Below are positions 1-62,090 of a stretch of 62,090 bases of DNA, piece after piece; position 1 is the first letter of the stretch; every line of letters starts with the position of its first letter. The stretch comes from Salinicola peritrichatus (lineage in GTDB: Bacteria; Pseudomonadota; Gammaproteobacteria; Pseudomonadales; Halomonadaceae). Below the pieces are notes generated by a model, which was not told the DNA's origin, did not search any database, and saw only the letters and a program-made list of their open reading frames with translations. Both the position numbers and the translations under genes were made by a program. The DNA is taken from the NCBI RefSeq assembly GCF_003206715.1, contig NZ_PZJU01000066.1:1-62090 (forward strand), given 5' to 3'.

Positions 1-26
1 CTGAATAGTTACGAATCGCGATCGTT

Positions 27-422
27 TCAGCGCTTGTCCGGCGGAATCCAGGCGATCATGTCGACCTCGACATCGGCGCCGCCAGCCAGACCGGTGACGC
101 CGATACAGGTCCGTGTCGGCAGTGGCGCCTTGAAGTAGCTGGCGTAGATGCCATTGACCTCGTCGAAGTGTCCCATGTTGGTGATGAAAACCCGGCTCTG
201 GACGACATGATCGAAGCTGCTGCCGACGGCATCGAGCACGATCGCCAGGTTCTGCATCACCCGGTGGGTCTGCTCGGTGAACGTGCCCAGCAGCATCTCG
301 TTGGTTTCCGGCACGGTTGGCATCTGCCCGGTGATGAAGACCAGCTCACCTACCTTGCAGGCATGGGAGAAGGGAGCGATCGGTTGTGGTGCGCCGTCGA
401 CGAAGAGCTTCTCGATTCCCAT
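27..422 (-). CDS. RidA family protein (Rid/YjgF/YER057c/UK114)
   Basis: A 131-residue protein of the usual Rid length. The N-terminal part (about residues 20-35, reading VGELVFITGQMP) and the C-terminal part (PTRTCIGV near 104-111, VEVDMIAWIP near 118-127) match the trimeric Rid fold, whose members hydrolyse reactive enamine/imine intermediates to oxo acids and ammonia. The Arg in PTRTCI corresponds to the substrate carboxylate-binding Arg of active Rid proteins. The start lies one base after the stop of the ABC ATPase gene, so it is the last gene of the aap operon, fitting a clean-up role in amino-acid catabolism. The Rid subfamily and exact substrate cannot be told from sequence alone. Confidence 0.88.
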   Translation of the reverse strand: MGIEKLFVDGAPQPIAPFSHACKVGELVFITGQMPTVPETNEMLLGTFTEQTHRVMQNLAIVLDAVGSSFDHVVQSRVFITNMGHFDEVNGIYASYFKAPLPTRTCIGVTGLAGGADVEVDMIAWIPPDKR

Positions 423-423
423 C

Positions 424-1200
424 TCAATGCCCCAGGATCTGGCTGAGGAACAGCTGGGTGCGCTCCGAACGCGGATTGTTGAAGAATTCCGTCGGCGGCG
501 CTTCCTCGATGATCTGGCCCTGGTCCATGAAGATCACCCGGTCGGCGACGGTCTTGGCAAACCCCATCTCGTGGGTGACGCAGAGCATGGTCATGCCTTC
601 ATGCGCCAGTTCGATCATGACATCGAGCACTTCCTTGATCATCTCGGGATCGAGCGCCGACGTCGGCTCGTCGAACAGCATCACCTCCGGGCGCATGCAG
701 AGCGCTCGCGCGATGGCGACACGCTGCTGCTGACCGCCGGATAGCTGGCCAGGATACTTTTTCGCCTGGTTGGCGATCTGCACCCGCTCGAGATATTCCA
801 TGGCGGTCTTCTCGGCTTCGGCGCGCGGCTTCTTCTGGACCCAGATCTGCGACAGGCAGCAGTTCTCCAGCACCGTGAGATGCGGGAACAGGTTGAAGTG
901 CTGGAAGACCATGCCGACATTGCGGCGAATCTGTTCGATCCGCTTGACGTCGTTGTTCATGGGGATGCCGTTGACCGTAATCATCCCCTGCTGGTGCTCT
1001 TCCAGGTGATTGATACAGCGGATCATCGTCGACTTGCCGGAGCCGGAAGGTCCGCAGATGACGATGCGCTCCCCTCTGGTCACGGTCAGGTTGATGTCCC
1101 GCAGTACGTGAAAGTCCCCGTACCACTTGTTGAGATGGTCGATCTCGACCATCGCTCCTGTGTTGCCTGCGGTTGGCCGGCTCGCGGTTGCTTCGCTCAT
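424..1200 (-). CDS. aapP: General L-amino-acid ABC transporter, ATP-binding protein
   Basis: A 258-residue ABC ATPase of the polar amino acid (GlnQ/AapP) family. Walker [10 protein letters not shown] is at about residues 50-58, the signature LSGGQ at 153-157, and Walker B with [10 protein letters not shown] at about 174-184, followed by the switch His in VTHEMGF. It energises import of amino acids through the two permeases encoded upstream. The Met at 1200 is preceded by an AGGAAAG ribosome site; an internal Met17 starts the conserved domain and is an alternative. It is followed after one base by the RidA gene and preceded by aapM with a 65-bp gap. The AapP name rests on the order aapJ-aapQ-aapM-aapP. 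Confidence 0.92.
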
Positions 1201-1265
1201 GGCAGTGCTTTCCTGATGACAATCTTGTTATGCGAAGACTCGCCCCACGAACGCAGGGCGAGCGT

Positions 1266-2384
1266 TCACTGCTTGTGCCCGGTATTCAAGCGACGTTCGA
1301 TATACTGGCTGTAGCGCGACATGCTGAAACAGAAGATCCAGTAGACTAGCGCCGCGAAGACGTACCCTTCGGTGGAGAATCCTAGCCAGTTGGTATCGGT
1401 CAGGCCGGCGCGAATGATCGCCAGCATGTCGAGCAGGCCGATGATCAGTACCAGGGAAGTGTCCTTGAACAGCGAGATGAAGGTGTTGACGATGCCGGGA
1501 ATGACCAGCTTGAGCGCTTGCGGCAGGATGATCAGCCCCATTCGCTGCCAGTAGCTCAGCCCCAATGCCTGCCCGGCCTCGTTCTGCCCCTTGCCGATCG
1601 CCTGTAGGCCACTGCGAATGACCTCGGCCATGTAGGCGCTCCAGAACAGCATGATGCCGACCAGCGCTCGCAGCAACTTGTCGAACTCGATGTTACCCGG
1701 CATGAACAACGGCAGCATGACCGACGCCATGAACAGCACCGTGATCAGCGGCACACCGCGCCAGAACTCGATGAAGATGACGCAGATCGATTTCACGAAA
1801 GGCATCTTCGAGCGTCGACCCAGCGCCAGCAGAATGCCGATGGGCAGCGATCCGACGATCCCTACGACGGCGATCGTCAGCGTCAGCATCAGGCCGCCCC
1901 AGGCGCGGGTAGGCACATAAGCGAGGCCGAAGTGACCGCCGAGCAGCAGAATGTAGGCAAGGATCGGGAACCCGATCAGCGCAAACAGTACGACCCACTT
2001 CTTCTGCGGCAGGCGAGGAACCGCCAGCCAGGCAATCAAAACCGCCAGCACGGCGAAGACGATATCGACACGCCAGCGTGCCGCCTCCGGATAGAAGCCA
2101 TAGATGATGGAGTCGAAACGCGAGGCAATGAACACCCAGCAGGCGCCATCTCCGGTACAGGCGTCCCGGCTCGAACCGAGGAAGTTGGCATCGATCACCG
2201 TCCATTCCAGGAATGGCCAGATCAGGCGTGCGATCAACAGGATCACGACGACCGAGACCACGCTGTTGATCGGACCACTGAACAAATTGGCTCGCAGCCA
2301 GCCGGCAACCCCTCGGCTCTGGTTCGGGGCCTCGCGCGCTTCGATCATTTCCGTGCGGAAGGTAGAGTTGGTAGGGGTCGTCAT
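1266..2384 (-). CDS. aapM: General L-amino-acid ABC transporter permease
   Basis: A 372-residue permease. A long N-terminal part with several membrane helices precedes the conserved HisM/GlnP-type core, which carries the EAA coupling loop (EAGQALGLSYWQRMGLIILP, about residues 268-287) that docks on the ATPase. The extended N-terminus with a periplasmic segment is typical of AapM and distinguishes it from the roughly 220-residue glutamine permeases. It starts one base after the aapQ stop, so the two subunits are tightly co-translated, and it pairs with AapQ in a heterodimeric inner-membrane channel. Confidence 0.9.
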   Translation of the reverse strand: MTTPTNSTFRTEMIEAREAPNQSRGVAGWLRANLFSGPINSVVSVVVILLIARLIWPFLEWTVIDANFLGSSRDACTGDGACWVFIASRFDSIIYGFYPEAARWRVDIVFAVLAVLIAWLAVPRLPQKKWVVLFALIGFPILAYILLLGGHFGLAYVPTRAWGGLMLTLTIAVVGIVGSLPIGILLALGRRSKMPFVKSICVIFIEFWRGVPLITVLFMASVMLPLFMPGNIEFDKLLRALVGIMLFWSAYMAEVIRSGLQAIGKGQNEAGQALGLSYWQRMGLIILPQALKLVIPGIVNTFISLFKDTSLVLIIGLLDMLAIIRAGLTDTNWLGFSTEGYVFAALVYWIFCFSMSRYSQYIERRLNTGHKQ

Positions 2385-2385
2385 C

Positions 2386-3576
2386 TCAACGCTCCTTCAG
2401 CAGCGTGCGCGCGTTGTAGAGATTCATCAAAAACGACACCGTCAAACTAATGATCAGATAGACCGCCATGGTCATGGCGATGATCTCGATCGCCTGTCCG
2501 GTCTGGTTGAGCGTGGTACCGGCGAAGACGGCAACCAGATCCGGATAGCCGATGGCGGTCGCCAGCGAAGAGTTCTTGATCAGATTGAGATATTGGCTGG
2601 TCATCTGCGGCACGATCACCCGCATCGCCTGAGGAAGAACGATCTTGCGCAGGGTGATGGCACCCGGCAAGCTCAACGAACGGGCGGCTTCGGTCTGTCC
2701 CTGCGGTACCGACAGGATGCCGGAGCGCACGATCTCGGCGATGAATGCCGCGGTGTAGATCGACAACGCCAGCCATAGCGCCACCAATTCCGGCAGAACA
2801 TTGATACCCCCGCGGAAATTGAATCCGGTCAGTTCCGGCACGGACCACTCCAGCGGCGAGCCGGTGGCCAGGAACACGATCAGCGGCAAACCAATGATGA
2901 TGGCAGCGCCAATCCAATAGACCGGCAGCGCTTTACCCGTTGCCATCTGACGCCGCTTGGCGAAGATACCAAACACTATCGTGATCACGACCGCGATCAG
3001 CAGTGCCCAGGGAGTAGCAGCAAAACCCGCCATCGGCTGGGGGTCGGGAACGACCAGGCCACGGACATTAACGAAGAACGCATCGAATAGCGACAGGCTC
3101 TGTCGCGGCGATGGTAATGACCGCAATACCGCAAAGTACCAGAAAAGGATTTGTACCAGCAGCGGGATGTTGCGGAAGATCTCGACATAGATGGTCGCCA
3201 GTCTCGCCAACAGCCAGTTGGGCGACAGGCGTGCGATTCCCACCAGAAATCCAATGATGGTCGCCGCGATAATGCCGAGGATGGAAACCAGTAGGGTATT
3301 GAGCAACCCGATAACGAAAGTTCGGCCATAGGTACTGCTGTTGGTGTACTCGATCAGGGTTTGCGAGATCGAGAAACCGGCGCGCTCGTTCATGAACCCA
3401 AAGCCGGTATGGATGCCCCGGGCATCGAGATTCAACAGCGTGTTGTGAACCAGGAAACCGATGAATGCCGCCAGCGCGATGAACATCACGGCCTGAATGA
3501 CCAGCGCACGAATGGTGGGATTACGCCACAGAGGACCTTGTCCCCGTCGCGGTAGAGAAGTCGATGGACGAAGCAT
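2386..3576 (-). CDS. aapQ: General L-amino-acid ABC transporter permease
   Basis: The open frame extends to 3702, but the conserved protein begins MLRPSTSLPRRG at 3576, giving 396 residues, which is the family length; the upstream extension would run into the aapJ coding region. It contains an N-terminal helix (VIQAVMFIALAAFIGFLV), further helices and the EAA loop (EAARSLSLPGAITLRKIVLP) near the C-terminus. It is the partner permease of AapM. An inverted repeat lies between it and aapJ, which could lower its expression relative to the binding protein. Confidence 0.9.
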   Translation of the reverse strand: MLRPSTSLPRRGQGPLWRNPTIRALVIQAVMFIALAAFIGFLVHNTLLNLDARGIHTGFGFMNERAGFSISQTLIEYTNSSTYGRTFVIGLLNTLLVSILGIIAATIIGFLVGIARLSPNWLLARLATIYVEIFRNIPLLVQILFWYFAVLRSLPSPRQSLSLFDAFFVNVRGLVVPDPQPMAGFAATPWALLIAVVITIVFGIFAKRRQMATGKALPVYWIGAAIIIGLPLIVFLATGSPLEWSVPELTGFNFRGGINVLPELVALWLALSIYTAAFIAEIVRSGILSVPQGQTEAARSLSLPGAITLRKIVLPQAMRVIVPQMTSQYLNLIKNSSLATAIGYPDLVAVFAGTTLNQTGQAIEIIAMTMAVYLIISLTVSFLMNLYNARTLLKER

Positions 3577-3609
3577 GGGTAATCTTGTCTCTACTCGAGC
3601 ATTGAGAGG

Positions 3610-3640
3610 CACCGTGCCCCAACCTACCAGGGACACGGTG
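3610..3640 (-). other. Intercistronic hairpin between aapJ and aapQ
   Basis: CACCGTG at 3610-3616 and CACGGTG at 3634-3640 form a perfect 7-bp stem, extended by CCC/GGG with a bulge. It sits in the 83-bp gap after the aapJ stop and has no U tract, so it looks more like an mRNA-stabilising or attenuating hairpin than a full terminator. Such structures commonly keep binding protein levels above permease levels; that function is inferred here. Confidence 0.5.
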
Positions 3641-3659
3641 TCGAGAGGACGGTCTGCGC

Positions 3660-4688
3660 TTAACGCACCGGCGGCGCGTACTGAATGCCGCCATCGGTCC
3701 ACAGCGCGTTGATGCCACGCTCGAGCCCCAGCGGAGAGCCGGAACCGACGGTTTCCTGGAAGACTTCGTCGTAGTTGCCGACCATCTTGATGATGTTATA
3801 GGCCCAGTCGTTGCTGATACCCATCTGTTCGCCGAAATTGCCGTCCTTGCCCAGCAGACGAGCAACGTCGGGATTCGGCGGGTTGTCGCGCATCTGGTCG
3901 ACGTTCTCGCTGGTGACACCGAGTTCTTCGGCATCGAACATGGCGAACAGCGACCACTTGACGATGTTGAACCATTGATCGTCGCCCTGGCGCACGACCG
4001 GGCCCAGTGGCTCCTTGGAAATCCGCTCCGGCAGGATCACGGCGCCTTCCGGATCGGCCAGTTGCAGGCGCAGTGCGGCCAGTTGGGAGGAGTCGGAGGT
4101 CAGCACGTCGCAGCGGCCGCTGTCGAATGCCTGGGCGGACTGGTCGGAAGTATCGAGAGAGACCTGCTGGAACTCCATGTCATTGGCATGGAAGTAGTCG
4201 GCCAGGTTCAGTTCGGTGGTGGTACCGGACTGCACGCAAACGGCGGCCCCATCGAGTTCGGTAGCGCTCTTGACTCCCAGATCCTTACGTACCAGGAAAC
4301 CTTGACCATCATAGAAGGTGACGCCAGTGAAGTTCAGACCCAGTGAGTTGTCGCGGGTCGCCGTCCAGGTAGTGTTGCGCGACAGCACGTCGATCTCGCC
4401 GGATTGCAGCGCCGTGAAGCGCTCGACCGCGGTCAACGGAGTGAAATTGACGGCATCCGGGTCGCCGAGAACTGCGGCGCTCACCGCACGGCAAACCTCG
4501 ACATCGATTCCCTGCCAGGTGCCGTTGTCATCGGGCGCCGAGAAACCAGCCAGGCCGGTACTCACGCCACAATTGAATTCGCCGGCGTTCTTGACGTCAT
4601 CCAAGGTGGCGGCCTGGACGTTAGAAGCTGCTGCCAGTGCCAGCAGTGCTGCGGGCAGAGCCAGCAGGCTCTTGTTCTTATAGCGCAT
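3660..4688 (-). CDS. aapJ: General L-amino-acid ABC transporter, periplasmic binding protein
   Basis: A 342-residue bacterial extracellular solute-binding protein family 3 member. It has a signal peptide (positive MRYKNK, hydrophobic LLALPAALLALAAA, likely cleavage after NVQA near residue 26). The mature part has typical landmarks: GVSTGLAGFSAPD, the GIDVEVCRAVSAAVLGD motif, and the RNTTWTATRD segment that binds the amino-acid backbone in this family. It captures L-amino acids in the periplasm and delivers them to AapQM. An AGGGAG ribosome site lies just upstream of the start, and a TAAAAT -10-like element lies near 4711. It is first gene of the aap operon. Confidence 0.92.
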   Translation of the reverse strand: MRYKNKSLLALPAALLALAAASNVQAATLDDVKNAGEFNCGVSTGLAGFSAPDDNGTWQGIDVEVCRAVSAAVLGDPDAVNFTPLTAVERFTALQSGEIDVLSRNTTWTATRDNSLGLNFTGVTFYDGQGFLVRKDLGVKSATELDGAAVCVQSGTTTELNLADYFHANDMEFQQVSLDTSDQSAQAFDSGRCDVLTSDSSQLAALRLQLADPEGAVILPERISKEPLGPVVRQGDDQWFNIVKWSLFAMFDAEELGVTSENVDQMRDNPPNPDVARLLGKDGNFGEQMGISNDWAYNIIKMVGNYDEVFQETVGSGSPLGLERGINALWTDGGIQYAPPVR

Positions 4689-4955
4689 GGTGGATTCAAC
4701 TCCCTCGCATTGTCATTTTAAGTGCATGCCGAAACATGCCCGAATGAAATTAGCAAAGTTCGTTCCACTTTCGCGCCATCTCGCCTAAAACCTTGTTTCA
4801 ACGCTAGCCTAGGGAGGTCGTCTCCCTGGCAAGCGAAGGCCGGGAAGTCGACAGGCAATCGGTGCCTGCAACATTTTGTTTCAAAAGAGTGCCTGGATTT
4901 CGCTGCCGCACCAAAAAGACGCATCAGTTCCAAAAGGTAGCGTCGAATGGATCGG

Positions 4956-5318
4956 TCAACGGGCCGTGTGATTTCGTGACGAACGCCACCAATGGCTCAT
5001 TCTAGCGAGTACCCAAGCGCTGCACGCGCCCAGCGAATTGGCCAGAATATCCTGCCAATCGCCACCGTCTCGCCCCGGCGCGGCGAGCTGAAGATATTCG
5101 ATGAGGATGCTGAAGCCGATGGCGACCAGCAATGCCGTCAGCCAGTGCCGACCGCTCAGCCGTAACCAAAACGCCAGGCCGGCGTAGGCGACGAAGTGAT
5201 TGAACTTGTCCCACGGAAGCTGCTGCGGTATCGCCGACGTCGGCGCCAGGCTGCCCCAGGCCACCGCCATGGCCCAGGCCAGCGCCACCAGCGCGAAGCC
5301 TTTCTGCCAAGCGGTCAT
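4956..5318 (-). CDS. VanZ-like membrane protein
   Basis: I choose the Met at 5318 (120 residues, starting MTAWQKGF) because GGAGG lies seven bases upstream and it overlaps the stop of the preceding gene as ATGA. The protein has about four hydrophobic segments and the VanZ-family patterns PWDKFNHFVAYAGLAF and a GRDGGDWQDILANSLGA C-terminal part. VanZ-like proteins are small inner-membrane proteins of unclear function; the glycopeptide link of the founding member is not implied here. It is translationally coupled to the DCC-family gene. Confidence 0.82.
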   Translation of the reverse strand: MTAWQKGFALVALAWAMAVAWGSLAPTSAIPQQLPWDKFNHFVAYAGLAFWLRLSGRHWLTALLVAIGFSILIEYLQLAAPGRDGGDWQDILANSLGACSAWVLARMSHWWRSSRNHTAR

Positions 5319-5797
5319 CGGTCCTCCTCGGCCAGCGATGGCGGCAGCCCGCAGCGCCGGCAAAACTCGGGAGTCAGCCTGTCCAGCCAGCGTTCATCAC
5401 CTTCGAGACGCCCGGCGCCCAGAAACGACAGTCGGTGACGGCGATCGCCAATGAACCGATAGCCGTTTTCGCGCCACGCTCGAGGCACCCGGCGTAATGC
5501 CTCCAGATGCTGCCAGGGCGCTTTCAAACGCGTCGCGAGACGCCAGGCCGCATCGCTATTGCGGCTGAGTTTGCCATTGGCGATGTACCAGATACTGTCG
5601 GTACTGGCGAAATCGATCTGAAAATGCTTCCCAAGCCGACGGGATATGGCGCTCTCGAGCCCGACGATACGCAGCCGGCTGTCGCTGCGCTCGTGCTTCA
5701 ACAGCCAACGCACCGAGCGACGACAGAACGGGCAGTCGGAGTCGAATAGCAATAGCCCATCGCCGCTTTCACCGGTGGTAAGCGGGGCTGAGGTCAT
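5315..5797 (-). CDS. DCC family thiol-disulfide oxidoreductase (DUF393)
   Basis: The Met at 5797 gives a 160-residue protein whose N-terminus carries the hallmark [10 protein letters not shown], a CxxC thiol-redox motif in a thioredoxin-like setting. A second Cys pair (CRRC) sits near the C-terminus. The start overlaps the 3' end of hemE by 28 bp and the stop overlaps the VanZ-like start, so it is co-transcribed with hemE. The biological substrate of DCC proteins is not established. The longer open frame up to 6010 overlaps hemE and is not used. Confidence 0.85.
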
Positions 5798-6830
5798 GCA
5801 GTGCCTCCAGGAAGGCGGTGACGTGATCCGGGTCGGTGAACTGGCTGATGCCGTGCCCAAGATTGAACACATGCCCATTGCCGGGCCCGAAACTCTCGAG
5901 CAGACGCACCACTTCAGTGCAGATCTTCGCCGGCGGAGCGAACAGGACATTGGGATCGAGATTGCCCTGAATCGCGACCCGTTCGCCAACGCGCCGACGG
6001 GCATCGCCAAGTTCGGTGGTCCAGTCGAGGCCTACTGCATCGCAGCCGCTCGCGGCGATCGACTCGAGCCACTGACCACCGTTCTTGGTGAACAGGATCA
6101 CCGGCACGCGGCGTCCTTCGTGTTCACGGATCAGGCCGCCGATGATGCGCTGCATGTAGGCCAGCGAGAACTCGTTGTAAGCAGGCGTCGACAGCGCGCC
6201 GCCCCAGGTATCGAAGATCTGGACGACCTGCGCCCCCGCACGAATCTGGGCGTTGAGATAGTCGGTGACCGCCGTCGCCAGAATGCCCAGCAGGGTATGC
6301 AGGGTCTGCGGCTCGCCATAGAGCATCGCCTTGATGTGGCGGAAATCCTTGCTAGAGCCGCCCTCGACCATGTAGGTCGCCAGCGTCCACGGACTGCCGG
6401 AGAAACCGATCAGCGGCACCCGACCGCTCAACTCGCGGCGGATCGTGCGCACGGCATTCATCACGTAATCGAGATCGCGCTCGGCATCGGGGGCGCTGAG
6501 TGCCGAGACATCGGCGGCGTTTCTCACCGGCTTGCGGAATTTCGGTCCTTCGCCGGTTTCGAAATAGAGCCCGAGCCCCATGGCATCGGGAATGGTCAGA
6601 ATGTCGGAGAACAGGATCGCCGCGTCCAGCGGGTAGCGCTCCAGCGGCTGCAATGTGACCTCGCAGGCCAGTTCGGCGTTGCGACACAGGTCCATGAAGC
6701 TGCCGGCCTGGGCACGGGTGGCTCGGTACTCCGGCAGATAACGCCCCGCCTGGCGCATCATCCAGACCGGCGTGCGGTCAACCGGTTGGCGAGCCAGCGC
6801 CCGCAGCAGACGATCGTTGTGAAGTGTCAT
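5769..6830 (-). CDS. hemE: Uroporphyrinogen decarboxylase
   Basis: A 353-residue cytosolic enzyme converting uroporphyrinogen III to coproporphyrinogen III in haem biosynthesis. The N-terminal signature [16 protein letters not shown] is present, with the two Arg and the Asp ([13 protein letters not shown]) needed for substrate binding, and the [17 protein letters not shown] motif. The start at 6830 (MTLHND) matches the E. coli protein length of 354; the frame runs open to 6905 without support. It is divergent from ribA across a 213-bp promoter region. Confidence 0.96.
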
Positions 6831-7043
6831 GACAGCCTTCGAAGTCGAGGTTTGCCCGCATTGTAACGGATCGGCCGAACATGCAGTAAAACCGCCGGGT
6901 TTCAAAATTGAAGTCGGCTATCGGCGCGATTTGCGGCATTGTGATGGATCGGTCGGCAAGCCTGATATAATGCCGCCCCTCAATCGTTGCTCCCGGCTTC
7001 CGATAGAGGCCGGCAGAAGGGTTCTCCACACCGCGAGGTCACC
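6831..7043. promoter_or_regulatory. Divergent hemE/ribA promoter region with a near-duplicate 20-mer
   Basis: A consensus -10 hexamer TATAAT is at 6966-6971, oriented toward ribA; no good -35 is spaced correctly. Two near-identical 20-mers on the plus strand, GCATTGTAACGGATCGGCCG at 6858-6877 and its relative at 6936-6955 (17 of 20 matching), lie 78 bp apart and could be paired operators or a duplicated promoter segment. Confidence 0.45.
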
Positions 7044-7679
7044 GTGTCCATTCGTTTCATCGCCGCATCGCAGCTGCCCACGCCCTGGGCGACATTCACG
7101 CTGCACGGTTTCGAAGAGGCGTCCACCGGCAAGGAGCACGTGGTGCTCACGCTCGGCGACGTCACCACGCCGGAGCCGGTGCTGGCCCGTGTCCACTCCG
7201 AATGCCTGACCGGAGATGCGCTGTTCTCGATGCGCTGCGATTGCGGCTATCAGTTGCAGGCGGCACTCAAGCGGATCGCCGACGAGGGGCGCGGCGCGCT
7301 GCTTTATCTGCGCCAGGAAGGCCGCGGCATCGGTCTGCTCAACAAGATCCGCGCCTACGCCCTGCAGGATGAAGGCGCCGACACGGTGGAAGCCAACGAG
7401 CGGCTCGGCTTCGGTGCCGATCAGCGCCGTTACGATATCTGCGTGCCGATGCTCGAGCATCTGGGTATCCAGTCGCTGCGGCTGATGACCAATAATCCGC
7501 GCAAGGTGGAGGCATTGAGCCGCGACGGCGTGCACATTCGCGAGCGCCTGCCGATCACCACCGGCCGCAACCCCTTCAACGAGCATTACCTGACCACCAA
7601 GGTCGGCAAGCTCGGCCACATGATGGCGCTCGATGATTTCACACCCGCCAGCGACGTGGATATCGAACGCGGCTTATAA
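7044..7679 (+). CDS. ribA: GTP cyclohydrolase II
   Basis: A 211-residue enzyme for the first step of riboflavin synthesis (GTP to diamino-pyrimidinone phosphate, formate and pyrophosphate). The zinc site Cys triad is in [18 protein letters not shown], and the GTP-binding [16 protein letters not shown] and NNPRKVE segments are intact. I choose the GTG at 7044 because it begins [14 protein letters not shown], aligning with the E. coli N-terminus, and follows GAGG; the frame opens at 6987. It is a stand-alone RibA, not fused to RibB. Confidence 0.95.
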
Positions 7680-7865
7680 TCAGCACGCCCGAAGCCGCGC
7701 GAAAAGCTTTCGAGTGGACGACACGCCGGGGCCGGTCCGGGCACGGCATTCACCTCGGTGTCATCATGAACTTGCAAACTGAACCACGCTACCCGGGTTC
7801 GGTCCAAACCGACATCTTTCCAGATCCAATCCTGCCGCCAATACCGCAGAGGGGTTTCGAAGGCC

Positions 7866-8585
7866 ATGTCCGACACCTCGCATCGTTTCGCTGAGCACGA
7901 AGAACCGGCTCGCCCTATGTCTTTCCCAGTCGACGACGACCCCGAATTCTCGCGGCTCGAGGAGTGGCTGCATAGCATCAGTCACGGCATCGGCGCCGCG
8001 CTGAGCCTCGTCGGCATGATCGTGCTGATCGTGCTGGCCAGCATCGCCGCCCACGTCGACCCCTGGAAAATCGTCAGCGTTTCGCTCTACGGCACCTGCC
8101 TGTTGCTGCTCTACACCGCCTCGACGCTCTATCACGGTTTCCGCAGTCAGCGCCTGAAGCGGGTTTTCCAGGTGTTCGATCATTGTGCGATCTACCTGCT
8201 GATCGCAGGCACCTATACGCCCTTTCTGCTGGTCAATCTGCGCGGGCCGATGGGCTGGGCACTGTTCGGCATCGTGTGGGGGTTGGCCGTGGGCGGTATC
8301 GCACTACGCCTGATCTGGCCGCACCGCTTCAGCGTGCTGCGGGTATTCATCTACCTGATCATGGGCTGGCTGATCCTGATCGCCTCCGGCGACATGGCTG
8401 ACCACCTGCCGCAAACCGGCATCGCTCTGCTGGTCGCCGGCGGGCTTACCTACACGGTAGGCGTGCTGTTCTACGCCTTGCGCGTGATTCCGTTTCACCA
8501 TGCCATCTGGCACCTATTCGTGATCGGCGGCAGCGTGTGTCACTTTCTCGCCGTTTACATCGCGGTACTGCCGTTCGAGGCGTGA
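7866..8585 (+). CDS. Hemolysin III / PAQR family membrane protein (TrhA/YqfA type)
   Basis: A 239-residue protein with seven hydrophobic segments. The family motif HSISHGIGAALSLVG opens the first helix, YHGFR and FDHCAIYLLIAGTYTPF follow, and a C-terminal HAIWHLFVIGGSVCHF supplies His residues of the metal-binding PAQR site. Members influence membrane energetics and lipid homeostasis; haemolytic activity is not implied. An upstream AAGG precedes the start. Its 3' end is fused to a 16-bp tandem repeat shared with the convergent soxR gene. Confidence 0.85.
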   Translation: MSDTSHRFAEHEEPARPMSFPVDDDPEFSRLEEWLHSISHGIGAALSLVGMIVLIVLASIAAHVDPWKIVSVSLYGTCLLLLYTASTLYHGFRSQRLKRVFQVFDHCAIYLLIAGTYTPFLLVNLRGPMGWALFGIVWGLAVGGIALRLIWPHRFSVLRVFIYLIMGWLILIASGDMADHLPQTGIALLVAGGLTYTVGVLFYALRVIPFHHAIWHLFVIGGSVCHFLAVYIAVLPFEA

Positions 8586-8646
8586 ATCATTCGGGATCCG
8601 AATCATTCAAAGCCTGAATCACTCAAAACCTGAATCACTCAAAACC
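8583..8646. repeat. Four tandem copies of a 16-bp repeat at convergent gene ends
   Basis: Consecutive 16-mers starting at 8583, 8599, 8615 and 8631 share TGAATCAYTC at their left end; the last two are identical (TGAATCACTCAAAACC). The first copy contains the stop of the hemolysin III gene, and the soxR stop lies in the third copy, so the repeat encodes the extreme C-terminus of SoxR. It has likely grown by slippage. Confidence 0.85.
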
Positions 8647-9117
8647 ATAGCGGCCAACCGTCGTGCGCCTTTCCCCTCTCGGCCGAGAACGTCGTCGGGA
8701 TTGCGCAACGGACACTGCCCGAGCGAGAGACAACCACAACCGATGCAGCCGTCCAACTGATCGCGTAGCTGGGTCAATTGCGCGATACGCGATTCCAGCG
8801 AAGCCCGCCACCGTTCGGAGAGCCGGCGCCAGTCCGCCGCCGTCGGCGTGCGCGATTCGGGCAGCGCGGCCAGGGCACTGGCGATCTCGGCCAACGGCAT
8901 GCCGGTACGCTGCGCGATCTTGATCACTGCCACCCGCCGCAACACGTCGCGGGTATAGCGTCGCTGATTCCCCGCATTGCGCCCGCTGTGGATCAAGCCC
9001 TTGGTTTCGTAGAAGTGCAGCGTCGACACCGCCACCCCACTGCGGCGGGCGACCTCCCCCCACGCTGAGATCGCGCTTCTTGGCAGCCAGACTCTCTCGG
9101 GAAGCTTTTTCAACCAT
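8619..9117 (-). pseudogene. soxR: Redox-sensing regulator SoxR, frameshifted
   Basis: Two overlapping frames together encode a complete SoxR. The N-terminus [20 protein letters not shown] starts at 9117 behind a GGAGAG site, then the frame changes in a run of six C (9056-9061, G6 on the coding strand); with five G it would read [14 protein letters not shown] and continue through the MerR helix-turn-helix, FYETKGLI, and the [2Fe-2S] cluster motif [12 protein letters not shown] to the end, 165 residues in total. SoxR senses superoxide and redox-cycling agents through the cluster and activates an adjacent promoter. Everything except the one extra base is intact, so this may be a sequencing error or a recent or phase-variable mutation. 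Confidence 0.85.
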
Positions 9118-9124
9118 CTCTCCG

Positions 9125-9155
9125 TTGACCTCAAGTAAACTTGAGGAAATAGAGT
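9125..9155 (+). promoter_or_regulatory. SoxR-controlled promoter with SoxR box
   Basis: A -35 TTGACC (9125-9130) and -10 TAGAGT (9150-9155) are separated by 19 bp, the overlong spacer diagnostic of MerR/SoxR promoters. Within it lies the palindrome CCTCAAGTAAACTTGAGG (9129-9146), which is the known SoxR box with one central change. It points to the FMN reductase gene and also overlaps the soxR leader, allowing autoregulation. Confidence 0.92.
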
Positions 9156-9192
9156 GCCGGCTGAAGCCACGACATTGCAAGAGAGCCCCACC

Positions 9193-9780
9193 ATGCCGGC
9201 CCCGTCTCCTCTCCGTTTGAGCCTGATTCTCGGTAGCGCACGTCACCCCCGGTTCGGCGACCGAGTCGCTGCTTGGGTCCAGCGCGAATGTCATCGCCTC
9301 GGTTTCGACGAGCTGGATCTGATCGACCCGGCCGAACTGCCGCTGTCGATCCACTATCAACCGCTGCCACATGATGAATGGCACGCTTTCGAGCGGCGCT
9401 TGGACGCCGCCGATGGCTTCATCGTCATGACACCGGAGTACAATCACGGCTACACTGCCGCTCTCAAGCAACTGATCGATACCGTGCATGGCCCCTGGCA
9501 AGCCAAGCCAGTCGGCTTCGTCAGCTATGGCGGCATCTCCGGCGGCCTGCGAGCCGTCGAGCAGTTGCGTCTGGTCTTTGCCGAGCTGCACGCCGTGACG
9601 CTACGCGACACGGTCAGCTTCTCCCACGCTCGCGATCGCTTTCTGGAGGATGGCACGCTCGTCGATCCGGAACGCGAGGCGCGCCGTCTGCAAACGCTAC
9701 TGGCACGCTGGCGCTGGTGGGCACACGCCCTGCGTCAGGCGCGACGCTTGCAGCCCTACGGCACCATTCCACCGATCTGA
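9193..9780 (+). CDS. NADPH-dependent FMN reductase family protein
   Basis: A 195-residue flavodoxin-like reductase. [17 protein letters not shown] at the N-terminus is the FMN phosphate-binding loop and [18 protein letters not shown] with [10 protein letters not shown] are family motifs. I place the start at the ATG 9193, because the GTG at 9154 would lie inside the -10 element of the SoxR promoter. The gene is the first downstream of that promoter, so it is predicted to be induced by redox stress, perhaps reducing quinones or flavins. The ABC exporter gene follows after 26 bp and is probably co-transcribed. Confidence 0.87.
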
Positions 9781-9806
9781 AGCTTCTCTATCGAGCAAGG
9801 ATTGCC

Positions 9807-11687
9807 ATGTTCCGCTGGTTCGAAAATCGTCTCGACCCGTTTCCGCCACAGGAGCCGCAGCGCCCGCCTGACGGACTGGTCGCCTTCTGTCTTCACTACA
9901 CCAAAGGTGCCTGGCCATATCTGCTGACGGCTACCGTGCTGATGGCGCTGATCGCCGGTATCGAAGTGTGGATGTTCGGTTTTCTTGGCAATATCGTCGA
10001 CTGGCTATCCGCGCAGAATCGCGAGACCTTTCTCGCCGATCAAGGCTGGAAGCTCGTCGGCATGGCGTTCATCGTGCTGATCCTGTTGCCCGGCATGGTA
10101 TGGCTGCACTCGCTGCTCCAGCAACAGACGTTGATGGCCAATTTCCCGATGCGCATTCGCTGGCTGGCACACCGCTATCTGCTGCGTCAGTCGATGCGCT
10201 TCTACCAGGACGAGTTCGCCGGGCGCATCGCCACCAAGGTGATGCAGACGTCCCTGGCCGTGCGCGAGTGCATCATCAAACTGTTCGAGGTGCTGAACTA
10301 TGTCAGCGTCTACTTCCTCGGCACGTTGATCCTGGTCGGCAGCGCGGACTGGCGGCTGGCGGTCCCGCTGGTGGTGTGGCTGGCCGGTTATATCGTGCTG
10401 TTGCGTATCTTCGTACCGATCATGGGCCGCGTCTCCAAAACCCAGGCCGACGCCCGCTCGCGCATGACCGGGCGCATCGTCGACAGCTACAGCAACATCC
10501 AGACGGTCAAGCTGTTCTCCCATGCTCAGCGCGAGGCCGCTTTCGCCAAGGAAGGCATGGCCGGTTTTCTGATTACCGTGCACCGCCAGATGCGGCTGGT
10601 CACCTGCCTTTACGGCCTGCTCTACTTGCTCAACGCGTTGCTGCTGTTCAGCGTCGGCTGGTTGTCGATCCAGCTCTGGCTGGGCGAAGCCGTGAGTGTC
10701 GGCGCAGTGGCCGTGGCGCTGGGACTGGTAATGCGGCTATGGGGCATGTCACAGTGGATCATGTGGGAAGTCTCGGGTCTGTTCGAGAACATCGGCACGG
10801 TGCAGGATGGCATGGCGACGCTGTCGCTGCCGCGCGACATCGATGACCGCCCCGAAGCCAAACCGCTGGCGATCGACCGCGGCGAAATCGTGTTCGACCG
10901 TATCCGCTTCCACTACGGCAAGGGCAGCGGTGTCATCGACGATCTCTCGCTGACCATTCGCCCGGGCGAGAAGATCGGCCTGATCGGACCTTCCGGCGCG
11001 GGCAAGTCGACCCTGGTCAACCTGTTGTTGCGCTTCTACGACCTGGAGGGCGGCGCGATCCGCATCGATGGCCAGAACATCGCCGAGGTCACCCAGGAGA
11101 GCCTGCGCGCGAGCATCGGCATGGTCACCCAGGATACCTCGCTGCTGCATCGCTCGGTGCGCGACAATCTGCTCTACGGCCGCCCCGATGCCAGCGACGA
11201 CATGGCGTGGCGCGCGGCCCGCGAGGCCCATGTGGCGGATTTCATCGAATCGCTACGCGACATCCAAGGGCGCAAAGGCTTCGACGCCCATGTCGGCGAA
11301 CGTGGGGTCAAGCTCTCCGGCGGCCAGCGCCAGCGTCTGGCGATCGCCCGGGTGATGCTCAAGGACGCGCCGATCCTGATTCTGGACGAAGCGACCTCGG
11401 CGCTCGATTCCGATGTCGAAGCCGCGATCCAGGAAAATCTCGACCGGCTGATGGAAGGCAAGACGGTCATCGCCATCGCCCATCGGCTCTCCACCATCGC
11501 CGCCATGGATCGGCTGGTGGTCATGGAACATGGCCGCATTGTGGAACAGGGCAGCCATGCCGAATTGATCCGGCGCGACGGGCTCTATGCGCGGCTGTGG
11601 CGGCGCCAGTCCGGCGGATTTCTGGAGGCAGAGGAAGAAGCGGTTCAAACGGTCGTCTCGACCCACGAGTCGTCCATCGATACCTAG
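9807..11687 (+). CDS. ABC exporter, fused membrane and ATPase domains
   Basis: A 626-residue half-transporter. Six helices occupy about residues 30-310 and the nucleotide-binding domain follows, with Walker A GPSGAGKST (about 396-404), signature LSGGQRQR, Walker B ILILDEATSALD and the switch His in IAHRLSTI. The start at 9807 (MFRWFENRLDPF) has AAGG upstream; the open frame to 9378 overlaps the FMN reductase. Its position behind the SoxR promoter suggests export of a redox-active compound or a lipid-linked substrate; the substrate cannot be read from sequence. Confidence 0.87.
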   Translation: MFRWFENRLDPFPPQEPQRPPDGLVAFCLHYTKGAWPYLLTATVLMALIAGIEVWMFGFLGNIVDWLSAQNRETFLADQGWKLVGMAFIVLILLPGMVWLHSLLQQQTLMANFPMRIRWLAHRYLLRQSMRFYQDEFAGRIATKVMQTSLAVRECIIKLFEVLNYVSVYFLGTLILVGSADWRLAVPLVVWLAGYIVLLRIFVPIMGRVSKTQADARSRMTGRIVDSYSNIQTVKLFSHAQREAAFAKEGMAGFLITVHRQMRLVTCLYGLLYLLNALLLFSVGWLSIQLWLGEAVSVGAVAVALGLVMRLWGMSQWIMWEVSGLFENIGTVQDGMATLSLPRDIDDRPEAKPLAIDRGEIVFDRIRFHYGKGSGVIDDLSLTIRPGEKIGLIGPSGAGKSTLVNLLLRFYDLEGGAIRIDGQNIAEVTQESLRASIGMVTQDTSLLHRSVRDNLLYGRPDASDDMAWRAAREAHVADFIESLRDIQGRKGFDAHVGERGVKLSGGQRQRLAIARVMLKDAPILILDEATSALDSDVEAAIQENLDRLMEGKTVIAIAHRLSTIAAMDRLVVMEHGRIVEQGSHAELIRRDGLYARLWRRQSGGFLEAEEEAVQTVVSTHESSIDT

Positions 11688-12020
11688 TGTGGTGTCTCGC
11701 AACAAAATCCGTTCGACATTTCTTCGCGTTACTGACAAGACACCATACCAACTCATCGAGAGTCCTACTACTGGCACATCCGACGTGCAGCGCTCCAGAA
11801 GTCCGCATCGGAAATGACGCTGAAAGTCCCTTCGACCGCCTCGTGACGTATTACGAAGCGGCACGCTACACCCTTCGTCCAATGCGGTCGAGTGTCGCAT
11901 GACCTTGCCGGCCCTCGCTTGCGGCGGGAATATGATTCTCGTACTCCACACCCCCAATTTCAGTCGTACTCCGGTCGCCATGCGCCGTCATACGGCGCCA
12001 GAATCGTCAGGAGGGATGCA
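11688..12020 (+). promoter_or_regulatory. ppsA upstream region with leader hairpin
   Basis: A 333-bp gene-free stretch. A TATGAT -10-like hexamer is at 11931-11936. A tight hairpin, GCGCCGT (11982-11988) with ACGGCGC (11992-11998) and a 3-nt loop, lies ten bases before the AGGAGG ribosome site of ppsA. No operator for a known carbon regulator such as Cra was recognised. Confidence 0.4.
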
Positions 12021-14435
12021 ATGGCCTCGTTCCAGTATCTACGCTTCTTCGAAGAACTCGGCATCGACGACGTGCCGCTGGTCGGCGGCAAGAACGCCTC
12101 GCTGGGCGAGATGTATCGCAAGCTCTCCGACGAGGGCGTGCGCATCCCCAATGGTTTCGCGGTGACCGCCGAGGCCTATCGCGCCATGCTCGACCAGGCG
12201 GATGCCTGGCCGGCCCTGCACGACGCGCTGGATGACCTCGACCCCGACGATGTCGCCGATCTCGTCCGACGCGGCAAGCGGGCGCGCGAGATCGTCTACG
12301 GCGCGGGGCTGCCCGACGATCTCGCCGCCGAGATCATCGCCGGCTATCACCGCCTGCAACAGGAGTATGGCGACGAGGTGAGCCTCGCCGTGCGCAGTTC
12401 GGCCACCGCCGAGGACCTGCCCAATGCCAGTTTCGCCGGCCAGCAGGACACCTATCTCAACGTACACGGTGAGCAGAGCCTGCTCGAGGCCTGCCGGCGC
12501 AACTTCGCCAGCCTGTTCACCGACCGCGCCATTCACTATCGCATCGACCAGGGCTTCGACCACTTCAAGGTCGCGCTGTCGATCGGGGTGATGAAGATGG
12601 TGCGCTCGGACCTCGCCGCCTCGGGAGTGATGTTCTCGCTGGATACCGAATCGGGCTTTCGCGATGCGGTGTTCGTCACCGGCGCCTATGGATTAGGCGA
12701 GAACGTCGTCCAGGGCGCCGTCGATCCCGACGAGTTCTACGTTCACAAGCCGACCTTCGCAGGGGGCCATCATTGCGTGCTGCGCCGCAGCCTGGGCGAC
12801 AAGGCGGTGAAGATGATCTACGTCGAGGGTGACGCCAAGCACTACACGCGCAACGTGCCGACGCCGAAGGCCGACCGCAAGCGTTTCTGCATCGACGACG
12901 CCGACGTGCTGGAACTGGCCGATTACGCGATCAAGATCGAACGCCACTACGGCCACCCCATGGACATGGAGTGGGCCAAGGACGGCCTGAGCGGCGAGCT
13001 CTACATCGTCCAGGCGCGTCCCGAAACGGTGGCCTCGCAGCGTCGTCCCACCACGCTCGAACACTACATTCTCGACCAGCGCGGCGAGACTCTGGCCACC
13101 GGTCGCGCGGTGGGCGAGAAGATCGCCACCGGCCGCGCCCACGTGATCCAGGACGTGGCCCACCTCCCCGAATTCAAGCCCGGCGAAGTGCTCGTCGCCG
13201 ATACCACCACCCCCGACTGGGAGCCGGTGATGAAGACCGCGGCGGCGATCGTCACCAACCGCGGTGGACGCACCTGCCATGCGGCGATCATCGCTCGCGA
13301 ACTCGGCATCCCCGCGGTGGTCGGCTGCGGCGAAAGCACCCAGACGGTGGCCGACGGAGAGACGGTGACCGTGAGCTGCGCCGAAGGCGACAGCGGTCGC
13401 GTCTACCGTGGCGCGCTGAATTTCCGGGTCGAGACCACTGAACTCGGCGAGATCGCCCGCCCCGCCACAGAGATCATGATCAATCTCGGCAACCCCGAAC
13501 TGGCCTTCTCCACCTCGTTTCTGCCCAACGATGGCGTCGGCCTGGCACGCATGGAATTCATCATCAGCGAGTACATCAAGGCGCATCCCCTCGCCCTGCT
13601 GCATCCGGACAGGATCGACGATACCGCGACACGTGCCCGGGTCGAGGCGCTGATCGGCACTCACGCCAACGGCGGCGAGTTCTTCGTCGAACGGCTCTCC
13701 GAAGGCATCGGCACCATCGCCGCCGCCTTCTGGCCCAAACCGGTGGTGGTACGGCTGTCGGACTTCAAGAGCAATGAATACGCCAGCCTGCTCGGCGGCG
13801 CCGACTTCGAGCCCCACGAGGCCAACCCGATGCTCGGCTTCCGTGGTGCCTCGCGCTACGCCCATCCGGCCTACGCCGAGGGCTTCGCCCTGGAGTGCCA
13901 GGCAATGCGGCGCGTGCGCGACGACATGGGACTGACCAACGTGGTCCTGATGCTACCGTTCGTGCGTCGTCTCGACGAGGCCGACAAGGTACTGGCCGAA
14001 ATGGCCAGGTATGGGCTCGAACGCGGCGTCAATTCGCTGAAGATCTACGCCATGTGCGAGATTCCCAACAACGTCATTCTCATCGATCGTTTCGCCGAGC
14101 GCTTCGATGGTTTCTCGATCGGCTCCAACGACCTCACCCAGTTGACGCTGGGCGTTGACCGCGACAGCGAGATCGTCGCCTTCGACTACGACGAGCGCGA
14201 CGAGGGGGTCAAGGAGATGATCCGCCTGGCCGTCGAGGGCTGTCGGCGCAACGGCATGCACTCCGGGCTGTGCGGACAGGCGCCGTCGGACTACCCCGAA
14301 ATGGCCGCGTTCCTGGTCGAGCTCGGCATCGAGTCGATGAGCCTCAATCCGGATAGCGTGATCGCCACTACACGCCACGTGCTCGAACTCGAGCAGCACC
14401 TGGGACGGCCACCGCGCACGGCAACGCCTGCGTGA
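12021..14435 (+). CDS. ppsA: Phosphoenolpyruvate synthase
   Basis: An 804-residue enzyme converting pyruvate, ATP and water to PEP, AMP and phosphate for gluconeogenesis. Domains in order: N-terminal ATP-binding domain (VGGKNASLGEM, SSATAEDLPNASFAGQQDT), central phosphohistidine domain with GGRTCHAAIIAREL carrying the catalytic His, and C-terminal PEP/pyruvate barrel (NDGVGLARMEF, GFRGASRY, FSIGSNDLTQLTLGVDRDS, SGLCGQAPSD). The start is set by AGGAGG at 12009. The ppsR regulator often found beside ppsA is not adjacent here. Confidence 0.95.
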   Translation: MASFQYLRFFEELGIDDVPLVGGKNASLGEMYRKLSDEGVRIPNGFAVTAEAYRAMLDQADAWPALHDALDDLDPDDVADLVRRGKRAREIVYGAGLPDDLAAEIIAGYHRLQQEYGDEVSLAVRSSATAEDLPNASFAGQQDTYLNVHGEQSLLEACRRNFASLFTDRAIHYRIDQGFDHFKVALSIGVMKMVRSDLAASGVMFSLDTESGFRDAVFVTGAYGLGENVVQGAVDPDEFYVHKPTFAGGHHCVLRRSLGDKAVKMIYVEGDAKHYTRNVPTPKADRKRFCIDDADVLELADYAIKIERHYGHPMDMEWAKDGLSGELYIVQARPETVASQRRPTTLEHYILDQRGETLATGRAVGEKIATGRAHVIQDVAHLPEFKPGEVLVADTTTPDWEPVMKTAAAIVTNRGGRTCHAAIIARELGIPAVVGCGESTQTVADGETVTVSCAEGDSGRVYRGALNFRVETTELGEIARPATEIMINLGNPELAFSTSFLPNDGVGLARMEFIISEYIKAHPLALLHPDRIDDTATRARVEALIGTHANGGEFFVERLSEGIGTIAAAFWPKPVVVRLSDFKSNEYASLLGGADFEPHEANPMLGFRGASRYAHPAYAEGFALECQAMRRVRDDMGLTNVVLMLPFVRRLDEADKVLAEMARYGLERGVNSLKIYAMCEIPNNVILIDRFAERFDGFSIGSNDLTQLTLGVDRDSEIVAFDYDERDEGVKEMIRLAVEGCRRNGMHSGLCGQAPSDYPEMAAFLVELGIESMSLNPDSVIATTRHVLELEQHLGRPPRTATPA

Positions 14436-14491
14436 GCCGCCACGCCATCTGCCGGTGCCTCACGCTGCCCTCTTCAAGCCCACTGTCGGAT

Positions 14492-14728
14492 TCACGCCGA
14501 CAGTTTCAGCCCCGCCACGGCGACGATGATCATGCCGACGAAGGCGAGCCGCAGTGGCCGTCGCGACTCGCCCCATCGCCACATGCCCAGGAGCGTGCTG
14601 CCGAGCGTACCGATACCGGTGAAGATCGCGTAGGCCACGCCCATGTCGATCGAGCGCATGGAGATCGAAACCGGCAACGCCGACAGACAGCTCGATTCGA
14701 GCAGAGAAGGACAAGAGAACCCGAGCAT
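14492..14728 (-). pseudogene. C-terminal fragment of a YkkD-like SMR transporter gene
   Basis: The frame encodes MRSIDMGVAYAIFTGIGTLG and continues to AFVGMIIVAVAGLKLSA, nearly identical to the C-terminal half of the intact SMR protein at 26681-27010. Upstream of that (14670-14728) the similarity stops and the remaining 23 residues are unrelated, so the first two helices are missing. DNA similarity to 26690-26860 is high over about 170 bp, including an uninterrupted match of over 30 bases. It lies at the distal end of the guanidine operon. A four-helix SMR protein cannot be formed from it. Confidence 0.85.
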
Positions 14729-14773
14729 ACTCGCCTCCTGGCCGGTCGAGGCGTGCCGTAAATAGTACCTGGC

Positions 14774-15463
14774 TTACCTACTATTACCGGTTGTCTGAAT
14801 CTCGAACCCCTCTCGCCAGGGGTGGGTCGACAGCATGATTTTCCAGCCGCTGCCGTTGCATCGGGCATAGCTGATTTCCATCCCGGCGCGCAGGCGCAGG
14901 GTCTCACTATCCAGTGTTTGCGGTGCAGCGAGCAGATCGTGGGTCTGCGGCAAAGCAAGGCGAGGCACGATTGACATGGCGTGATCACCCCATTGCAGCC
15001 AGCGCGGCAGGCCGTCCGGGCCGAGACATGTCCGCTCTGCGCCGCCGGCATCCGCTTGGCGCACCCACAGCTCGCGATAGCGCCCTTGGGGATGACGTTC
15101 CTCCAGCGTATCTTCGTCAAGAAACGCCATTTCGCCGACGTCTTTCCCCAGTCCCGGATGCTGATCGAGCAAACGATGCCAGGTACAGAAGCGGCCCTCG
15201 ACCCGGGTGATGCCGGCAAAGGCGGTCTGGCCGGCCAGCCATACGAGCCGATCCCGGTCGCAGTCGTCCAGCGACGTGACGTCGGCGAAATCGGGGCGAT
15301 CCGCCGGCACGCGCATGTCGGCGTGCCAGCATGCCGCCTGCAGCCAGATCACTCGGGTCGTGCGGTCCTCTATGTAATCGCCATGTTCACCCTCGCCAGT
15401 GTAGAGCGTGCGTTGCCATACCCCGTGATAACGGGATGGCACGCCGTCTTGTGGTGTGTTCAT
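14774..15463 (-). CDS. Unrecognised protein, last gene of the guanidine operon
   Basis: A 229-residue soluble protein with no signal peptide or membrane helix. It is rich in aromatic residues and in predicted beta strands (GVWQRTLYTGEGEH, TRVIWLQAACWHADMRVP, FAGITRVEGRFCTWHRLLD), which looks like a lipocalin-type barrel, but this is only an impression. It overlaps the oxygenase gene by 4 bp (ATGA), so the two are translationally coupled and probably act together. I cannot assign a function. A short inverted repeat (AATAGTA/TACTATT, 14762-14786) lies across its 3' end. Confidence 0.75.
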   Translation of the reverse strand: MNTPQDGVPSRYHGVWQRTLYTGEGEHGDYIEDRTTRVIWLQAACWHADMRVPADRPDFADVTSLDDCDRDRLVWLAGQTAFAGITRVEGRFCTWHRLLDQHPGLGKDVGEMAFLDEDTLEERHPQGRYRELWVRQADAGGAERTCLGPDGLPRWLQWGDHAMSIVPRLALPQTHDLLAAPQTLDSETLRLRAGMEISYARCNGSGWKIMLSTHPWREGFEIQTTGNSR

Positions 15464-16536
15464 GCCCGTTCCGTTCCCTTGTGTCGCGCATGCTGACCCA
15501 GTGTGGCGGTATCTCTCGCCCCTTCGGGTAATTGGATCTCACCACTGGCCAGACACTTCTGCAGATAAGCGAAGGTGTGAATGGTCTGGGCGTAGAGATG
15601 ATCCCCGGCCTTGAGCGGCTCGTAACGCGCGTGTCCGTCACGCTCGACCAGTTGCGGCAGCGGTGTCACCGTGGTGGCGTAATCGCAGGCGAAGAACAGC
15701 GGGAACGAATAGCGCTCCTCCTTCACCTTGCGTACCCGGTGCGAGGTGGCCACGAACTCGCCGTTGGTCCAGATCTCCAGCATGTCGCCGATGTTGATCA
15801 CCAGGGCATCGTCGCGGTAGGGCACGTCGATCCACTCGCTCTGGCCGTTCATCACTTCCAGCCCCGGAGCGGTGGGCAGCAGCAGGGTGAAGCACTCGTA
15901 ATCGGTGTGCGCGCCGATGCCCTGGACATCCTCGGCCTCGGGATCGAACGGATAGTGGATCAGGCGCAACTGGCTGGGTGGCTTGGTCACGTCCTTGAGG
16001 AAGTGCTCTTCGGGCAACCCCAGCGCGAGGGCGAAACCTCGCATCAGGGCGAGGCCCACCTCGTAAGTCACCTGGTAGTAGGCATAGACCTGCTCGCGGA
16101 AGCCGGGCAACTCGGGCCAGACGTTGGGTCCCAGCATGGGGATGCCGGCGACTACGTCCGGGTCATCGGCGGGCAGCTCGAAGGCCAGATCGAAGGCTTC
16201 CTTGAGGTCACGCTTGCCCTTTTCGGGCATCTCCTCGCCTTCGGGCACGTAGCCGCGATGGCGGGTAGTGCCGTTGCCCGCGGACAGCCCGATATAGTGG
16301 CGCATCTTGGTCTCCATCGGCTGGGCGAAGAATCGCCTGGCCTGGTCCAGAAGGGCTTGGCGCAGATCTTCGTCGATGCCGTGGCCGACGATATGGAAGA
16401 AACCCACGTTGCGTGCCGCGTCGCCGAGCTGTACGGCGACGGCCTGGCGTTCGTCTTCATTGGGACTGAAGAGCCCGCCGATATCGATCACCGGCAGTGA
16501 CTGGAAATGACTGAGTTGCTGCTTTGCATGGCTCAT
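15460..16536 (-). CDS. 2-oxoglutarate/Fe(II) oxygenase, isopenicillin N synthase-like
   Basis: A 358-residue member of the large IPNS/plant 2-ODD family: N-terminal LPVIDIGGLF and GFFHIVGHGID, then the double-stranded beta-helix with iron ligands H210 and D212 (GAHTDYE) and H266 (ATSHRV), and the 2-oxoglutarate-binding R275-x-S277 (RYSF). The start has CAGGAGA upstream. It lies 18 bp after the allophanate hydrolase gene and overlaps the next gene, so it belongs to the riboswitch-controlled guanidine operon. Enzymes of this superfamily (ethylene-forming enzyme, plant homoarginine-6-hydroxylase) can liberate guanidine from arginine-type substrates by carbon hydroxylation; that role here is inference from context. 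Confidence 0.88.
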   Translation of the reverse strand: MSHAKQQLSHFQSLPVIDIGGLFSPNEDERQAVAVQLGDAARNVGFFHIVGHGIDEDLRQALLDQARRFFAQPMETKMRHYIGLSAGNGTTRHRGYVPEGEEMPEKGKRDLKEAFDLAFELPADDPDVVAGIPMLGPNVWPELPGFREQVYAYYQVTYEVGLALMRGFALALGLPEEHFLKDVTKPPSQLRLIHYPFDPEAEDVQGIGAHTDYECFTLLLPTAPGLEVMNGQSEWIDVPYRDDALVINIGDMLEIWTNGEFVATSHRVRKVKEERYSFPLFFACDYATTVTPLPQLVERDGHARYEPLKAGDHLYAQTIHTFAYLQKCLASGEIQLPEGARDTATLGQHARHKGTERA

Positions 16537-16554
16537 GGCTGTCTCCTGGTTCGA

Positions 16555-18372
16555 TCACTGCTGGCTGGCGATCCAGCCTCTCCAACCGCCGAAATGGGTC
16601 ACATCCTCGGCCGGGCCACCCGCCTCCAGGGCGCCCGCAGTGCAGATGAAGCCGCATTGCCACTCGCCGTTTTCCAGCTCGACTTGTCCTAGTCCCAGTG
16701 GGGCGGGAATGCCGGCCAGGAAGCTGCCGATGGTGTCGATGGGCAGACGCCACACTTCCACCTCGATGGCCGCGCCGTTGGCGTCGTCTCGCACCATCGC
16801 CGGGCGCGCCGGCGGGCCGCCGGCCAGGGCATAGAGGCGGTAGTTCGGGCTGCTGCGGGTGCTGGCGACACGCACGCCGCCGCGGCTGGTGAGCTGGTGG
16901 TTGAGCGGCAGCCCGGCAAGGTGCGCGCCGCATACCACCAGTTCCAGCGTGCCGTCCTTTGCCGGGGGCAGTGCCGGCAGCTGGGGGCGGGCGATGCTGG
17001 TGGCGCCCAGCGGCAGAACGAGCCGGCGCTCCAGTGCCCGGCCGAGACTCAACAGCGACAGATCATCAAAAGCGGGGCCGAACAGGGTGACGCCGAACGG
17101 CAGGCCGGCATCGGTGAAGCCGGTGGGCACGGCCAGGGCACTGTAGTCGAGCAGGTTCATGAAGTTGGTCCAGGTTCCCACTCGCGAGTTGACGGCAATG
17201 GGCTCTGCAGCCACCTCGGCCTTGGTGGGATGTTCCACCGTGGTCGGGGCCAGCATCACGTCGACCTGAGCAAGCAGAGCATCGGCCTGGCGCTTGAGTT
17301 CGGCCAGCTTGTAGCGGGCGTCGAAAGCATCTACCGCCTTGGGTGCGCCGCCGCCTTCGATGACCTGACGGGTGGCCGGATGCAGGGTATCGGGCTGGCT
17401 TTCGATCAGTTCGCGCACGGCGTGGTAGCGCTCGGCGACCCACGGGCCTTCGTAGAGCAGGCGCGCCGCGGCCAACAGTGGCGTGCAATCGAGTTCGAAC
17501 CTGACGCCGCCCAGTGCCTCGAGTTGGGCAATAGCCTGGCGCATGCCAACGCTGTAGGCCGCGTCGGTATGCCACTGCGACTCGGGCGGCACGCCGAAGC
17601 GAAAGCGCTTCAGCATCTCGCCATAGGCTTGGCCGGCCACGGCGAAATCGTGACGCCGCGACCAGGCGCACTCCGGATCGTACTGGCCGGCGACGTCGAG
17701 CACGGCGGCGGCATCGTCGGCGCTCAAGGTGAAGAGGCTGATGGTATCCAGAGTGGCACAGGCCGGTACCACGCCCGCCGTACTCAGCAGGCCCAGCGTG
17801 GGCTTGACGCCGAACAGGTTGTTGAAGCACGCCGGCACGCGTCCGGAGCCGGCAGTGTCGGTACCCAGCGCGAAGCTGACCTGGCCCTGGGCGGTGGTCA
17901 CCGCCGAGCCGCTGCTGGAGCCGCCGGGAATGCGCTCGGCATCGAAGGCATTGCCGGGCACGCCATAGATGTCCAGCGCACGTTCGCCGACCAGCCCGGT
18001 AGCGAACTGGTCGAGATTGGTCTTGCCCATGGGGATGGCCCCGGCCTCGATCAGCTGGCGCACGACGAAGGCGGACTCATTGGGCGTATAGGCATAGACG
18101 GGACTGCCCGCCGTAGTCGGCACGTTCGCGAGATCGATATTGTCTTTGATCGCGAACGGAATGCCGTACAATGGAAGGCTCTGCGGATCGATGGCGTCGA
18201 GACGAGCGAGATAGGGCTCGAGCTGCTCGCGTGAGAGCCGGGTGATCCAGGCGGGATCAAAGCCGCGTGCTGCGGCATCGGCCAGCAGATCAGCGATCAG
18301 CCCGCGTGGGGTCAGCTCATTGGCGCGATAGCGCGCCAGCAGAGAAGTCATGGTCATATCGATGGCGCTCAT
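16555..18372 (-). CDS. atzF: Allophanate hydrolase
   Basis: A 605-residue amidase-signature enzyme hydrolysing allophanate to ammonia and CO2. The Ser-cisSer-Lys triad is recognisable as K76 (FAIKDNID), S152 (PGGSSSGSA) and S176 (TDTAGSGR), with spacings matching AtzF. A C-terminal domain (about residues 460-605, VCGAHLAGLPLNHQL onward) is the decarboxylating domain of two-domain allophanate hydrolases. The start at 18372 overlaps the carboxylase stop as ATGA; the frame extends to 18573 but that part lies inside the carboxylase gene. It completes the carboxylase-deiminase-hydrolase guanidine route, or a urea amidolyase route. Confidence 0.92.
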   Translation of the reverse strand: MSAIDMTMTSLLARYRANELTPRGLIADLLADAAARGFDPAWITRLSREQLEPYLARLDAIDPQSLPLYGIPFAIKDNIDLANVPTTAGSPVYAYTPNESAFVVRQLIEAGAIPMGKTNLDQFATGLVGERALDIYGVPGNAFDAERIPGGSSSGSAVTTAQGQVSFALGTDTAGSGRVPACFNNLFGVKPTLGLLSTAGVVPACATLDTISLFTLSADDAAAVLDVAGQYDPECAWSRRHDFAVAGQAYGEMLKRFRFGVPPESQWHTDAAYSVGMRQAIAQLEALGGVRFELDCTPLLAAARLLYEGPWVAERYHAVRELIESQPDTLHPATRQVIEGGGAPKAVDAFDARYKLAELKRQADALLAQVDVMLAPTTVEHPTKAEVAAEPIAVNSRVGTWTNFMNLLDYSALAVPTGFTDAGLPFGVTLFGPAFDDLSLLSLGRALERRLVLPLGATSIARPQLPALPPAKDGTLELVVCGAHLAGLPLNHQLTSRGGVRVASTRSSPNYRLYALAGGPPARPAMVRDDANGAAIEVEVWRLPIDTIGSFLAGIPAPLGLGQVELENGEWQCGFICTAGALEAGGPAEDVTHFGGWRGWIASQQ

Positions 18373-21300
18373 ACGGACGTCTCCAGATTCGAGGTCTGTT
18401 CGAGAATCACGATCGGCTGGCCGGGGGCGACGGCGGCACCTTCGGTTATCGGCAGGCGGGCCACGCGACCGGTTGCGTGAGTGGTGATCTCGACTTCCAT
18501 CTTCATCGACTCGACCAGTGCCACGACCTGACCGGCCTCGACGCTGTCGCCCTCGGCGACCGTCAGCTTCCACAGGCTGCCGGTCACCGGGCTATCGATA
18601 CCCAACTCATCGCTACCCAGTTCCGTGGCCTCGGCGACTTCGGGGATCCGGTCCTCGAAGGTGAACTGGCCATTGGCCCGCCAGTCGGCCATCTCCTGCT
18701 GGAAGGCGGCCTCGCGACGCTCACGGAATTCGGCGATCTGTTCAACGTGAGCGGCGATATCGTCCTGATAATCGGCAAGCTTGAAGCGCGTAACCTCGAT
18801 CTCGAGCGGGTATCGCCCATGGGGAAAGTCACGACGGATTCGCATCAGCTCGTCATGGCTGACCTCGAAGAAGCGCAACTGATCGAAGAAGCGCAGCAGC
18901 CAGGGGTTGTCGAAGTATTCGGTCTGGCGATAGCGGTTCCACATCTGCAGGGTGCGGCCGACGAACTGATAGCCACCAGGGCCTTCCATGCCGTAGACGC
19001 ACAGGTAGGCGCCGCCGATGCCCACCGAATTCTCGGCGGTCCAGGTGCGCGCCGGGTTGTACTTGGTGGTGACCAGCCGCTGGGTGGGATCGAGCGGCGT
19101 GGCCACCGGCGCGCCGAGGTAGACGTCGCCCAGGCCCATCACCAGATAGCGGGCGTTGAAGACGATGTCGCGCACCTGCTCGATGGCGTCTAGGCCATTG
19201 ATGCGACGGATGAACTCCAGGTTGCTCGGGCACCAGGGTGCATCCGGACGAACGCTGCGCTGGTACTTGTCGATGGCTTTCTGACAGGCCGGATCGTCCC
19301 AGGACAGCGGTAGGTGCAGGGTGCGCGCCTCGACTTCCAGCGACTCGACGTCGTGAAGCTCGCGCTCGGCGCGCTGCAGGTGGGCGAGCAGTTCGTCGAC
19401 GATGAGTTCGTCGGGCTCGTAATGGATTTGCAGCGAGCGAATGCCCGGCGTCAGCTCGCGCAGGCCAGGCAGAGAGTTGTGCTGTAGCCACAGCATCCAG
19501 GCATGGGCGCGAAAGCGCAGCGCGATGTCGAGTTCCATGGCGCCGAACTCGACCAGCAGGAAGTCGTCGCCGGCGCGGCGGTAGACGATGCGCTCACCGG
19601 CGTCCTTTGCAGGCACGTCGCGCAGGATGGGGCTGCCGCGATTCTCTTCGACGGCCACGGCCGGCTGCTCATTCAGCGACGCGAGCAGGGCCTGCTGGCG
19701 AGCCTCCAGTTGCCGGGCAGTAGCCAGATCCACCGGCACGAAGTGGATACGGTCACCGGCCGTGAGCTGACCGAGCTTCCAGCGTTCGGCGCGCACCACC
19801 GTGGCCGGGCAGACGAAGCCGCCCAGCGAGGGGCCGTCGGGGCCGAGAATCACCGGCATGTCGCCGGTAAAATCGATGGTACCGAAGGCGTAGGCATTGT
19901 CATGGATGTTCGACGGATGCAGGCCGGCCTCGCCGCCGTCGGCGCGGGCCCACTCGGGTCGCGGACCAATCAGGCGCACGCCGGTGCGGCTCGAGTTGTA
20001 GTGCACCTCCCACTCGTGAGCGAAGAAGGTGTCGATATCGTCCTCGGTAAAGAAGTCCGCCGCGCCATGGGGACCATAAAGCACCGCGATCTGCCAGACA
20101 TGGCCGTTCTCGCCACCAAGCTCGGGTCTGAGCGTCTCGGGCAGTGCGCGGGGTGTCGTGGCGTCGAGTTCGGGCAGCGAAAGCATGTCGCCGCTGCGTA
20201 GGGCGCGCCCACCGTGGCCGCCGAACTGACCGAGGGTGAAAGTGGCTCTGGAGCCGAGATAGCGCGGGCAGTCGATGCCGCCGCGTACCAGCAGGTAGGC
20301 GCGCGCTCCGGCACTGGCCTTGCCCAGCGTCAGTGTGGCGCCGGCGGGAATGTCCAGAACCTGCCAGAAAGCCACGGCCTTGCCGTCGAGTTCGGCGGGC
20401 AGTTGGCTGCCGGCGAGTACGATCTGGGTGGCGCGATGGAAACGCAGCGTGGGGCCGGTGAGCGTGATCTCGAGTCCGGCGGCATCGGCCGGATTGTCGA
20501 GAAGGCGGTTGCCAAGACGGAACGACCAATCGTCGAATGGACCGGAAGGTGGCACGCCGACGTCCCAGTGACCCTGGCGGCCGGGATGATCCTGGATGGT
20601 GGTTAGAGTGCCGGCACTGAGTACCTCGATGGCCGGCGGCGCCCAGACAAGATCGGCCAGCCAGCGGGTATGCATAATGGCATCGTGGAAGCGCGCATCG
20701 TGCAGCACATGCGACAGCCAGGTACGGTTGGTCTCGAAGCCATAGATGCTGGACTGCTCTAGCACTTCGGCCAGACGTTCGATGGCCATGTCGCGGTCGT
20801 CGGCGTGGACGATCACCTTGGCCAGCATGGGATCGAACAGCGCCGAGACTTCCAGTCCCGCTTCGATGGCGTGATCGACGCGCAGGCCGGGCGCTTCAGG
20901 GAAGGCTACCTCAGTGAGCAGGCCGGCGCTGGGGCGGAAACCGTGGCTGGGATCTTCGGCATAGAGACGCGCCTGGATGGCGTGGCCTTTCGGGGTGAGA
21001 TTTTGGGCCAGTTCGTCGAGTTCGGGCAGCTCGCCAGCGCCGAGGCGGATCATCCACTCGACGATGTCCACGCCCCACACCTCCTCGGTGACCCCATGCT
21101 CCACCTGCAGGCGGGTATTGACCTCAAGGAAGTAGAAGGCTTCGCGCTCGGCATCGTAGATGAACTCCACGGTGCCGGCATTGCGGTAATCGACGGCTTC
21201 TCCCAAGCGCACGGCGGTGGCGTGCAACTCCTGACGCACGCGCTCGGGCAGATCGGGGGCAGGACACTCCTCGATCACCTTCTGGTGGCGGCGCTGGGTG

Positions 21301-21992
21301 GAACAGTCGCGCTCGCCGAGCGCCACGACCTTGCCTCGGCCATCTCCGAACAGTTGCACTTCCAGGTGACGGGCGCGGGCGATGTAGGCTTCGAGAAATA
21401 CGCCGGCGTCTCCGAAGTTGCGCTCGCCGAGCCCGCGCACCGAGTCGAAGGCGCGCTGCAAAGCGGCTTCGTCGTCACACACCTGCATGCCGATACCGCC
21501 ACCACCGGCGGTGGACTTGAGCATCACCGGATAGCCAATGCGCGCTGCCTCCCTGACGGCATCCTCGACGCTGTCGAGCAGGCCGGAACCCGGTACCAAG
21601 GGCACGCCGGCACGCTCGGCCAGGTCGCGCGCCTTGTGTTTCAAGCCAAAGTCGCGGATCTGTTCGGGCGTCGGGCCGAGGAATACCAATCCGGCCTCCT
21701 CGCAGGCCTGGATGAAGCGAGTGTTTTCGGAAAGGAAGCCATAGCCGGGATGCACCGCCTCGGCTCCGCTCTGTCGGGCGATGTTAACCAGCTTGTCGAT
21801 ATCAAGATAGGTGTCGGCGGCGCCACCGTCGCCGAGCGAGTAGGCGGCGTCTGCCTGGAAGACGTAGGGTGCATCGCGATCGGCTTCGGCGTAGACCACG
21901 ACCGAACCGATGCCAAGCCGCTTCAGCGTACGCTGGACCCGTGCAGCGATCGCGCCGCGATTGGCGATCAAGACCTTGTTGAACATGAGCAT
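18369..21992 (-). CDS. Biotin-dependent guanidine carboxylase (urea carboxylase family)
   Basis: A 1207-residue ATP- and biotin-dependent carboxylase. Order: biotin carboxylase domain (FNKVLIANRGAIAARV, GGGGIGM ATP loop, FLEVNTRLQVEHGVTE), KipA/KipI-type carboxyltransferase domain (about 470-1050), and C-terminal biotinyl domain with ESMKMEVE, biotin attached at about K1164. Close family members act on urea or on guanidine. The guanidine-I riboswitch and the two deiminase subunits upstream argue for guanidine, giving carboxyguanidine. Sequence alone cannot separate the two without alignment of the substrate pocket. The start could also be Met3. It is preceded by a 97-bp gap containing a 7-bp GC hairpin at 22035-22052. 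Confidence 0.9.
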   Translation of the reverse strand: MLMFNKVLIANRGAIAARVQRTLKRLGIGSVVVYAEADRDAPYVFQADAAYSLGDGGAADTYLDIDKLVNIARQSGAEAVHPGYGFLSENTRFIQACEEAGLVFLGPTPEQIRDFGLKHKARDLAERAGVPLVPGSGLLDSVEDAVREAARIGYPVMLKSTAGGGGIGMQVCDDEAALQRAFDSVRGLGERNFGDAGVFLEAYIARARHLEVQLFGDGRGKVVALGERDCSTQRRHQKVIEECPAPDLPERVRQELHATAVRLGEAVDYRNAGTVEFIYDAEREAFYFLEVNTRLQVEHGVTEEVWGVDIVEWMIRLGAGELPELDELAQNLTPKGHAIQARLYAEDPSHGFRPSAGLLTEVAFPEAPGLRVDHAIEAGLEVSALFDPMLAKVIVHADDRDMAIERLAEVLEQSSIYGFETNRTWLSHVLHDARFHDAIMHTRWLADLVWAPPAIEVLSAGTLTTIQDHPGRQGHWDVGVPPSGPFDDWSFRLGNRLLDNPADAAGLEITLTGPTLRFHRATQIVLAGSQLPAELDGKAVAFWQVLDIPAGATLTLGKASAGARAYLLVRGGIDCPRYLGSRATFTLGQFGGHGGRALRSGDMLSLPELDATTPRALPETLRPELGGENGHVWQIAVLYGPHGAADFFTEDDIDTFFAHEWEVHYNSSRTGVRLIGPRPEWARADGGEAGLHPSNIHDNAYAFGTIDFTGDMPVILGPDGPSLGGFVCPATVVRAERWKLGQLTAGDRIHFVPVDLATARQLEARQQALLASLNEQPAVAVEENRGSPILRDVPAKDAGERIVYRRAGDDFLLVEFGAMELDIALRFRAHAWMLWLQHNSLPGLRELTPGIRSLQIHYEPDELIVDELLAHLQRAERELHDVESLEVEARTLHLPLSWDDPACQKAIDKYQRSVRPDAPWCPSNLEFIRRINGLDAIEQVRDIVFNARYLVMGLGDVYLGAPVATPLDPTQRLVTTKYNPARTWTAENSVGIGGAYLCVYGMEGPGGYQFVGRTLQMWNRYRQTEYFDNPWLLRFFDQLRFFEVSHDELMRIRRDFPHGRYPLEIEVTRFKLADYQDDIAAHVEQIAEFRERREAAFQQEMADWRANGQFTFEDRIPEVAEATELGSDELGIDSPVTGSLWKLTVAEGDSVEAGQVVALVESMKMEVEITTHATGRVARLPITEGAAVAPGQPIVILEQTSNLETSV

Positions 21993-22089
21993 CTGCTCGA
22001 CCAGGGGCGGGTCGTCCCGCCTGCTTTAGATGTTCGCGAGGTCGTCCTCGCGTCACCTGGGCGTTATCAGAAAGCGCCAGGGGTGAAAC

Positions 22090-22758
22090 TTAGTCCCAGA
22101 CCAACACTTCCAGCGGCGTCGGGTTGAAGCCGCTGCAAGGGTTATTGAGCTGCGGACAGTTGGAGATCAGCACCACTACGTCCATGGCAGCTTCCATCTC
22201 CACGTACTTGCCCGGCCCGGACAGCCCGTCGGCAAACGACAGCCCCCCTTCCGGCGTCACCGGAACATTCATGAAGAAATTGATGTTGTGGGTGATGTCA
22301 CGCTTGGTCAGGCCGAATTCCGGATAGTTGGCGATGGCCTGCATCCAGTTGTCCCGGCAGGAGTGCATGTGGCGCTTCTCGAGATCGTAGCGCACAGTGT
22401 TGCTCTCGCTGGCGCAGGCACCGCCCAAGGTATCGTGACGACCGCAGGTGTCGGCGGTGATCGTCAGCATCAGATTGCCGTCGCTGGAAAGCAGCCGGGA
22501 ACCGGTACCCAAGTAGATCTGGCCCTGCTCGCGCACGGTATCCATGGCGCTGTAGCGTTCCGCCGTATCGTGGGCGTTGAAGAACAGCGTGTCCGCCGCC
22601 TCGTTGCCCTCGACATCGACCAGCCGCAGCGTCTGTCCAGCGCGGACGATGCCGATGTAGTGGTCTCCGGCCTCGACGAGGCGACGGAAAACCGCGTTTT
22701 CCACCCGCAAGGGGCTTTCCAGCAGTGGGCGGAGCAGCGCAGTCGTGGTAAGGCTCAT
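22090..22758 (-). CDS. cgdB: Carboxyguanidine deiminase subunit B (urea carboxylase-associated protein 2)
   Basis: A 222-residue DUF1989-family protein. Conserved features are the [17 protein letters not shown] segment, the [20 protein letters not shown] segment with Cys/His metal ligands, and the [14 protein letters not shown] motif. With CgdA it hydrolyses carboxyguanidine to allophanate and ammonia, linking the carboxylase to the allophanate hydrolase. The Met at 22758 lies just beyond the cgdA stop; the frame to 22845 is inside cgdA. Older annotations call it urea amidolyase-associated protein UAAP2. Confidence 0.87.
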
Positions 22759-22759
22759 G

Positions 22760-23509
22760 TCAGGCTCCCTGCAGGCCGAGATGGTAGAGACGGTTGTTGG
22801 CGAAACCGCGGGCATTTTCCGGACAGGCGCGATAGCAGACATCATCCTCGCCGGGCGCGGGCGCCACGCCGAGGGCGATGTCGACGCCGCGATGCGGGTA
22901 GGCTTCGCTCGGAACCAGCGGATGGGGGCAAGTGTGCAACAGCACTAGTGTGTCCATCTCGAAACGCAGCGTTACGCGCTGTCCCGGCTGGCAGTGACCC
23001 GACACGTAACGCAGTTGCCCCGCATCGTCACTTTCCACCTTGCTGAAGAGATTGAGGTTGGCAGCCATGTCGCGCCGCCCCAGTCCATACTTCGCCAGCT
23101 CGATCAGAAAACTGTCGTGGCCAGTCTGGGGCCGCTCATTGAGCGCCTGCTGAAAGCTCACCGGTTGCCAGCCCTTGGCGATCATATGCGCACGGTTGAG
23201 GTTGCCGCCGACGCTATCGTGCCAACCTAGATCGTCCTCGATGATCGAGGCGAAGATTCGCCCCATATCGGAGTAGAGGCAGTTCCCTCGAGTCAGCTTG
23301 AAGGTATGCTGGCACTTGAGAGTATCCGGCAGATTCAGCCGCTCGAGCAGATTCTCCGGGTTGTAGCAGAGCAGCCCGACGTTGGTATCGGCTTCGCGTG
23401 CAGTCAAAGAAAGCGTGGTCCCGCGGCGCAGGCGCAGTGACCAGTGCTGACCGCCGGGAAGATGAGTGCTGTAGTACGCGTCGTCCCGAGGTCGCAGAGG
23501 ATTTGTCAT
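22760..23509 (-). CDS. cgdA: Carboxyguanidine deiminase subunit A (urea carboxylase-associated protein 1)
   Basis: A 249-residue DUF1989-family protein that pairs with CgdB. Landmarks are [35 protein letters not shown], and [14 protein letters not shown], followed by [16 protein letters not shown] near the C-terminus. Its start overlaps the stop of the ABC ATPase gene by 4 bp. In characterised guanidine operons the two paralogues form a heteromeric zinc-type deiminase acting on carboxyguanidine. The paralogue order A then B before the carboxylase matches those operons. Confidence 0.87.
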
Positions 23510-24321
23510 AACGGCGTCTCCTGGTGTGTCTGTGTCCGTCGTTCGCTCATCGCATCGACGGTCCTGGCCAGGTCTTCCGGTGGGCGCCGGTTCTCGCCGA
23601 TGGCCAGGTCGTAGGTGATGGTAGCGCCATAGGCCTCGGGGGCCTGTGGATCATGGCGGATCTTGTCGAAGACCCATAGCCGCGTGCCAAGGGCGAAGGC
23701 TTCCTTGACGTCGTGAGTGATCATGAAGATGGTCAGTTGCTGCTCCCGCCAAAGTCGGGTGATCAGCACATGCATGTCCTGACGGATGCCCGGATCGAGG
23801 GCCCCGAAAGGCTCGTCGAGCAGCAGGATTCTAGGCTGCATCATTAGGGCCTGGGCAATGGCCAGGCGCTGCTGCATGCCGCCGGAAAGCTCGTGGGGAT
23901 ATTTGTGCAGAGCGTGAGTGAGTCCGACTTCTTCGATACGCGCTGTCGCGGCCTCGGCGGCACGACGGCGTGCGCTGCCGAACAACTTGCCAAGCCAGCG
24001 TGAGCCGGCCAGCTCCTCGGCCATCATCACGTTGCCAAGCACGGTCAAGTGCGGGAAGACCGAATACTTTTGGAACACTACGCCGCGATCCGGCCCCGGC
24101 TCGTCCGGTAGCGGCCGTCCATCCAGCGTCAGTTCGCCGCGCGAGATCCGCTCCGTGCCCAGCAGCAGCTTGAGAAAGGTCGTCTTGCCGCATCCGGAAG
24201 CACCGACCAGAGTGATGAACTCCCCGGCCTCGACGCGGAAGTCGATGCGCTCCAGCACCACCTGATTGCCGTAGCGCTTCTCCACGCGACGAGCCTCAAG
24301 CAAGTTCTTGGGATGACTCAT
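23506..24321 (-). CDS. NitT/TauT-type ABC transporter ATP-binding protein (guanidine import)
   Basis: A 271-residue ABC ATPase: Walker [10 protein letters not shown] (about residues 37-45), signature LSGGMQQR, Walker [13 protein letters not shown] and the switch His in ITHDVKEAF. The nearest groups are nitrate, sulfonate and taurine importers. It overlaps both neighbours by 4 bp, so it is strictly part of the guanidine operon, where an uptake system of this type precedes the deiminase genes. Guanidine or a guanidino compound is the inferred cargo. Confidence 0.9.
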
Positions 24322-25145
24322 TCCCGATCTCCCGCTTCAGCGTGGTACCAGGGGAAGGAGCGTCGCGAAATCAGGGCCAGAACCCGGTCGATCACGAAGG
24401 CCAACAACGTGATCCAGGCCACATAGGGCAGGATCACATCCATGGAGAGATAGCGGCGCACCAGAAAGATGCGGTAGCCCAGGCCGTCTTGGGCGGCGAT
24501 CGCCTCGGCGGCGATCAGGAACAACCAAGCACTGCCCAGCGCCAGACGAGTCGAGTCGATCAGCCGCGTGGTGAGCTGCGGCAACAGCACCCGGGTCAGC
24601 GCCTGCCAGGAACTCGCCCCCAGGGTCTGCGCCTTGATCAACTGCTCGTCAGGCAGGCGCAGAGCGTAGTTTTGCAAGTCGCGGATCAGAAATGGCGCCA
24701 CGCCGATGACGATGAGCGCGACCTTGGCCATCTCGCCGGTGCCGAAAGCGATGAACAGAATCGGCAGAATGGCCATGGGTGGAATCAGCGAAACTACCGT
24801 GACCAGCGGCGAGAGTTTGGCTCGAACCAGCGGCAGCCCACCGGTGAATAGACCGACAATCAGACCAATCAGGGCGCTGATGGCAATACCCAGACCCAAG
24901 CGTTCGAGACTGGCGAAGGTGTCGTCCCACAGGGGAATGGTGCCGGTGCGCACGCTGGCTTCGGTCGCCAACTGGCTGAAGGTGTCGGCCATGGTTGCGG
25001 GCGAGGGCAGTAGGCGGTCATCGGGGTTTTCCGCGAGACGAGCGTTGGACAGGGCCAGATAGACCATCGCCACCAGTGCGAAAGGTACCAGACCCAGCAG
25101 CCAGCGGCTGCCGCGGGACGGGGTGTAGTTGATGAGTCGCTTCAT
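24318..25145 (-). CDS. NitT/TauT-type ABC transporter permease (guanidine import)
   Basis: A 275-residue inner-membrane permease with six hydrophobic segments (for example WLLGLVPFALVAMVYLAL near the start) and the coupling loop around IKAQTLGASSWQALTRVLLP. It pairs with the adjacent ATPase, with which it overlaps by ATGA. It follows the binding-protein gene after a 75-bp gap holding a small hairpin. Confidence 0.9.
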   Translation of the reverse strand: MKRLINYTPSRGSRWLLGLVPFALVAMVYLALSNARLAENPDDRLLPSPATMADTFSQLATEASVRTGTIPLWDDTFASLERLGLGIAISALIGLIVGLFTGGLPLVRAKLSPLVTVVSLIPPMAILPILFIAFGTGEMAKVALIVIGVAPFLIRDLQNYALRLPDEQLIKAQTLGASSWQALTRVLLPQLTTRLIDSTRLALGSAWLFLIAAEAIAAQDGLGYRIFLVRRYLSMDVILPYVAWITLLAFVIDRVLALISRRSFPWYHAEAGDRE

Positions 25146-25184
25146 GGTCGGTATCCGTCGGTTGATTGGCGTGCGTGCGCGGCG

Positions 25185-25202
25185 CTGCCCGACTCCGGGC
25201 AG
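25185..25202 (-). other. Hairpin between binding-protein and permease genes
   Basis: CTGCCCG (25185-25191) and CGGGCAG (25196-25202) form a 7-bp perfect stem with a 4-nt loop in the gap between the substrate-binding protein gene and the permease gene. There is no U tract. It may set a higher level of the binding protein than of the membrane part. Confidence 0.45.
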
Positions 25203-25220
25203 ACCGCGACGAGTCGACGG

Positions 25221-26270
25221 TTATTGTTGGGCGATGTAGTCCTCGGTGTAGGTCGGGTCGAAGCGCAGCTTGACGTTGCCTTCGTCGCCGAACGTGCCGG
25301 CCGGCGTCTGGATGCCGATGTAACCGGGGTTGGGCGCCATGTCGCCGAGCAGGCCGTGCTCGAAACTGAACTCGGCGACGTGCTGCATGGTGTCGAGCAG
25401 GTCCTGGCCGTGCATCAGCGAGGCGGCCTGGGTGGGGTCGGTGTAGAGGTGGGTGTCGGCCAGTTGTGCCTTGTAGCCGGCGAGGTCGGTGCCCGCGGCC
25501 TCGGCCATCTGCGTCAATGCGGCCTCGTCGCCGGCGGCGACCTTGTCCATGACCTCGTACCAGGCGCCGACCAGGGCGCGGCCGAGATCTGGGTTGGCCT
25601 TCAGGGTGTCGGTATTGACCACCATCATGTCGAGGATCTCGCGCGGCAATTGCTTCGAGGTGAACACCACATGGCTGTCGGGCAGGTCCTCGATGGCACC
25701 GAGCTGGGGATTCCAGGTAACGACGGCTTCGACGTCGTCGTTGGGGTAGATCGCGACCATGTCGGCATCCGAGGTATTGACCGTCTCGATGTCGCGTTCG
25801 GTGAGGCCGACCGTCTCCAGGGCCCGTGCCAGGAAGTAATGCGAGACGCTGAACTGCACCAGGTTGACCCGGCGGCCTTCGATGTCGGCGAGATCGTCGC
25901 TGCCCTTGAGCACGATGCCGTCGTTGCCGTCGGAATAGTCGTTGATGATCAGCGCTGTGGAGTCGACGCCGCTGGCGGCGGGCAGGGTCAGGGCATCCAT
26001 GTTGGTCATCGCGCAGCCGTCGACGTTGCCGGCGGTGTACTGGTTGATCGACTCGATGTAGTCGTTGACCTGCACCAGATCGATATCGATACCGTACTTG
26101 TCGGCCCACTTGTCGACGATGCCTTGGGTGTCGGCATAGCTCCAGGGCATCCAGCCGGCGTAGATGGACCAGCAGACGCTGAAGTGATCGCGGGACTGGG
26201 CAAACGCGGGTGCGGTGGTCGCCAGCAGCGTGGCGGAGAGAACGGCAGTCAGAATACGGCTTGGGCGCAT
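25221..26270 (-). CDS. NitT/TauT-type periplasmic substrate-binding protein (guanidine import)
   Basis: A 349-residue exported protein with a signal peptide (MRPSRILTAVLSATLLATTA, cleavage after AFA near residue 24). The mature part has SVCWSIYAGWMPWSYAD, a typical ligand-binding start, and the TAGNVDGCAMTNMDAL segment of the nitrate/taurine-binding family. The aromatic-rich first loop (WSIYAGWMPW) could form a cation-binding box suited to guanidinium. GGAGG lies seven bases upstream of the start. It is first gene behind the guanidine-I riboswitch, so its expression should rise with guanidine. Confidence 0.9.
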   Translation of the reverse strand: MRPSRILTAVLSATLLATTAPAFAQSRDHFSVCWSIYAGWMPWSYADTQGIVDKWADKYGIDIDLVQVNDYIESINQYTAGNVDGCAMTNMDALTLPAASGVDSTALIINDYSDGNDGIVLKGSDDLADIEGRRVNLVQFSVSHYFLARALETVGLTERDIETVNTSDADMVAIYPNDDVEAVVTWNPQLGAIEDLPDSHVVFTSKQLPREILDMMVVNTDTLKANPDLGRALVGAWYEVMDKVAAGDEAALTQMAEAAGTDLAGYKAQLADTHLYTDPTQAASLMHGQDLLDTMQHVAEFSFEHGLLGDMAPNPGYIGIQTPAGTFGDEGNVKLRFDPTYTEDYIAQQ

Positions 26271-26325
26271 GATTGGCCTCCAATGGGTTGACTAAGCGGT
26301 CGGGGGCATCGGTGCGTACGCACCT

Positions 26326-26456
26326 TATCCTCCCGGGCTTTTGTCCCGCCGTGTAACCTTCGCCGTTGGCCTCATAGGGCCAGTCGCCGCGGGTCGACAG
26401 CTCTCGGACCAGGCACTACATCGGGGCAATGATGATGCAGCCGGAACCCTAGCTAT
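26326..26456 (-). promoter_or_regulatory. Guanidine-I (ykkC) riboswitch
   Basis: Reading the minus strand, the conserved blocks of the ykkC aptamer appear in order: CTAGGGTTCCG (26443-26453 region), then TGGTCCGAGAG (about 26401-26411), then ACACGGCGGGACAAAAGCCC closing with CCGGGAGGA (about 26328-26354). This is the class that binds guanidinium and turns on guanidine genes. A 14-bp palindrome GGTGCGTACGCACC (26311-26324) just after the aptamer may belong to the expression platform; no U-tract terminator is visible, so control of translation or of an atypical terminator is possible. The binding-protein start codon lies 56 bases further on. Confidence 0.95.
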
Positions 26457-26680
26457 CCATTGAAGACCGAATTGTTTGGCAGACGCGCTGCCGATACCCC
26501 TGTCGTTGTTATCACAAGAGTTTATACAAAAATCTTGCCATTATTTAAAAAGTAAATATTTAACAAATACTTACTAAACATCTGGGATTAGTCGAGCTGA
26601 TTCTTACAACAATTTAAGCTTTGTGCGCACCACACTGGCGCGCAACACTGACCAGCCGCACCAATTCGGCACAACCCTGC
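26457..26680. promoter_or_regulatory. AT-rich spacer upstream of the guanidine riboswitch
   Basis: No gene is seen between the riboswitch and the stop of the SMR pair. The stretch 26515-26625 is much richer in A and T than its surroundings, with several runs of A and T, and should hold the operon promoter reading leftward. No clear pair of -35/-10 hexamers could be fixed. Confidence 0.4.
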
Positions 26681-27010
26681 TCACCCACTTACTTTCAGCC
26701 CCACCACGGCGACGATGATCATGCCGACGAAGGCGAGCCGGAGTGGGCGGCGAGACTCGCCCCAGAGCAACATCCCCATCAGCGTGCTGCCGAGCGTGCC
26801 GATGCCGGTGAAGATAGCGTAGGCCACGCCCATGTCAATCGAACGCATGGCGATCGATAAAAACCCCAGCGAGATGCCGAAACCTGCGATGAGGAGTAGC
26901 AGGCCGTGTAGGCGCTGGCCCCGATGAAGGCGCTCGAAACCAGCCACGCCGACGATTTCGAAGCAGCCCGAGGCCAGCAGCGCGAGCCAGTGAAGCGTGG
27001 TGATATCCAT
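26681..27010 (-). CDS. SMR family transporter subunit, YkkD-like
   Basis: A 109-residue four-helix protein (MDITTLHWLALLASGCFEIV at the start, with the conserved Glu in CFEIVGVAGFE at about residue 18). The sequence MRSIDMGVAYAIFTGIGTLG is the SMR third-helix motif. It is most like the YkkD partner of two-component SMR pumps, and its start overlaps the stop of the first subunit by one base (TGATG), which supports a heterodimer. Its C-terminal half is duplicated as a remnant at 14492. Family members export guanidinium or quaternary ammonium compounds by proton antiport. Confidence 0.88.
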   Translation of the reverse strand: MDITTLHWLALLASGCFEIVGVAGFERLHRGQRLHGLLLLIAGFGISLGFLSIAMRSIDMGVAYAIFTGIGTLGSTLMGMLLWGESRRPLRLAFVGMIIVAVVGLKVSG

Positions 27011-27327
27011 CAGTCGCCCACCTGCTGCAGTCCGATCACGCCGATCAACAGCAGGGCGATGAATGCCAGCACCGGCCAATGGAAGGCGACGCCGAAGAAC
27101 ACCCAGTCGGCAATCGCGGTGCCCGCCGCACCGAGGCCGACGAAAATCGTGTAGACCGTACTGGTCGGCATGTAGCGTACCGCACGGGAAGCGAGCCACA
27201 GGCTGGTCACTGCCAGCGTGATCGTCAGCAGCCATCCCGCCAAGGTCTCGGCATGCTTCAGCCCGGTTGCCCATCCGACTTCGGCCAACCCGGCCAGCGG
27301 CAGTATGCTCCATTGTGCTCGAATCAT
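27010..27327 (-). CDS. SMR family transporter subunit, YkkC-like (Gdx/SugE side)
   Basis: A 105-residue four-helix protein. GLAEVGWATGLKHAE near the N-terminus carries the Glu14-type residue and the W..GLK pattern typical of guanidinium exporter (Gdx/SugE/YkkC) SMR proteins. The third helix has PTSTVYTIFVGLGAAGTAIAD. It is the first gene of the pair and lies 27 bp from a perfect operator, so it is probably repressed by the divergent TetR protein. Guanidinium or guanidinylated compounds are the most likely cargo given the neighbouring operon. Confidence 0.87.
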   Translation of the reverse strand: MIRAQWSILPLAGLAEVGWATGLKHAETLAGWLLTITLAVTSLWLASRAVRYMPTSTVYTIFVGLGAAGTAIADWVFFGVAFHWPVLAFIALLLIGVIGLQQVGD

Positions 27328-27354
27328 GCCCGATTGCCCTCGTTTCGAATGGCT

Positions 27355-27372
27355 AACTAACGGTCGTTAGTT
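27355..27372. promoter_or_regulatory. TetR-type operator palindrome
   Basis: AACTAACG (27355-27362), GT, CGTTAGTT (27365-27372): a perfect inverted repeat with 8-bp arms, of the AACTAAC type recognised by many TetR proteins. It is in the middle of the 113-bp gap between the SMR pair and the divergent tetR gene, so it likely controls both. Confidence 0.85.
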
Positions 27373-27440
27373 TATTTTGACCCATCTCACTTGGCAAGCT
27401 AGTGCAGACTAGGCGACCACCATTGGAAGAAGACTCCACC

Positions 27441-28028
27441 TTGAATACCCGTGACCGTCTCAAACACATCGGCCTTTCGCTGTTCGCCCGCCATGGCTAT
27501 GAAGGCACCAGCCTGAGCCAGATCGCCGATGCCGCCGGCATCAAGAAGCCCTCGATTTACAACCATTTCGAGAGCAAGGCGGCACTGTTCCTCGAACTCG
27601 CGAGTGATGCCGAAAACGATATCCTGGCGCTGGTGGAAGCGAGTCTGGCCCAGCATGCGCAAGCACCTTACGCGGAGCGGCTCCGGCATCTGGTCGAGAG
27701 TTGCTGCGCCTTCTCTTACCGTGAGCACCAAGGCGTGTTCTACAAGCGCTTCCTGCTGTTCCCACCCCAGGAGTTGAGTGCCCAGGCGGAGGCAATCACC
27801 CGTCGCGGCGAGACATTGCTAGACGAGCGGTTGACTCGCTTTTTCGAACAGGGGCGTCAATCCGGCGTGCTGCGCAACGAATTGACGGCCCGCCAGTTCA
27901 ATGCTGCGCTATACTGCTTGGTGGATGGCCTGCTGTCGGAGACTTTCATGTATGAAAGGGATGAGCTCAACCAACGCTTCGAAGGCGTCTGGTCGGTATT
28001 CTGGGCAGGTGTGAAGGCCGGCGGATGA
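27441..28028 (+). CDS. TetR family transcriptional regulator
   Basis: A 195-residue regulator. The helix-turn-helix occupies about residues 10-50 (GLSLFARHGYEGTSLSQIADAAGIKKPSIYNHF...), typical of TetR; the all-helical C-terminal domain binds the unknown ligand. I take the TTG at 27441 as start, behind GGAAGAAG; a TTG at 27423 and a GTG at 27402 are in frame but start before the conserved domain. It is divergent from the SMR pair and shares its operator. Confidence 0.86.
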   Translation: MNTRDRLKHIGLSLFARHGYEGTSLSQIADAAGIKKPSIYNHFESKAALFLELASDAENDILALVEASLAQHAQAPYAERLRHLVESCCAFSYREHQGVFYKRFLLFPPQELSAQAEAITRRGETLLDERLTRFFEQGRQSGVLRNELTARQFNAALYCLVDGLLSETFMYERDELNQRFEGVWSVFWAGVKAGG

Positions 28029-28088
28029 CGAGAACATTGGTCCAATCGAAGCACGCCTTGAAGGCCGGAATCTTCTCGTTACTTCGTT

Positions 28089-28369
28089 TTAGCCTTGAGC
28101 AGGCGGCCACTGACGAGCCGTATGCACCACGTTCAGTATGCGTACCTGCTCACCCACAATGTCATAAACAAGCATGTAGCTGGATGATCAGTTCCTGGGT
28201 GCCCAAAGCCCGGCCAGGTCGGCCACTATTGGGATAATCTATCAACAGTGAGGCTTTCTGAGAGAACAGCTCGTCAAGCATCAAGGCCGCCAGCGCGGTT
28301 TTCTGGCTCTAGGTAATCGTAAACGTCGTCACGATCCTGTATCGCCTCTGGCGTCCAGACCAGCTCCAT
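28089..28369 (-). pseudogene. RelE/ParE-type toxin, frameshifted
   Basis: Starting at the ATG that overlaps the antitoxin stop (TAATG), the reading begins MELVWTPEAIQDRDDVYDYLE, then shifts frame near 28300 into LMLDELFSQKASLLIDYPNSG followed by RPGRALGTQELI, and shifts again near 28180 into YMLVYDIVGEQVRILNVVHT followed by ARQWPPAQG and a stop at 28089. Joined, it is a complete plasmid-stabilisation (ParE/RelE) toxin of about 93 residues. With two frame changes it should be inactive. The antitoxin gene directly upstream is intact. Confidence 0.85.
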
Positions 28370-28656
28370 TATTTAGTCTTCGCCAGGCGGGTACGGGTAG
28401 CCGCACGGCGGGCCGCAAACCTGGCTTCAACCTCTGCAGCAGGCACAAGTTTGCCAGCTTCCGCAGAGGCTCGTGATTGTTCCACCTTGGCGGTCAACCA
28501 GGCGTCATAATCCTGCGCCTCCTGCTGCTGCGCCACATAGTCGCGCATAAAGTCTCGCAGAAGCTGTGCCCCGGTACGGTCGTGAGCCTTCGCCACACTG
28601 GCAAATTCTGCTTTCAGGGCTTCATCGACCCGAAAGGTGAAGGTAGCATCGCTCAT
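28369..28656 (-). CDS. Type II antitoxin, RelB/DinJ-like ribbon-helix-helix
   Basis: A 95-residue protein whose N-terminus (ATFTFRVDEALKAEFASVAK) is a ribbon-helix-helix DNA-binding domain, followed by a charged helical C-terminus that would wrap the toxin. The stop overlaps the toxin start by one base, the normal coupling for toxin-antitoxin operons. An imperfect inverted repeat at 28671-28688 (GTGTTACATAGTAATCAC) just upstream could be its autoregulatory operator. It is left without a functional toxin partner. Confidence 0.83.
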   Translation of the reverse strand: MSDATFTFRVDEALKAEFASVAKAHDRTGAQLLRDFMRDYVAQQQEAQDYDAWLTAKVEQSRASAEAGKLVPAAEVEARFAARRAATRTRLAKTK

Positions 28657-28778
28657 GGCACCATCCTAATGTGTTACATAGTAATCACAGGATAGCACAA
28701 TAGTGACCACAGCCTCTTGCCCACCGTGAAAAAGGTACACTAGCGGTACGCACAACATTGGCAGTTTTCGTATAAAGC

Positions 28779-29369
28779 CTATGGCTTGCGCCAGGCCTGG
28801 TAGCAGTGCTGATTGCGCTCAAGCGCCACTAGCGAGTGCGTCCTCAGGCCGGGAATATCGGCGACCTCAAGCTTACCGAATGCAGCAATGGAGGATGGCG
28901 GATAGGCGTTGCGCGGCGGCACATCGTTCCAGCCGAGCAGCAATAGTCCACTCGGCCTGAGACAGTTCACCGCCCCCGAGAACGCCAACTCGATCGCATT
29001 CGGCTCATCGAGGCCCCACCCCAGCACGCCGTTGCAGACCACCGCATCCAGACTCCCGGACGCGATGTGTTCGGCGATATGGGCCATGTCGGCGACAATG
29101 TGCCGCTCGCCACCGAAGACCGCCTTGGCGGGGTCGATCTCCATGGTGATGACATCGGTGGCAGGCAACAGTTGCGGATAGTGGCGGGTGTACCAGGCGC
29201 AGCCGACCAGCAGGACCGTCCCGACGGCGGGATCGCGGTCCAGCGCCGGCAATACCACGTTCTCGAGCAGGCGACGATCACCGTAACGGTAACGCAGCAT
29301 CAGCCCGGTTTTATCCATGGCCCCCAAGAGTCGGGCGGTCGTGCGATAGAGCTCGGCTTTCCCGGGCAT
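28779..29369 (-). CDS. Class I SAM-dependent methyltransferase-like protein
   Basis: A 196-residue protein with a Rossmann-type pattern: VGTVLLVGCAWYTRHYP as motif I, an acidic strand end ITMEIDPAK as motif II, and LDAVVCNGVLGWGLDEP as motif IV, then LRPSGLLLLGWND. The glycine loop is atypical (GCAWYT in place of GxGxG), as in some divergent methyltransferases. It stands alone between the toxin-antitoxin remnant and djlA; the substrate is unknown. Confidence 0.7.
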   Translation of the reverse strand: MPGKAELYRTTARLLGAMDKTGLMLRYRYGDRRLLENVVLPALDRDPAVGTVLLVGCAWYTRHYPQLLPATDVITMEIDPAKAVFGGERHIVADMAHIAEHIASGSLDAVVCNGVLGWGLDEPNAIELAFSGAVNCLRPSGLLLLGWNDVPPRNAYPPSSIAAFGKLEVADIPGLRTHSLVALERNQHCYQAWRKP

Positions 29370-29478
29370 GCATGACGTCCTTGTCGGCTACGATGTTTCG
29401 CGTCGAACCGCGTTACGGCTATCTACCGTGTTACGACTATCTAAGCCTGCCCGCGGCCGACACGCAACGTGGGCGGGG

Positions 29479-30252
29479 TCAGGCACGGTTCTCGCGCGTC
29501 TTCTTGATCAGATCGTAGGCGTTGCTGATCTCGCTGGTGCGCTCCTTGGCCATCTCGCGCATGCTTTCCGGCAACCCCTTGCCAGCCAGCTTGTCGGGGT
29601 GGTTTTCACTCATCAACTTGCGATAGGCGCGCTTGAGTTCGGCATCGGAGGCATCTTCGGATATGCCGAGCACACGATAGGCGTCCTCCAGCGATTGGCC
29701 GCTGGAAGCCCCGCCTCCCGCCTGATGGGCACCGCCACGCAGCATCGCTTCGATCTGCTGGATTTCGGCCTCGGAGAAACCCAGCCCCCGCGCCACGCGC
29801 AGCAGCATTTCATGTTCCGCCGGGTGCATCTGGCCATCGGCGGCGATCGCCGACAGCTGTACCTGCAGGAACACCTGCAGCAATGCCCGTTGGCCGCCGG
29901 TAATGCGACGAATCGTGGCCAGCTCGGCGTCGAGATCGAACTCCGGCGACTTGCCACGGTTGAAGGCCGCCTTGGCCCGCTCGCGCTGTTCGCCATTGAG
30001 GCGCAGGCGATCGAACAGCATCTCGGCGGCCCGGATCTCGTCCCGGGTAATGTGGCCGTCCACCTTGCACACACAACCCATCACCGCGAAGGTGGATTCG
30101 AGAAACTGGTGCTGGATATTGACCACGCGCCCCACTATCGAGCTGCGCAGCTTTCGGCTGACCCACCAGCCGATGGCGGCACCGATCAGAAGGCCCGGCA
30201 ACTTGCCGGCCATATAGCCGATGATGGCGCCGATCAGAATGGCAATTGACAT
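29479..30252 (-). CDS. djlA: DnaJ-like co-chaperone DjlA
   Basis: A 257-residue protein with an N-terminal transmembrane segment (ILIGAIIGYMAGKLPGLLIG), a central TerB/DjlA helical domain (GHITRDEIRAAEMLF, DGQMHPAEHEMLLRVA), a flexible GGGASSGQ linker and a C-terminal J domain with YRVLGISEDASDAELKRAYR and the essential HPD (NHPDK). DjlA is a membrane-bound partner of DnaK. Its stop and start place it just downstream of dxs on the same strand. Confidence 0.92.
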   Translation of the reverse strand: MSIAILIGAIIGYMAGKLPGLLIGAAIGWWVSRKLRSSIVGRVVNIQHQFLESTFAVMGCVCKVDGHITRDEIRAAEMLFDRLRLNGEQRERAKAAFNRGKSPEFDLDAELATIRRITGGQRALLQVFLQVQLSAIAADGQMHPAEHEMLLRVARGLGFSEAEIQQIEAMLRGGAHQAGGGASSGQSLEDAYRVLGISEDASDAELKRAYRKLMSENHPDKLAGKGLPESMREMAKERTSEISNAYDLIKKTRENRA

Positions 30253-30262
30253 GGAGATCCTA

Positions 30263-32254
30263 TCAGTCGTTGTTGGTGTTCAGGCGACGACGGATGGCCG
30301 CTTCGATGCCGTCGGCATCCAGGCCGCAATCGCGCAGCAGCTCGGCCGGCTTGCCATGCTCGACGAAGGCATCGGGGATACCGAGGTTGAGCACCGCCAC
30401 CTGGATGCCTTCCGCCGCCAGTAACTCGTTGACGCCGCTGCCGGCACCGCCGGCGACCACGTTCTCCTCCAGCGTCACCAGCAAGTCGTGGTCATGGGCA
30501 GCGGCCATGATCGTCTCACGATCGAGCGGCTTCACCGAGCGCATGTTGATATGCGTCGCATCGAGACGTTCGGCGACCTCGGCCGCCGGTGTATTGAGGC
30601 TGCCGAAGGCCAGCAGCGCCACGCCCTTGCCACGGCGTCTCGGCTCGGCCTCGCCGATCGCCACCCGTGCCTCCAGGTCGCTCGGGATCTCGCTGCCCGG
30701 CCCGGTGCCACGCGGATAGCGCACCGCCGCCGGCCCTTGGTGATGGTAGGCGGTGGTCAACATGGCTCGGCACTCGGCCTCGTCCGCCGGCGCCAGTATC
30801 ACCATGCCCGGCACGCAGCGCAGGTACGACAGATCCAGCGCGCCGTGGTGGGTCGGGCCGTCTTCTCCGACCAGACCGGCGCGATCGATGGCAAAGGTCA
30901 CGTCGAGATGTTGCACCGCGACGTCATGAATCAACTGATCGTAGCCGCGCTGCAGGAAGGTCGAATAGATCGCCACCACCGGCTTCATCGCCTCGCAGGC
31001 CATGCCGGCGGCCAGCGTCACCGCATGCTGCTCGGCGATTGCGACGTCGTAGTAGCGGCCGGGATACGTCTGTGAGAAACGAATCAGGTCCGAGCCTTCA
31101 CGCATCGCCGGCGTGATACCGATCAGGCGCGGATCCGCCGCCGCCATGTCGCACAGCCAATCGCCGAAGACGTTGCAATACTTGCGCGGCTTCGGGCGCA
31201 AGGAATCATCGCTGCGCGGCTTCGGGCGCAATGAATCACCAGGTTTGGGCTTCGGGCGCAATGAAGAGTCCGGCGGCGTGGTGGCATCGACCCTGGGCGG
31301 CGTCGGTGGCGCCTTTTCCAGCTTGGTGATGGCATGAAAGCCGATCGGGTCGGACTCCGCCGGACGAAAGCCACGCCCCTTGCGGGTACGCACGTGCAGG
31401 AACTGCGGCCCTTGCTGATCGCGCAGCGCTTCCAGCGCCTGATTGAGCGCGGCCAGGTCGTGGCCGTCGATCGGCCCGATGTAGTTGAACCCCATCTCCT
31501 CGAACAGCGTCGCCGGGCTGATCATGCCCTTGACGTGCTCCTCGGTACGCCGCGCGAACTCCAGCGCCCCGGGCAGATGCGACAATACCCGCTTGCTGTT
31601 CTCGCGCATCGCCGCGTAGGGCTTGCTGGTGAGAATGCGGGTCAGATAGCTGGCCATGCCGCCGACGTTTTCCGAGATCGACATCTCGTTGTCGTTGAGC
31701 ACCACCAGCAGGTTGGCATCGACGTGGCCGGCGTGGGCCAGCGCCTCGAAGGCCATGCCGGCGGTCAGCGCGCCGTCGCCGATCACCGCGCACACGCGGC
31801 GTTTTTCGCCCTTGGTACGCGCGCTGAGCGCCATGCCCAGCGCCGCCGAGATCGAGGTGCTCGAATGGCCGACACCGAAGGTATCGAACGGCGACTCCTC
31901 GCGGCGCGGGAAGGCCGCCAGCCCGCCGTACTGGCGGATGCTCTTCAATGCTTCACGGCGGCCGGTGAGGATCTTGTGCGGATAGGCCTGGTGACCGACG
32001 TCCCATACCAGCCGGTCATACGGCGTGTCGAGCGCGCGGTGCAATGCCACGGTCAACTCGACCACGCCGAGACCGGCACCGAAGTGACCGCCGCTGACGC
32101 CAACGCTGTAGAGCAGGTAGGCGCGCAGTTCGTCGGCGACCTGACGCAGTTGCGAAAGCGTCATCTCGTGCAGCCCGGCCGGCGTGTCGAGCGTGTCGAG
32201 CAGCGGCGTCGGCGGGCGCTGAGTGGGAATCTCGTCGAACAGCTTCATAGACAT
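30263..32254 (-). CDS. dxs: 1-Deoxy-D-xylulose-5-phosphate synthase
   Basis: A 663-residue thiamine diphosphate enzyme condensing pyruvate with glyceraldehyde-3-phosphate, the entry to the MEP isoprenoid pathway. Landmarks: [16 protein letters not shown], the ThDP motif [14 protein letters not shown]...NDNEMSIS, the transketolase-like [15 protein letters not shown] and [15 protein letters not shown]. It is about 40 residues longer than the E. coli enzyme, mostly because of a three-fold SLRPKPR-type repeat at residues 329-358 in the loop between the first and second domains. Operon with ispA and xseB upstream (11-bp gap to ispA). Confidence 0.95.
31181..31270 (-). repeat. Three 30-bp tandem repeats inside dxs
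   Basis: The 12-mer CTTCGGGCGCAA recurs at 31190, 31220 and 31250 with a 30-bp period, each followed by a GAATC/GAAGA-like spacer. The period is a multiple of three, so it encodes a repeated 10-residue unit of the type DSLRPKPR in the Dxs interdomain loop without breaking the frame. Confidence 0.88.
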
Positions 32255-32265
32255 GTCGTTACCGG

Positions 32266-33156
32266 TCAGTGATCGCGATCGATCATAAAGCGGGCCAGGA
32301 TCGCCAGCGGTTCACCGCTCGCGCCCAGCGGTACCAGCGCCTCGAGGGCTTCCTCGAGCAGTTCCCGGGCGCGCTCGCGGGCCCGCTCGAGGCCCAGCAG
32401 CGCGGGATAGGTGGGTTTGTCGCGTTGCGCATCGGCGCCGGAGGTCTTGCCCAGCGTCCGGGTATCGCCGGTGACGTCGAGCACGTCGTCGTGAATCTGG
32501 AATGCCAGGCCGATCGCGGCGGCATAGCGATCGAGCGCCGCGACGCGAGGATCGCTCTCGTCCACCGCGACCAAGGCGCCCAGGCGCACGGCGGCACGGA
32601 TCAGCGCCCCGGTCTTGTGTTGATGCATCGCCTGCAGCGAGGCCAGATCCAGCGGCGTGCCGACGGCACTCAGGTCGATCGCCTGCCCGGCGGCCATGCC
32701 GTCCCGTCCGGCAGCCCGGGCCAGAATCGTGACCAGAGCGGCCAGGCGCGGATGCGGGCGCGAGGCGAGCACTTCGAAGGCCAGGGTCTGCAGCGCATCG
32801 CCGGCAAGGATCGCCAGGGGTTCGTCGAAGGCGCGATGCACGGTCGGTCGGCCACGGCGCAAGTCGTCGTCGTCCATCGCCGGCAGGTCGTCGTGCACCA
32901 GCGAGTAGGCATGGATCAGCTCCAGCGCCGCCGCCGGCGCATCGAGCGCTTCGTCATCGGCGCCCAAAGCGCGTCCGGCGAGATAGACCATGACCGGGCG
33001 CAATCGCTTGCCCGTGCCCAGCACGCTGTAGCGCATGGCGTCGTCGAGCGGCGCGGAAACCCCGTGCTGGCGATTGAGCCATCCCGTCAGCACGTGTTCG
33101 CTGCGCGCCCGCGCGGCATCGATCGCCTTCGCCGGATGGCCAGGATCAGCGCTCAT
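32266..33156 (-). CDS. ispA: Farnesyl diphosphate synthase
   Basis: A 296-residue polyprenyl synthase making farnesyl diphosphate from IPP and DMAPP. First aspartate-rich motif [14 protein letters not shown] and second [12 protein letters not shown] are intact, and [10 protein letters not shown] precedes them. I choose the Met at 33156 ([10 protein letters not shown]), which overlaps the xseB end by 11 bp and gives the family length; the frame to 33309 lies inside xseB. The xseB-ispA-dxs order is common in gammaproteobacteria. Confidence 0.95.
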
Positions 33157-33460
33157 GATCCGGCTCTCCGTCGCTCTTGAAATCAGTGCGTCTGATATCA
33201 TCGGTCCTGAAGCCGTCGGTCTCGAAGGGCACCGATTGCAGACGACCGTCGGCCTGTTCCAGCAGCGCCTGTACCTGGAGTTCGGCGCCATCCAGACGGT
33301 TCTGGGCATCGCGCGTCAAGCGGATGCCGCGTTCGAAAGCGGCCAGCGAGGCCTCTAGCGTCAGTTCGCCGGATTCGAGCTGGGCCACCAACTGCTCGAG
33401 CTGAGCCAGCGTCGTGGCGAAGTCCTGTGGAACGTCCTGTTCGGCCATCTTGTCAGCCAT
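33146..33460 (-). CDS. xseB: Exodeoxyribonuclease VII small subunit
   Basis: A 104-residue protein. The core DFATTLAQLEQLVAQLESGE and FERGIRLTRDAQNRLDGAE match XseB; a polar C-terminal tail of about 25 residues exceeds the usual 80. It joins XseA to form the nuclease degrading single-stranded DNA. First gene of the xseB-ispA-dxs operon. MAEQ at residue 5 is an alternative start. Confidence 0.93.
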   Translation of the reverse strand: MADKMAEQDVPQDFATTLAQLEQLVAQLESGELTLEASLAAFERGIRLTRDAQNRLDGAELQVQALLEQADGRLQSVPFETDGFRTDDIRRTDFKSDGEPDHER

Positions 33461-33839
33461 GGTGCTCCCATCATCGTCGCTCCCGGGACTGGATGGATGA
33501 CGGGAGCGCTTATCGAGGCGCGGACGGCAACAGCCATCACGCCGGTTTGCAAACGGCCATCAGTATACACCGCCGCCCCCGGGGGTCGTCTGCCCTGGGC
33601 GAGGAATCCCTTGAGCTCAGCCAATGTCTCTGGCAAGCCTCCAGGCACAACGGCATGAAAGATTAATCCACAGCAAATTGTCGATTTTTAAGCGAACCTT
33701 GTCGCGTTTTTGCGTCGCTTTCATTGGCGTGCCATCCGCACGCTTTCTACCTTGAACGGTAAGGCGTCGACTGGCGGTCGGCATTGCGCTGTGCTGATGC
33801 CAGCCGGCAATGGAAGCAGACCTCTCAGGGAGTCGAAAC
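33461..33839. promoter_or_regulatory. Divergent xseB/alcohol dehydrogenase intergenic region
   Basis: A 379-bp gene-free stretch separating divergent genes. A palindrome GTTTGCAAAC (33545-33554), flanked by GCC and GGC, is the only clear symmetric element. The part near 33660-33725 is more AT-rich and is the likely place for the dehydrogenase promoter. No other structure was recognised. Confidence 0.4.
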
Positions 33840-35006
33840 ATGAAAGCACTGGTCTATCAGGGTGCCGAAGACGTCCGTGTCGAGAACGTGCCTGAACCCA
33901 AGATTCAGCAGGATGACGATATCGTGCTGCGGGTCACCGCCACCGCCATCTGCGGCTCCGACCTTCACCTCTATCGAGGCTCGATGCCGGCCACCGAGCC
34001 CGGCGATATCTTCGGACATGAATTCATGGGTATCGTCGAGGAGGCCGGGCCAGCGGTGACTAGCGTGCGCAAGGGAGACCGTGTCGTCGTGCCCTTCGTC
34101 ATCGCCTGCGGCAGCTGTTTCTTCTGCCAACATGCGCTTTATGCCGCGTGTGAAAAGACCAACCCCGACGCGGGCGGATCGCTCAACAAGAAATCGATTC
34201 CGGCACCGGCGGCACTGTTCGGCTTTTCCCACATGTTCGGCGGCATCCCCGGTGGGCAGGCCGAGTACGTTCGCGTGCCCCAGGCGAACACTGGCCCCTA
34301 CGCCATTCCCGATGGGCTCGATGACGAACAGGTACTGTTCATGTCGGACATTCTGCCCACCGGCTACCAGGCGGTACTCAACGCCGGCGTCAGCCAGGGC
34401 TCGAGCGTGGCGATCTTCGGCGCCGGCCCGGTCGGCCTGCTCTCCGCGGCCTGTGCGCGCATGGAAGGCGCCGAGCGAATCATCATGGTCGACAACCAGG
34501 CCTACCGGCTCGATTTCGCCAAGCAGGCGTATGGCGTCGAAACCCTCAACTTCGATCAGGTCGACGATGTCGCCGATACACTCATTCAGATGAGCGAGGG
34601 ACATCGCGGGGTCGATGCCGTGATCGACGCGGTGGGCTACGAGGCCAAGGGCCATGGCGGCCAGTTGCCGGCGATGGACCACTACGAAGTCGAAAGCAGC
34701 GATATCGCGCTGCATCAATGCCTGGCAGCGGTACGCCGCGGCGGCAACGTCAGTATTCCCGGCGTCTACGCCGGCGCGGTCGAAGGATTCCTGATCGGTG
34801 ATTTCTTCGACAAGGGGCTGACCATGAAAGGCGGCCAGACGCACGTCCATCACTATCTGCCGACGCTGCTCGAGGCGATCGAAGCCGGGAAACTCGAACC
34901 CCAGGCGATCATCAGCCACCGCATGAAGCTCGATCAGGCAGCCGAAGGCTATCGAATGTTCGACGCCAAGGAAGACGACTGCCGCAAGATCGTGCTGACA
35001 CCCTGA
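33840..35006 (+). CDS. Zinc-dependent alcohol dehydrogenase, formaldehyde dehydrogenase-like
   Basis: A 388-residue medium-chain dehydrogenase. Catalytic zinc ligands are in [12 protein letters not shown] and [10 protein letters not shown]; the structural zinc loop is short ([16 protein letters not shown], four Cys). The Rossmann NAD-binding motif is [12 protein letters not shown]. The long insertion after the structural zinc ([20 protein letters not shown]) and the central [17 protein letters not shown] resemble glutathione-independent formaldehyde dehydrogenase. CAGGGAG precedes the start. The exact alcohol or aldehyde is unknown. Confidence 0.87.
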
Positions 35007-35030
35007 GCATCGCAACAGCATTCCACCCTT

Positions 35031-35052
35031 CGTCCCGGCGATCGCCGGGACG
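35031..35052 (+). terminator. Hairpin terminator after the alcohol dehydrogenase gene
   Basis: A perfect 22-bp palindrome, CGTCCCGGCG followed by its complement, folds into a strong GC stem 24 bp after the stop and is followed by TTTCGT. The short T tract makes it a plausible intrinsic terminator. Confidence 0.7.
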
Positions 35053-35139
35053 TTTCGTATCGTACAGGCAGTTGCACCCGACTCATGCCGCAGCTGCGTC
35101 ATTTTCATCCTGTCGCATGGCGCATGTGTTACCCTATGC

Positions 35140-35175
35140 GCCCGCCGGCGGCGGGCCCTGACAAGACATCAGGGC
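35140..35175 (+). other. Two overlapping hairpins in the serA leader
   Basis: GCCCGCC (35140-35146) pairs with GGCGGGC (35150-35156), and GCCCTGA (35155-35161) pairs with TCAGGGC (35169-35175). The stems share bases at 35155-35156, so they are weakly exclusive. They lie 100-135 bp upstream of the serA start and may be a regulatory leader or a terminator for an upstream transcript. Confidence 0.4.
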
Positions 35176-35273
35176 AACGACATTAGGCGATGCCGCTCTC
35201 GCCCAGCCGACGGACTTCCACCATCACCGCGACGACGTTCGCGACAAGCCGATGAAGAAAGGTTGATCCTCCA

Positions 35274-36524
35274 ATGGCCAAGACGTCTCTAGACAAGAGC
35301 AAGATCAAGTTCCTGCTACTTGAAGGCATTCATCAGTCCGCCGTGGATACGCTGCTGAATGCGGGTTACACCAACATCGAGACGCTCTCCACGTCGCTGA
35401 ACGAAGAGGATCTGATCGAGAAGATCCGCGACGTGCACTTCATCGGCATCCGTTCGCGCACCCAGCTCACCGAGCGCGTGTTCGCCGCCGCCGAAAGACT
35501 GACCGCCGTGGGCTGTTTCTGCATCGGCACCAACCAGGTCGACCTCGACGCCGCGCTGACGCGGGCGATTCCGGTATTCAATGCGCCCTACTCCAATACC
35601 CGCTCGGTGGCCGAGCTGGTGCTGGCCGAGACGATCATGCTGCTGCGCGGCATTCCGGAGAAGAACGCCCGTGCCCATCAGGGCGGCTGGCTGAAATCGG
35701 CCAAGAATTCCCACGAGGTCCGCGGCAAGACGCTGGGCATCATCGGCTACGGCAGCATCGGTGCCCAGCTCTCGGTGCTCGCCGAATCCCTGGGACTCGA
35801 CGTGCTCTACTACGATGTCGTCACCAAGCTCGGCATGGGCAACGCCCGCCAGGTCGGCAGCCTCGAGGAACTCCTCGCCCGCGCCGACGTGGTCAGCCTG
35901 CACGTCCCCGACCTGCCCTCCACGCGCTGGATGATCGGCGCCGAGCAGATCGCGCTGATGAAGCAGAACGGTATCCTGATCAATGCCTCGCGCGGTTCGG
36001 TGGTGGATATCGAAGCTTTGGCCGAAGCACTCAAGAGCGGCAAGCTGCTGGGGGCGGCGATCGATGTCTTCCCGGTGGAGCCGAAGGGCGCGAACGAAGA
36101 GTTCACCTCGCCGCTGCGCGGTCTCGACAACGTCATCCTGACCCCGCACATCGGCGGCTCGACACTGGAAGCCCAGGAGAACATCGGCATCGAAGTGGCC
36201 GAGAAGCTGGTCACCTACTCCGACAACGGCACCACCATCACCTCGGTCAACTTCCCCGAAGTGGCGTTGCCGTCGCATCCCGACAAGCACCGCCTGCTGC
36301 ATATCCACGAGAACGTGCCCGGCGTGCTCTCCGAGATCAACCGCGTGCTCTCCGAGAACGGTATCAATATCGCCGGCCAGTTCCTGCAGACCAACGACAA
36401 GGTCGGCTATGTGGTCATCGATGTCGACAAGGCCTACGGCCCCCAGGCGCTGGAAGCGCTCAAGCAGGTCGAACACACCCTGCGCCTGCGCGTGCTCTAC
36501 TCCGAGAGCGACTATCGCGTTTGA
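35274..36524 (+). CDS. serA: D-3-phosphoglycerate dehydrogenase
   Basis: A 416-residue NAD enzyme for the first step of serine synthesis. N-terminal substrate domain (KIKFLLLEGIHQSAV), NAD-binding motif GKTLGIIGYGSIGAQ, catalytic Arg in INASRGSVVD region with the Glu/His pair further on (LTPHIGGSTLEAQENIG), and a C-terminal ACT domain (VPGVLSEINRVLSENGINI) that binds serine for feedback control. Length matches the 410-residue E. coli type. A strong terminator follows at 36570. Confidence 0.96.
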   Translation: MAKTSLDKSKIKFLLLEGIHQSAVDTLLNAGYTNIETLSTSLNEEDLIEKIRDVHFIGIRSRTQLTERVFAAAERLTAVGCFCIGTNQVDLDAALTRAIPVFNAPYSNTRSVAELVLAETIMLLRGIPEKNARAHQGGWLKSAKNSHEVRGKTLGIIGYGSIGAQLSVLAESLGLDVLYYDVVTKLGMGNARQVGSLEELLARADVVSLHVPDLPSTRWMIGAEQIALMKQNGILINASRGSVVDIEALAEALKSGKLLGAAIDVFPVEPKGANEEFTSPLRGLDNVILTPHIGGSTLEAQENIGIEVAEKLVTYSDNGTTITSVNFPEVALPSHPDKHRLLHIHENVPGVLSEINRVLSENGINIAGQFLQTNDKVGYVVIDVDKAYGPQALEALKQVEHTLRLRVLYSESDYRV

Positions 36525-36569
36525 AGGCATCATGCGGGCCTGAAAAGCCGCTATCTCGTAAGTCACTGT

Positions 36570-36605
36570 GCCATCGGCCGCCTGCGGGCGGCCGATGGCG
36601 TTTTT
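36570..36605 (+). terminator. Rho-independent terminator after serA
   Basis: GCCATCGGCCGCC (36570-36582) pairs perfectly with GGCGGCCGATGGC (36587-36599), a 13-bp GC-rich stem with a 4-nt loop, followed by GTTTTT. It lies 45 bp after the serA stop. Confidence 0.93.
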
Positions 36606-36745
36606 CGCCCGATTAACCTCGTTCAATCCCTTCCATGCGCTGCATGGCGCCTGGCTGGCGATATGGCTATGTTGGAGAGGCTATCGAGGCGCGAACTGGT
36701 CGCTCAGCCGCGTCGTCATTTGCTCGGATGCAAGGAGGCATTCCA

Positions 36746-37948
36746 ATGACCCATTCCACGACCAGGAACGTCTTCATCCCGGCGCTGCAGGAACGGCAAC
36801 GCCGCGAACTCGAAACGCTGCGACACACCGACGAACTCGCCTTTCACGGGCTGCTGGATACCGCGACGCTGGTCGAACCGAGCACGTTGTCGTTCGATCG
36901 CGTGCTCGAACAGGCCCGCCGGGAACTCGGCCAATTTTCGGGCTCCGTGGACGCCATCGTCGCGCACTGGGACTTTCCCACCAGCGTCATGGTGCCGATC
37001 CTGTGCCGCGATTACGGGATTCCGTCGCCTTCGCTCGAAAGCGTCTTCATGTGCGAACACAAGTACTGGAGCCGCAAGGAGCAGGAGAAGGTCGTACCGG
37101 AGATGGTGCCGCGCTTCTGTAGCGTCGATCCGTTCGCCGACGACCCGCTGGCACGGCTGGAACTCGACTATCCCTTCTGGCTCAAACCGGTGAAGGCCTT
37201 TTCGTCACAACTCGGTTTCAAGATCGAGAACGATGAACAGTTCCTCGAAGCCATCGACATCCTCAAAAGCGAGATTCGCCATTTTGGTGATCCTTTCAAC
37301 GAAGCGCTCGCCCATATCGATCTGCCCGACGAGATCCGCCATGCCGATGGCAATACCTGCATCGCCGAACAGCTCATCTCGGGTGTCCAGGGCGCGCCCG
37401 AAGGCACGGTGTTCCAGGGAGAGTTCAACGTCCACGGCGTTTTCGACCAGCCCTGCGACGAAGACGAAGCACTTTTCGACCGCCTGGAATATCCCTCCGG
37501 CATGCCCGAAGGCGTCCAGCGCCGGATGATCGATGCCTGCCGCCGCTTTCTCGAACACATCGGTTTCGACAACGGCTGTTTCAATGCGGAGTTCATGTGG
37601 GACGAAGCCAGCGACCGCTTGTGGCTGGTGGAATTCAATACCCGCATTTCCCAGTCGCATAGCGAGATGTTCATCATGGTCGACGGCATGTCCAACCATG
37701 AGGTCGCGCTCGATATCGCCCTGGGCCAGCGCCCCGCGATGATCAACCGCCAGGGGCGCTTCCCGGGCACGCTCGTCGAGCTCGATGTCGCTCCGGGCGA
37801 CCGCCTGAGCGATCTTCCCAACCAGGACGCCTTCGCTTATCACCTCGGCACCATCTATATAGGGGCGGAGAGCCACGAGCAGATCCGCGAACGCTATCAC
37901 GCCTGCCTCGAGGCGCTGCAGTTCGATTTCGAACCCGCGGCATCATGA
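36746..37948 (+). CDS. ATP-grasp domain protein, probable amino-acid or peptide ligase
   Basis: A 400-residue protein with an ATP-grasp fold: FWLKPVKAFSSQLGFKIEN is the ATP-binding lysine strand, GEFNVHGVF lies in the middle, and FNAEFMWDEASDRLWLVEFNTRISQSHSEM holds the Mg2+-binding acidic and Asn residues. Such ligases join a carboxylate to an amine through an acylphosphate. The start at 36746 follows AAGGAGG; the frame extends to 36635 without support. The downstream neighbour, across a dispersed repeat, is an S15-type hydrolase that could act on a related amide. Substrate unknown. Confidence 0.83.
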   Translation: MTHSTTRNVFIPALQERQRRELETLRHTDELAFHGLLDTATLVEPSTLSFDRVLEQARRELGQFSGSVDAIVAHWDFPTSVMVPILCRDYGIPSPSLESVFMCEHKYWSRKEQEKVVPEMVPRFCSVDPFADDPLARLELDYPFWLKPVKAFSSQLGFKIENDEQFLEAIDILKSEIRHFGDPFNEALAHIDLPDEIRHADGNTCIAEQLISGVQGAPEGTVFQGEFNVHGVFDQPCDEDEALFDRLEYPSGMPEGVQRRMIDACRRFLEHIGFDNGCFNAEFMWDEASDRLWLVEFNTRISQSHSEMFIMVDGMSNHEVALDIALGQRPAMINRQGRFPGTLVELDVAPGDRLSDLPNQDAFAYHLGTIYIGAESHEQIRERYHACLEALQFDFEPAAS

Positions 37949-37991
37949 TGTGAAGCGAGAGACCTTCCGACGTGATACCAAGCAAAGGAAT

Positions 37992-38142
37992 GCTGAAGAA
38001 ATCGACGAGCAGGATGAAGCGCAAGGCGCACGGAGCGCAGCAACCGGAACCTATGGGTTATAGGTGAGGATTCGACCGAGCTGGCGCTCCAGCACCGCGC
38101 AACGCAGCGATTCGCCCGCGCAGACATTTATGCAGTGTTTCT
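37992..38142 (+). repeat. Dispersed 150-bp intergenic repeat, copy 1
   Basis: From GCTGAAGAAATCG (37992) to ATGCAGTGTTTCT (38142) this segment aligns along its length with 42783-42935. Shared blocks include CGAGCAGGATGAAG, CTATGGGKTATAGGT-like hairpin, CACCGCGCAACGCAGCGATT and CGCAGACATT. An inner inverted repeat ACCTAT/ATAGGT is preserved in both. It ends directly before the ribosome site of the S15 hydrolase gene, so it would form most of that leader. Confidence 0.88.
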
Positions 38143-38153
38143 AAGGAGGAACG

Positions 38154-40199
38154 ATGCGCATCGTCACGTCACTCCCCCACGACGTACAGGTGATCGAGAA
38201 CACCTTTCTAACCATGCGCGACGGCACGCGCCTGGCCGCGCGAATCTGGCTGCCCGAAGGTGCCGAGCAGGCACCGGTCCCCGCCATTCTGGAGTACATC
38301 CCTTACCGCAAGCGCGATCTGACCCGCGACCGCGACGGGCACAACCACGCCTATCTGGCCGGGCATGGCTATGCCTGCGTCCGCGTCGACATGCGCGGCA
38401 GCGGCGATTCCGACGGCGTGCTGGTCGATGAATATACCCAGCAGGAGCAGGAAGACGGCGTCGATGCCATCGCCTGGATCGCCGAGCAGCCCTGGTGCGA
38501 CGGCAACGTGGGCATGATGGGCATCTCCTGGGGCGGCTTCAACAGTCTGCAGGTGGCGGCCCGGCAGCCGCCGGCACTCAAGGCGATCATCAGCCTCTGT
38601 TCGAGCGACGATCTCTATGCCGACAACATGCACTACATGGGCGGCTGCCTGCTGGGCGACAACCTCTCGGAGGCCACCGTCATGTTCGCCTTCAACAGCC
38701 TGCCGCCGGATCCACGAATCGTCGGCGAGCGCTGGCGCGACATGTGGCAGGAACGCCTCGAAGGCAGCGGGCTCTGGCTCGACGCCTGGCTCGGCCATCA
38801 ACGCCGCAGCGAATACTGGACTCGCAGTTCGGTCTGCGAGAACTACGCGGCGATCCAGTGCCCGGTATTCGCCGTGGGCGGCTGGGCCGACGGCTTCACC
38901 AATACCATCTTTCGCCTGCTCGAGCATCTCGACGTGCCGCGCAAGGGGCTGATCGGCCCGTGGGGACACAAATATCCGCACCAGGGCATACCCGGACCGA
39001 CGATCGGCTTTCTGCAGGAATCACTGCGCTGGTGGGACTACTGGCTGAAAGGCCAGGACACGGGCGTCATGGAAGAGCCCATGCTGCGGGCCTGGCTGCA
39101 GGATAGCGTACCGCCGGACAACGCCTACGCCGACCGCCCCGGGCGCTGGATCGGAGAGCCCACCTGGCCCTCGCCGAACGTCTCCACGCGACGCTATCCT
39201 CTCGGCGTCTACACCCTCGAGGATCCCGCGCGGGACGAAGACGACATCCCCGAGGCGCTGCTGAACGAAACCGCGCTGAGCGTGCAGTCCCCGCTCAGCG
39301 TTGGACTGTCGGGCGGCAAGTGGTGCTCCTACGCCGCGACGCCTGACCTGCCCGGCGATCAGCGCGAGGAGGATGGCGGATCGCTGGTATTCAACAGCCA
39401 GCCGCTGCAAGAGATGCTGGAGATCGCCGGCCGACCGGAGCTCGAACTGGAGCTTTCCGCCGACCGGCCGCAGGGTATGGTCGCGGTACGCCTGTCCGAC
39501 GTCGCCCCCGATGGCAAGGCGACGCGGGTGACCTACGGTCTGCTCAATCTGTCGCACCGCGACAGCGACGCGCATCCGGAGCCGCTGGAACCGGACCGCC
39601 GCTATCGCGTCAAGGTGGCGCTCAACGGGATCGCACAACGCTTTCCGGCGGGCCATCAATTGCGCATATCGGTATCGACCTCTTACTGGCCGCTGGCCTG
39701 GGTGCCGCCCGAGCCCGTGCAGTTGACGCTCTACCCCGGCAACAGTGCCCTGAAGCTGCCGGTCCGCTCGCCCAACCCCGACGACGTCTCGTTGCGCCCG
39801 TTCGACGAGGCCGAAGCGGCTCCCGCACCCGAGATCACCCGGCTCGAACCGAGCGAGCACAACTGGCTCTTGCACCGCGATCTGGCCAGCAAGGAATCGA
39901 CCCTCGAGGTGATCAATGACCAAGGCGGGTTTCGCATCGACGAGATCGGCACCGAGGTGCGCCGCAGCACGCGTGAGTGGTACTCCTTCCGCGAGGACGA
40001 CTTTACCTCCGCACGCGGCGAAACCTGTACCGAACGCGGCTTCAAGCGCGACGACTGGGACGTTCGGATCAACACGCGCACGGTATTGACCTGCACGCGC
40101 CACGATTTCCTGATCCACGCCCAGCTCGATGCCTATCAGGACGGCTACCGGGTCTATTCGCAGAATTGGGATCGGGTCATACCGCGTGACAATCTGTGA
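38154..40199 (+). CDS. CocE/NonD family S15 alpha/beta hydrolase
   Basis: A 681-residue hydrolase. The N-terminal alpha/beta domain has the nucleophile elbow GISWGGF with S125, the oxyanion-related ILEYIPYRKRD near residue 46-56, and DMRGSGDSDG; the C-terminal half (about 360-600) is the jelly-roll domain of the X-Pro dipeptidyl peptidase/cocaine esterase family. No signal peptide, so cytosolic. An AAGGAGG precedes the start, immediately after a dispersed repeat. The family cleaves esters and amides, so the substrate is not defined; linkage to the upstream ATP-grasp ligase suggests a peptide or amino-acid amide. Confidence 0.88.
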   Translation: MRIVTSLPHDVQVIENTFLTMRDGTRLAARIWLPEGAEQAPVPAILEYIPYRKRDLTRDRDGHNHAYLAGHGYACVRVDMRGSGDSDGVLVDEYTQQEQEDGVDAIAWIAEQPWCDGNVGMMGISWGGFNSLQVAARQPPALKAIISLCSSDDLYADNMHYMGGCLLGDNLSEATVMFAFNSLPPDPRIVGERWRDMWQERLEGSGLWLDAWLGHQRRSEYWTRSSVCENYAAIQCPVFAVGGWADGFTNTIFRLLEHLDVPRKGLIGPWGHKYPHQGIPGPTIGFLQESLRWWDYWLKGQDTGVMEEPMLRAWLQDSVPPDNAYADRPGRWIGEPTWPSPNVSTRRYPLGVYTLEDPARDEDDIPEALLNETALSVQSPLSVGLSGGKWCSYAATPDLPGDQREEDGGSLVFNSQPLQEMLEIAGRPELELELSADRPQGMVAVRLSDVAPDGKATRVTYGLLNLSHRDSDAHPEPLEPDRRYRVKVALNGIAQRFPAGHQLRISVSTSYWPLAWVPPEPVQLTLYPGNSALKLPVRSPNPDDVSLRPFDEAEAAPAPEITRLEPSEHNWLLHRDLASKESTLEVINDQGGFRIDEIGTEVRRSTREWYSFREDDFTSARGETCTERGFKRDDWDVRINTRTVLTCTRHDFLIHAQLDAYQDGYRVYSQNWDRVIPRDNL

Positions 40200-40274
40200 T
40201 ACGAAGAGAGGGGCGTGAGGCAGGGGCCCGCCCTGGCATCCGGCCAGGGCGAAGACCAAAAGGAGAAAGGCTGC

Positions 40275-40454
40275 TCAAGGCATGTCGTCGCCTTCCCCTC
40301 GGTGCGAGACATCTGCCGGATTGCTGGTCGGCCCTTCCTGGGGCACGCCCGCCTTGACCTCGTGCTGGCCATTGCCATAGGTATTGACCGTGCAGCCGGC
40401 CAGCACGGAAAGCGCCAGCCAGGTGACGCTCGCGGCAAGAAAATGAGTACGCAT
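40275..40454 (-). CDS. Small lipoprotein of unknown function
   Basis: A 59-residue protein starting MRTHFLAASVTWLALSVLAG, then Cys: a lipoprotein signal with lipobox LAGC, lipidated Cys at about residue 21. The mature 39 residues (NTYGNGQHEVKAGVPQEG) are hydrophilic and unrecognised. It follows the TonB receptor gene on the same strand after 34 bp and may be co-transcribed. I choose the Met at 40454 because the frame upstream to 40514 lacks signal features. Confidence 0.7.
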   Translation of the reverse strand: MRTHFLAASVTWLALSVLAGCTVNTYGNGQHEVKAGVPQEGPTSNPADVSHRGEGDDMP

Positions 40455-40488
40455 TGCGAATCCTTGTTCCTTGAATATTTTTAGCGAC

Positions 40489-42588
40489 TCAAAAGTCGAT
40501 CCCGATACCAGCATAGACCGTTCGTCCCGGCGCCGGGTCGAAGTAGCGACGATTATCTATGGGCATATCTGAGTTGGCATTGATGATGAGATTGGCGTAG
40601 TGCTCGCGATCGAACAGATTGCGGATGCCGACATAGCCCTTGAGCCAGGTGTCGCCGCCCAGACGCCAGCCATCGCCGCCGCGCAGGTTGACCAGCCAGT
40701 AGCTGCCGACCTTGGTGTCGTTGGCGTCGTCGGCAACCATCGAACCGACATATTGCGTTTCCAGCGTGGCGAAACGCTGTCCGATCCCGTTCCAGGTCAG
40801 GCGATTGACCCAGGTCTGCTCCGGCTGCCCGGGGATGCGATTGCCGGAGTAGTCGCCATCCTCGGTGACATAATCGTCGAACTCGTAGCGGGCCAGCGTC
40901 AGTGCGCTGTCGATGCGCCAGTTCGGCGTGAACTGCCAGCCCAGCGCAGCCTCCAGGCCATCCTGGCGGCTCTTGCCGGCATTGCGGTAGTAATCCCGGC
41001 CATCGATCTGGTAGGAGATCAATGAGTCCCGCACCCGGGTCGAGAACAGCGCCACGTCGTAGTCGAGCCCGTTGTCGAAATTGCCGCGCAGGCCGATTTC
41101 CCGATTCCACGCCTTCTGCGGCTCGATGGCGGGATTGAAGCCGCCCACACCGGCCGGATTGGCGAACTCGGCGAAGGTCGGCGTCTCGAACGACGTACCC
41201 GTCGACAAATAGAACTGATGCGTGGGCAGGTAGCGGAAGCTGAGCCCGGCGCTGCCGCTCCACTGCTCGAAAGTGCGATCGCCACTGTCGTCGCCATCGT
41301 CGTTGGCGAGATCGATATAGTCATCGTCAATGTCGAAATCGATCCGGTCGTAGCGCGTACCGAGCGAGAGCGTCCAGCGCTCGCTCAGGTCGAGATCGCC
41401 TTGCAGGAAGGCGCCCAGCGAGGTCGCCTTCTGCGTTTCGTCCGCGGAGCGTCGAAGATGATCGCCGTCGATGGAGACCTCGTCGCGGTAGCGGTCGTCC
41501 ACCTGACGCCCCACATCCACGCCGGCCACGTAGCGCAGCGGCAGCTCGCCCAGGTTGAGCGCCTGGTGATACTCGGCGCTGCCGCCGTAGTAGTCGCGGT
41601 CATAGGCGACGAAATTGTCGTCGCCCGCATAGGCCAACTGCTGCTGATAATCGCGCTTGAGATAGAAGCCCCTGAGGTAGAACTCGCCAGGGCCGGCGGA
41701 GAGATCCTCGTACTGCAGGCCGAGCACCTGCTGATCGACCTCCTGTCCCGAGTCGATCCGGGTCGGCGAATAGAAGTCGTTATCTTTCACCGTCCCGTGC
41801 CGGTTCTCATGCGCCTGCTCCCGTGTCAGCCCACCGGGATCTTCCGCATAAGGGCTGTCGAGCAGATTGACGATCGCGGTCAACGCGCGGTCACTGCCCA
41901 ATTCGCGGCGCAGCTTGGCATTGAGCAGGTACTTCTCGGTCGAGCTGTGATCGCGGTAGCCATCGACGCCCAGGGCGGAAACGCTGACATGATGCGACCA
42001 GGGGCCATTGACGCCGCCATTGCTGACCGACATCTTGCGGTAGCCATCGCTGCCGCCCTCGACCCGGATATGGCTGCCGGGGTCGTCGCGGCCATCGGCC
42101 GTGGTCACGCTGATCACGCCACCGGCCGCGTTGCCGTACTGGACGGCGGCCGGGCCGCGAATCACCTCGATCTTTTCGGCACTGTCGAGATCGATCGCGT
42201 CCAGTTGCGCCTGACCGTCCGGCAGCGTGTAGGGAATGCCATCGACGACCACGGTGATACCGCGCACGCCCCAGGGCGTGCGGGCGCCGAAGCCGCGAAT
42301 GGCAATGCGCTCGCCCTGGGCGAAGTTGTCGCGATTCTGCAGGAATATGCCGGGGATGGTGACCAGGGATTCGTCCAGCCGGACCCGCTGCTGGCCCTGC
42401 TGAATCTCCTCCCGATCGACGACCGAAACCGCCGCCGGCGTGGCATAGAGTTCCCGCGACAGGCGTGGCGCGGTCACCTCGATCACCGGCTGGGTGGAGG
42501 CCTCGGGAGCGGATGGCTGTGCCAGCAAGGCACTGGATGACGTGGTCGCGACCAGCCCTAGCGTGGTCGCTAAATAACGAGATTTCAT
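40489..42588 (-). CDS. TonB-dependent outer-membrane receptor
   Basis: A 699-residue precursor. The start at 42588 gives a signal peptide (MKSRYLATTLGLVATTSSSA), then a TonB box-like PVIEVTAP, a plug domain (VDREEIQQG, IRGFGARTPWGVRG, IEVIRGPAAVQYGNAAGGVI) and a 22-strand barrel ending in GRTVYAGIGIDF with the C-terminal Phe typical of outer-membrane proteins. The plug most resembles ferric-siderophore (FecA/PfeA-like) receptors. No Fur box or cobalamin riboswitch was recognised upstream, so the cargo remains open. The reading frame to 42693 is not needed. Confidence 0.9.
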   Translation of the reverse strand: MKSRYLATTLGLVATTSSSALLAQPSAPEASTQPVIEVTAPRLSRELYATPAAVSVVDREEIQQGQQRVRLDESLVTIPGIFLQNRDNFAQGERIAIRGFGARTPWGVRGITVVVDGIPYTLPDGQAQLDAIDLDSAEKIEVIRGPAAVQYGNAAGGVISVTTADGRDDPGSHIRVEGGSDGYRKMSVSNGGVNGPWSHHVSVSALGVDGYRDHSSTEKYLLNAKLRRELGSDRALTAIVNLLDSPYAEDPGGLTREQAHENRHGTVKDNDFYSPTRIDSGQEVDQQVLGLQYEDLSAGPGEFYLRGFYLKRDYQQQLAYAGDDNFVAYDRDYYGGSAEYHQALNLGELPLRYVAGVDVGRQVDDRYRDEVSIDGDHLRRSADETQKATSLGAFLQGDLDLSERWTLSLGTRYDRIDFDIDDDYIDLANDDGDDSGDRTFEQWSGSAGLSFRYLPTHQFYLSTGTSFETPTFAEFANPAGVGGFNPAIEPQKAWNREIGLRGNFDNGLDYDVALFSTRVRDSLISYQIDGRDYYRNAGKSRQDGLEAALGWQFTPNWRIDSALTLARYEFDDYVTEDGDYSGNRIPGQPEQTWVNRLTWNGIGQRFATLETQYVGSMVADDANDTKVGSYWLVNLRGGDGWRLGGDTWLKGYVGIRNLFDREHYANLIINANSDMPIDNRRYFDPAPGRTVYAGIGIDF

Positions 42589-42782
42589 GGCGTTCCCTGC
42601 GATCGAATCGCGCCGCTCTGCAGCGACGTCTTTGTAGCTCCGGGTAATGACGATTTCGGCGCCCCCCCTTTCTTCGGCGCCACTATGCCCCAAGCCTCCC
42701 GGCTTGACAAAACCCGATTATGGTACGTGTTGGCGCAAATGGCCGGCCTTGTCCATGCTCAACAGTAGGTTCCGTTAGAAAC
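42589..42782. promoter_or_regulatory. TonB receptor upstream region
   Basis: Together with the repeat that follows, this forms a 365-bp gap between divergent genes. GGCGCC occurs twice on either side of a C/T-rich run (42658-42682), giving a weak inverted repeat. No recognisable iron, cobalamin or redox operator was found. Confidence 0.35.
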
Positions 42783-42935
42783 GCTGAATAAATCGGCGAG
42801 CAGGATGAAGTGGGCGGCACTCCGTCGCAAGGCGCCCGGAGCACAGGAACCGGAGCCTATGGGGTATAGGTAAGGATTCCGCGCACCGCGCAACGCAGCG
42901 ATTCGCCTGCGCAGACATTCATGCAGTGTTTCCCT
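42783..42935 (+). repeat. Dispersed 150-bp intergenic repeat, copy 2
   Basis: From GCTGAATAAATCG (42783) to TGCAGTGTTTCC (about 42933) this aligns with 37992-38142, with a small insertion near 42811-42826 and a deletion of the CGAGCTGGCGCTCCA segment. The CCTAT/ATAGG inverted repeat is kept. As in copy 1 it ends just before an AAGGAGG ribosome site, here of the SDR gene, and points the same way. Confidence 0.88.
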
Positions 42936-42953
42936 AAGCAAGGAGGCTTGACC

Positions 42954-43751
42954 ATGGATCTGGGCATCAGTGGCAAAACGGCACTGATTACCGGCGCCCG
43001 AGGCGGCATCGGCCTGGCGACGGCGAAGCGGCTGGCAGCCGAAGGCGTCAATCTGGTACTTACCGACATCGATGGCGAGGCGCTCGCGCGTGATGCCGGC
43101 GGCCTCTCCGGCGATTCGCTCTGCGTGACCGCGGACGTGACGGTCCAGGCAGAGGTAGACGCGCTGGTCGCCCAGGGTGTCGAACGCTTCGGCGCCATCG
43201 ATATGGTGATTCACACCGCCGGTGTCACCGGCGCCAAGGGCGATCCGCTGGCGATGAGCGACGAGGACTACGAGCATGCCTGGCAGATCGACTTCTTTTC
43301 CGCCGTGCGGCTCGCTCGCGCGACCATTCCCGCCATGCGTGAACGCGGCTGGGGACGCTTCGTCTGCATCACGTCGGAGAACAGTGTACAGCCCTATTGG
43401 GAGGAAGCCGTCTACAACGCCGCCAAATCGGCACTGAGCACTTTCGTCAAGAACCTCTCCTACCGCGAAGCGGCTCATGGCGTACTCTGCAACACCGTCG
43501 CCCCGGCATTCATCGCCACACCGATGACCGATGGCATGATGCAGCAGCGCGCCGAACAGCTGGGCGTCTCCATCGAACAGGCTATCGAAAGCTTTCTCGA
43601 TGAAGAGCGCCCCGGCATCGTCGCCAAGCGGCGCGGCGAGGCCGACGAAGTGGCCTTCATCATCGCCATGCTGGTGTCGCGGCACGCCTCGTTCGTCAAT
43701 GGCAGCAACGTGCGCGTCGACGGCGGCTCGGTCATTTCGGTGCAGAACTGA
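42954..43751 (+). CDS. SDR family NAD(P)-dependent oxidoreductase
   Basis: A 265-residue classical short-chain dehydrogenase. TGARGGIGLA is the cofactor-binding TGxxxGxG, NTAG is replaced by HTAGV, and the catalytic Ser/Tyr/Lys are seen as ITSENSVQPYWEEAVYNAAKSAL (Tyr before NAAK). The acidic TDIDGEA at the end of strand 2 suggests NAD rather than NADP. The C-terminal FVNGSNVRVDGGSVIS is standard. AAGGAGG precedes the ATG. Substrate unknown. Confidence 0.88.
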   Translation: MDLGISGKTALITGARGGIGLATAKRLAAEGVNLVLTDIDGEALARDAGGLSGDSLCVTADVTVQAEVDALVAQGVERFGAIDMVIHTAGVTGAKGDPLAMSDEDYEHAWQIDFFSAVRLARATIPAMRERGWGRFVCITSENSVQPYWEEAVYNAAKSALSTFVKNLSYREAAHGVLCNTVAPAFIATPMTDGMMQQRAEQLGVSIEQAIESFLDEERPGIVAKRRGEADEVAFIIAMLVSRHASFVNGSNVRVDGGSVISVQN

Positions 43752-43757
43752 GCTCAT

Positions 43758-43782
43758 GACCGCGGGGCGAATTCCCGCGGTC
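43758..43782. terminator. Hairpin between convergent SDR and DUF481 genes
   Basis: GACCGCGGG (43758-43766) pairs with CCCGCGGTC (43774-43782), a perfect 9-bp stem and 7-nt loop in the 44-bp gap between convergent stops. The flanking T tracts are weak; it may work as a bidirectional terminator. Confidence 0.6.
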
Positions 43783-43795
43783 CATTCCCTTGGCG

Positions 43796-44584
43796 TCACA
43801 TGTTGTAGATCAACGACACGCCGGTGGTGGTGTCGGTCTGGCTGGAAGCACCCGGCGGCGGATTGTCGTTGAACTCGACTTCGTAAGATACCTTCAGCGC
43901 CAGGTCCGAGTTCATCGCCACGGTCAATGCGGTTTCGGAACGACCGATGATGTTCTCCCTGGACGCCTCGGTGGCAAGCGACTGCGAAAAGCGCGACGTC
44001 TCGGAAAATTGCCAGTCGTAGTCGAGGCCGGCATAGAGCAGGCCAAGGTTATCGCTGCCGCCCTCTTCATATTCGTCGTGGCGCACACCCGGGCCGACCT
44101 CGACCGCCAGAGAATGGGGCGGACCGACGAGAAGCTGGCGACCGTAACCGCCAGTCAAGGTGCTTTGGGAATCGTAACCGGAGAAACGATCCTTGTCCCA
44201 GCGGGCCAGACCGAAGAGATAGTTGTAAGTGGACAGGTTGTAGCGCGTGCGCCCCTGAACCTGGTACTCCTCGGCGGAAGTCTCGTCGTCGTCGCTGGCG
44301 CTTTTCGCGCTCAACTGCAGGTTGTAGGACCAGGGGTCGTCGAACCAGGTCATGTCCGCACCCGCACGCAGGCTTTCGCTGTTGCTGTTGCCGCTGATCT
44401 TGTTGTAGCCCAGCTCGGCCTGCCCCTTGAACGGCTCTTCCGCCGTAGCCGGGTTGTCCATCGCCTCGAAATCCTCGAGTTGCGCCTGCGCCGTTCCGGC
44501 GCCCGTCAGGCCAAGCGCCATGGCGAGGAGAGATGCCAGGCCCCGATGTCCTATCGGAAAAACCGTTCGTCCTTGATAACTCAC
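43796..44584 (-). CDS. DUF481 (YdiY-like) outer-membrane beta-barrel protein
   Basis: A 262-residue protein if translated from the GTG at 44584 (AGAGG upstream); a TTG at 44605 is also in frame. It has a signal peptide (GLASLLAMALGLTGAGTAQA) and a DUF481 body: GQAELGYNKISGNSNSESLR, alternating strands such as YNLSTYNYLFGLARWDKDRF, and a final SYEVEFNDNPPPGASSQTDT with a terminal strand. DUF481 proteins are predicted outer-membrane barrels of unknown role. Confidence 0.85.
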   Translation of the reverse strand: MSYQGRTVFPIGHRGLASLLAMALGLTGAGTAQAQLEDFEAMDNPATAEEPFKGQAELGYNKISGNSNSESLRAGADMTWFDDPWSYNLQLSAKSASDDDETSAEEYQVQGRTRYNLSTYNYLFGLARWDKDRFSGYDSQSTLTGGYGRQLLVGPPHSLAVEVGPGVRHDEYEEGGSDNLGLLYAGLDYDWQFSETSRFSQSLATEASRENIIGRSETALTVAMNSDLALKVSYEVEFNDNPPPGASSQTDTTTGVSLIYNM

Positions 44585-44704
44585 ACTGTCGACCTCTTGT
44601 GGCAATGGAAAGTGCCGAATGTCGAATTGACGTCAGCCTTTTTATTTAACTTAACCCCACTACGGGACACAACCGATGTGAGGCCAGGCTTGCCACGGCA
44701 ACAT

Positions 44705-44731
44705 AAAAAAATGGCGAGCCAATGGCTCGCC
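44705..44731 (-). terminator. Rho-independent terminator on the minus strand
   Basis: On the minus strand GGCGAGCC, a 3-nt loop and GGCTCGCC (44713-44731) form an 8-bp stem followed by seven U (44705-44711). It is 215 bp beyond the stop of the D-amino-acid lyase gene, so it may end that transcript or a small RNA from the gap. Confidence 0.88.
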
Positions 44732-44847
44732 AAGCTTCCGTCGAAACAGGTCTCTACCCGACGGAAGAGCGCTCGCAGCGGCTCGCCCAACAGGGACGCG
44801 AGCCGTTCAATCCATGCCGACGCATCGACGACGAGAACTCCCCCGAC

Positions 44848-44885
44848 GTCGATGCTCGCTGATGCCAAATTAAGCGAGCATCGAC
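44848..44885. other. 13-bp inverted repeat in a gene-free gap
   Basis: GTCGATGCTCGCT (44848-44860) and AGCGAGCATCGAC (44873-44885) are perfect complements around a 12-nt loop. With the terminator at 44705-44731 and no convincing ORF between them, the 361-bp gap 44585-44945 contains strong RNA structure. It could be a structured 3' UTR or part of a small RNA on the minus strand. Confidence 0.6.
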
Positions 44886-44945
44886 CGGGCGTCAATGTTT
44901 ATGGAAAACATTTCCACTATTTGAATACGAGATGTCATCCATGCA

Positions 44946-46160
44946 TCAGAAACAGGTCTCCATCACCTCGCGTACCGCCAGCCGCTCGTCGACCAGCAGC
45001 ATGCGACGCCACTTGTCGAAGGTCAGGCAGGGGTGGGACGTACCGAAGGCGATCACGTCGCCGACGGCGACCTGTGCGCCTTCGGGTACGGCCAGAAAGG
45101 TGTGCTGATCCATGATGTGGGTCGTACGCCAGTCGCCAATGTCGATCGGTGCCGTGTGTTCCGCACCCTGCGGATAGAGCCGCTGCGGCAGCGGCAGATC
45201 CGGTTCGTGACCGATGTCACGCTTGCCCAGGGCGACGATCGCCAGGCCCGGCTCGGGTAGCGACTGCACGTGAGCGAACACCTCCAGCGCCGGCTGCAGT
45301 TCGCCTGGCAGCTGCGGATGGCGAGCCTTCACCTCGGCCATGGCACCGGCGTAGAGCTTGTGATCGTGGACCACATAGCAGCCCGGCCGCAGCACCGGCG
45401 TGTAGTGCTCGCGCAGCTCCGCGGTGTCGAACGCCTCGGCGATTAGGTCGAACCATTTGGAACCGGAGGCGGTGACGATCGGCGCCTCACGCTTGAGCAC
45501 GCCACTGGCGCGCAGTCTGCGCACGGTTTCCACCAGCCGCTCGCCGTAGGCGCGTACCGCCGCAACCTCGTCGCCGCCGGCGATCATGCCTTCGTAGCCT
45601 TCGATGCCCATCAGCGCCAGTGCCGGTTGCGCGGCGATCTCCGCCACCAGCGCCTCGACCTGCTCGGCATCGCGGCAACCGCAACGGCCGCCCTCGATAC
45701 CGAGCTCGACCAGTACGTTCAGGGTCAGCCCGCGTTCGGAGAAGAACGCTCCCAGTTCGCGGACATTGTCGACACCATCCACCACGCAGAAGTACTCCAG
45801 CCCCGCCTCGATGGCATCCGCGATCAGTGCCATGTTCGGCCGGCCGACCAGCTGATTGACCATCAACACCCGCTCGATGCCATGGGCGTGGGCCGCCGCC
45901 GTCTGTACCGCGGTGGCCAGGGTGATACCCCAGGCCCCTGCCTCCAACTGGCGCTTGAACAGCGCCGGCGCCATGGTGGTCTTGCCGTGAGGTGCCAACT
46001 TGGCACCGTGATCATCGGCGAAACGCTGCATCCAGGCCAGGTTGTGGGCCAGCGGTGTCTCGAAGATCGCCGCCGCCGGCAGCGGCACGTCGTGCAGCAG
46101 GTTGGCCGGCTGCGTCAGCGGCACGCCCTTTTCCAGCGGGGCCGAAGCGGAATGCGACAT
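44946..46160 (-). CDS. DSD1 family PLP enzyme (D-serine dehydratase / D-threonine aldolase-like)
   Basis: A 404-residue fold-type III PLP enzyme. The N-terminal alanine racemase-like barrel has the PLP lysine in KLAPHGKTTMAPAL, and the C-terminal DSD1 domain has conserved Asp/His/Cys (HTFLAVPEGAQVAVGDVIAF, GTSHPCLTFDKW) that in eukaryotic D-serine dehydratase bind zinc. It acts on D-amino acids. I use the Met at 46160 (MSHSASAPLEK), just after an AGGAGA site. Divergent from the RpiR regulator; its pathway partners are the D-aminoacylase, RidA and symporter across the gap. Confidence 0.87.
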   Translation of the reverse strand: MSHSASAPLEKGVPLTQPANLLHDVPLPAAAIFETPLAHNLAWMQRFADDHGAKLAPHGKTTMAPALFKRQLEAGAWGITLATAVQTAAAHAHGIERVLMVNQLVGRPNMALIADAIEAGLEYFCVVDGVDNVRELGAFFSERGLTLNVLVELGIEGGRCGCRDAEQVEALVAEIAAQPALALMGIEGYEGMIAGGDEVAAVRAYGERLVETVRRLRASGVLKREAPIVTASGSKWFDLIAEAFDTAELREHYTPVLRPGCYVVHDHKLYAGAMAEVKARHPQLPGELQPALEVFAHVQSLPEPGLAIVALGKRDIGHEPDLPLPQRLYPQGAEHTAPIDIGDWRTTHIMDQHTFLAVPEGAQVAVGDVIAFGTSHPCLTFDKWRRMLLVDERLAVREVMETCF

Positions 46161-46307
46161 GAATATCTCCTGGCAGAATCGGGGGTTGTCGAGCCAAGAA
46201 CCGGCACGGCGTCGTGACTCCATCGTAGCTATTGGTATTTACTAACACATAAAATAAAAATATGTTAGTTACTAACAAGGCCAAGCATAGCCGATGGATA
46301 CCGACCC
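46161..46307. promoter_or_regulatory. Divergent operator region with TTACTAACA sites
   Basis: TGTTAGTTACTAACA (46263-46277) is a perfect 15-bp palindrome; a further TTACTAACA is at 46239-46247, separated by an AT-rich stretch (46249-46262). These sit between the divergent D-amino-acid lyase and RpiR genes and are the likely binding sites of the RpiR protein, controlling both directions. Confidence 0.72.
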
Positions 46308-47171
46308 GTGAGCCAGGAAACCGACATCCTGTCGCAGATCACCGCCCGCCTGCCGAGCCTGCGCGAGGCGGAGAAGAAAGTCGCCGGCCTGATCTTCGAT
46401 GACATCGACTTCGTCGCCGAGGCGAGCATCGGCGAGATCGCCGCCCGCGCCGGCGTCAGCGATGCCACGGTGACGCGCTTCGCCCGGGCGGTGGCGTGCC
46501 GAAACGTGCGCGACCTCAAGACGCGCCTGACCCGCGCGCTGGCCGCCGGCCGTCGTTTCATTCAGGAAGCGAGCGAGGACGACGGCCTCGGGGTGATTTA
46601 CGACACCGCCGCCCAGACGCTGGCGCTCAACCGCACGCTGATGGAGCAGGCCGATGTCGAGGGCGCGGTGGCGCTACTCGACGATGCCCGCCAGATTCTG
46701 GTGTTCGGTGCCGGCGGCGGCTCCAGCGTGATGGCCCAGGAGCTGCAGTTCCGGCTGGTGCGCCTGGGTTACGCGATCAGCGCCTATCCCCAGTCGCTGC
46801 TGCCACGCATGGTCGCGTCGACTCTGGAACCCAGCGACGTGGTCGTGGCGCTTTCCGTTACCGGCTATACCCCGGAAATCGTCGAAGCCGCCGAGCTGGC
46901 GCGCCAGTATGGCGCCCGTGTGCTCGCCATCACCGCAGTCGATTCGCCGCTGGCCGAGATCGCCGATCTTGCCCTGCCGCTGGCCGCCCGCGAGACCGAT
47001 TACATCTATTTTCCGTCGTCGTCGCGCTACGCCATGATGGCCGCGATCGACATGTTGGCACTCGGCCTGGCGCTGCGTCACCGCGATCGTACCCGCGACA
47101 AGCTGCGACGACTCAAGATCACCCTCGATGCCCACCGCGGCGGCGACAATCGCCAGCCGCTGGGGGATTGA
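46308..47171 (+). CDS. MurR/RpiR family transcriptional regulator
   Basis: A 287-residue regulator with an N-terminal RpiR helix-turn-helix (SIGEIAARAGVSDATVTRFARAV, about residues 40-62) and a C-terminal SIS domain (ILVFGAGGGSSVMAQELQFRL) that binds a sugar-phosphate or analogous ligand. Starts at GTG. It is divergent from the D-amino-acid lyase and leads the D-aminoacylase, RidA and symporter genes, so it probably controls the whole module; the effector is not evident. Confidence 0.88.
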   Translation: MSQETDILSQITARLPSLREAEKKVAGLIFDDIDFVAEASIGEIAARAGVSDATVTRFARAVACRNVRDLKTRLTRALAAGRRFIQEASEDDGLGVIYDTAAQTLALNRTLMEQADVEGAVALLDDARQILVFGAGGGSSVMAQELQFRLVRLGYAISAYPQSLLPRMVASTLEPSDVVVALSVTGYTPEIVEAAELARQYGARVLAITAVDSPLAEIADLALPLAARETDYIYFPSSSRYAMMAAIDMLALGLALRHRDRTRDKLRRLKITLDAHRGGDNRQPLGD

Positions 47172-47188
47172 GCGTCCAGGAGCCCACC

Positions 47189-48658
47189 ATGCCCCATGAT
47201 CTGTTGATCCGCCGCGCCACGATCATCGATGGCAGCGGGCACGAAGCCTTCACCGCCGACATCGCGATCGAGGGCGAGCGGATCGCCGCCATCGGCGATC
47301 TGGATATCGCCGAAGCCCGCGAGATCATCGACGCCGAGGGGCTGGTGCTCACCCCCGGCTTCATCGACGTGCATACCCACGACGACACCAACGTCATCCG
47401 CACTCCCCAGATGCTGCCCAAGCTCTCTCAGGGCGTGACCACGGTGGTGGTCGGCAACTGCGGCATCAGCGCCAGCCCGGTGACGCTCGCCGGCGAGGTG
47501 CCGGACCCGATGAACCTGCTGGGCCGGCGGGAGGATTTCCGCTACCCGACTTTCGCCGCCTATGTCCGGGCGGTGAACGAAGCCCGTCCCAGCGTCAACG
47601 TGGCGGCGCTGATCGGCCATACCAGCCTGCGCAGCCAGGTGATGGATCGTTTCGACCGCCCCGCCAGCGAGAGCGAGATCGCCGCCATGCGCGAAAGGCT
47701 GGAAACCGCGCTGGCCGAGGGCGCCGTGGGCATGAGCTCGGGGCTGGCCTACCGCAATGCCTTTCACGCACCAACGGCGGAGATGAATGCCCTGGTCGAA
47801 GCGATCGGCCGCGCCGGCGGCGTCTATACCACCCATCTGCGCGACGAGTTCGCCGGGCTGCCGGAAGCGATGGACGAAGCCTTCGCCACCGCCCGCCATG
47901 GCCAGGCGCCGCTGGTGATCTCGCATCTGAAATGCGCCGGTGCCGGCAACTGGGGCAACGCACCCCGGGCGCTGGCGAAACTCGACGCGGCGGCGACCTC
48001 CCACGGGGTGCACTGCGACTGCTACCCCTACACCGCCGGCTCCTCGACGCTGGATCTCGGCCAGGTCACCGACGAGATCGAGATCTTCATCACCTGGTCC
48101 GATCCGCACCCGGAGATGGCACGCCAGCCGCTGAAGACGATCGCCGAGCAGTGGGATCTGTCGCTGATGGACGCCGCCCGGCGCCTGCAGCCGGCCGGCG
48201 CGGTCTACCACAACATGAGCGAGTCGGACATGCGCCAGGTATTGGCGCACCCGCTGACGATGGTCGGCTCCGACGGCCTGCCCAACGACCCGCATCCGCA
48301 TCCCCGGCTGTGGGGCGCCTTTCCCCGGGTGCTGGCGCATTACAGCCGCGACCTCGAGCTGCTGCCGCTGACCGAAGCGGTGCGCAAGATGACCGGCCTG
48401 TCGGCGGCCAATTTCGGCCTCGTCGATCGCGGCGTGGTGCGCGTCGGCGCCTTTGCCGACCTGGTGCTGTTCGATCTCGCCGAACTCGAGGATACCGCCA
48501 GCTACAGCGCCCCAATGTCGAAAACACGCGGCATCGTGCTGGTCATGGTCAATGGCTGTGTCAGCTATCGCCAGGGCGAAGCGACCGGCCAACGTGCCGG
48601 ACGACTGCTCAAGCGCAAGACGCGGTTGTCTCCCGCGCCTTCTCGCGCGACTGCATGA
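47189..48658 (+). CDS. N-acyl-D-amino-acid deacylase (D-aminoacylase)
   Basis: A 489-residue amidohydrolase-superfamily enzyme. Metal-binding FIDVHTHDD is near residue 63-71, the bridging Cys is in VVVGNCGIS, further His ligands appear in THLRDE and ISHLKCAG, and the catalytic Asp in VGSDGLPNDPHPHPRLWG. It removes acyl groups from N-acyl-D-amino acids, giving free D-amino acids for the DSD1-type lyase. The start has CCAGGAG upstream, 18 bp after the regulator stop. Cytosolic, zinc-dependent. Confidence 0.92.
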   Translation: MPHDLLIRRATIIDGSGHEAFTADIAIEGERIAAIGDLDIAEAREIIDAEGLVLTPGFIDVHTHDDTNVIRTPQMLPKLSQGVTTVVVGNCGISASPVTLAGEVPDPMNLLGRREDFRYPTFAAYVRAVNEARPSVNVAALIGHTSLRSQVMDRFDRPASESEIAAMRERLETALAEGAVGMSSGLAYRNAFHAPTAEMNALVEAIGRAGGVYTTHLRDEFAGLPEAMDEAFATARHGQAPLVISHLKCAGAGNWGNAPRALAKLDAAATSHGVHCDCYPYTAGSSTLDLGQVTDEIEIFITWSDPHPEMARQPLKTIAEQWDLSLMDAARRLQPAGAVYHNMSESDMRQVLAHPLTMVGSDGLPNDPHPHPRLWGAFPRVLAHYSRDLELLPLTEAVRKMTGLSAANFGLVDRGVVRVGAFADLVLFDLAELEDTASYSAPMSKTRGIVLVMVNGCVSYRQGEATGQRAGRLLKRKTRLSPAPSRATA

Positions 48659-48696
48659 AAATTCCAAGCCAACGTGATTACCCAGGAGAGCAAACC

Positions 48697-49089
48697 ATGA
48701 GCATCAAACGTTATGGCGTCGAAGGCGGCGTCGGTACCGGCGGCCAGAAGCTGCCTTTCGCCCGTGCCACCGAAGCGGGAGGTTGGCTGTTCGTTTCCGG
48801 CCAGACACCGATGACCGACGGAGAAGTGGTCGAAGGCAGCATCGTCGAACAGTCGCGGCTGGCCTTCGCCAACTGTCTGAAAATTGCGGAAGAGGCGGGC
48901 TATGGCGTCGAGGACGTGGTGCACGTCACCGCGGTGCTCACCGACGCGCGCTACTTCAGCTCGTTCAACAAGGTGTTCAAGGAGGTCTTCGGCGACCATC
49001 CGCCGGCACGCATCTGCAGCGTTCAGGATCTGGTGGTCGACTGCAAGGTCGAGGTCGATATCAAGTGCTATCGCGCCGACAGGGCTTGA
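48697..49089 (+). CDS. RidA family protein
   Basis: A 130-residue Rid protein; YGVEGGVGTGGQKLPFARAT, LFVSGQTPMT, VEDVVHVTAVLTDARYFSSF and PARICSVQDLVVDCKVEVDI cover the fold, with the substrate-binding Arg in PARICS. CAGGAGA precedes the start. Its place behind the deacylase, and a DSD1-type lyase that would release an enamine, argues that it speeds conversion of the product to oxo acid and ammonia. The second Rid gene of the window (at 27-422) is only distantly similar. Confidence 0.9.
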   Translation: MSIKRYGVEGGVGTGGQKLPFARATEAGGWLFVSGQTPMTDGEVVEGSIVEQSRLAFANCLKIAEEAGYGVEDVVHVTAVLTDARYFSSFNKVFKEVFGDHPPARICSVQDLVVDCKVEVDIKCYRADRA

Positions 49090-49220
49090 GACGGCTTGCA
49101 TCGATGAAGATGGTCGCGTCCCGGCAAGGACGCGACCGCAGTGAAAAACCTCACAGGCAATGAAATTCCACACTGCTCCGGCCGCGGCAACGGCCGGAAC
49201 GACAATTATAAGAGGCCGTT

Positions 49221-50717
49221 ATGAACAGTCACGTTTTCCTCGGCGCCTTCGTCGCCTACGTACTCGTCATGATCGCGTTCGGCTGGTGGGTCTCCCGCAA
49301 CAGCCGCAGCACCGGCGACGATTTCCTGCTCGGCGGGCGTAGCCTGCCGATCTTCCTCACCATCGGTACGACCGTGGCGACCATGGTCGGTACCGGTTCG
49401 AGCATGGGCGCGGTCGGCTTCGGCTACGCCAATGGCTGGGCCGGCGCGCTCTATGGCATCGGCGGGGCGATCGGCGTGCTGCTGCTGGCGGCGTGGTTCG
49501 CGCCGGTACGCCGCTTCCGCTTCATGACCATGAGCGAGGAGCTCTCCTACTACGTCGGCGCCAGCCGTATCGTGCGCAACATCGTCGCCGTGCTGATCTA
49601 CATCGCCTGCATCGGCTGGCTCGGTGCGCATATCCTCGGCGGCGGCCTCTATCTGTCGTGGATGGCCGGGATCGACCTGACCACCGCACGCATCCTGGTG
49701 GCGCTGGGCTTCGGCGTCTACTGCGTGATCGGCGGCTACATGGCGGTGGTGTGGACCGACACCGTCCAGGCGGTGGTGCTGTTCGTCGGCTTCATCGTCA
49801 TGGCGATCATCGCGCTGTTCGAGGTCGGCGGCTTTTCGGGCCTTTCCACCAACATGGATGCCGCCGCCACCAGCTTCCTCGGCATCGACAAGATCGGCCT
49901 CATTCCGGCGCTGTCGCTGGCCACGGTGATCGCCGTCGGCGTGCTGGCGACCCCCTCCTACCGCCAGCGGATCTACTCCGGCAACTCGGTCAGTTCGGTG
50001 CGCAGTTCGTTCGTGATCACCGGCATCCTCTATCTGTTCTTCTCGATCATCCCGGCGATCATCGGCATGGCGACGCACGCGTTGAATCCCGGCCTGGACA
50101 ACAGCAACTTCGCCTTCCCGTTCCTCGCCACCGAGATTCTGCCGCTATGGCTGGGCCTGCTGCTGCTGGTCGCGGGGCTCTCGGCGACGATGTCGAGCGC
50201 CAGCTCCGACGCCATCGCCGGCGTCTCGATCCTGCTGCGCGATGTCTATGTGCTGTTTACCGGCCATACGCCCTCGGCACGCAGGGTCGTGACACTGTCG
50301 CGCCTGGCGCTGGTCGCGACCATCGGCCTGGCGCTGCTGTTCGCACTGACCTCCGACAACGTCATCAGTTACATCACCAGCATGATCGCCACGGTCATGG
50401 CCGGTATGTTCGTGTGTGGCGTGCTGGGTCGTTTCTGGCCGCGCTACAACTGGCAGGGCGCGGTCGCCACGCTGGTTTCCGCGTCGGTGACCTCGCTCGC
50501 CGTGATCAACGTCGATAGTTGGAATGTCTTCTGGGGCAATCCCAGCATCCCGGCGGTACTGGTCGCGCTGGTGGTGGGCGTGGCGGTGAGTCTCGTCACC
50601 CCGGCTTCGAAAGTGACTCCGGAACAGGCGCTGAAGATCATCGACGACGAACGCCAGCGCATGGAGATGGAAGAGGAGCCGGCTATGGTCGTCAGCGGCA
50701 GCGGCAAGACGACCTGA
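49221..50717 (+). CDS. Sodium:solute symporter (SSS) family transporter
   Basis: A 498-residue membrane protein with about 13 helices. The N-terminal SFxLGGRSLP-like RSTGDDFLLGGRSLP and the ATMVGTGSSMGAVGFGYANG segment are SSS signatures, and the middle has GLSATMSSASSDAIAGVS with the sodium-site Ser/Ala region. It is last in the D-amino-acid operon, so uptake of N-acyl-D-amino acids or D-amino acids is a reasonable guess. Confidence 0.9.
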   Translation: MNSHVFLGAFVAYVLVMIAFGWWVSRNSRSTGDDFLLGGRSLPIFLTIGTTVATMVGTGSSMGAVGFGYANGWAGALYGIGGAIGVLLLAAWFAPVRRFRFMTMSEELSYYVGASRIVRNIVAVLIYIACIGWLGAHILGGGLYLSWMAGIDLTTARILVALGFGVYCVIGGYMAVVWTDTVQAVVLFVGFIVMAIIALFEVGGFSGLSTNMDAAATSFLGIDKIGLIPALSLATVIAVGVLATPSYRQRIYSGNSVSSVRSSFVITGILYLFFSIIPAIIGMATHALNPGLDNSNFAFPFLATEILPLWLGLLLLVAGLSATMSSASSDAIAGVSILLRDVYVLFTGHTPSARRVVTLSRLALVATIGLALLFALTSDNVISYITSMIATVMAGMFVCGVLGRFWPRYNWQGAVATLVSASVTSLAVINVDSWNVFWGNPSIPAVLVALVVGVAVSLVTPASKVTPEQALKIIDDERQRMEMEEEPAMVVSGSGKTT

Positions 50718-50740
50718 GCCCGCTTTCACGACGACGCTTC

Positions 50741-50770
50741 GATGCCCCGCTTCGGCGGGGCATCGTCGTT
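50741..50770. terminator. Bidirectional terminator between symporter and ureidoglycolate lyase genes
   Basis: GATGCCCCGC and GCGGGGCATC (50741-50765 region) form a 10-bp stem around TTCG, with CGACGA/TCGTCG extending it and TTTTA following. It lies between convergent stops and ends on the first base before the ureidoglycolate lyase stop. Confidence 0.88.
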
Positions 50771-51256
50771 TTATACCGACACCCGAATCGCCATCGGCCT
50801 CTCGTCGAGGTTGTTGCCCTCACCGCCGCGATCGATGACCAGGAACTCGCCCTCGCGCTCCAGCACCGAGTGAGTGGCATGCCAGGTACCGGCGCGGTAG
50901 TTGACCCCTTGGCGGCCGTCGGTGACGAAAGCGCGGATCGAGGCGGGATCGATCGCCTCCCCCGCCGGCGCCACCACCACCACGAAGCGCTCCTGGTGCA
51001 ACGGCACGAAGGCCTGGCTGCCCAACGGATGGCGTTCCAGCAGTTCCAGCTCCAACGGCAGCGCGACCGGCTGGCTGACGAACAGATTGATCAGCGTACG
51101 CGCGCCCTCGCCCAGGGTTTCGACCCGGGCAAGGTCGTGATGGCGCCGGGTGCGTCCGCCATTGATCGCGAACGAAGCGCTGGTGCGCGCATCGATGACA
51201 TCGCCGAACGGGGCGAAGGCCTCCGGGGTCAGGGGTTGGGCTGTCAGTTCTAGCAT
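50771..51256 (-). CDS. allA: Ureidoglycolate lyase
   Basis: A 161-residue AllA-family cupin-like enzyme splitting ureidoglycolate to glyoxylate and urea. LTPEAFAPFGDVIDA, PLELELLERHPLGSQAFVPL and GVNYRAGTWHATHSVLE are family motifs. The start at 51256 (MLELTAQPL) is preceded by an AAAGAGG-type site; the frame extends to 51376 without support. Its promoter region carries a GTATAC-centred operator near 51300-51309 shared with the permease and allantoinase promoters. Confidence 0.93.
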   Translation of the reverse strand: MLELTAQPLTPEAFAPFGDVIDARTSASFAINGGRTRRHHDLARVETLGEGARTLINLFVSQPVALPLELELLERHPLGSQAFVPLHQERFVVVVAPAGEAIDPASIRAFVTDGRQGVNYRAGTWHATHSVLEREGEFLVIDRGGEGNNLDERPMAIRVSV

Positions 51257-51626
51257 GGTCGTCCTCTTTCGCTCGGCGGATTCGACTTCTTCAAGATCAT
51301 CGTATACAAAATCTAGCGAAACACACATGCACCTAATAAGTGCAAACCGACCTCGACATGCACATCGGTAGCGCATGGAAGCCTGTTTATCCTCATGGCA
51401 TGAGGTTGGCGCAGCTGCTATGCGACATCACGCTATGGGTACCAGCCCAACGGTTTTGGATGCTTTGCGTTCCAACCGCTTGATCATCGGCATGGTTTTT
51501 CCGGTTCGAGGCAAGTTTCTCCGCCGGTGACGTCTTCTGCCGATGTCTAATGGTAGTTGTGGCACATATCTTGTATACAAAAATGGGAACCACAACCATA
51601 AGCTGCCCACGCGGAGGGCATTCGCC
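51257..51626. promoter_or_regulatory. Divergent allA/NCS1 permease promoter region with GTATAC operators
   Basis: A gene-free 370-bp stretch. TTGTATACAA (51571-51580) is a perfect 10-bp palindrome, followed by AAAA, in front of the permease. TCGTATACAA (51300-51309) is in front of allA. Similar elements recur at 54971 and 54991. They look like sites for a GntR/FadR-type or related purine regulator that is not encoded in the window. Confidence 0.7.
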
Positions 51627-53066
51627 ATGCCACAGCAACCGCATGCCTCAACACAACAGTACAGCGAACGGCTCCATAACGCCGACCTCGCGCCTACCCA
51701 ACAGAACTGGAACTGGTACAACATCCTCGCCTTCTGGCTTTCCGACGTACACAGCGTCGGCGGCTACGTGGTCGCCGCCAGCCTGTTCGCGCTTGGCCTG
51801 GCCGGCTGGCAGGTGCTGATCTCGCTGTTGGTCGGAATTTGCATCGTACAGATCTTCGCCAACCTGATGGCCAAACCGAGCCAGCAGGCGGCGGTGCCGT
51901 TCCCGGTGATCTGCCGGCTCTCCTTCGGCGTGCTGGGCGCCAACATCCCGGCGATGATTCGCGGACTCATCGCCGTGGTGTGGTACGGGATTCAGACCTA
52001 TCTGGCCTCCAACGCATTGACGATCGTGATCCTACGCCTCTTCCCCGGCATGGAGTCGCTGGCCGACCCGAGCTTCCTGGGCCTTTCCTATCTCGGCTGG
52101 ATCAGCTTCATGCTGCTGTGGTGCCTGCAAGCCGTGGTGTTCTGGCACGGCATGGATTCGATCCGGCGCTTCATCGACTGGAGCGGCCCGGCGGTCTATC
52201 TGGTGATGTTCGCCTTGGCGGCGTGGCTGGTGTGGCAGGCGGGCTGGTCCAACATCAGCTTCACCCTGAGCGACATCCAGCTCTCGCCGGGCGAGCAGTT
52301 GTGGCAGATGGTGATCGCCGCCGCCATCGTCGCCGGCTACTTCGCCGGGCCGACGCTCAACTTCGGCGACTTTACCCGCTACGCGCGCAGCATGGGTGAC
52401 GTCAAACGCGGCAATTTCTGGGGCCTGCCGGTCAACTTTCTGGTGTTTTCGGCAACGACGGTCATGATGGTCTCGGCCACCCTGCCGGTATTCGGCGAGA
52501 TGATCGACGATCCGATCCAGACCGTCGCCCGACTCGACAACACCTTCATCGTGGTGCTGGGTGCGGCAACCTTCGTCACCACCACCATCGGCATCAATAT
52601 CGTCGCCAACTTCGTCGCCCCGGCGTTCGACTTCTGCAACATGGCGCCGAGCCGGATCAGCTTCCGCACCGGCGGTTTCATCGCCGCCGTCGGTTCGATC
52701 TTCCTGACGCCGTGGAACCTGTTCAGCAACCCGGAGATCATCCACTACACCGTCGATCTGCTGGCCGCCGCCATCGGCCCGCTCTACGGCATCCTGATCA
52801 CCGATTTCTACCGCATCCGCCGCGGCCAGATCGATGTCGATAGCCTGTTCAGCACCGACCCGGCCGGCCCCTACTGGTACCGCAACGGCTTCAATCCGGC
52901 AGCGGTCAAGGCGGTCGTCGCCGCGTCGCTCATCGGCATCGTGATCAACTTCCTGCCACTGGGCGATCTCGGCCACTTCTCGGTGTTCATCGGTGGCGGC
53001 CTGGGTGCGCTGTTCTATTCGATGGCGATGAAGCGCGCCACGGTAGCCGCCGCCGTCGCCTCCTGA
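51627..53066 (+). CDS. NCS1 family allantoin/purine permease
   Basis: A 479-residue, roughly 12-helix nucleobase:cation symporter-1. The N-terminal NADLAPTQQNWNWYNILAFW and the VGGYVVAASLFALGL segment are typical. GGAGG lies 11 bp upstream of the ATG at 51627. The gene is surrounded by ureide-degrading genes, so allantoin is the most probable substrate (as for PucI/AllW), with uracil or purines as alternatives. No cytosine-permease hallmark was used to discriminate. Confidence 0.88.
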   Translation: MPQQPHASTQQYSERLHNADLAPTQQNWNWYNILAFWLSDVHSVGGYVVAASLFALGLAGWQVLISLLVGICIVQIFANLMAKPSQQAAVPFPVICRLSFGVLGANIPAMIRGLIAVVWYGIQTYLASNALTIVILRLFPGMESLADPSFLGLSYLGWISFMLLWCLQAVVFWHGMDSIRRFIDWSGPAVYLVMFALAAWLVWQAGWSNISFTLSDIQLSPGEQLWQMVIAAAIVAGYFAGPTLNFGDFTRYARSMGDVKRGNFWGLPVNFLVFSATTVMMVSATLPVFGEMIDDPIQTVARLDNTFIVVLGAATFVTTTIGINIVANFVAPAFDFCNMAPSRISFRTGGFIAAVGSIFLTPWNLFSNPEIIHYTVDLLAAAIGPLYGILITDFYRIRRGQIDVDSLFSTDPAGPYWYRNGFNPAAVKAVVAASLIGIVINFLPLGDLGHFSVFIGGGLGALFYSMAMKRATVAAAVAS

Positions 53067-53100
53067 CCTCTCTCCCGAGCGCACCCCGCGCTCCCTTGCT

Positions 53101-53127
53101 GCCGGCGCCCTCGGGCGCCGGTTTTTT
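53101..53127. terminator. Terminator between the permease and aminohydrolase genes
   Basis: CCGGCGCCC and GGGCGCCGG (53102-53121) form a 9-bp stem with a 2-nt inner loop, followed by six T on the plus strand. It is between convergent stops and ends the permease transcript. Confidence 0.9.
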
Positions 53128-53959
53128 ATGGCTTCGAGAACGATAACTTCATGTGCCGGTTGACGTCCTTGTAGAGCAAATAGCGGAACGGCCCCGGTCC
53201 GCCGGCATAACAGGATTGCGGACAGAAGGCGCGCAGCCACATGTAGTCGCCGGCCTCGACCTCGACCCAGTCCTGATTGAGGTGATAGACCGCCCGGCCT
53301 TCGAGCACGTAAAGGCCGTGCTCCATCACGTGGGTCTCGTCGAACGGGATCACGCCACCCGGCTGGAAGGTGACGATGGTGACGTGCATGTCGTGGCGGA
53401 CATCCTGCGGATCGACGAAGCGGGTCGTGGCCCACTTGCCGTCGGTATCTGGCATCGGCGTCGGCGCGATCTCCTGCTCGTTGGTGACGAACGCCGCCGG
53501 CACCTCCAACCCTTCGACGAACTCGTAGGCCTTGCGAATCCAGTGGAAACGCACCGGCGCCTGGCTGTCGTTGCGCAACTGCCAGGCACAGCCCGGCGGC
53601 AGATAGGCGTAGCCGCCCGGCGCCATGAGGTGGGTCTCGCCGTCGAAGGTCAGGCGCAGCTCGCCCTCGACCACGAACAGCACGCCCTCGGCTCCGGCAT
53701 CCGGCTCGGGGCGCTCGCTGCCGCCGCCCGGCGACACTTCCATGATGTACTGCGAAAAGGTCTCGGCGAAACCGGACAGCGGCCGCGACAACACCCACAG
53801 CCGCGTCTTCTCCCAGTGCGGCAGGAAGCTCACGACGATGTCGCTCATCACCCCCTTGGGGATTACCGCATAGGCCTCGGTGAACACCGCGCGGTCATGG
53901 ATCAGCTGGGTCTGCGGCGGCAGGCCGCCGTGGGGGGCGTAGTAAGCGCGTTGTGACAT
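53126..53959 (-). CDS. allE: (S)-Ureidoglycine aminohydrolase
   Basis: A 277-residue bicupin enzyme converting ureidoglycine to ureidoglycolate and ammonia. The N-terminal cupin (GAEGVLFVVEGELRLTFDGE, MAPGGYAYLPPGC) and C-terminal cupin (ETHVMEHGLYVLEGRAVYHL) are both complete, with the Mn2+-binding Glu/His set in the second. The start at 53959 (MSQRAYYAPHG) is 18 bp after the puuE stop. Feeds the AllA lyase. Confidence 0.93.
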   Translation of the reverse strand: MSQRAYYAPHGGLPPQTQLIHDRAVFTEAYAVIPKGVMSDIVVSFLPHWEKTRLWVLSRPLSGFAETFSQYIMEVSPGGGSERPEPDAGAEGVLFVVEGELRLTFDGETHLMAPGGYAYLPPGCAWQLRNDSQAPVRFHWIRKAYEFVEGLEVPAAFVTNEQEIAPTPMPDTDGKWATTRFVDPQDVRHDMHVTIVTFQPGGVIPFDETHVMEHGLYVLEGRAVYHLNQDWVEVEAGDYMWLRAFCPQSCYAGGPGPFRYLLYKDVNRHMKLSFSKP

Positions 53960-53976
53960 GAGGGATTCCTCGCTAT

Positions 53977-54891
53977 TCAAGCCGGATGTTCGGCAGCCCA
54001 GTGCTGCGCAATATCCACACGCCGCGTTATCCACACCCGGTCGTGAGCTTCGACGTGATCGAGGAAGCGCTGCAGCGCGCGGAAACGTCCCGGGCGGCCG
54101 ACCAGGCGGCAGTGAAGACCGATCGAGAGCATCTTCGGCGTCTCCGCGCCCTCGGCATAGAGCACGTCGAAGGCGTCACGCAGATACTGAAAGAACGGCT
54201 CGCCATGGTCGAAGCCGGTCGGCGAGGCGAAGCGCATGTCGTTGGTGTCCAGCGTATAGGGCACGATCAGGTGACGATGGGTCTGGCCCTGGCTATCTTG
54301 AGCGTCACTCCAGAACGGCAGGTCGTCGCCGTAATAGTCGCTATCGTAGAGAAAGCCGCCCTGGTCGAGCAGCAGGCGCCGGGTGTTGGGGCTGTCGCGG
54401 CCGGTGTACCAGCCGAGCGGGCGTTCGCCGTACAGTGTCTCGAAGATATTGAGCGCGCGCTGCATATGCTCCCGCTCGACCGCTTCCGGCACGTTCTGAT
54501 AGTGAATCCAGCGCCAGCCGTGGCAAGCGATTTCGTGGCCCAGCTCCTTGAAGGCCTGGGCGACTTCCGGATTGCGCTCCAGCGCCATCGCCACGCCGAA
54601 GATCGTCAGCGGCAACCCGCGCCGCTCGAACTCCCGCAGCACCCGCCACACGCCGGCCCGCGCACCGTATTCGTAGATCGACTCCATGCTCAGGTGGCGG
54701 TCCGGATAGGCCTCGGCCCCGGCGATCTCGGAGAGGAACTGCTCGGAGTGGGAATCACCGTGCAGCACGCAGTTTTCGCCGCCCTCCTCGTAATTGAGCA
54801 CGAACTGTACCGCAATGCGTGCGCCGTTCGGCCAGTTGGCCTGGGGCGGCGTATGGCCGTAGCCGATCAGGTCACGGGGATATTCGGACAT
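53977..54891 (-). CDS. puuE: Allantoinase PuuE (polysaccharide deacetylase-like)
   Basis: A 304-residue enzyme of the cofactor-independent allantoinase type. VQFVLNYEEGGENCVLHGD at about residues 28-46, YEYGARAGVWRVLREFE and HEIACHGWRWIHYQNV are PuuE signatures; the NodB-fold metal triad of true deacetylases is modified as known for this group. It hydrolyses allantoin to allantoate. It is co-directional with allE and divergent from hpxA. The step from allantoate to ureidoglycine (AllC) is not in this window. Confidence 0.93.
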   Translation of the reverse strand: MSEYPRDLIGYGHTPPQANWPNGARIAVQFVLNYEEGGENCVLHGDSHSEQFLSEIAGAEAYPDRHLSMESIYEYGARAGVWRVLREFERRGLPLTIFGVAMALERNPEVAQAFKELGHEIACHGWRWIHYQNVPEAVEREHMQRALNIFETLYGERPLGWYTGRDSPNTRRLLLDQGGFLYDSDYYGDDLPFWSDAQDSQGQTHRHLIVPYTLDTNDMRFASPTGFDHGEPFFQYLRDAFDVLYAEGAETPKMLSIGLHCRLVGRPGRFRALQRFLDHVEAHDRVWITRRVDIAQHWAAEHPA

Positions 54892-55051
54892 GGCGACCTT
54901 CCTGTGTCTGTTGTTCTTTCGATTCCGCTGCCGGCAGTCGCGATTCAGCGAAGGCAGCGATCAATCGATATTGTATCCAAAATCGGTTATTTTTGTGGAC
55001 AAAACAAGTGCGCCTGGCTCCCGGCGCCGACTCTCGCCAAGGTACCCGCCG
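54892..55051. promoter_or_regulatory. Divergent puuE/hpxA promoter with two operator-like palindromes
   Basis: TTGTATCCAA (54971-54980) resembles the TTGTATACAA seen before the permease gene, and TTTTGTGGACAAAA (54991-55004) is a perfect palindrome with 6-bp arms. Both sit between the divergent allantoinase and racemase genes and probably bind the same regulator. Confidence 0.65.
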
Positions 55052-55783
55052 ATGCACATCCATGTCATCAATCCCAATACCACCGCCAGCATGACCGACA
55101 AGATCGGCGCCTGCGCCAGCCGCGTGGCCGCCGCCGCCACCGAGATCCACGTCAGCCAGCCGGCGAGCGGTCCGGTATCGATCGAGAGCCACCTCGACGA
55201 GGCGATCAGCGCCGTCGGCGTGCTGGAGGAGATTCGTCGCGGCGAGGCCGAGGGGATGGACGCCTATGTGATCGCCTGCTTCGGCGACCCTGGCCTGATG
55301 GCGGCGCGGGAGTTGACCCGGGCGCCGGTCATCGGCATCGCCGAGGCCGGCTTTCACCTGGCGACACTGATCAGTACCCGCTTCTCGGTGGTCACCACGC
55401 TCGGCCGCACCGCGATCATCGCCGAGCACCTGTTGAGCCAATACGGCTTCCGCGAGCACTGCCGCCGCGTGCGCGCCATCGATCTGCCGGTACTGGAGCT
55501 GGAGAACCCGGCGGGCAACGCCTATCAGGCGCTGCTGGCGGAGTGTCGTCGGGCGCGGGACGAGGACGGCATCGGCGCCATCGTGCTCGGTTGCGGCGGC
55601 ATGGCCGACCTGACCGAGCGCCTGACCCGGGAACTCGGCCTGCCGGTGGTGGAAGGCGTCAGCGCCGCGGTCAAGCTGGCGGAGTCGCTGGTCTCGCTGG
55701 GCCTGGGCACGAGCAAGCACGGCGACCTCGCCTTCCCCCGGCCCAAGCCGTTTGCCGGGCGTTTTGCCGACTGGGGCGAATGA
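55052..55783 (+). CDS. hpxA: Allantoin racemase (Asp/Glu/hydantoin racemase family)
   Basis: A 243-residue enzyme. The two catalytic Cys are in VIACFGDPG and VLGCGGMAD, with INPNTTASMTDKI at the N-terminus, all typical of hydantoin/allantoin racemases. It interconverts R- and S-allantoin so that both feed PuuE. I choose ATG 55052 (MHIHVINPN); the upstream frame to 54890 is not conserved. Convergent with brxL, 43 bp apart. Confidence 0.9.
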   Translation: MHIHVINPNTTASMTDKIGACASRVAAAATEIHVSQPASGPVSIESHLDEAISAVGVLEEIRRGEAEGMDAYVIACFGDPGLMAARELTRAPVIGIAEAGFHLATLISTRFSVVTTLGRTAIIAEHLLSQYGFREHCRRVRAIDLPVLELENPAGNAYQALLAECRRARDEDGIGAIVLGCGGMADLTERLTRELGLPVVEGVSAAVKLAESLVSLGLGTSKHGDLAFPRPKPFAGRFADWGE

Positions 55784-55826
55784 TCGTCGGCCACGAAGGC
55801 GATTTTACTAATGTCTGGCCGAGCGC

Positions 55827-57872
55827 CTACTCCACAACGGCTTTGAGCAGAGCATCCCGCGCGTCGGAATAAAACTGGATATCGATCTTGGTCGCCATAT
55901 CATCCGACAGGTCAAATAACTGCCGGCGGCAGGCAACAGGCATCAGCAATGCGGTCGCGCCCTTCTCCACAGCGATTTCCGCAATCGTCACTGGATTGTG
56001 GATCGGCTCCACGGAGCCCCCCAGATTAATCTCCCCCACAATGATCAAACCACCGCGCACACTTTTCTTCAGTAGCGCCGTGCTCAATGCGACCAGAGAC
56101 GCCATGCCAAGCTTGGCGCCTGATTTGGAGGCGTCGAACGCTCGCAACTGAACCGTAAACTCGTGGTGACGCGGATCCTTGTCGCCTACCAGTTGCGCCG
56201 ACCGGGCGTATAGGTTCTGCTCCGCATAACCGATGCTTTCCTTGAACGCGGGCGGTACCGGCTTGTTCAGGACCTTGACGCCCGACCCTGGGCCTTCGTT
56301 CACCTCGATCCGGTACAGACCGGGATGTTCCTCTCCGCCACCCGGAGAGACGGTCCATACTTGGCCAGGCTCCAGGGGATCGTCACCAATGCTGTTCTCG
56401 CTCTGGAGTTCTGGAGTGGAAACAAATTTCTCAACACCATCGGCGCCCATGACATAGCTGAAATGGGTATTCCTGAATTCTGCCGCACCAATCCGTTTCT
56501 GCTGTTCCTTCACCCGGCGCCGGGCTTCCATGGCAATGCGAACGGCCCATTCGATATCTTCGTCCGAGACCTCATCGTCACCAGGATAAAGCAGCTTGAG
56601 CAGGCCGCTGACCGTTTTGTTCACCGCATTGGTATCCCGCCCGGACAGCGCGCCACCAAAAAACACCCGGTTCTGAATCAGGCTGACCCGGCTCTGATTG
56701 CGCAGCTGGCTCCAGCACTCCGACAGGAAGTCGCTGACCAGGCCGAAATGGTCGGTTAACAGCTCCTTGCTGATTTTCGGCACGTCCCAGCCTGGCAAGA
56801 AGGCGTGGATACGGTCCATGAAGGCCGTATCATCCTTCATTTCCGGGGGCATGGGGCCGAACAGGTGGCCTATCCGCTGCTGATGTTCCACATCCACGTC
56901 AAAGTTGCCCACCAGTACGATGCTGCCATCGGCTCGAATATTTTCCTTGCCACGGCTGAACTCACCCGACTCCATGTAGCCCTTCATGATGTTCACGCCG
57001 TCCTTCTGGTCGAAGGAAATACCCGAGACCTCGTCGAAGCAGACCACGTCGTACTGACAGACCAAACCCCGCTGACCGCTGGCGTTGTTTACGAACATCT
57101 TGGCCACCGTGGCCTTACCACCGGAAATCAGGTGGGCGTAGGGTGACACCTGCTGGAACAAATGGCTCTTACCAGTACCCCTGGGGCCGAGCTCCACCAG
57201 GTTATAGTTACGCTCAACAAAGGGCACCATACGCAACAAAATTGCGTCCTGTTGCCGCTCCGACAGGCCGCTGGCCTCAATCCCCGTGGACCTTAGCAGC
57301 AGCTCTTTCCACTCCTGCGTCGTAAATTCCTTCCGGGCCTCTGCAAGGGTATCCAAAACGTCGCGCTTGGAGAGCTGGATCTCCCGCAGGGCTTCGACAC
57401 CGAAGGGGCGACCATTACTTTCCTGGGCAATGGCAGCATCGTAATTGAGCGTTACCTCGGCATAGAAACCGCCGGTCAGCATCCGCTCATGCTCGTTTAC
57501 CAAAGACGGTGAGATCCGCACGTCGTTCAGGCGGAGGCTGGGGAGGGAGGCAATATAGGAGTCTGTTTTCGTATCCAGGCGGGCGGTAATCAGGTCGATG
57601 ATTTTGACTTCACCGTTTTCCCTTGCCCGGGCCTTGAACAGCTCCTCCTCACCGGCCTTGACGGTGCGAGACTTGAGCTGCCGCTGCACGATCTCCAGGC
57701 CTTCGTTGATCTCTTCCTGGTCGGTGCTTGCGCAATATCGCCCGAGCAGGAACTCGACCACATAGGTGGGTACCGGGAATTGGCGGCTGAAGGTTCGTAC
57801 CAGGTCCTTTCGCACCAGGTAGCCATCCAGGGCCGTTGCGGCCTTTCTGTCGATATCGTCCAATTCCATCAC
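55827..57872 (-). CDS. brxL: BREX protein BrxL (AAA+ with Lon-like C-terminal domain)
   Basis: A 681-residue protein of the BREX phage-restriction system. Walker A is GPRGTGKS (residues 229-236), with CFDEVSGISF as Walker B. The C-terminal Lon-like domain (about 565-665) reads SKSGAKLGMASLVALSTAL; where Lon has GPSAG with the catalytic Ser, this has GAKLG, so peptidase activity is unlikely. BrxL assembles as a ring on DNA and is needed for phage restriction. It overlaps nothing and follows pglZ after 9 bp. Base composition is lower in GC than the allantoin genes. Confidence 0.93.
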   Translation of the reverse strand: MMELDDIDRKAATALDGYLVRKDLVRTFSRQFPVPTYVVEFLLGRYCASTDQEEINEGLEIVQRQLKSRTVKAGEEELFKARARENGEVKIIDLITARLDTKTDSYIASLPSLRLNDVRISPSLVNEHERMLTGGFYAEVTLNYDAAIAQESNGRPFGVEALREIQLSKRDVLDTLAEARKEFTTQEWKELLLRSTGIEASGLSERQQDAILLRMVPFVERNYNLVELGPRGTGKSHLFQQVSPYAHLISGGKATVAKMFVNNASGQRGLVCQYDVVCFDEVSGISFDQKDGVNIMKGYMESGEFSRGKENIRADGSIVLVGNFDVDVEHQQRIGHLFGPMPPEMKDDTAFMDRIHAFLPGWDVPKISKELLTDHFGLVSDFLSECWSQLRNQSRVSLIQNRVFFGGALSGRDTNAVNKTVSGLLKLLYPGDDEVSDEDIEWAVRIAMEARRRVKEQQKRIGAAEFRNTHFSYVMGADGVEKFVSTPELQSENSIGDDPLEPGQVWTVSPGGGEEHPGLYRIEVNEGPGSGVKVLNKPVPPAFKESIGYAEQNLYARSAQLVGDKDPRHHEFTVQLRAFDASKSGAKLGMASLVALSTALLKKSVRGGLIIVGEINLGGSVEPIHNPVTIAEIAVEKGATALLMPVACRRQLFDLSDDMATKIDIQFYSDARDALLKAVVE

Positions 57873-57881
57873 ATTTGCCTC

Positions 57882-60224
57882 TTAAGAAAGAGCCCCACCA
57901 ATCACGGTGCCCGTTTGGGCAACCAGAGAACCATTTTCGTCGAGCAGAACAACCACCGCTTTCTGCCCTTCCAGATCTTCATCTTCGACAACCACGGAAG
58001 CGGTGCCATTGGCCTTGAGCGGCTTCGACCCGACCACAACACTGCTGGCCGCTTCACCCGCGCGGGTACGGATATCCAATGTGAGCCCTGAATAGTCGCC
58101 CGTCACCGCCACCGTGCAACGCAACCCTTTCCACACCAGGTCGGTAAACTCCATGGCCCCTTGTGCGGAGGCGCCACCCGTCACCACCAATTGGAGTGTC
58201 AGACACTCCTGTAGACTCAGGCCGCCGTGAGCGTAACCCTCACCTTTCTTGAAACAGCTGATGCCATCGGCCAGGGCAAAGTAGTGACTGGGATTCCAGT
58301 ACCAGGGGAAGAGTCGCTCCTGGGTTTCCGCTCCGGCCTTCAGTGCGGCACAGCGCCCCCATTTGCTTTCAGCCAGTACGCTGGGCAGGTCAATTTTAGG
58401 TAGCCCCCCGGGCAGAAGCAGCCAGCCGTGATCGGTGACGACGCGCACTCGCTTCCAGCCCGCCGCCAATAGCTCGGTAATGCGGTTCTGCACTTCATTC
58501 AAAAGGCTTTCCAGGTGTTTGGCCAGCTTCCAGCCACGGTCGTGACCTTCATGGTCGATGTCGCCAAACTCACACCAGGCGAAACCTTCCCCCTGGCCGT
58601 CCTCTGTTCGATCCAGCAGCGTCCAGCCGGTGTCCTTCAGCAGTTTCTTGAGGTGATAGCCACCTTTGAGGGACTGGCCGGTCGCCGCCACGGCGGGTTC
58701 GAAATCCGCGCTGCCATCGCCCCCCCGAATTTTATCCCGGACTGGCGTCACCGCCGCCTTGCCTGTGGCGGTCACGCTGGGCAAAGCGGCCCAGGTGGGC
58801 GCCTCGTCCACATCCAGCCCTGAAGCTTCCAGCATCTCTGCCAGCCGCTTGCCCGTATCAAAGCGCAGCCCATCGACAAAGAGCACACAATCGCCGGGAG
58901 TTGCCGGAAATGGGGGCACCGTTGTGCAGGAGCCACCCGGATAGGAGGCACCATCAACGATCTTCTGCAGGTAGCGGGCGGATTCTTCCAGCCACGGAAG
59001 GTAAACCGCCCTGACTGCCGTTGTGACAGCCTCAAAGTCAGACGTACTCTCCACTTGGGCCAAGGCGCGCATTACGCCGTCATCCACTTTCCAGCCAGCG
59101 TTGGCATAGCCGTCCATCAGATCATCCACAGAACCCGCCGCCAGAGACGATTTTGCATAGTTGGCCATGGCGGCCAAGTGTTCCAGTGCACACGCCATCG
59201 GAGCTTCCCCTAGCTCCGCCCATACCAGTGATCGCCTGCCGCCGTGTATCTGTTCGAGCTCCAGTATTCTGGCTCGGGCCTGGTGCGCAGGAGCCTGGGC
59301 CAGAGCCAGCAAGTCACGGCGCAGGTGGTCTTCCTGGCTCTGGTTCCACTGAGGCCAGCCACCGGCCACGGTTTCATCGGCAAACAGATCAAAGGCCGGC
59401 GGTTGGCACTTGCGAATTTGGGCGGGAATATGGGGGTAGCGGTGGGGCGCCTCGCAGAAACGTTGCCAAACCGCCTGCCAAGGCCCCTCGTGGGCCGCAA
59501 GCTTGGCGCACCCGGCCAGCACCCCCTCATGCTGCGGATTGAAAGCCAACTGGGAGGTGCATACCGCCACAAAAGCCCGCCATTCGTTCTCACCCCTCGC
59601 AGCCTGGAATGCATCGCCCTGGTCCAGCCACAGCAGCAAATCCCGGGTGGGGTCGCCGCCGGTTAACAGGGTATTGAAGTAGTCCTTATCCAGGCGTTTG
59701 CCCTTGAGCAAGTCGACGTCTTCGTCGAGTAGTCGGTACAGCGCCAGTTGCATGGCGTGCCGGGTTTCGCTGTCCTGTGCCACATCCAGGCCAAGACCAC
59801 CCTGATCCGACTTCAGGTAGGCAAGGATGGTCCAGTCCTTGGCATTCACCTGGGACCAGATCACCCCCCGGTATTGCAACTCAGCCAGCGGCTTGAGCGA
59901 ATCCGGGCAACCTTCCACCGCCCGCAGATCCTGACGGCTGACGCCGGGCAGGTAGAGAATGGGTATCGTCCCATCTACCAGGGATACTTCATCCACCAAG
60001 CCGGCAATCACGCAGCGCAGCCAAATCGCCGGGCCGGTGCGCTTTTCGGGGGCATAGTCACCCAGCACCAGAAGCTCCGGCAATTCCGCCTGAAGGACCG
60101 GAATAACCGCTTCCCATTGCCGGTCACGGTCTGGCCAGAGGAGGCAGGCAGGGGCGACCTGAATGTCAGGATTGAAGGTGCCGGCGTCACGAATAGCCTT
60201 CAATAGTGCATCAACTACCTTCAC
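57882..60224 (-). CDS. pglZ: BREX-1 phosphatase-domain protein PglZ, type B
   Basis: A 780-residue protein starting at GTG. The N-terminal part (FNPDIQVAPACLLWPD, GDYAPEKRTGPAIWLRCV) is the type B PglZ pattern. The alkaline phosphatase-superfamily core is in the second half, with the metal-binding Asp in CVLFVDGLRFDTGKRLAEML and the later Asp-His in VVTDHGWLLLPGG. PglZ is a core BREX component thought to act with the PglX methyltransferase. Downstream is brxL; upstream is a large unrecognised gene with a 27-bp gap, all on the same strand. Confidence 0.9.
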   Translation of the reverse strand: MKVVDALLKAIRDAGTFNPDIQVAPACLLWPDRDRQWEAVIPVLQAELPELLVLGDYAPEKRTGPAIWLRCVIAGLVDEVSLVDGTIPILYLPGVSRQDLRAVEGCPDSLKPLAELQYRGVIWSQVNAKDWTILAYLKSDQGGLGLDVAQDSETRHAMQLALYRLLDEDVDLLKGKRLDKDYFNTLLTGGDPTRDLLLWLDQGDAFQAARGENEWRAFVAVCTSQLAFNPQHEGVLAGCAKLAAHEGPWQAVWQRFCEAPHRYPHIPAQIRKCQPPAFDLFADETVAGGWPQWNQSQEDHLRRDLLALAQAPAHQARARILELEQIHGGRRSLVWAELGEAPMACALEHLAAMANYAKSSLAAGSVDDLMDGYANAGWKVDDGVMRALAQVESTSDFEAVTTAVRAVYLPWLEESARYLQKIVDGASYPGGSCTTVPPFPATPGDCVLFVDGLRFDTGKRLAEMLEASGLDVDEAPTWAALPSVTATGKAAVTPVRDKIRGGDGSADFEPAVAATGQSLKGGYHLKKLLKDTGWTLLDRTEDGQGEGFAWCEFGDIDHEGHDRGWKLAKHLESLLNEVQNRITELLAAGWKRVRVVTDHGWLLLPGGLPKIDLPSVLAESKWGRCAALKAGAETQERLFPWYWNPSHYFALADGISCFKKGEGYAHGGLSLQECLTLQLVVTGGASAQGAMEFTDLVWKGLRCTVAVTGDYSGLTLDIRTRAGEAASSVVVGSKPLKANGTASVVVEDEDLEGQKAVVVLLDENGSLVAQTGTVIGGALS

Positions 60225-60251
60225 TCGCTAGCCCCCAAAACTCTATTACCG

Positions 60252-62090
60252 TCATTCATATTCGTCTTTTCCAAAACCTGCTCTGACCCGTTCTGCTTCC
60301 CTGATATAGTTTTCTGATAAGCCCCGCAAGGTCACGGCCAGCCTGTGGCAACCCGCGTTCTCGACATCCTCGGCCATCTTTCCGTATTTCTCAGCTAGAT
60401 CCATTTCCGGTTTGCCTGATGGATCAACCGTGTGAACACCGCGAGAATTGTATAAAGCGGTTCTGAAGCCATCGCGCATCTCTTCCGAGTAACGATTATT
60501 CAGCGCATCAGCCACGGCTCTATTGATCCATAAACCATCCGCATCGGGTGGCGAATAAATCAATGTCTTGCCAATGTTGAGCAGTGCCGCATTCAAGTGG
60601 CCTGACTCCGTACAAACTTCTCTAACCCTTTGAAGCCAACCTTTGAAGTGTTCAGAATCAAACGTTCCGTCATCTTTGAGTCCAGGCGGTCTTGTCCACT
60701 CACGGAGCAATCGGTGGGCGTTGGTGGCTATAGCCGTTTGCTCTTCAGAAGGCTCTCCGACCTTGTCTCCCTGCTTGTCCGAAAGATAAATTAGTTGAAT
60801 TACTTCACAGAAAAAATCAGGCTCATTAGCCAATTTTCGCTGTAAGTAAACAGGTTTGTTCCCATCGAGTTGATTAAGTAATGGCAAATAGGCCCATTCG
60901 ACTCTGAAAAGGTCGTCATCACTAACGGCACTATCCGACTGTAAGTGCTTTATCAGTTGAACCATGTGATAACTATCCATGGCGTGGTTTGGCTCGCTGG
61001 ATTTTAGCGCCCCAAGAAGAGCGCGCACGCATTGCTGCGGATCAATCGCCCTCTTCGAGTGCAGCATTCTTTCCAGACAGGTTATGGCTGCGTGTGGCCG
61101 CCCGTATTCGAGTAGCTTTTCAATGGCAAATTCGAGATCTTCTTTGGCGTCATAGGGGAAAGCACTTGCCCGAGCCCAATAATGCTCCTGATGCTCTTCA
61201 AGCCACTGCGCTGCTCGCTCCCAAGTTTCTCGACTGAAAGGCAAGCAAGCGAGAAACTGTCCCGTTTGTTTGGGACTCCATCCCGCTCTATTTACCCTGT
61301 CGCACCAATCCCAGCCCTCATCATGACGGCGGCGCCATATAAACGCGCCCACCAGGTCCAGGTGCTTTTCGTTCTCAGAATCCAAAAAGTTCGGTAGCAG
61401 CGTTTTTTCAATATCCGGCACAGATAGGTCAGCCAATGCGGCGCCAACATCACGAGGTGATGAGACGGTCTCGGCAAAACGAATTGCACCGTCTACACCA
61501 TCTTTTGCAATAATCTCACTGATGGCTGATGCTCGCCGCTCATCAAGCTTTCTACGCTGCTCCTCCCAGTCTCCAGACTCCTCGTAGAGGTCAAAGTCTC
61601 GACCTGAAAAAAGCTCCTGGTATAAGAGTAAGGGATCAGTCGGGGCCAGCTTATCCATAACTGCCTCGAGCGGCTTTAACAGCTCGTCAGGTAGCGACCA
61701 CTCTGCCTCTGGGAATCGCCGGTGTTTCTTGGTGAACTTGGAAAGTCGACGCCATAGGATTTGTCGTTGATCTTCAGGAAGCGACCGAATCTGATCGGAA
61801 GACAGAGTTTCAATCATCTGATCGAATGCTGGCCGAGTCAGATTGTCAGAGTGGTCAATTAACTCAGAAAGCTTGGCAACATCCAGTCCGGCTGCACTGA
61901 CCGCTAGCTCTGCGTATGACGATGTCTGTAACCAATACTCATGCTTTGTAACCCCTTTTTCCCAGTCATCCGGGATGATCTCTCTCCACTGCGGCTTATG
62001 GGTGCCAGAAGTCATCTGGTGTTGGTTGGGGAGCAGGCTTAATCCCGGCTTATTCATGAGGCCGGCCCGAAAACGAAGATAGTCGGGTAG
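60252..62090 (-). CDS. 3' part of a large unrecognised BREX-linked gene (partial)
   Basis: A reading frame open to the right edge; the first visible Met is at 62057 but the codons before it (up to 62090) contain no stop, so the 601 residues seen are most likely the C-terminal part of a bigger protein. The sequence is helical and rich in Trp, Glu and Arg (WRRRHDEGWDWCDRVNRAGW, FAIEKLLEYGRPHAAITCLE, LERMLHSKRAIDPQQCV), like TPR/HEAT-type repeats; no catalytic motif was recognised. It is in the slot between BREX core genes where extra defence genes (such as PARIS) are often found. The codon usage and AT content differ from the chromosome. Function unknown. Confidence 0.72.
   Translation of the reverse strand, partial: LPDYLRFRAGLMNKPGLSLLPNQHQMTSGTHKPQWREIIPDDWEKGVTKHEYWLQTSSYAELAVSAAGLDVAKLSELIDHSDNLTRPAFDQMIETLSSDQIRSLPEDQRQILWRRLSKFTKKHRRFPEAEWSLPDELLKPLEAVMDKLAPTDPLLLYQELFSGRDFDLYEESGDWEEQRRKLDERRASAISEIIAKDGVDGAIRFAETVSSPRDVGAALADLSVPDIEKTLLPNFLDSENEKHLDLVGAFIWRRRHDEGWDWCDRVNRAGWSPKQTGQFLACLPFSRETWERAAQWLEEHQEHYWARASAFPYDAKEDLEFAIEKLLEYGRPHAAITCLERMLHSKRAIDPQQCVRALLGALKSSEPNHAMDSYHMVQLIKHLQSDSAVSDDDLFRVEWAYLPLLNQLDGNKPVYLQRKLANEPDFFCEVIQLIYLSDKQGDKVGEPSEEQTAIATNAHRLLREWTRPPGLKDDGTFDSEHFKGWLQRVREVCTESGHLNAALLNIGKTLIYSPPDADGLWINRAVADALNNRYSEEMRDGFRTALYNSRGVHTVDPSGKPEMDLAEKYGKMAEDVENAGCHRLAVTLRGLSENYIREAERVRAGFGKDEYE

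What the first reader, a model, noticed from the sequence alone, without database searches (positions are those of the whole stretch)
14774..26456. Riboswitch-controlled guanidine operon extended by a 2OG oxygenase and an unknown protein
One minus-strand transcript appears to run from a guanidine-I riboswitch through importer, cgdAB, carboxylase and allophanate hydrolase into two genes outside the described pathway. Small gaps and ATGA overlaps (18372/18369, 15463/15460) argue for a single operon. The extra pair could supply guanidine from a guanidino compound and so widen the substrate range of the pathway.
Basis: partly seen in the sequence, partly recalled or inferred. Interest (0 to 1): 0.85.

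Follow-up and report, generated by a model that had tools for sequence, protein, structure and literature searches.

The report
Methylguanidine-to-guanidine operon with two riboswitches
This bacterial operon almost certainly lets its host use methylguanidine as a nitrogen source: an oxygenase and a helper lyase strip off the methyl group and the guanidine that is left is broken down to ammonia; this was published in 2025 for a relative, but the same lyase family turns up elsewhere beside a quite different kind of oxygenase and a creatinine enzyme, for which I found no description.

Summary
A minus-strand operon runs from a guanidine-I riboswitch through importer, cgdAB, gca and atzF into a 2OG oxygenase and a protein without a Pfam match. 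The two 'extra' genes match mgdH (methylguanidine hydroxylase) and mgdL (N-(hydroxymethyl)guanidine lyase), shown biochemically in Vreelandella boliviensis (PMC12508155). Of 151 family genomes, 10 have a close MgdL; all 10 have MgdH beside it and both riboswitches. The window differs from V. boliviensis chiefly in gene order. Verdict: new member of a known kind.

Following MgdL outward gave something I found no report of. Of 32 loci found with a divergent MgdL subgroup (mostly Burkholderiales), 27 carry a desaturase-type hydroxylase instead of MgdH; 24 of the 27 have guanidine-I upstream (the other 3 lack sequence there) and 24 have creatininase. D49/R51 stay in 30 of 32; the two that lost them have no guanidine riboswitch nearby and no gca match. 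Against a tight pair: in 8 of 10 class genomes with the desaturase, MgdL is not beside it. A model of MgdL resembles yeast YLR301w.

The parts
26328..26463 (-). Guanidine-I riboswitch aptamer heading the operon
   Evidence: RF00442, 77.1 bits, gathering 63; the only guanidine-I match found in the genome
25221..26270 (-). Periplasmic substrate-binding protein of the (methyl)guanidine importer
   Evidence: TIGR03427 491.6 bits, cut-off 333.9; the substrate is inference
24318..25145 (-). ABC permease
   Evidence: PF00528
23506..24321 (-). ABC ATPase
   Evidence: PF00005
22760..23509 (-). UAAP1, carboxyguanidine deiminase subunit (CgdA/B type)
   Evidence: TIGR03425 283.8 bits, cut-off 205.95
22090..22845 (-). 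UAAP2, carboxyguanidine deiminase subunit; longest ORF, the real start is probably the Met near 22758
   Evidence: TIGR03424 322.4 bits, cut-off 284.7, match from residue 51; the start is inference
22007..22053 (-).
   Evidence: RF01068, 43.4 bits, gathering 32
18369..21992 (-). gca, guanidine carboxylase (1207 aa)
   Evidence: TIGR02712 1787.2 bits; D707 and D956 at the K. lactis 1330 and 1584 positions, the criteria given in PMC11410670 (passage)
16555..18372 (-). atzF, allophanate hydrolase
   Evidence: TIGR02713 726.3 bits, cut-off 511.05
15460..16536 (-). mgdH, 2OG/Fe(II) methylguanidine hydroxylase
   Evidence: PF14226 + PF03171; 71% identical over 99% to the protein P0011 named V. boliviensis; HTD at 210 and RYS at 275
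14774..15463 (-). mgdL, N-(hydroxymethyl)guanidine lyase
   Evidence: No Pfam or NCBIfam match at E 0.001; D49 and R51 kept; adjacent to mgdH in 10 of 10 family genomes with a close MgdL

Best explanation
A guanidine- and methylguanidine-assimilation operon. The ABC importer brings in the compound (inferred). MgdH, an Fe(II)/2OG oxygenase, hydroxylates the methyl group of methylguanidine; [quoted passage not shown] Gca, CgdAB and AtzF turn guanidine into ammonia and CO2; formaldehyde is probably taken by a glutathione-dependent dehydrogenase encoded elsewhere. The guanidine-I riboswitch presumably admits transcription of the operon when guanidine is present, and the internal guanidine-II riboswitch, which in V. 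boliviensis binds methylguanidine as well as guanidine, presumably admits expression of gca and what follows. The enzymatic and ligand-binding steps were shown in V. boliviensis (PMC12508155); for this window they are inferred from homology and gene order.
For: MgdH 71% identical to the V. boliviensis protein P0011 and grouping with operon-linked oxygenases in a midpoint-rooted tree (support only 0.62). MgdL keeps D49 and R51 (57 of 57 closer relatives aligned, window included), whose mutation abolished the lyase effect in PMC12508155. Both riboswitches above gathering score. Gca has both signature aspartates. In 10 of 10 family genomes with a close MgdL, MgdH is adjacent and the operon has guanidine-I upstream and guanidine-II before gca. 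A formaldehyde dehydrogenase equivalog lies in the same genome (TIGR02818, 736.6 bits, cut-off 543.95; 3 of 14 control genomes also pass that cut-off).
Against: No measurement in this organism. Gene order differs from V. boliviensis (mgdHL after atzF). The pair is accessory: 10 of 151 family genomes against guanidine-I in 30 of 151, and only 2 of the 18 own-genus genomes listed. No terminator-like site follows the guanidine-I aptamer here, and the fold of that leader is not significantly stable (z -1.09), so how it acts in this species is unclear.
Confidence: 0.93

Rival explanations
1. The oxygenase acts on a larger guanidino compound (arginine, homoarginine, agmatine), releasing guanidine from an unstable hydroxylated product, as ethylene-forming enzyme or plant 2-ODD-C23 do; MgdL is a bystander.
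For: The best PDB sequence match of the window oxygenase is a 2OG-dependent ethylene/succinate-forming enzyme (9ovh, E 1.2e-60); PMC12508155 states that such enzymes release guanidine from arginine.
Against: V. [quoted passage not shown] its full compound list is in a supplement I did not see). MgdL keeps the residues needed for N-(hydroxymethyl)guanidine lysis and is beside MgdH in 10 of 10 family genomes with a close MgdL.
Confidence: 0.05
2. mgdHL is a passenger at the end of the operon that is poorly expressed or has its own regulation, and the operon is an ordinary guanidine operon.
For: The pair is accessory (10 of 151 family genomes with a close MgdL, 30 of 151 with guanidine-I) and sits in two different places in the operon.
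Against: 4-nt overlaps and an 18-nt gap, no terminator-like site between atzF and mgdH, intact frames and conserved motifs; in V. boliviensis all operon proteins rise on guanidine and methylguanidine (PMC12508155).
Confidence: 0.02

Closest known systems
mgdH-mgdL methylguanidine operon of Vreelandella boliviensis (Sinn et al. 2025, PMC12508155)
   Same: Same kinds of gene (three ABC genes, cgdA, cgdB, gca, atzF, mgdH, mgdL), guanidine-I at the head, guanidine-II before gca, catalytic D49/R51 in MgdL
   Different: In V. boliviensis mgdHL lies between gca and atzF; in the window and 3 relatives (L047-L049) it follows atzF. The window has a same-strand pair of SMR genes upstream that was not found at E 1e-8 in the stretches fetched from 9 relatives
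Ordinary guanidine carboxylase operon (Raoultella, Klebsiella; review PMC12186494, passages read)
   Same: Importer and carboxyguanidine deaminase under guanidine-I, gca and allophanate hydrolase under guanidine-II
   Different: No mgdH or mgdL mentioned there
Desaturase-type hydroxylase + MgdL cassette of Hydrogenophaga and other Burkholderiales (this work, among loci L075-L104)
   Same: MgdL family with D49/R51, guanidine-I riboswitch, NMT1-type binding protein, a gca-type carboxylase in the genomes tested
   Different: No MgdH; FA_desaturase-superfamily protein instead; creatininase, SDRs, MBL-fold hydrolase added in most; MgdL only 31-46% identical to the window's in local alignments
[quoted passage not shown]
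   Same: A dedicated enzyme that splits a hydroxylated intermediate made by a partner oxygenase
   Different: No sequence homology according to that paper
Yeast YLR301w (PDB 3rby; the name Hri1 is recalled)
   Different: 14% identity; the MgdL profile matches no PDB chain by sequence at E 10; the PDB title calls it uncharacterized

Membership tests
MgdH-MgdL methylguanidine demethylation operon | 2OG/Fe(II) oxygenase related to V. boliviensis MgdH | tested here: met
   71% identity over 99% to P0011, named V. boliviensis; that P0011 is the paper's accession was not checked; HxD and RxS motifs present
MgdH-MgdL methylguanidine demethylation operon | MgdL with catalytic Asp49 and Arg51 | tested here: met
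   D49 and R51 in the window; 57 of 57 closer and 38 of 38 more divergent sequences in the alignment. V. boliviensis MgdL itself was not aligned under its own name
MgdH-MgdL methylguanidine demethylation operon | Both genes in a gca operon under guanidine-I and internal guanidine-II | tested here: met
MgdH-MgdL methylguanidine demethylation operon | Methylguanidine hydroxylase and N-(hydroxymethyl)guanidine lyase activity | not testable with these tools
   Needs purified enzymes
Guanidine carboxylase (against urea carboxylase) | Asp at K. lactis 1330 and at 1584 | tested here: met
   Window D707 and D956 by the alignment with 5i8i and residue check; criteria from PMC11410670 (passage). Position 1584 was counted by hand past one gap, from an alignment whose end was cut
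Guanidine-I and guanidine-II riboswitches | Covariance-model score above gathering threshold | tested here: met
   77.1 against 63; 43.4 against 32
Guanidine-I and guanidine-II riboswitches | Ligand-dependent control of expression | not testable with these tools
   In-line probing or a reporter is needed; for V. boliviensis see PMC12508155
Yeast YLR301w (Hri1)-like proteins | Similar fold | tested here: met
Yeast YLR301w (Hri1)-like proteins | Recognisable sequence relation | tested here: not met
   No Pfam match at E 0.001; MgdL profile matches no PDB chain at E 10. Fold resemblance only, not filed as a member

The most novel reading that the evidence does not exclude
MgdL belongs to a wider family of lyases that split N-(hydroxyalkyl)guanidines, recruited independently by non-homologous hydroxylases. 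In Burkholderiales and Stutzerimonas a guanidine-I riboswitch controls a cassette in which a membrane di-iron (fatty-acid-desaturase-type) hydroxylase takes the place of MgdH, and creatininase and dehydrogenases feed it, giving a creatinine-to-guanidine-to-ammonia route different from the classical creatinase pathway (the latter recalled). A third version, in the window's own family, pairs a divergent MgdL with a divergent 2OG oxygenase, a PhyH-type oxygenase and another ABC importer, with no guanidine riboswitch found in the three loci scanned.
Probability: 0.4. Interest if true: 0.75.

Novelty: new member of a known kind. Interest (0 to 1): 0.42.

Why it matters
For the window: it adds one more species, with a different gene order, to a pathway described in 2025 and shows the two-riboswitch layout in the window and in 9 of 9 close relatives. 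Beyond it: if the desaturase-type hydroxylase and MgdL jointly demethylate methylguanidine or a creatinine derivative, the open question raised in PMC12508155, where natural methylguanidine comes from (the authors point to creatinine), becomes directly testable, and guanidine riboswitches would be tied to the breakdown of a major vertebrate waste product. A structural link to yeast YLR301w would suggest chemistry to test for an uncharacterized protein.

Tried and rejected
Arginine, homoarginine or agmatine as substrate: set aside because the characterised orthologue responded only to methylguanidine and N,N-dimethylguanidine in the paper's screen.

A link of the upstream SMR pair (27327-26681, -) with a riboswitch: none was found before it at E 1, and the pair was not found at E 1e-8 in the stretches fetched from 9 relatives; not taken as part of the operon.

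Guanidine-I expression platform as intrinsic terminator: no terminator-like site there; fold z-score -1.09; left open.

MgdL and desaturase as an obligate pair: tested from the other side and not upheld. Of 10 of 369 class genomes with the desaturase subfamily at E 1e-40, MgdL was in the same stretch in 2 (L115, L118); one more (G363) has it on another contig; a guanidine-I pattern was in 4 stretches (L115, L118, L160, L166) and gca in 2 (L164, L166). Two of these stretches are short (L115 8.0 kb, L161 9.1 kb). L116 has MgdL in a gca operon, and I found no hydroxylase in the eight frames scanned; L117 has MgdL with both catalytic residues beside genes not known for guanidine metabolism.

Literature: I saw no report of a desaturase or creatininase gene under a guanidine riboswitch in searches. 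Several of these were capped listings (43: 15 of 363 papers; 54: 20 of 1,121; 58: 20 of 226; 60: 15 of 315). Of the 5 papers of one search I looked at passages of 3, where the desaturase is NapI. Nelson 2017 and Sinn 2021 are not held. This is not proof of absence. PMC2211319 came up, but its desaturase is linked to a B12 riboswitch (passages).
Full report
What is in the window. On the minus strand a guanidine-I aptamer (26463-26328; 77.1 bits, gathering 63) heads nine genes: an NMT1-type binding protein assigned to TIGR03427, a permease, an ATPase, two DUF1989 proteins (UAAP1 and UAAP2, the CgdA/B pair), a 1207-aa carboxylase, allophanate hydrolase, a 2OG-Fe(II) oxygenase and a 229-aa protein without a Pfam or NCBIfam match at E 0.001. 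The junctions overlap or are short (75 nt after the binding protein, 97 nt before gca); the atzF-oxygenase gap is 18 nt and holds no terminator-like site. In the whole genome guanidine-I was found once and guanidine-II twice. The genome is probably a Salinicola, since the oxygenase of the same-genus genome G120 (L048) pairs with P0004, which a source names Salinicola; this is inference.

The carboxylase is a guanidine, not a urea, carboxylase by the published criteria: aspartate at the positions of K. lactis 1330 and 1584 (PMC11410670, passage read). In the alignment with the yeast enzyme these are window D707 and D956 (residues checked; the second position was counted by hand across one gap).

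What the two extra genes are. A search of the open literature found PMC12508155 (Sinn et al., Nat Commun 2025; abstract, introduction, results, discussion and the beginning of the methods read, the rest and the supplements not). In V. boliviensis the same kind of operon, with guanidine-I at the head and guanidine-II before gca, carries mgdH and mgdL. MgdH hydroxylates methylguanidine; [quoted passage not shown] D49 and R51 of MgdL are needed; guanidine-I is specific for guanidine while guanidine-II also binds methylguanidine; the strain grows on both compounds. The paper names Salinisphaera and Vreelandella as other carriers.

Membership. The window oxygenase is 71% identical over 99% to the protein P0011 named V. 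boliviensis, has the HxD and RxS motifs and groups with operon-linked oxygenases (support 0.62, so weak). The window 229-aa protein has D49 and R51; they are kept in 57 of 57 closer and 38 of 38 more divergent sequences aligned (these sets contain near-duplicates and a fragment). Of 151 genomes drawn from the family, 12 have an MgdL match; 10 of these are close (E below 1e-55) and 2 (G035, G060) have only a divergent one. All 10 have MgdH adjacent, and in all 10 (window plus L047-L055) guanidine-I lies upstream and guanidine-II before gca. Guanidine-I occurs in 30 of 151, the 10 among them, and carboxylase matches in 35 of 151 (those at 51-54% identity may be urea carboxylases), so mgdHL is an accessory of a third of the riboswitch-bearing genomes. 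Of the 18 own-genus genomes listed, 2 have MgdL. Gene order comes in two forms: gca-atzF-mgdH-mgdL in the window, L047, L048 and L049, and gca-mgdH-mgdL-atzF in L050, L051, L052, L054 and L055 as in V. boliviensis; in L053 no atzF lies in the fetched stretch. A formaldehyde dehydrogenase equivalog is encoded on another contig (TIGR02818, 736.6 bits, cut-off 543.95). The two-riboswitch layout as such is known (review PMC12186494, passages read).

So the window is a new member of a published kind.

Beyond the window: the MgdL family with other hydroxylases. Five loci of the same family carry a divergent MgdL (31-35% identity) directly behind a divergent 2OG oxygenase (43-46%). In the one examined in detail (L059) a PhyH-type oxygenase precedes and an ABC importer with a SBP_bac_8 binding protein follows, with a LysR gene divergent. 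No guanidine riboswitch was found in the three of the five that were scanned (L056, L058, L059). In one (G010, L060) the oxygenase match is split over two frames.

Because of the query this samples the divergent subgroup. In 27 of 32 a FA_desaturase-superfamily gene lies upstream on the same strand, in 2 of 32 (both Halomonas) mgdH, in none both; L099 is cut off, and L101 and L102 have neither. The 27 desaturase-type proteins share the motifs IHExAH, KHMRHH, QHTY and HNAHH without exception, as expected for membrane di-iron hydroxylases, and two of them weakly match the arginine hydroxylase model GntB (28.9 and 20.1 bits, far below its cut-off of 380). In L104 (Stutzerimonas kirkiae) the order is riboswitch, binding protein, desaturase, mgdL, permease, ATPase and rubredoxin reductase. 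In Hydrogenophaga and relatives the full cassette is binding protein, desaturase, two SDRs, EamA, creatininase (TIGR04448, over its cut-off in the two tested, L086 and L093), an isochorismatase-like hydrolase, often an MBL-fold protein, and mgdL. Creatininase is present in 24 of 27; the three without it (L087, L094, L104) also lack both SDRs, while L098 has creatininase without SDRs and L096, L097, L100 and L103 have one SDR.

A guanidine-I aptamer stands 1.1-1.3 kb before the desaturase in 24 of 27; the three misses (L080, L088, L095) hold less than 0.8 kb of sequence there. A gca-type carboxylase lies in the fetched stretch in 7 of 32 loci; of 14 further genomes searched, 12 have it and 2 (L101, L102) do not. 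Those 12 are 56-62% identical to the window's, 5 of them over residues 3-751 only in the best segment, and I did not check their signature aspartates. L091, L096, L100, L103 and L105 show only atzF in the stretch, and the genomes of L079, L080, L087, L088, L095 and L099 were not searched. D49 and R51 are kept in 30 of 32; the exceptions are again L101 and L102 (longer alignment for L101), which have no guanidine riboswitch in the stretch and no gca match. That is a small natural control for the link between the catalytic pair and guanidine metabolism.

Results against a tight pair. The desaturase subfamily occurs in 10 of 369 genomes of the class at E 1e-40, with MgdL in the same stretch in only 2 of 10, a guanidine-I pattern in 4 of 10, gca in 2 of 10 and either of the last two in 5 of 10 (the pattern found the riboswitch in 3 of 3 positive controls and in 0 of 3 loci without one). 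The MBL-fold protein accompanies the desaturase more often than MgdL does (6 of 10). MgdL-type matches occurred in 7 of the same 369 genomes with a divergent query; among them L116 has MgdL in a gca operon without a hydroxylase that I could find, and L117 keeps both catalytic residues without guanidine neighbours. My reading of the cassette, that the desaturase hydroxylates methylguanidine or a creatinine-derived N-methyl compound and MgdL releases guanidine, is inference; the order of the steps and the roles of the SDRs, the MBL-fold protein and creatininase are open. I found no report of it, with the limits given under Tried and rejected.

How it works, with status. Shown elsewhere for the V. 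boliviensis orthologues: hydroxylation, lysis, ligand ranges of both riboswitches, induction of the operon proteins. Shown here: gene content, residues, riboswitch scores, conservation. Inferred: that the window enzymes have the same substrates, that the importer takes methylguanidine, that one message covers all genes, and all of the chemistry proposed for the desaturase cassettes.

Noticed in passing
   Followed up: yes
window 26681-27327 (-) and 27402-28028 (+): Two SMR transporter genes upstream of the riboswitch on the same strand (the first confirmed by Pfam, the second by eye), opposite a gene that looks TetR-like by eye; no riboswitch before them at E 1.
   Followed up: partly
L066 14705-14753 (-) (own genome, contig C83): Second guanidine-II aptamer of the genome, followed by a decayed SMR-like stretch broken over several frames.
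   Followed up: partly
L061 3024-10607 (own genome, contig C91): A paralogue of the oxygenase (57-59% identical to MgdH) without MgdL, beside an amino-acid-type ABC importer, an arginase-family gene, a cytosine/purine-type permease and an aldehyde dehydrogenase; perhaps another guanidino-compound pathway.
   Followed up: partly
L075-L104; e.g. L086 2919-10747 and L104 7784-13812: Guanidine-I riboswitch-headed cassettes with a desaturase-type hydroxylase and an MgdL homologue, mostly with creatininase and SDRs, in Burkholderiales and a Stutzerimonas.
   Followed up: partly
L056-L060: Second hydroxylase-lyase pair in the window's family (divergent 2OG oxygenase and divergent MgdL beside an ABC importer), without a guanidine riboswitch in the three scanned.
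   Followed up: partly
L101 9860-10564 and L102: MgdL homologues of Hydrogenophaga that have lost D49 and R51, in genomes without a gca match.
   Followed up: partly
L163 11300-12142 (+), L164 6780-7664 (+): Related proteins (sugar-isomerase-like by eye, not tested) near the desaturase where MgdL is absent; in L164 on the opposite strand to the operon.
   Followed up: no
   Followed up: partly
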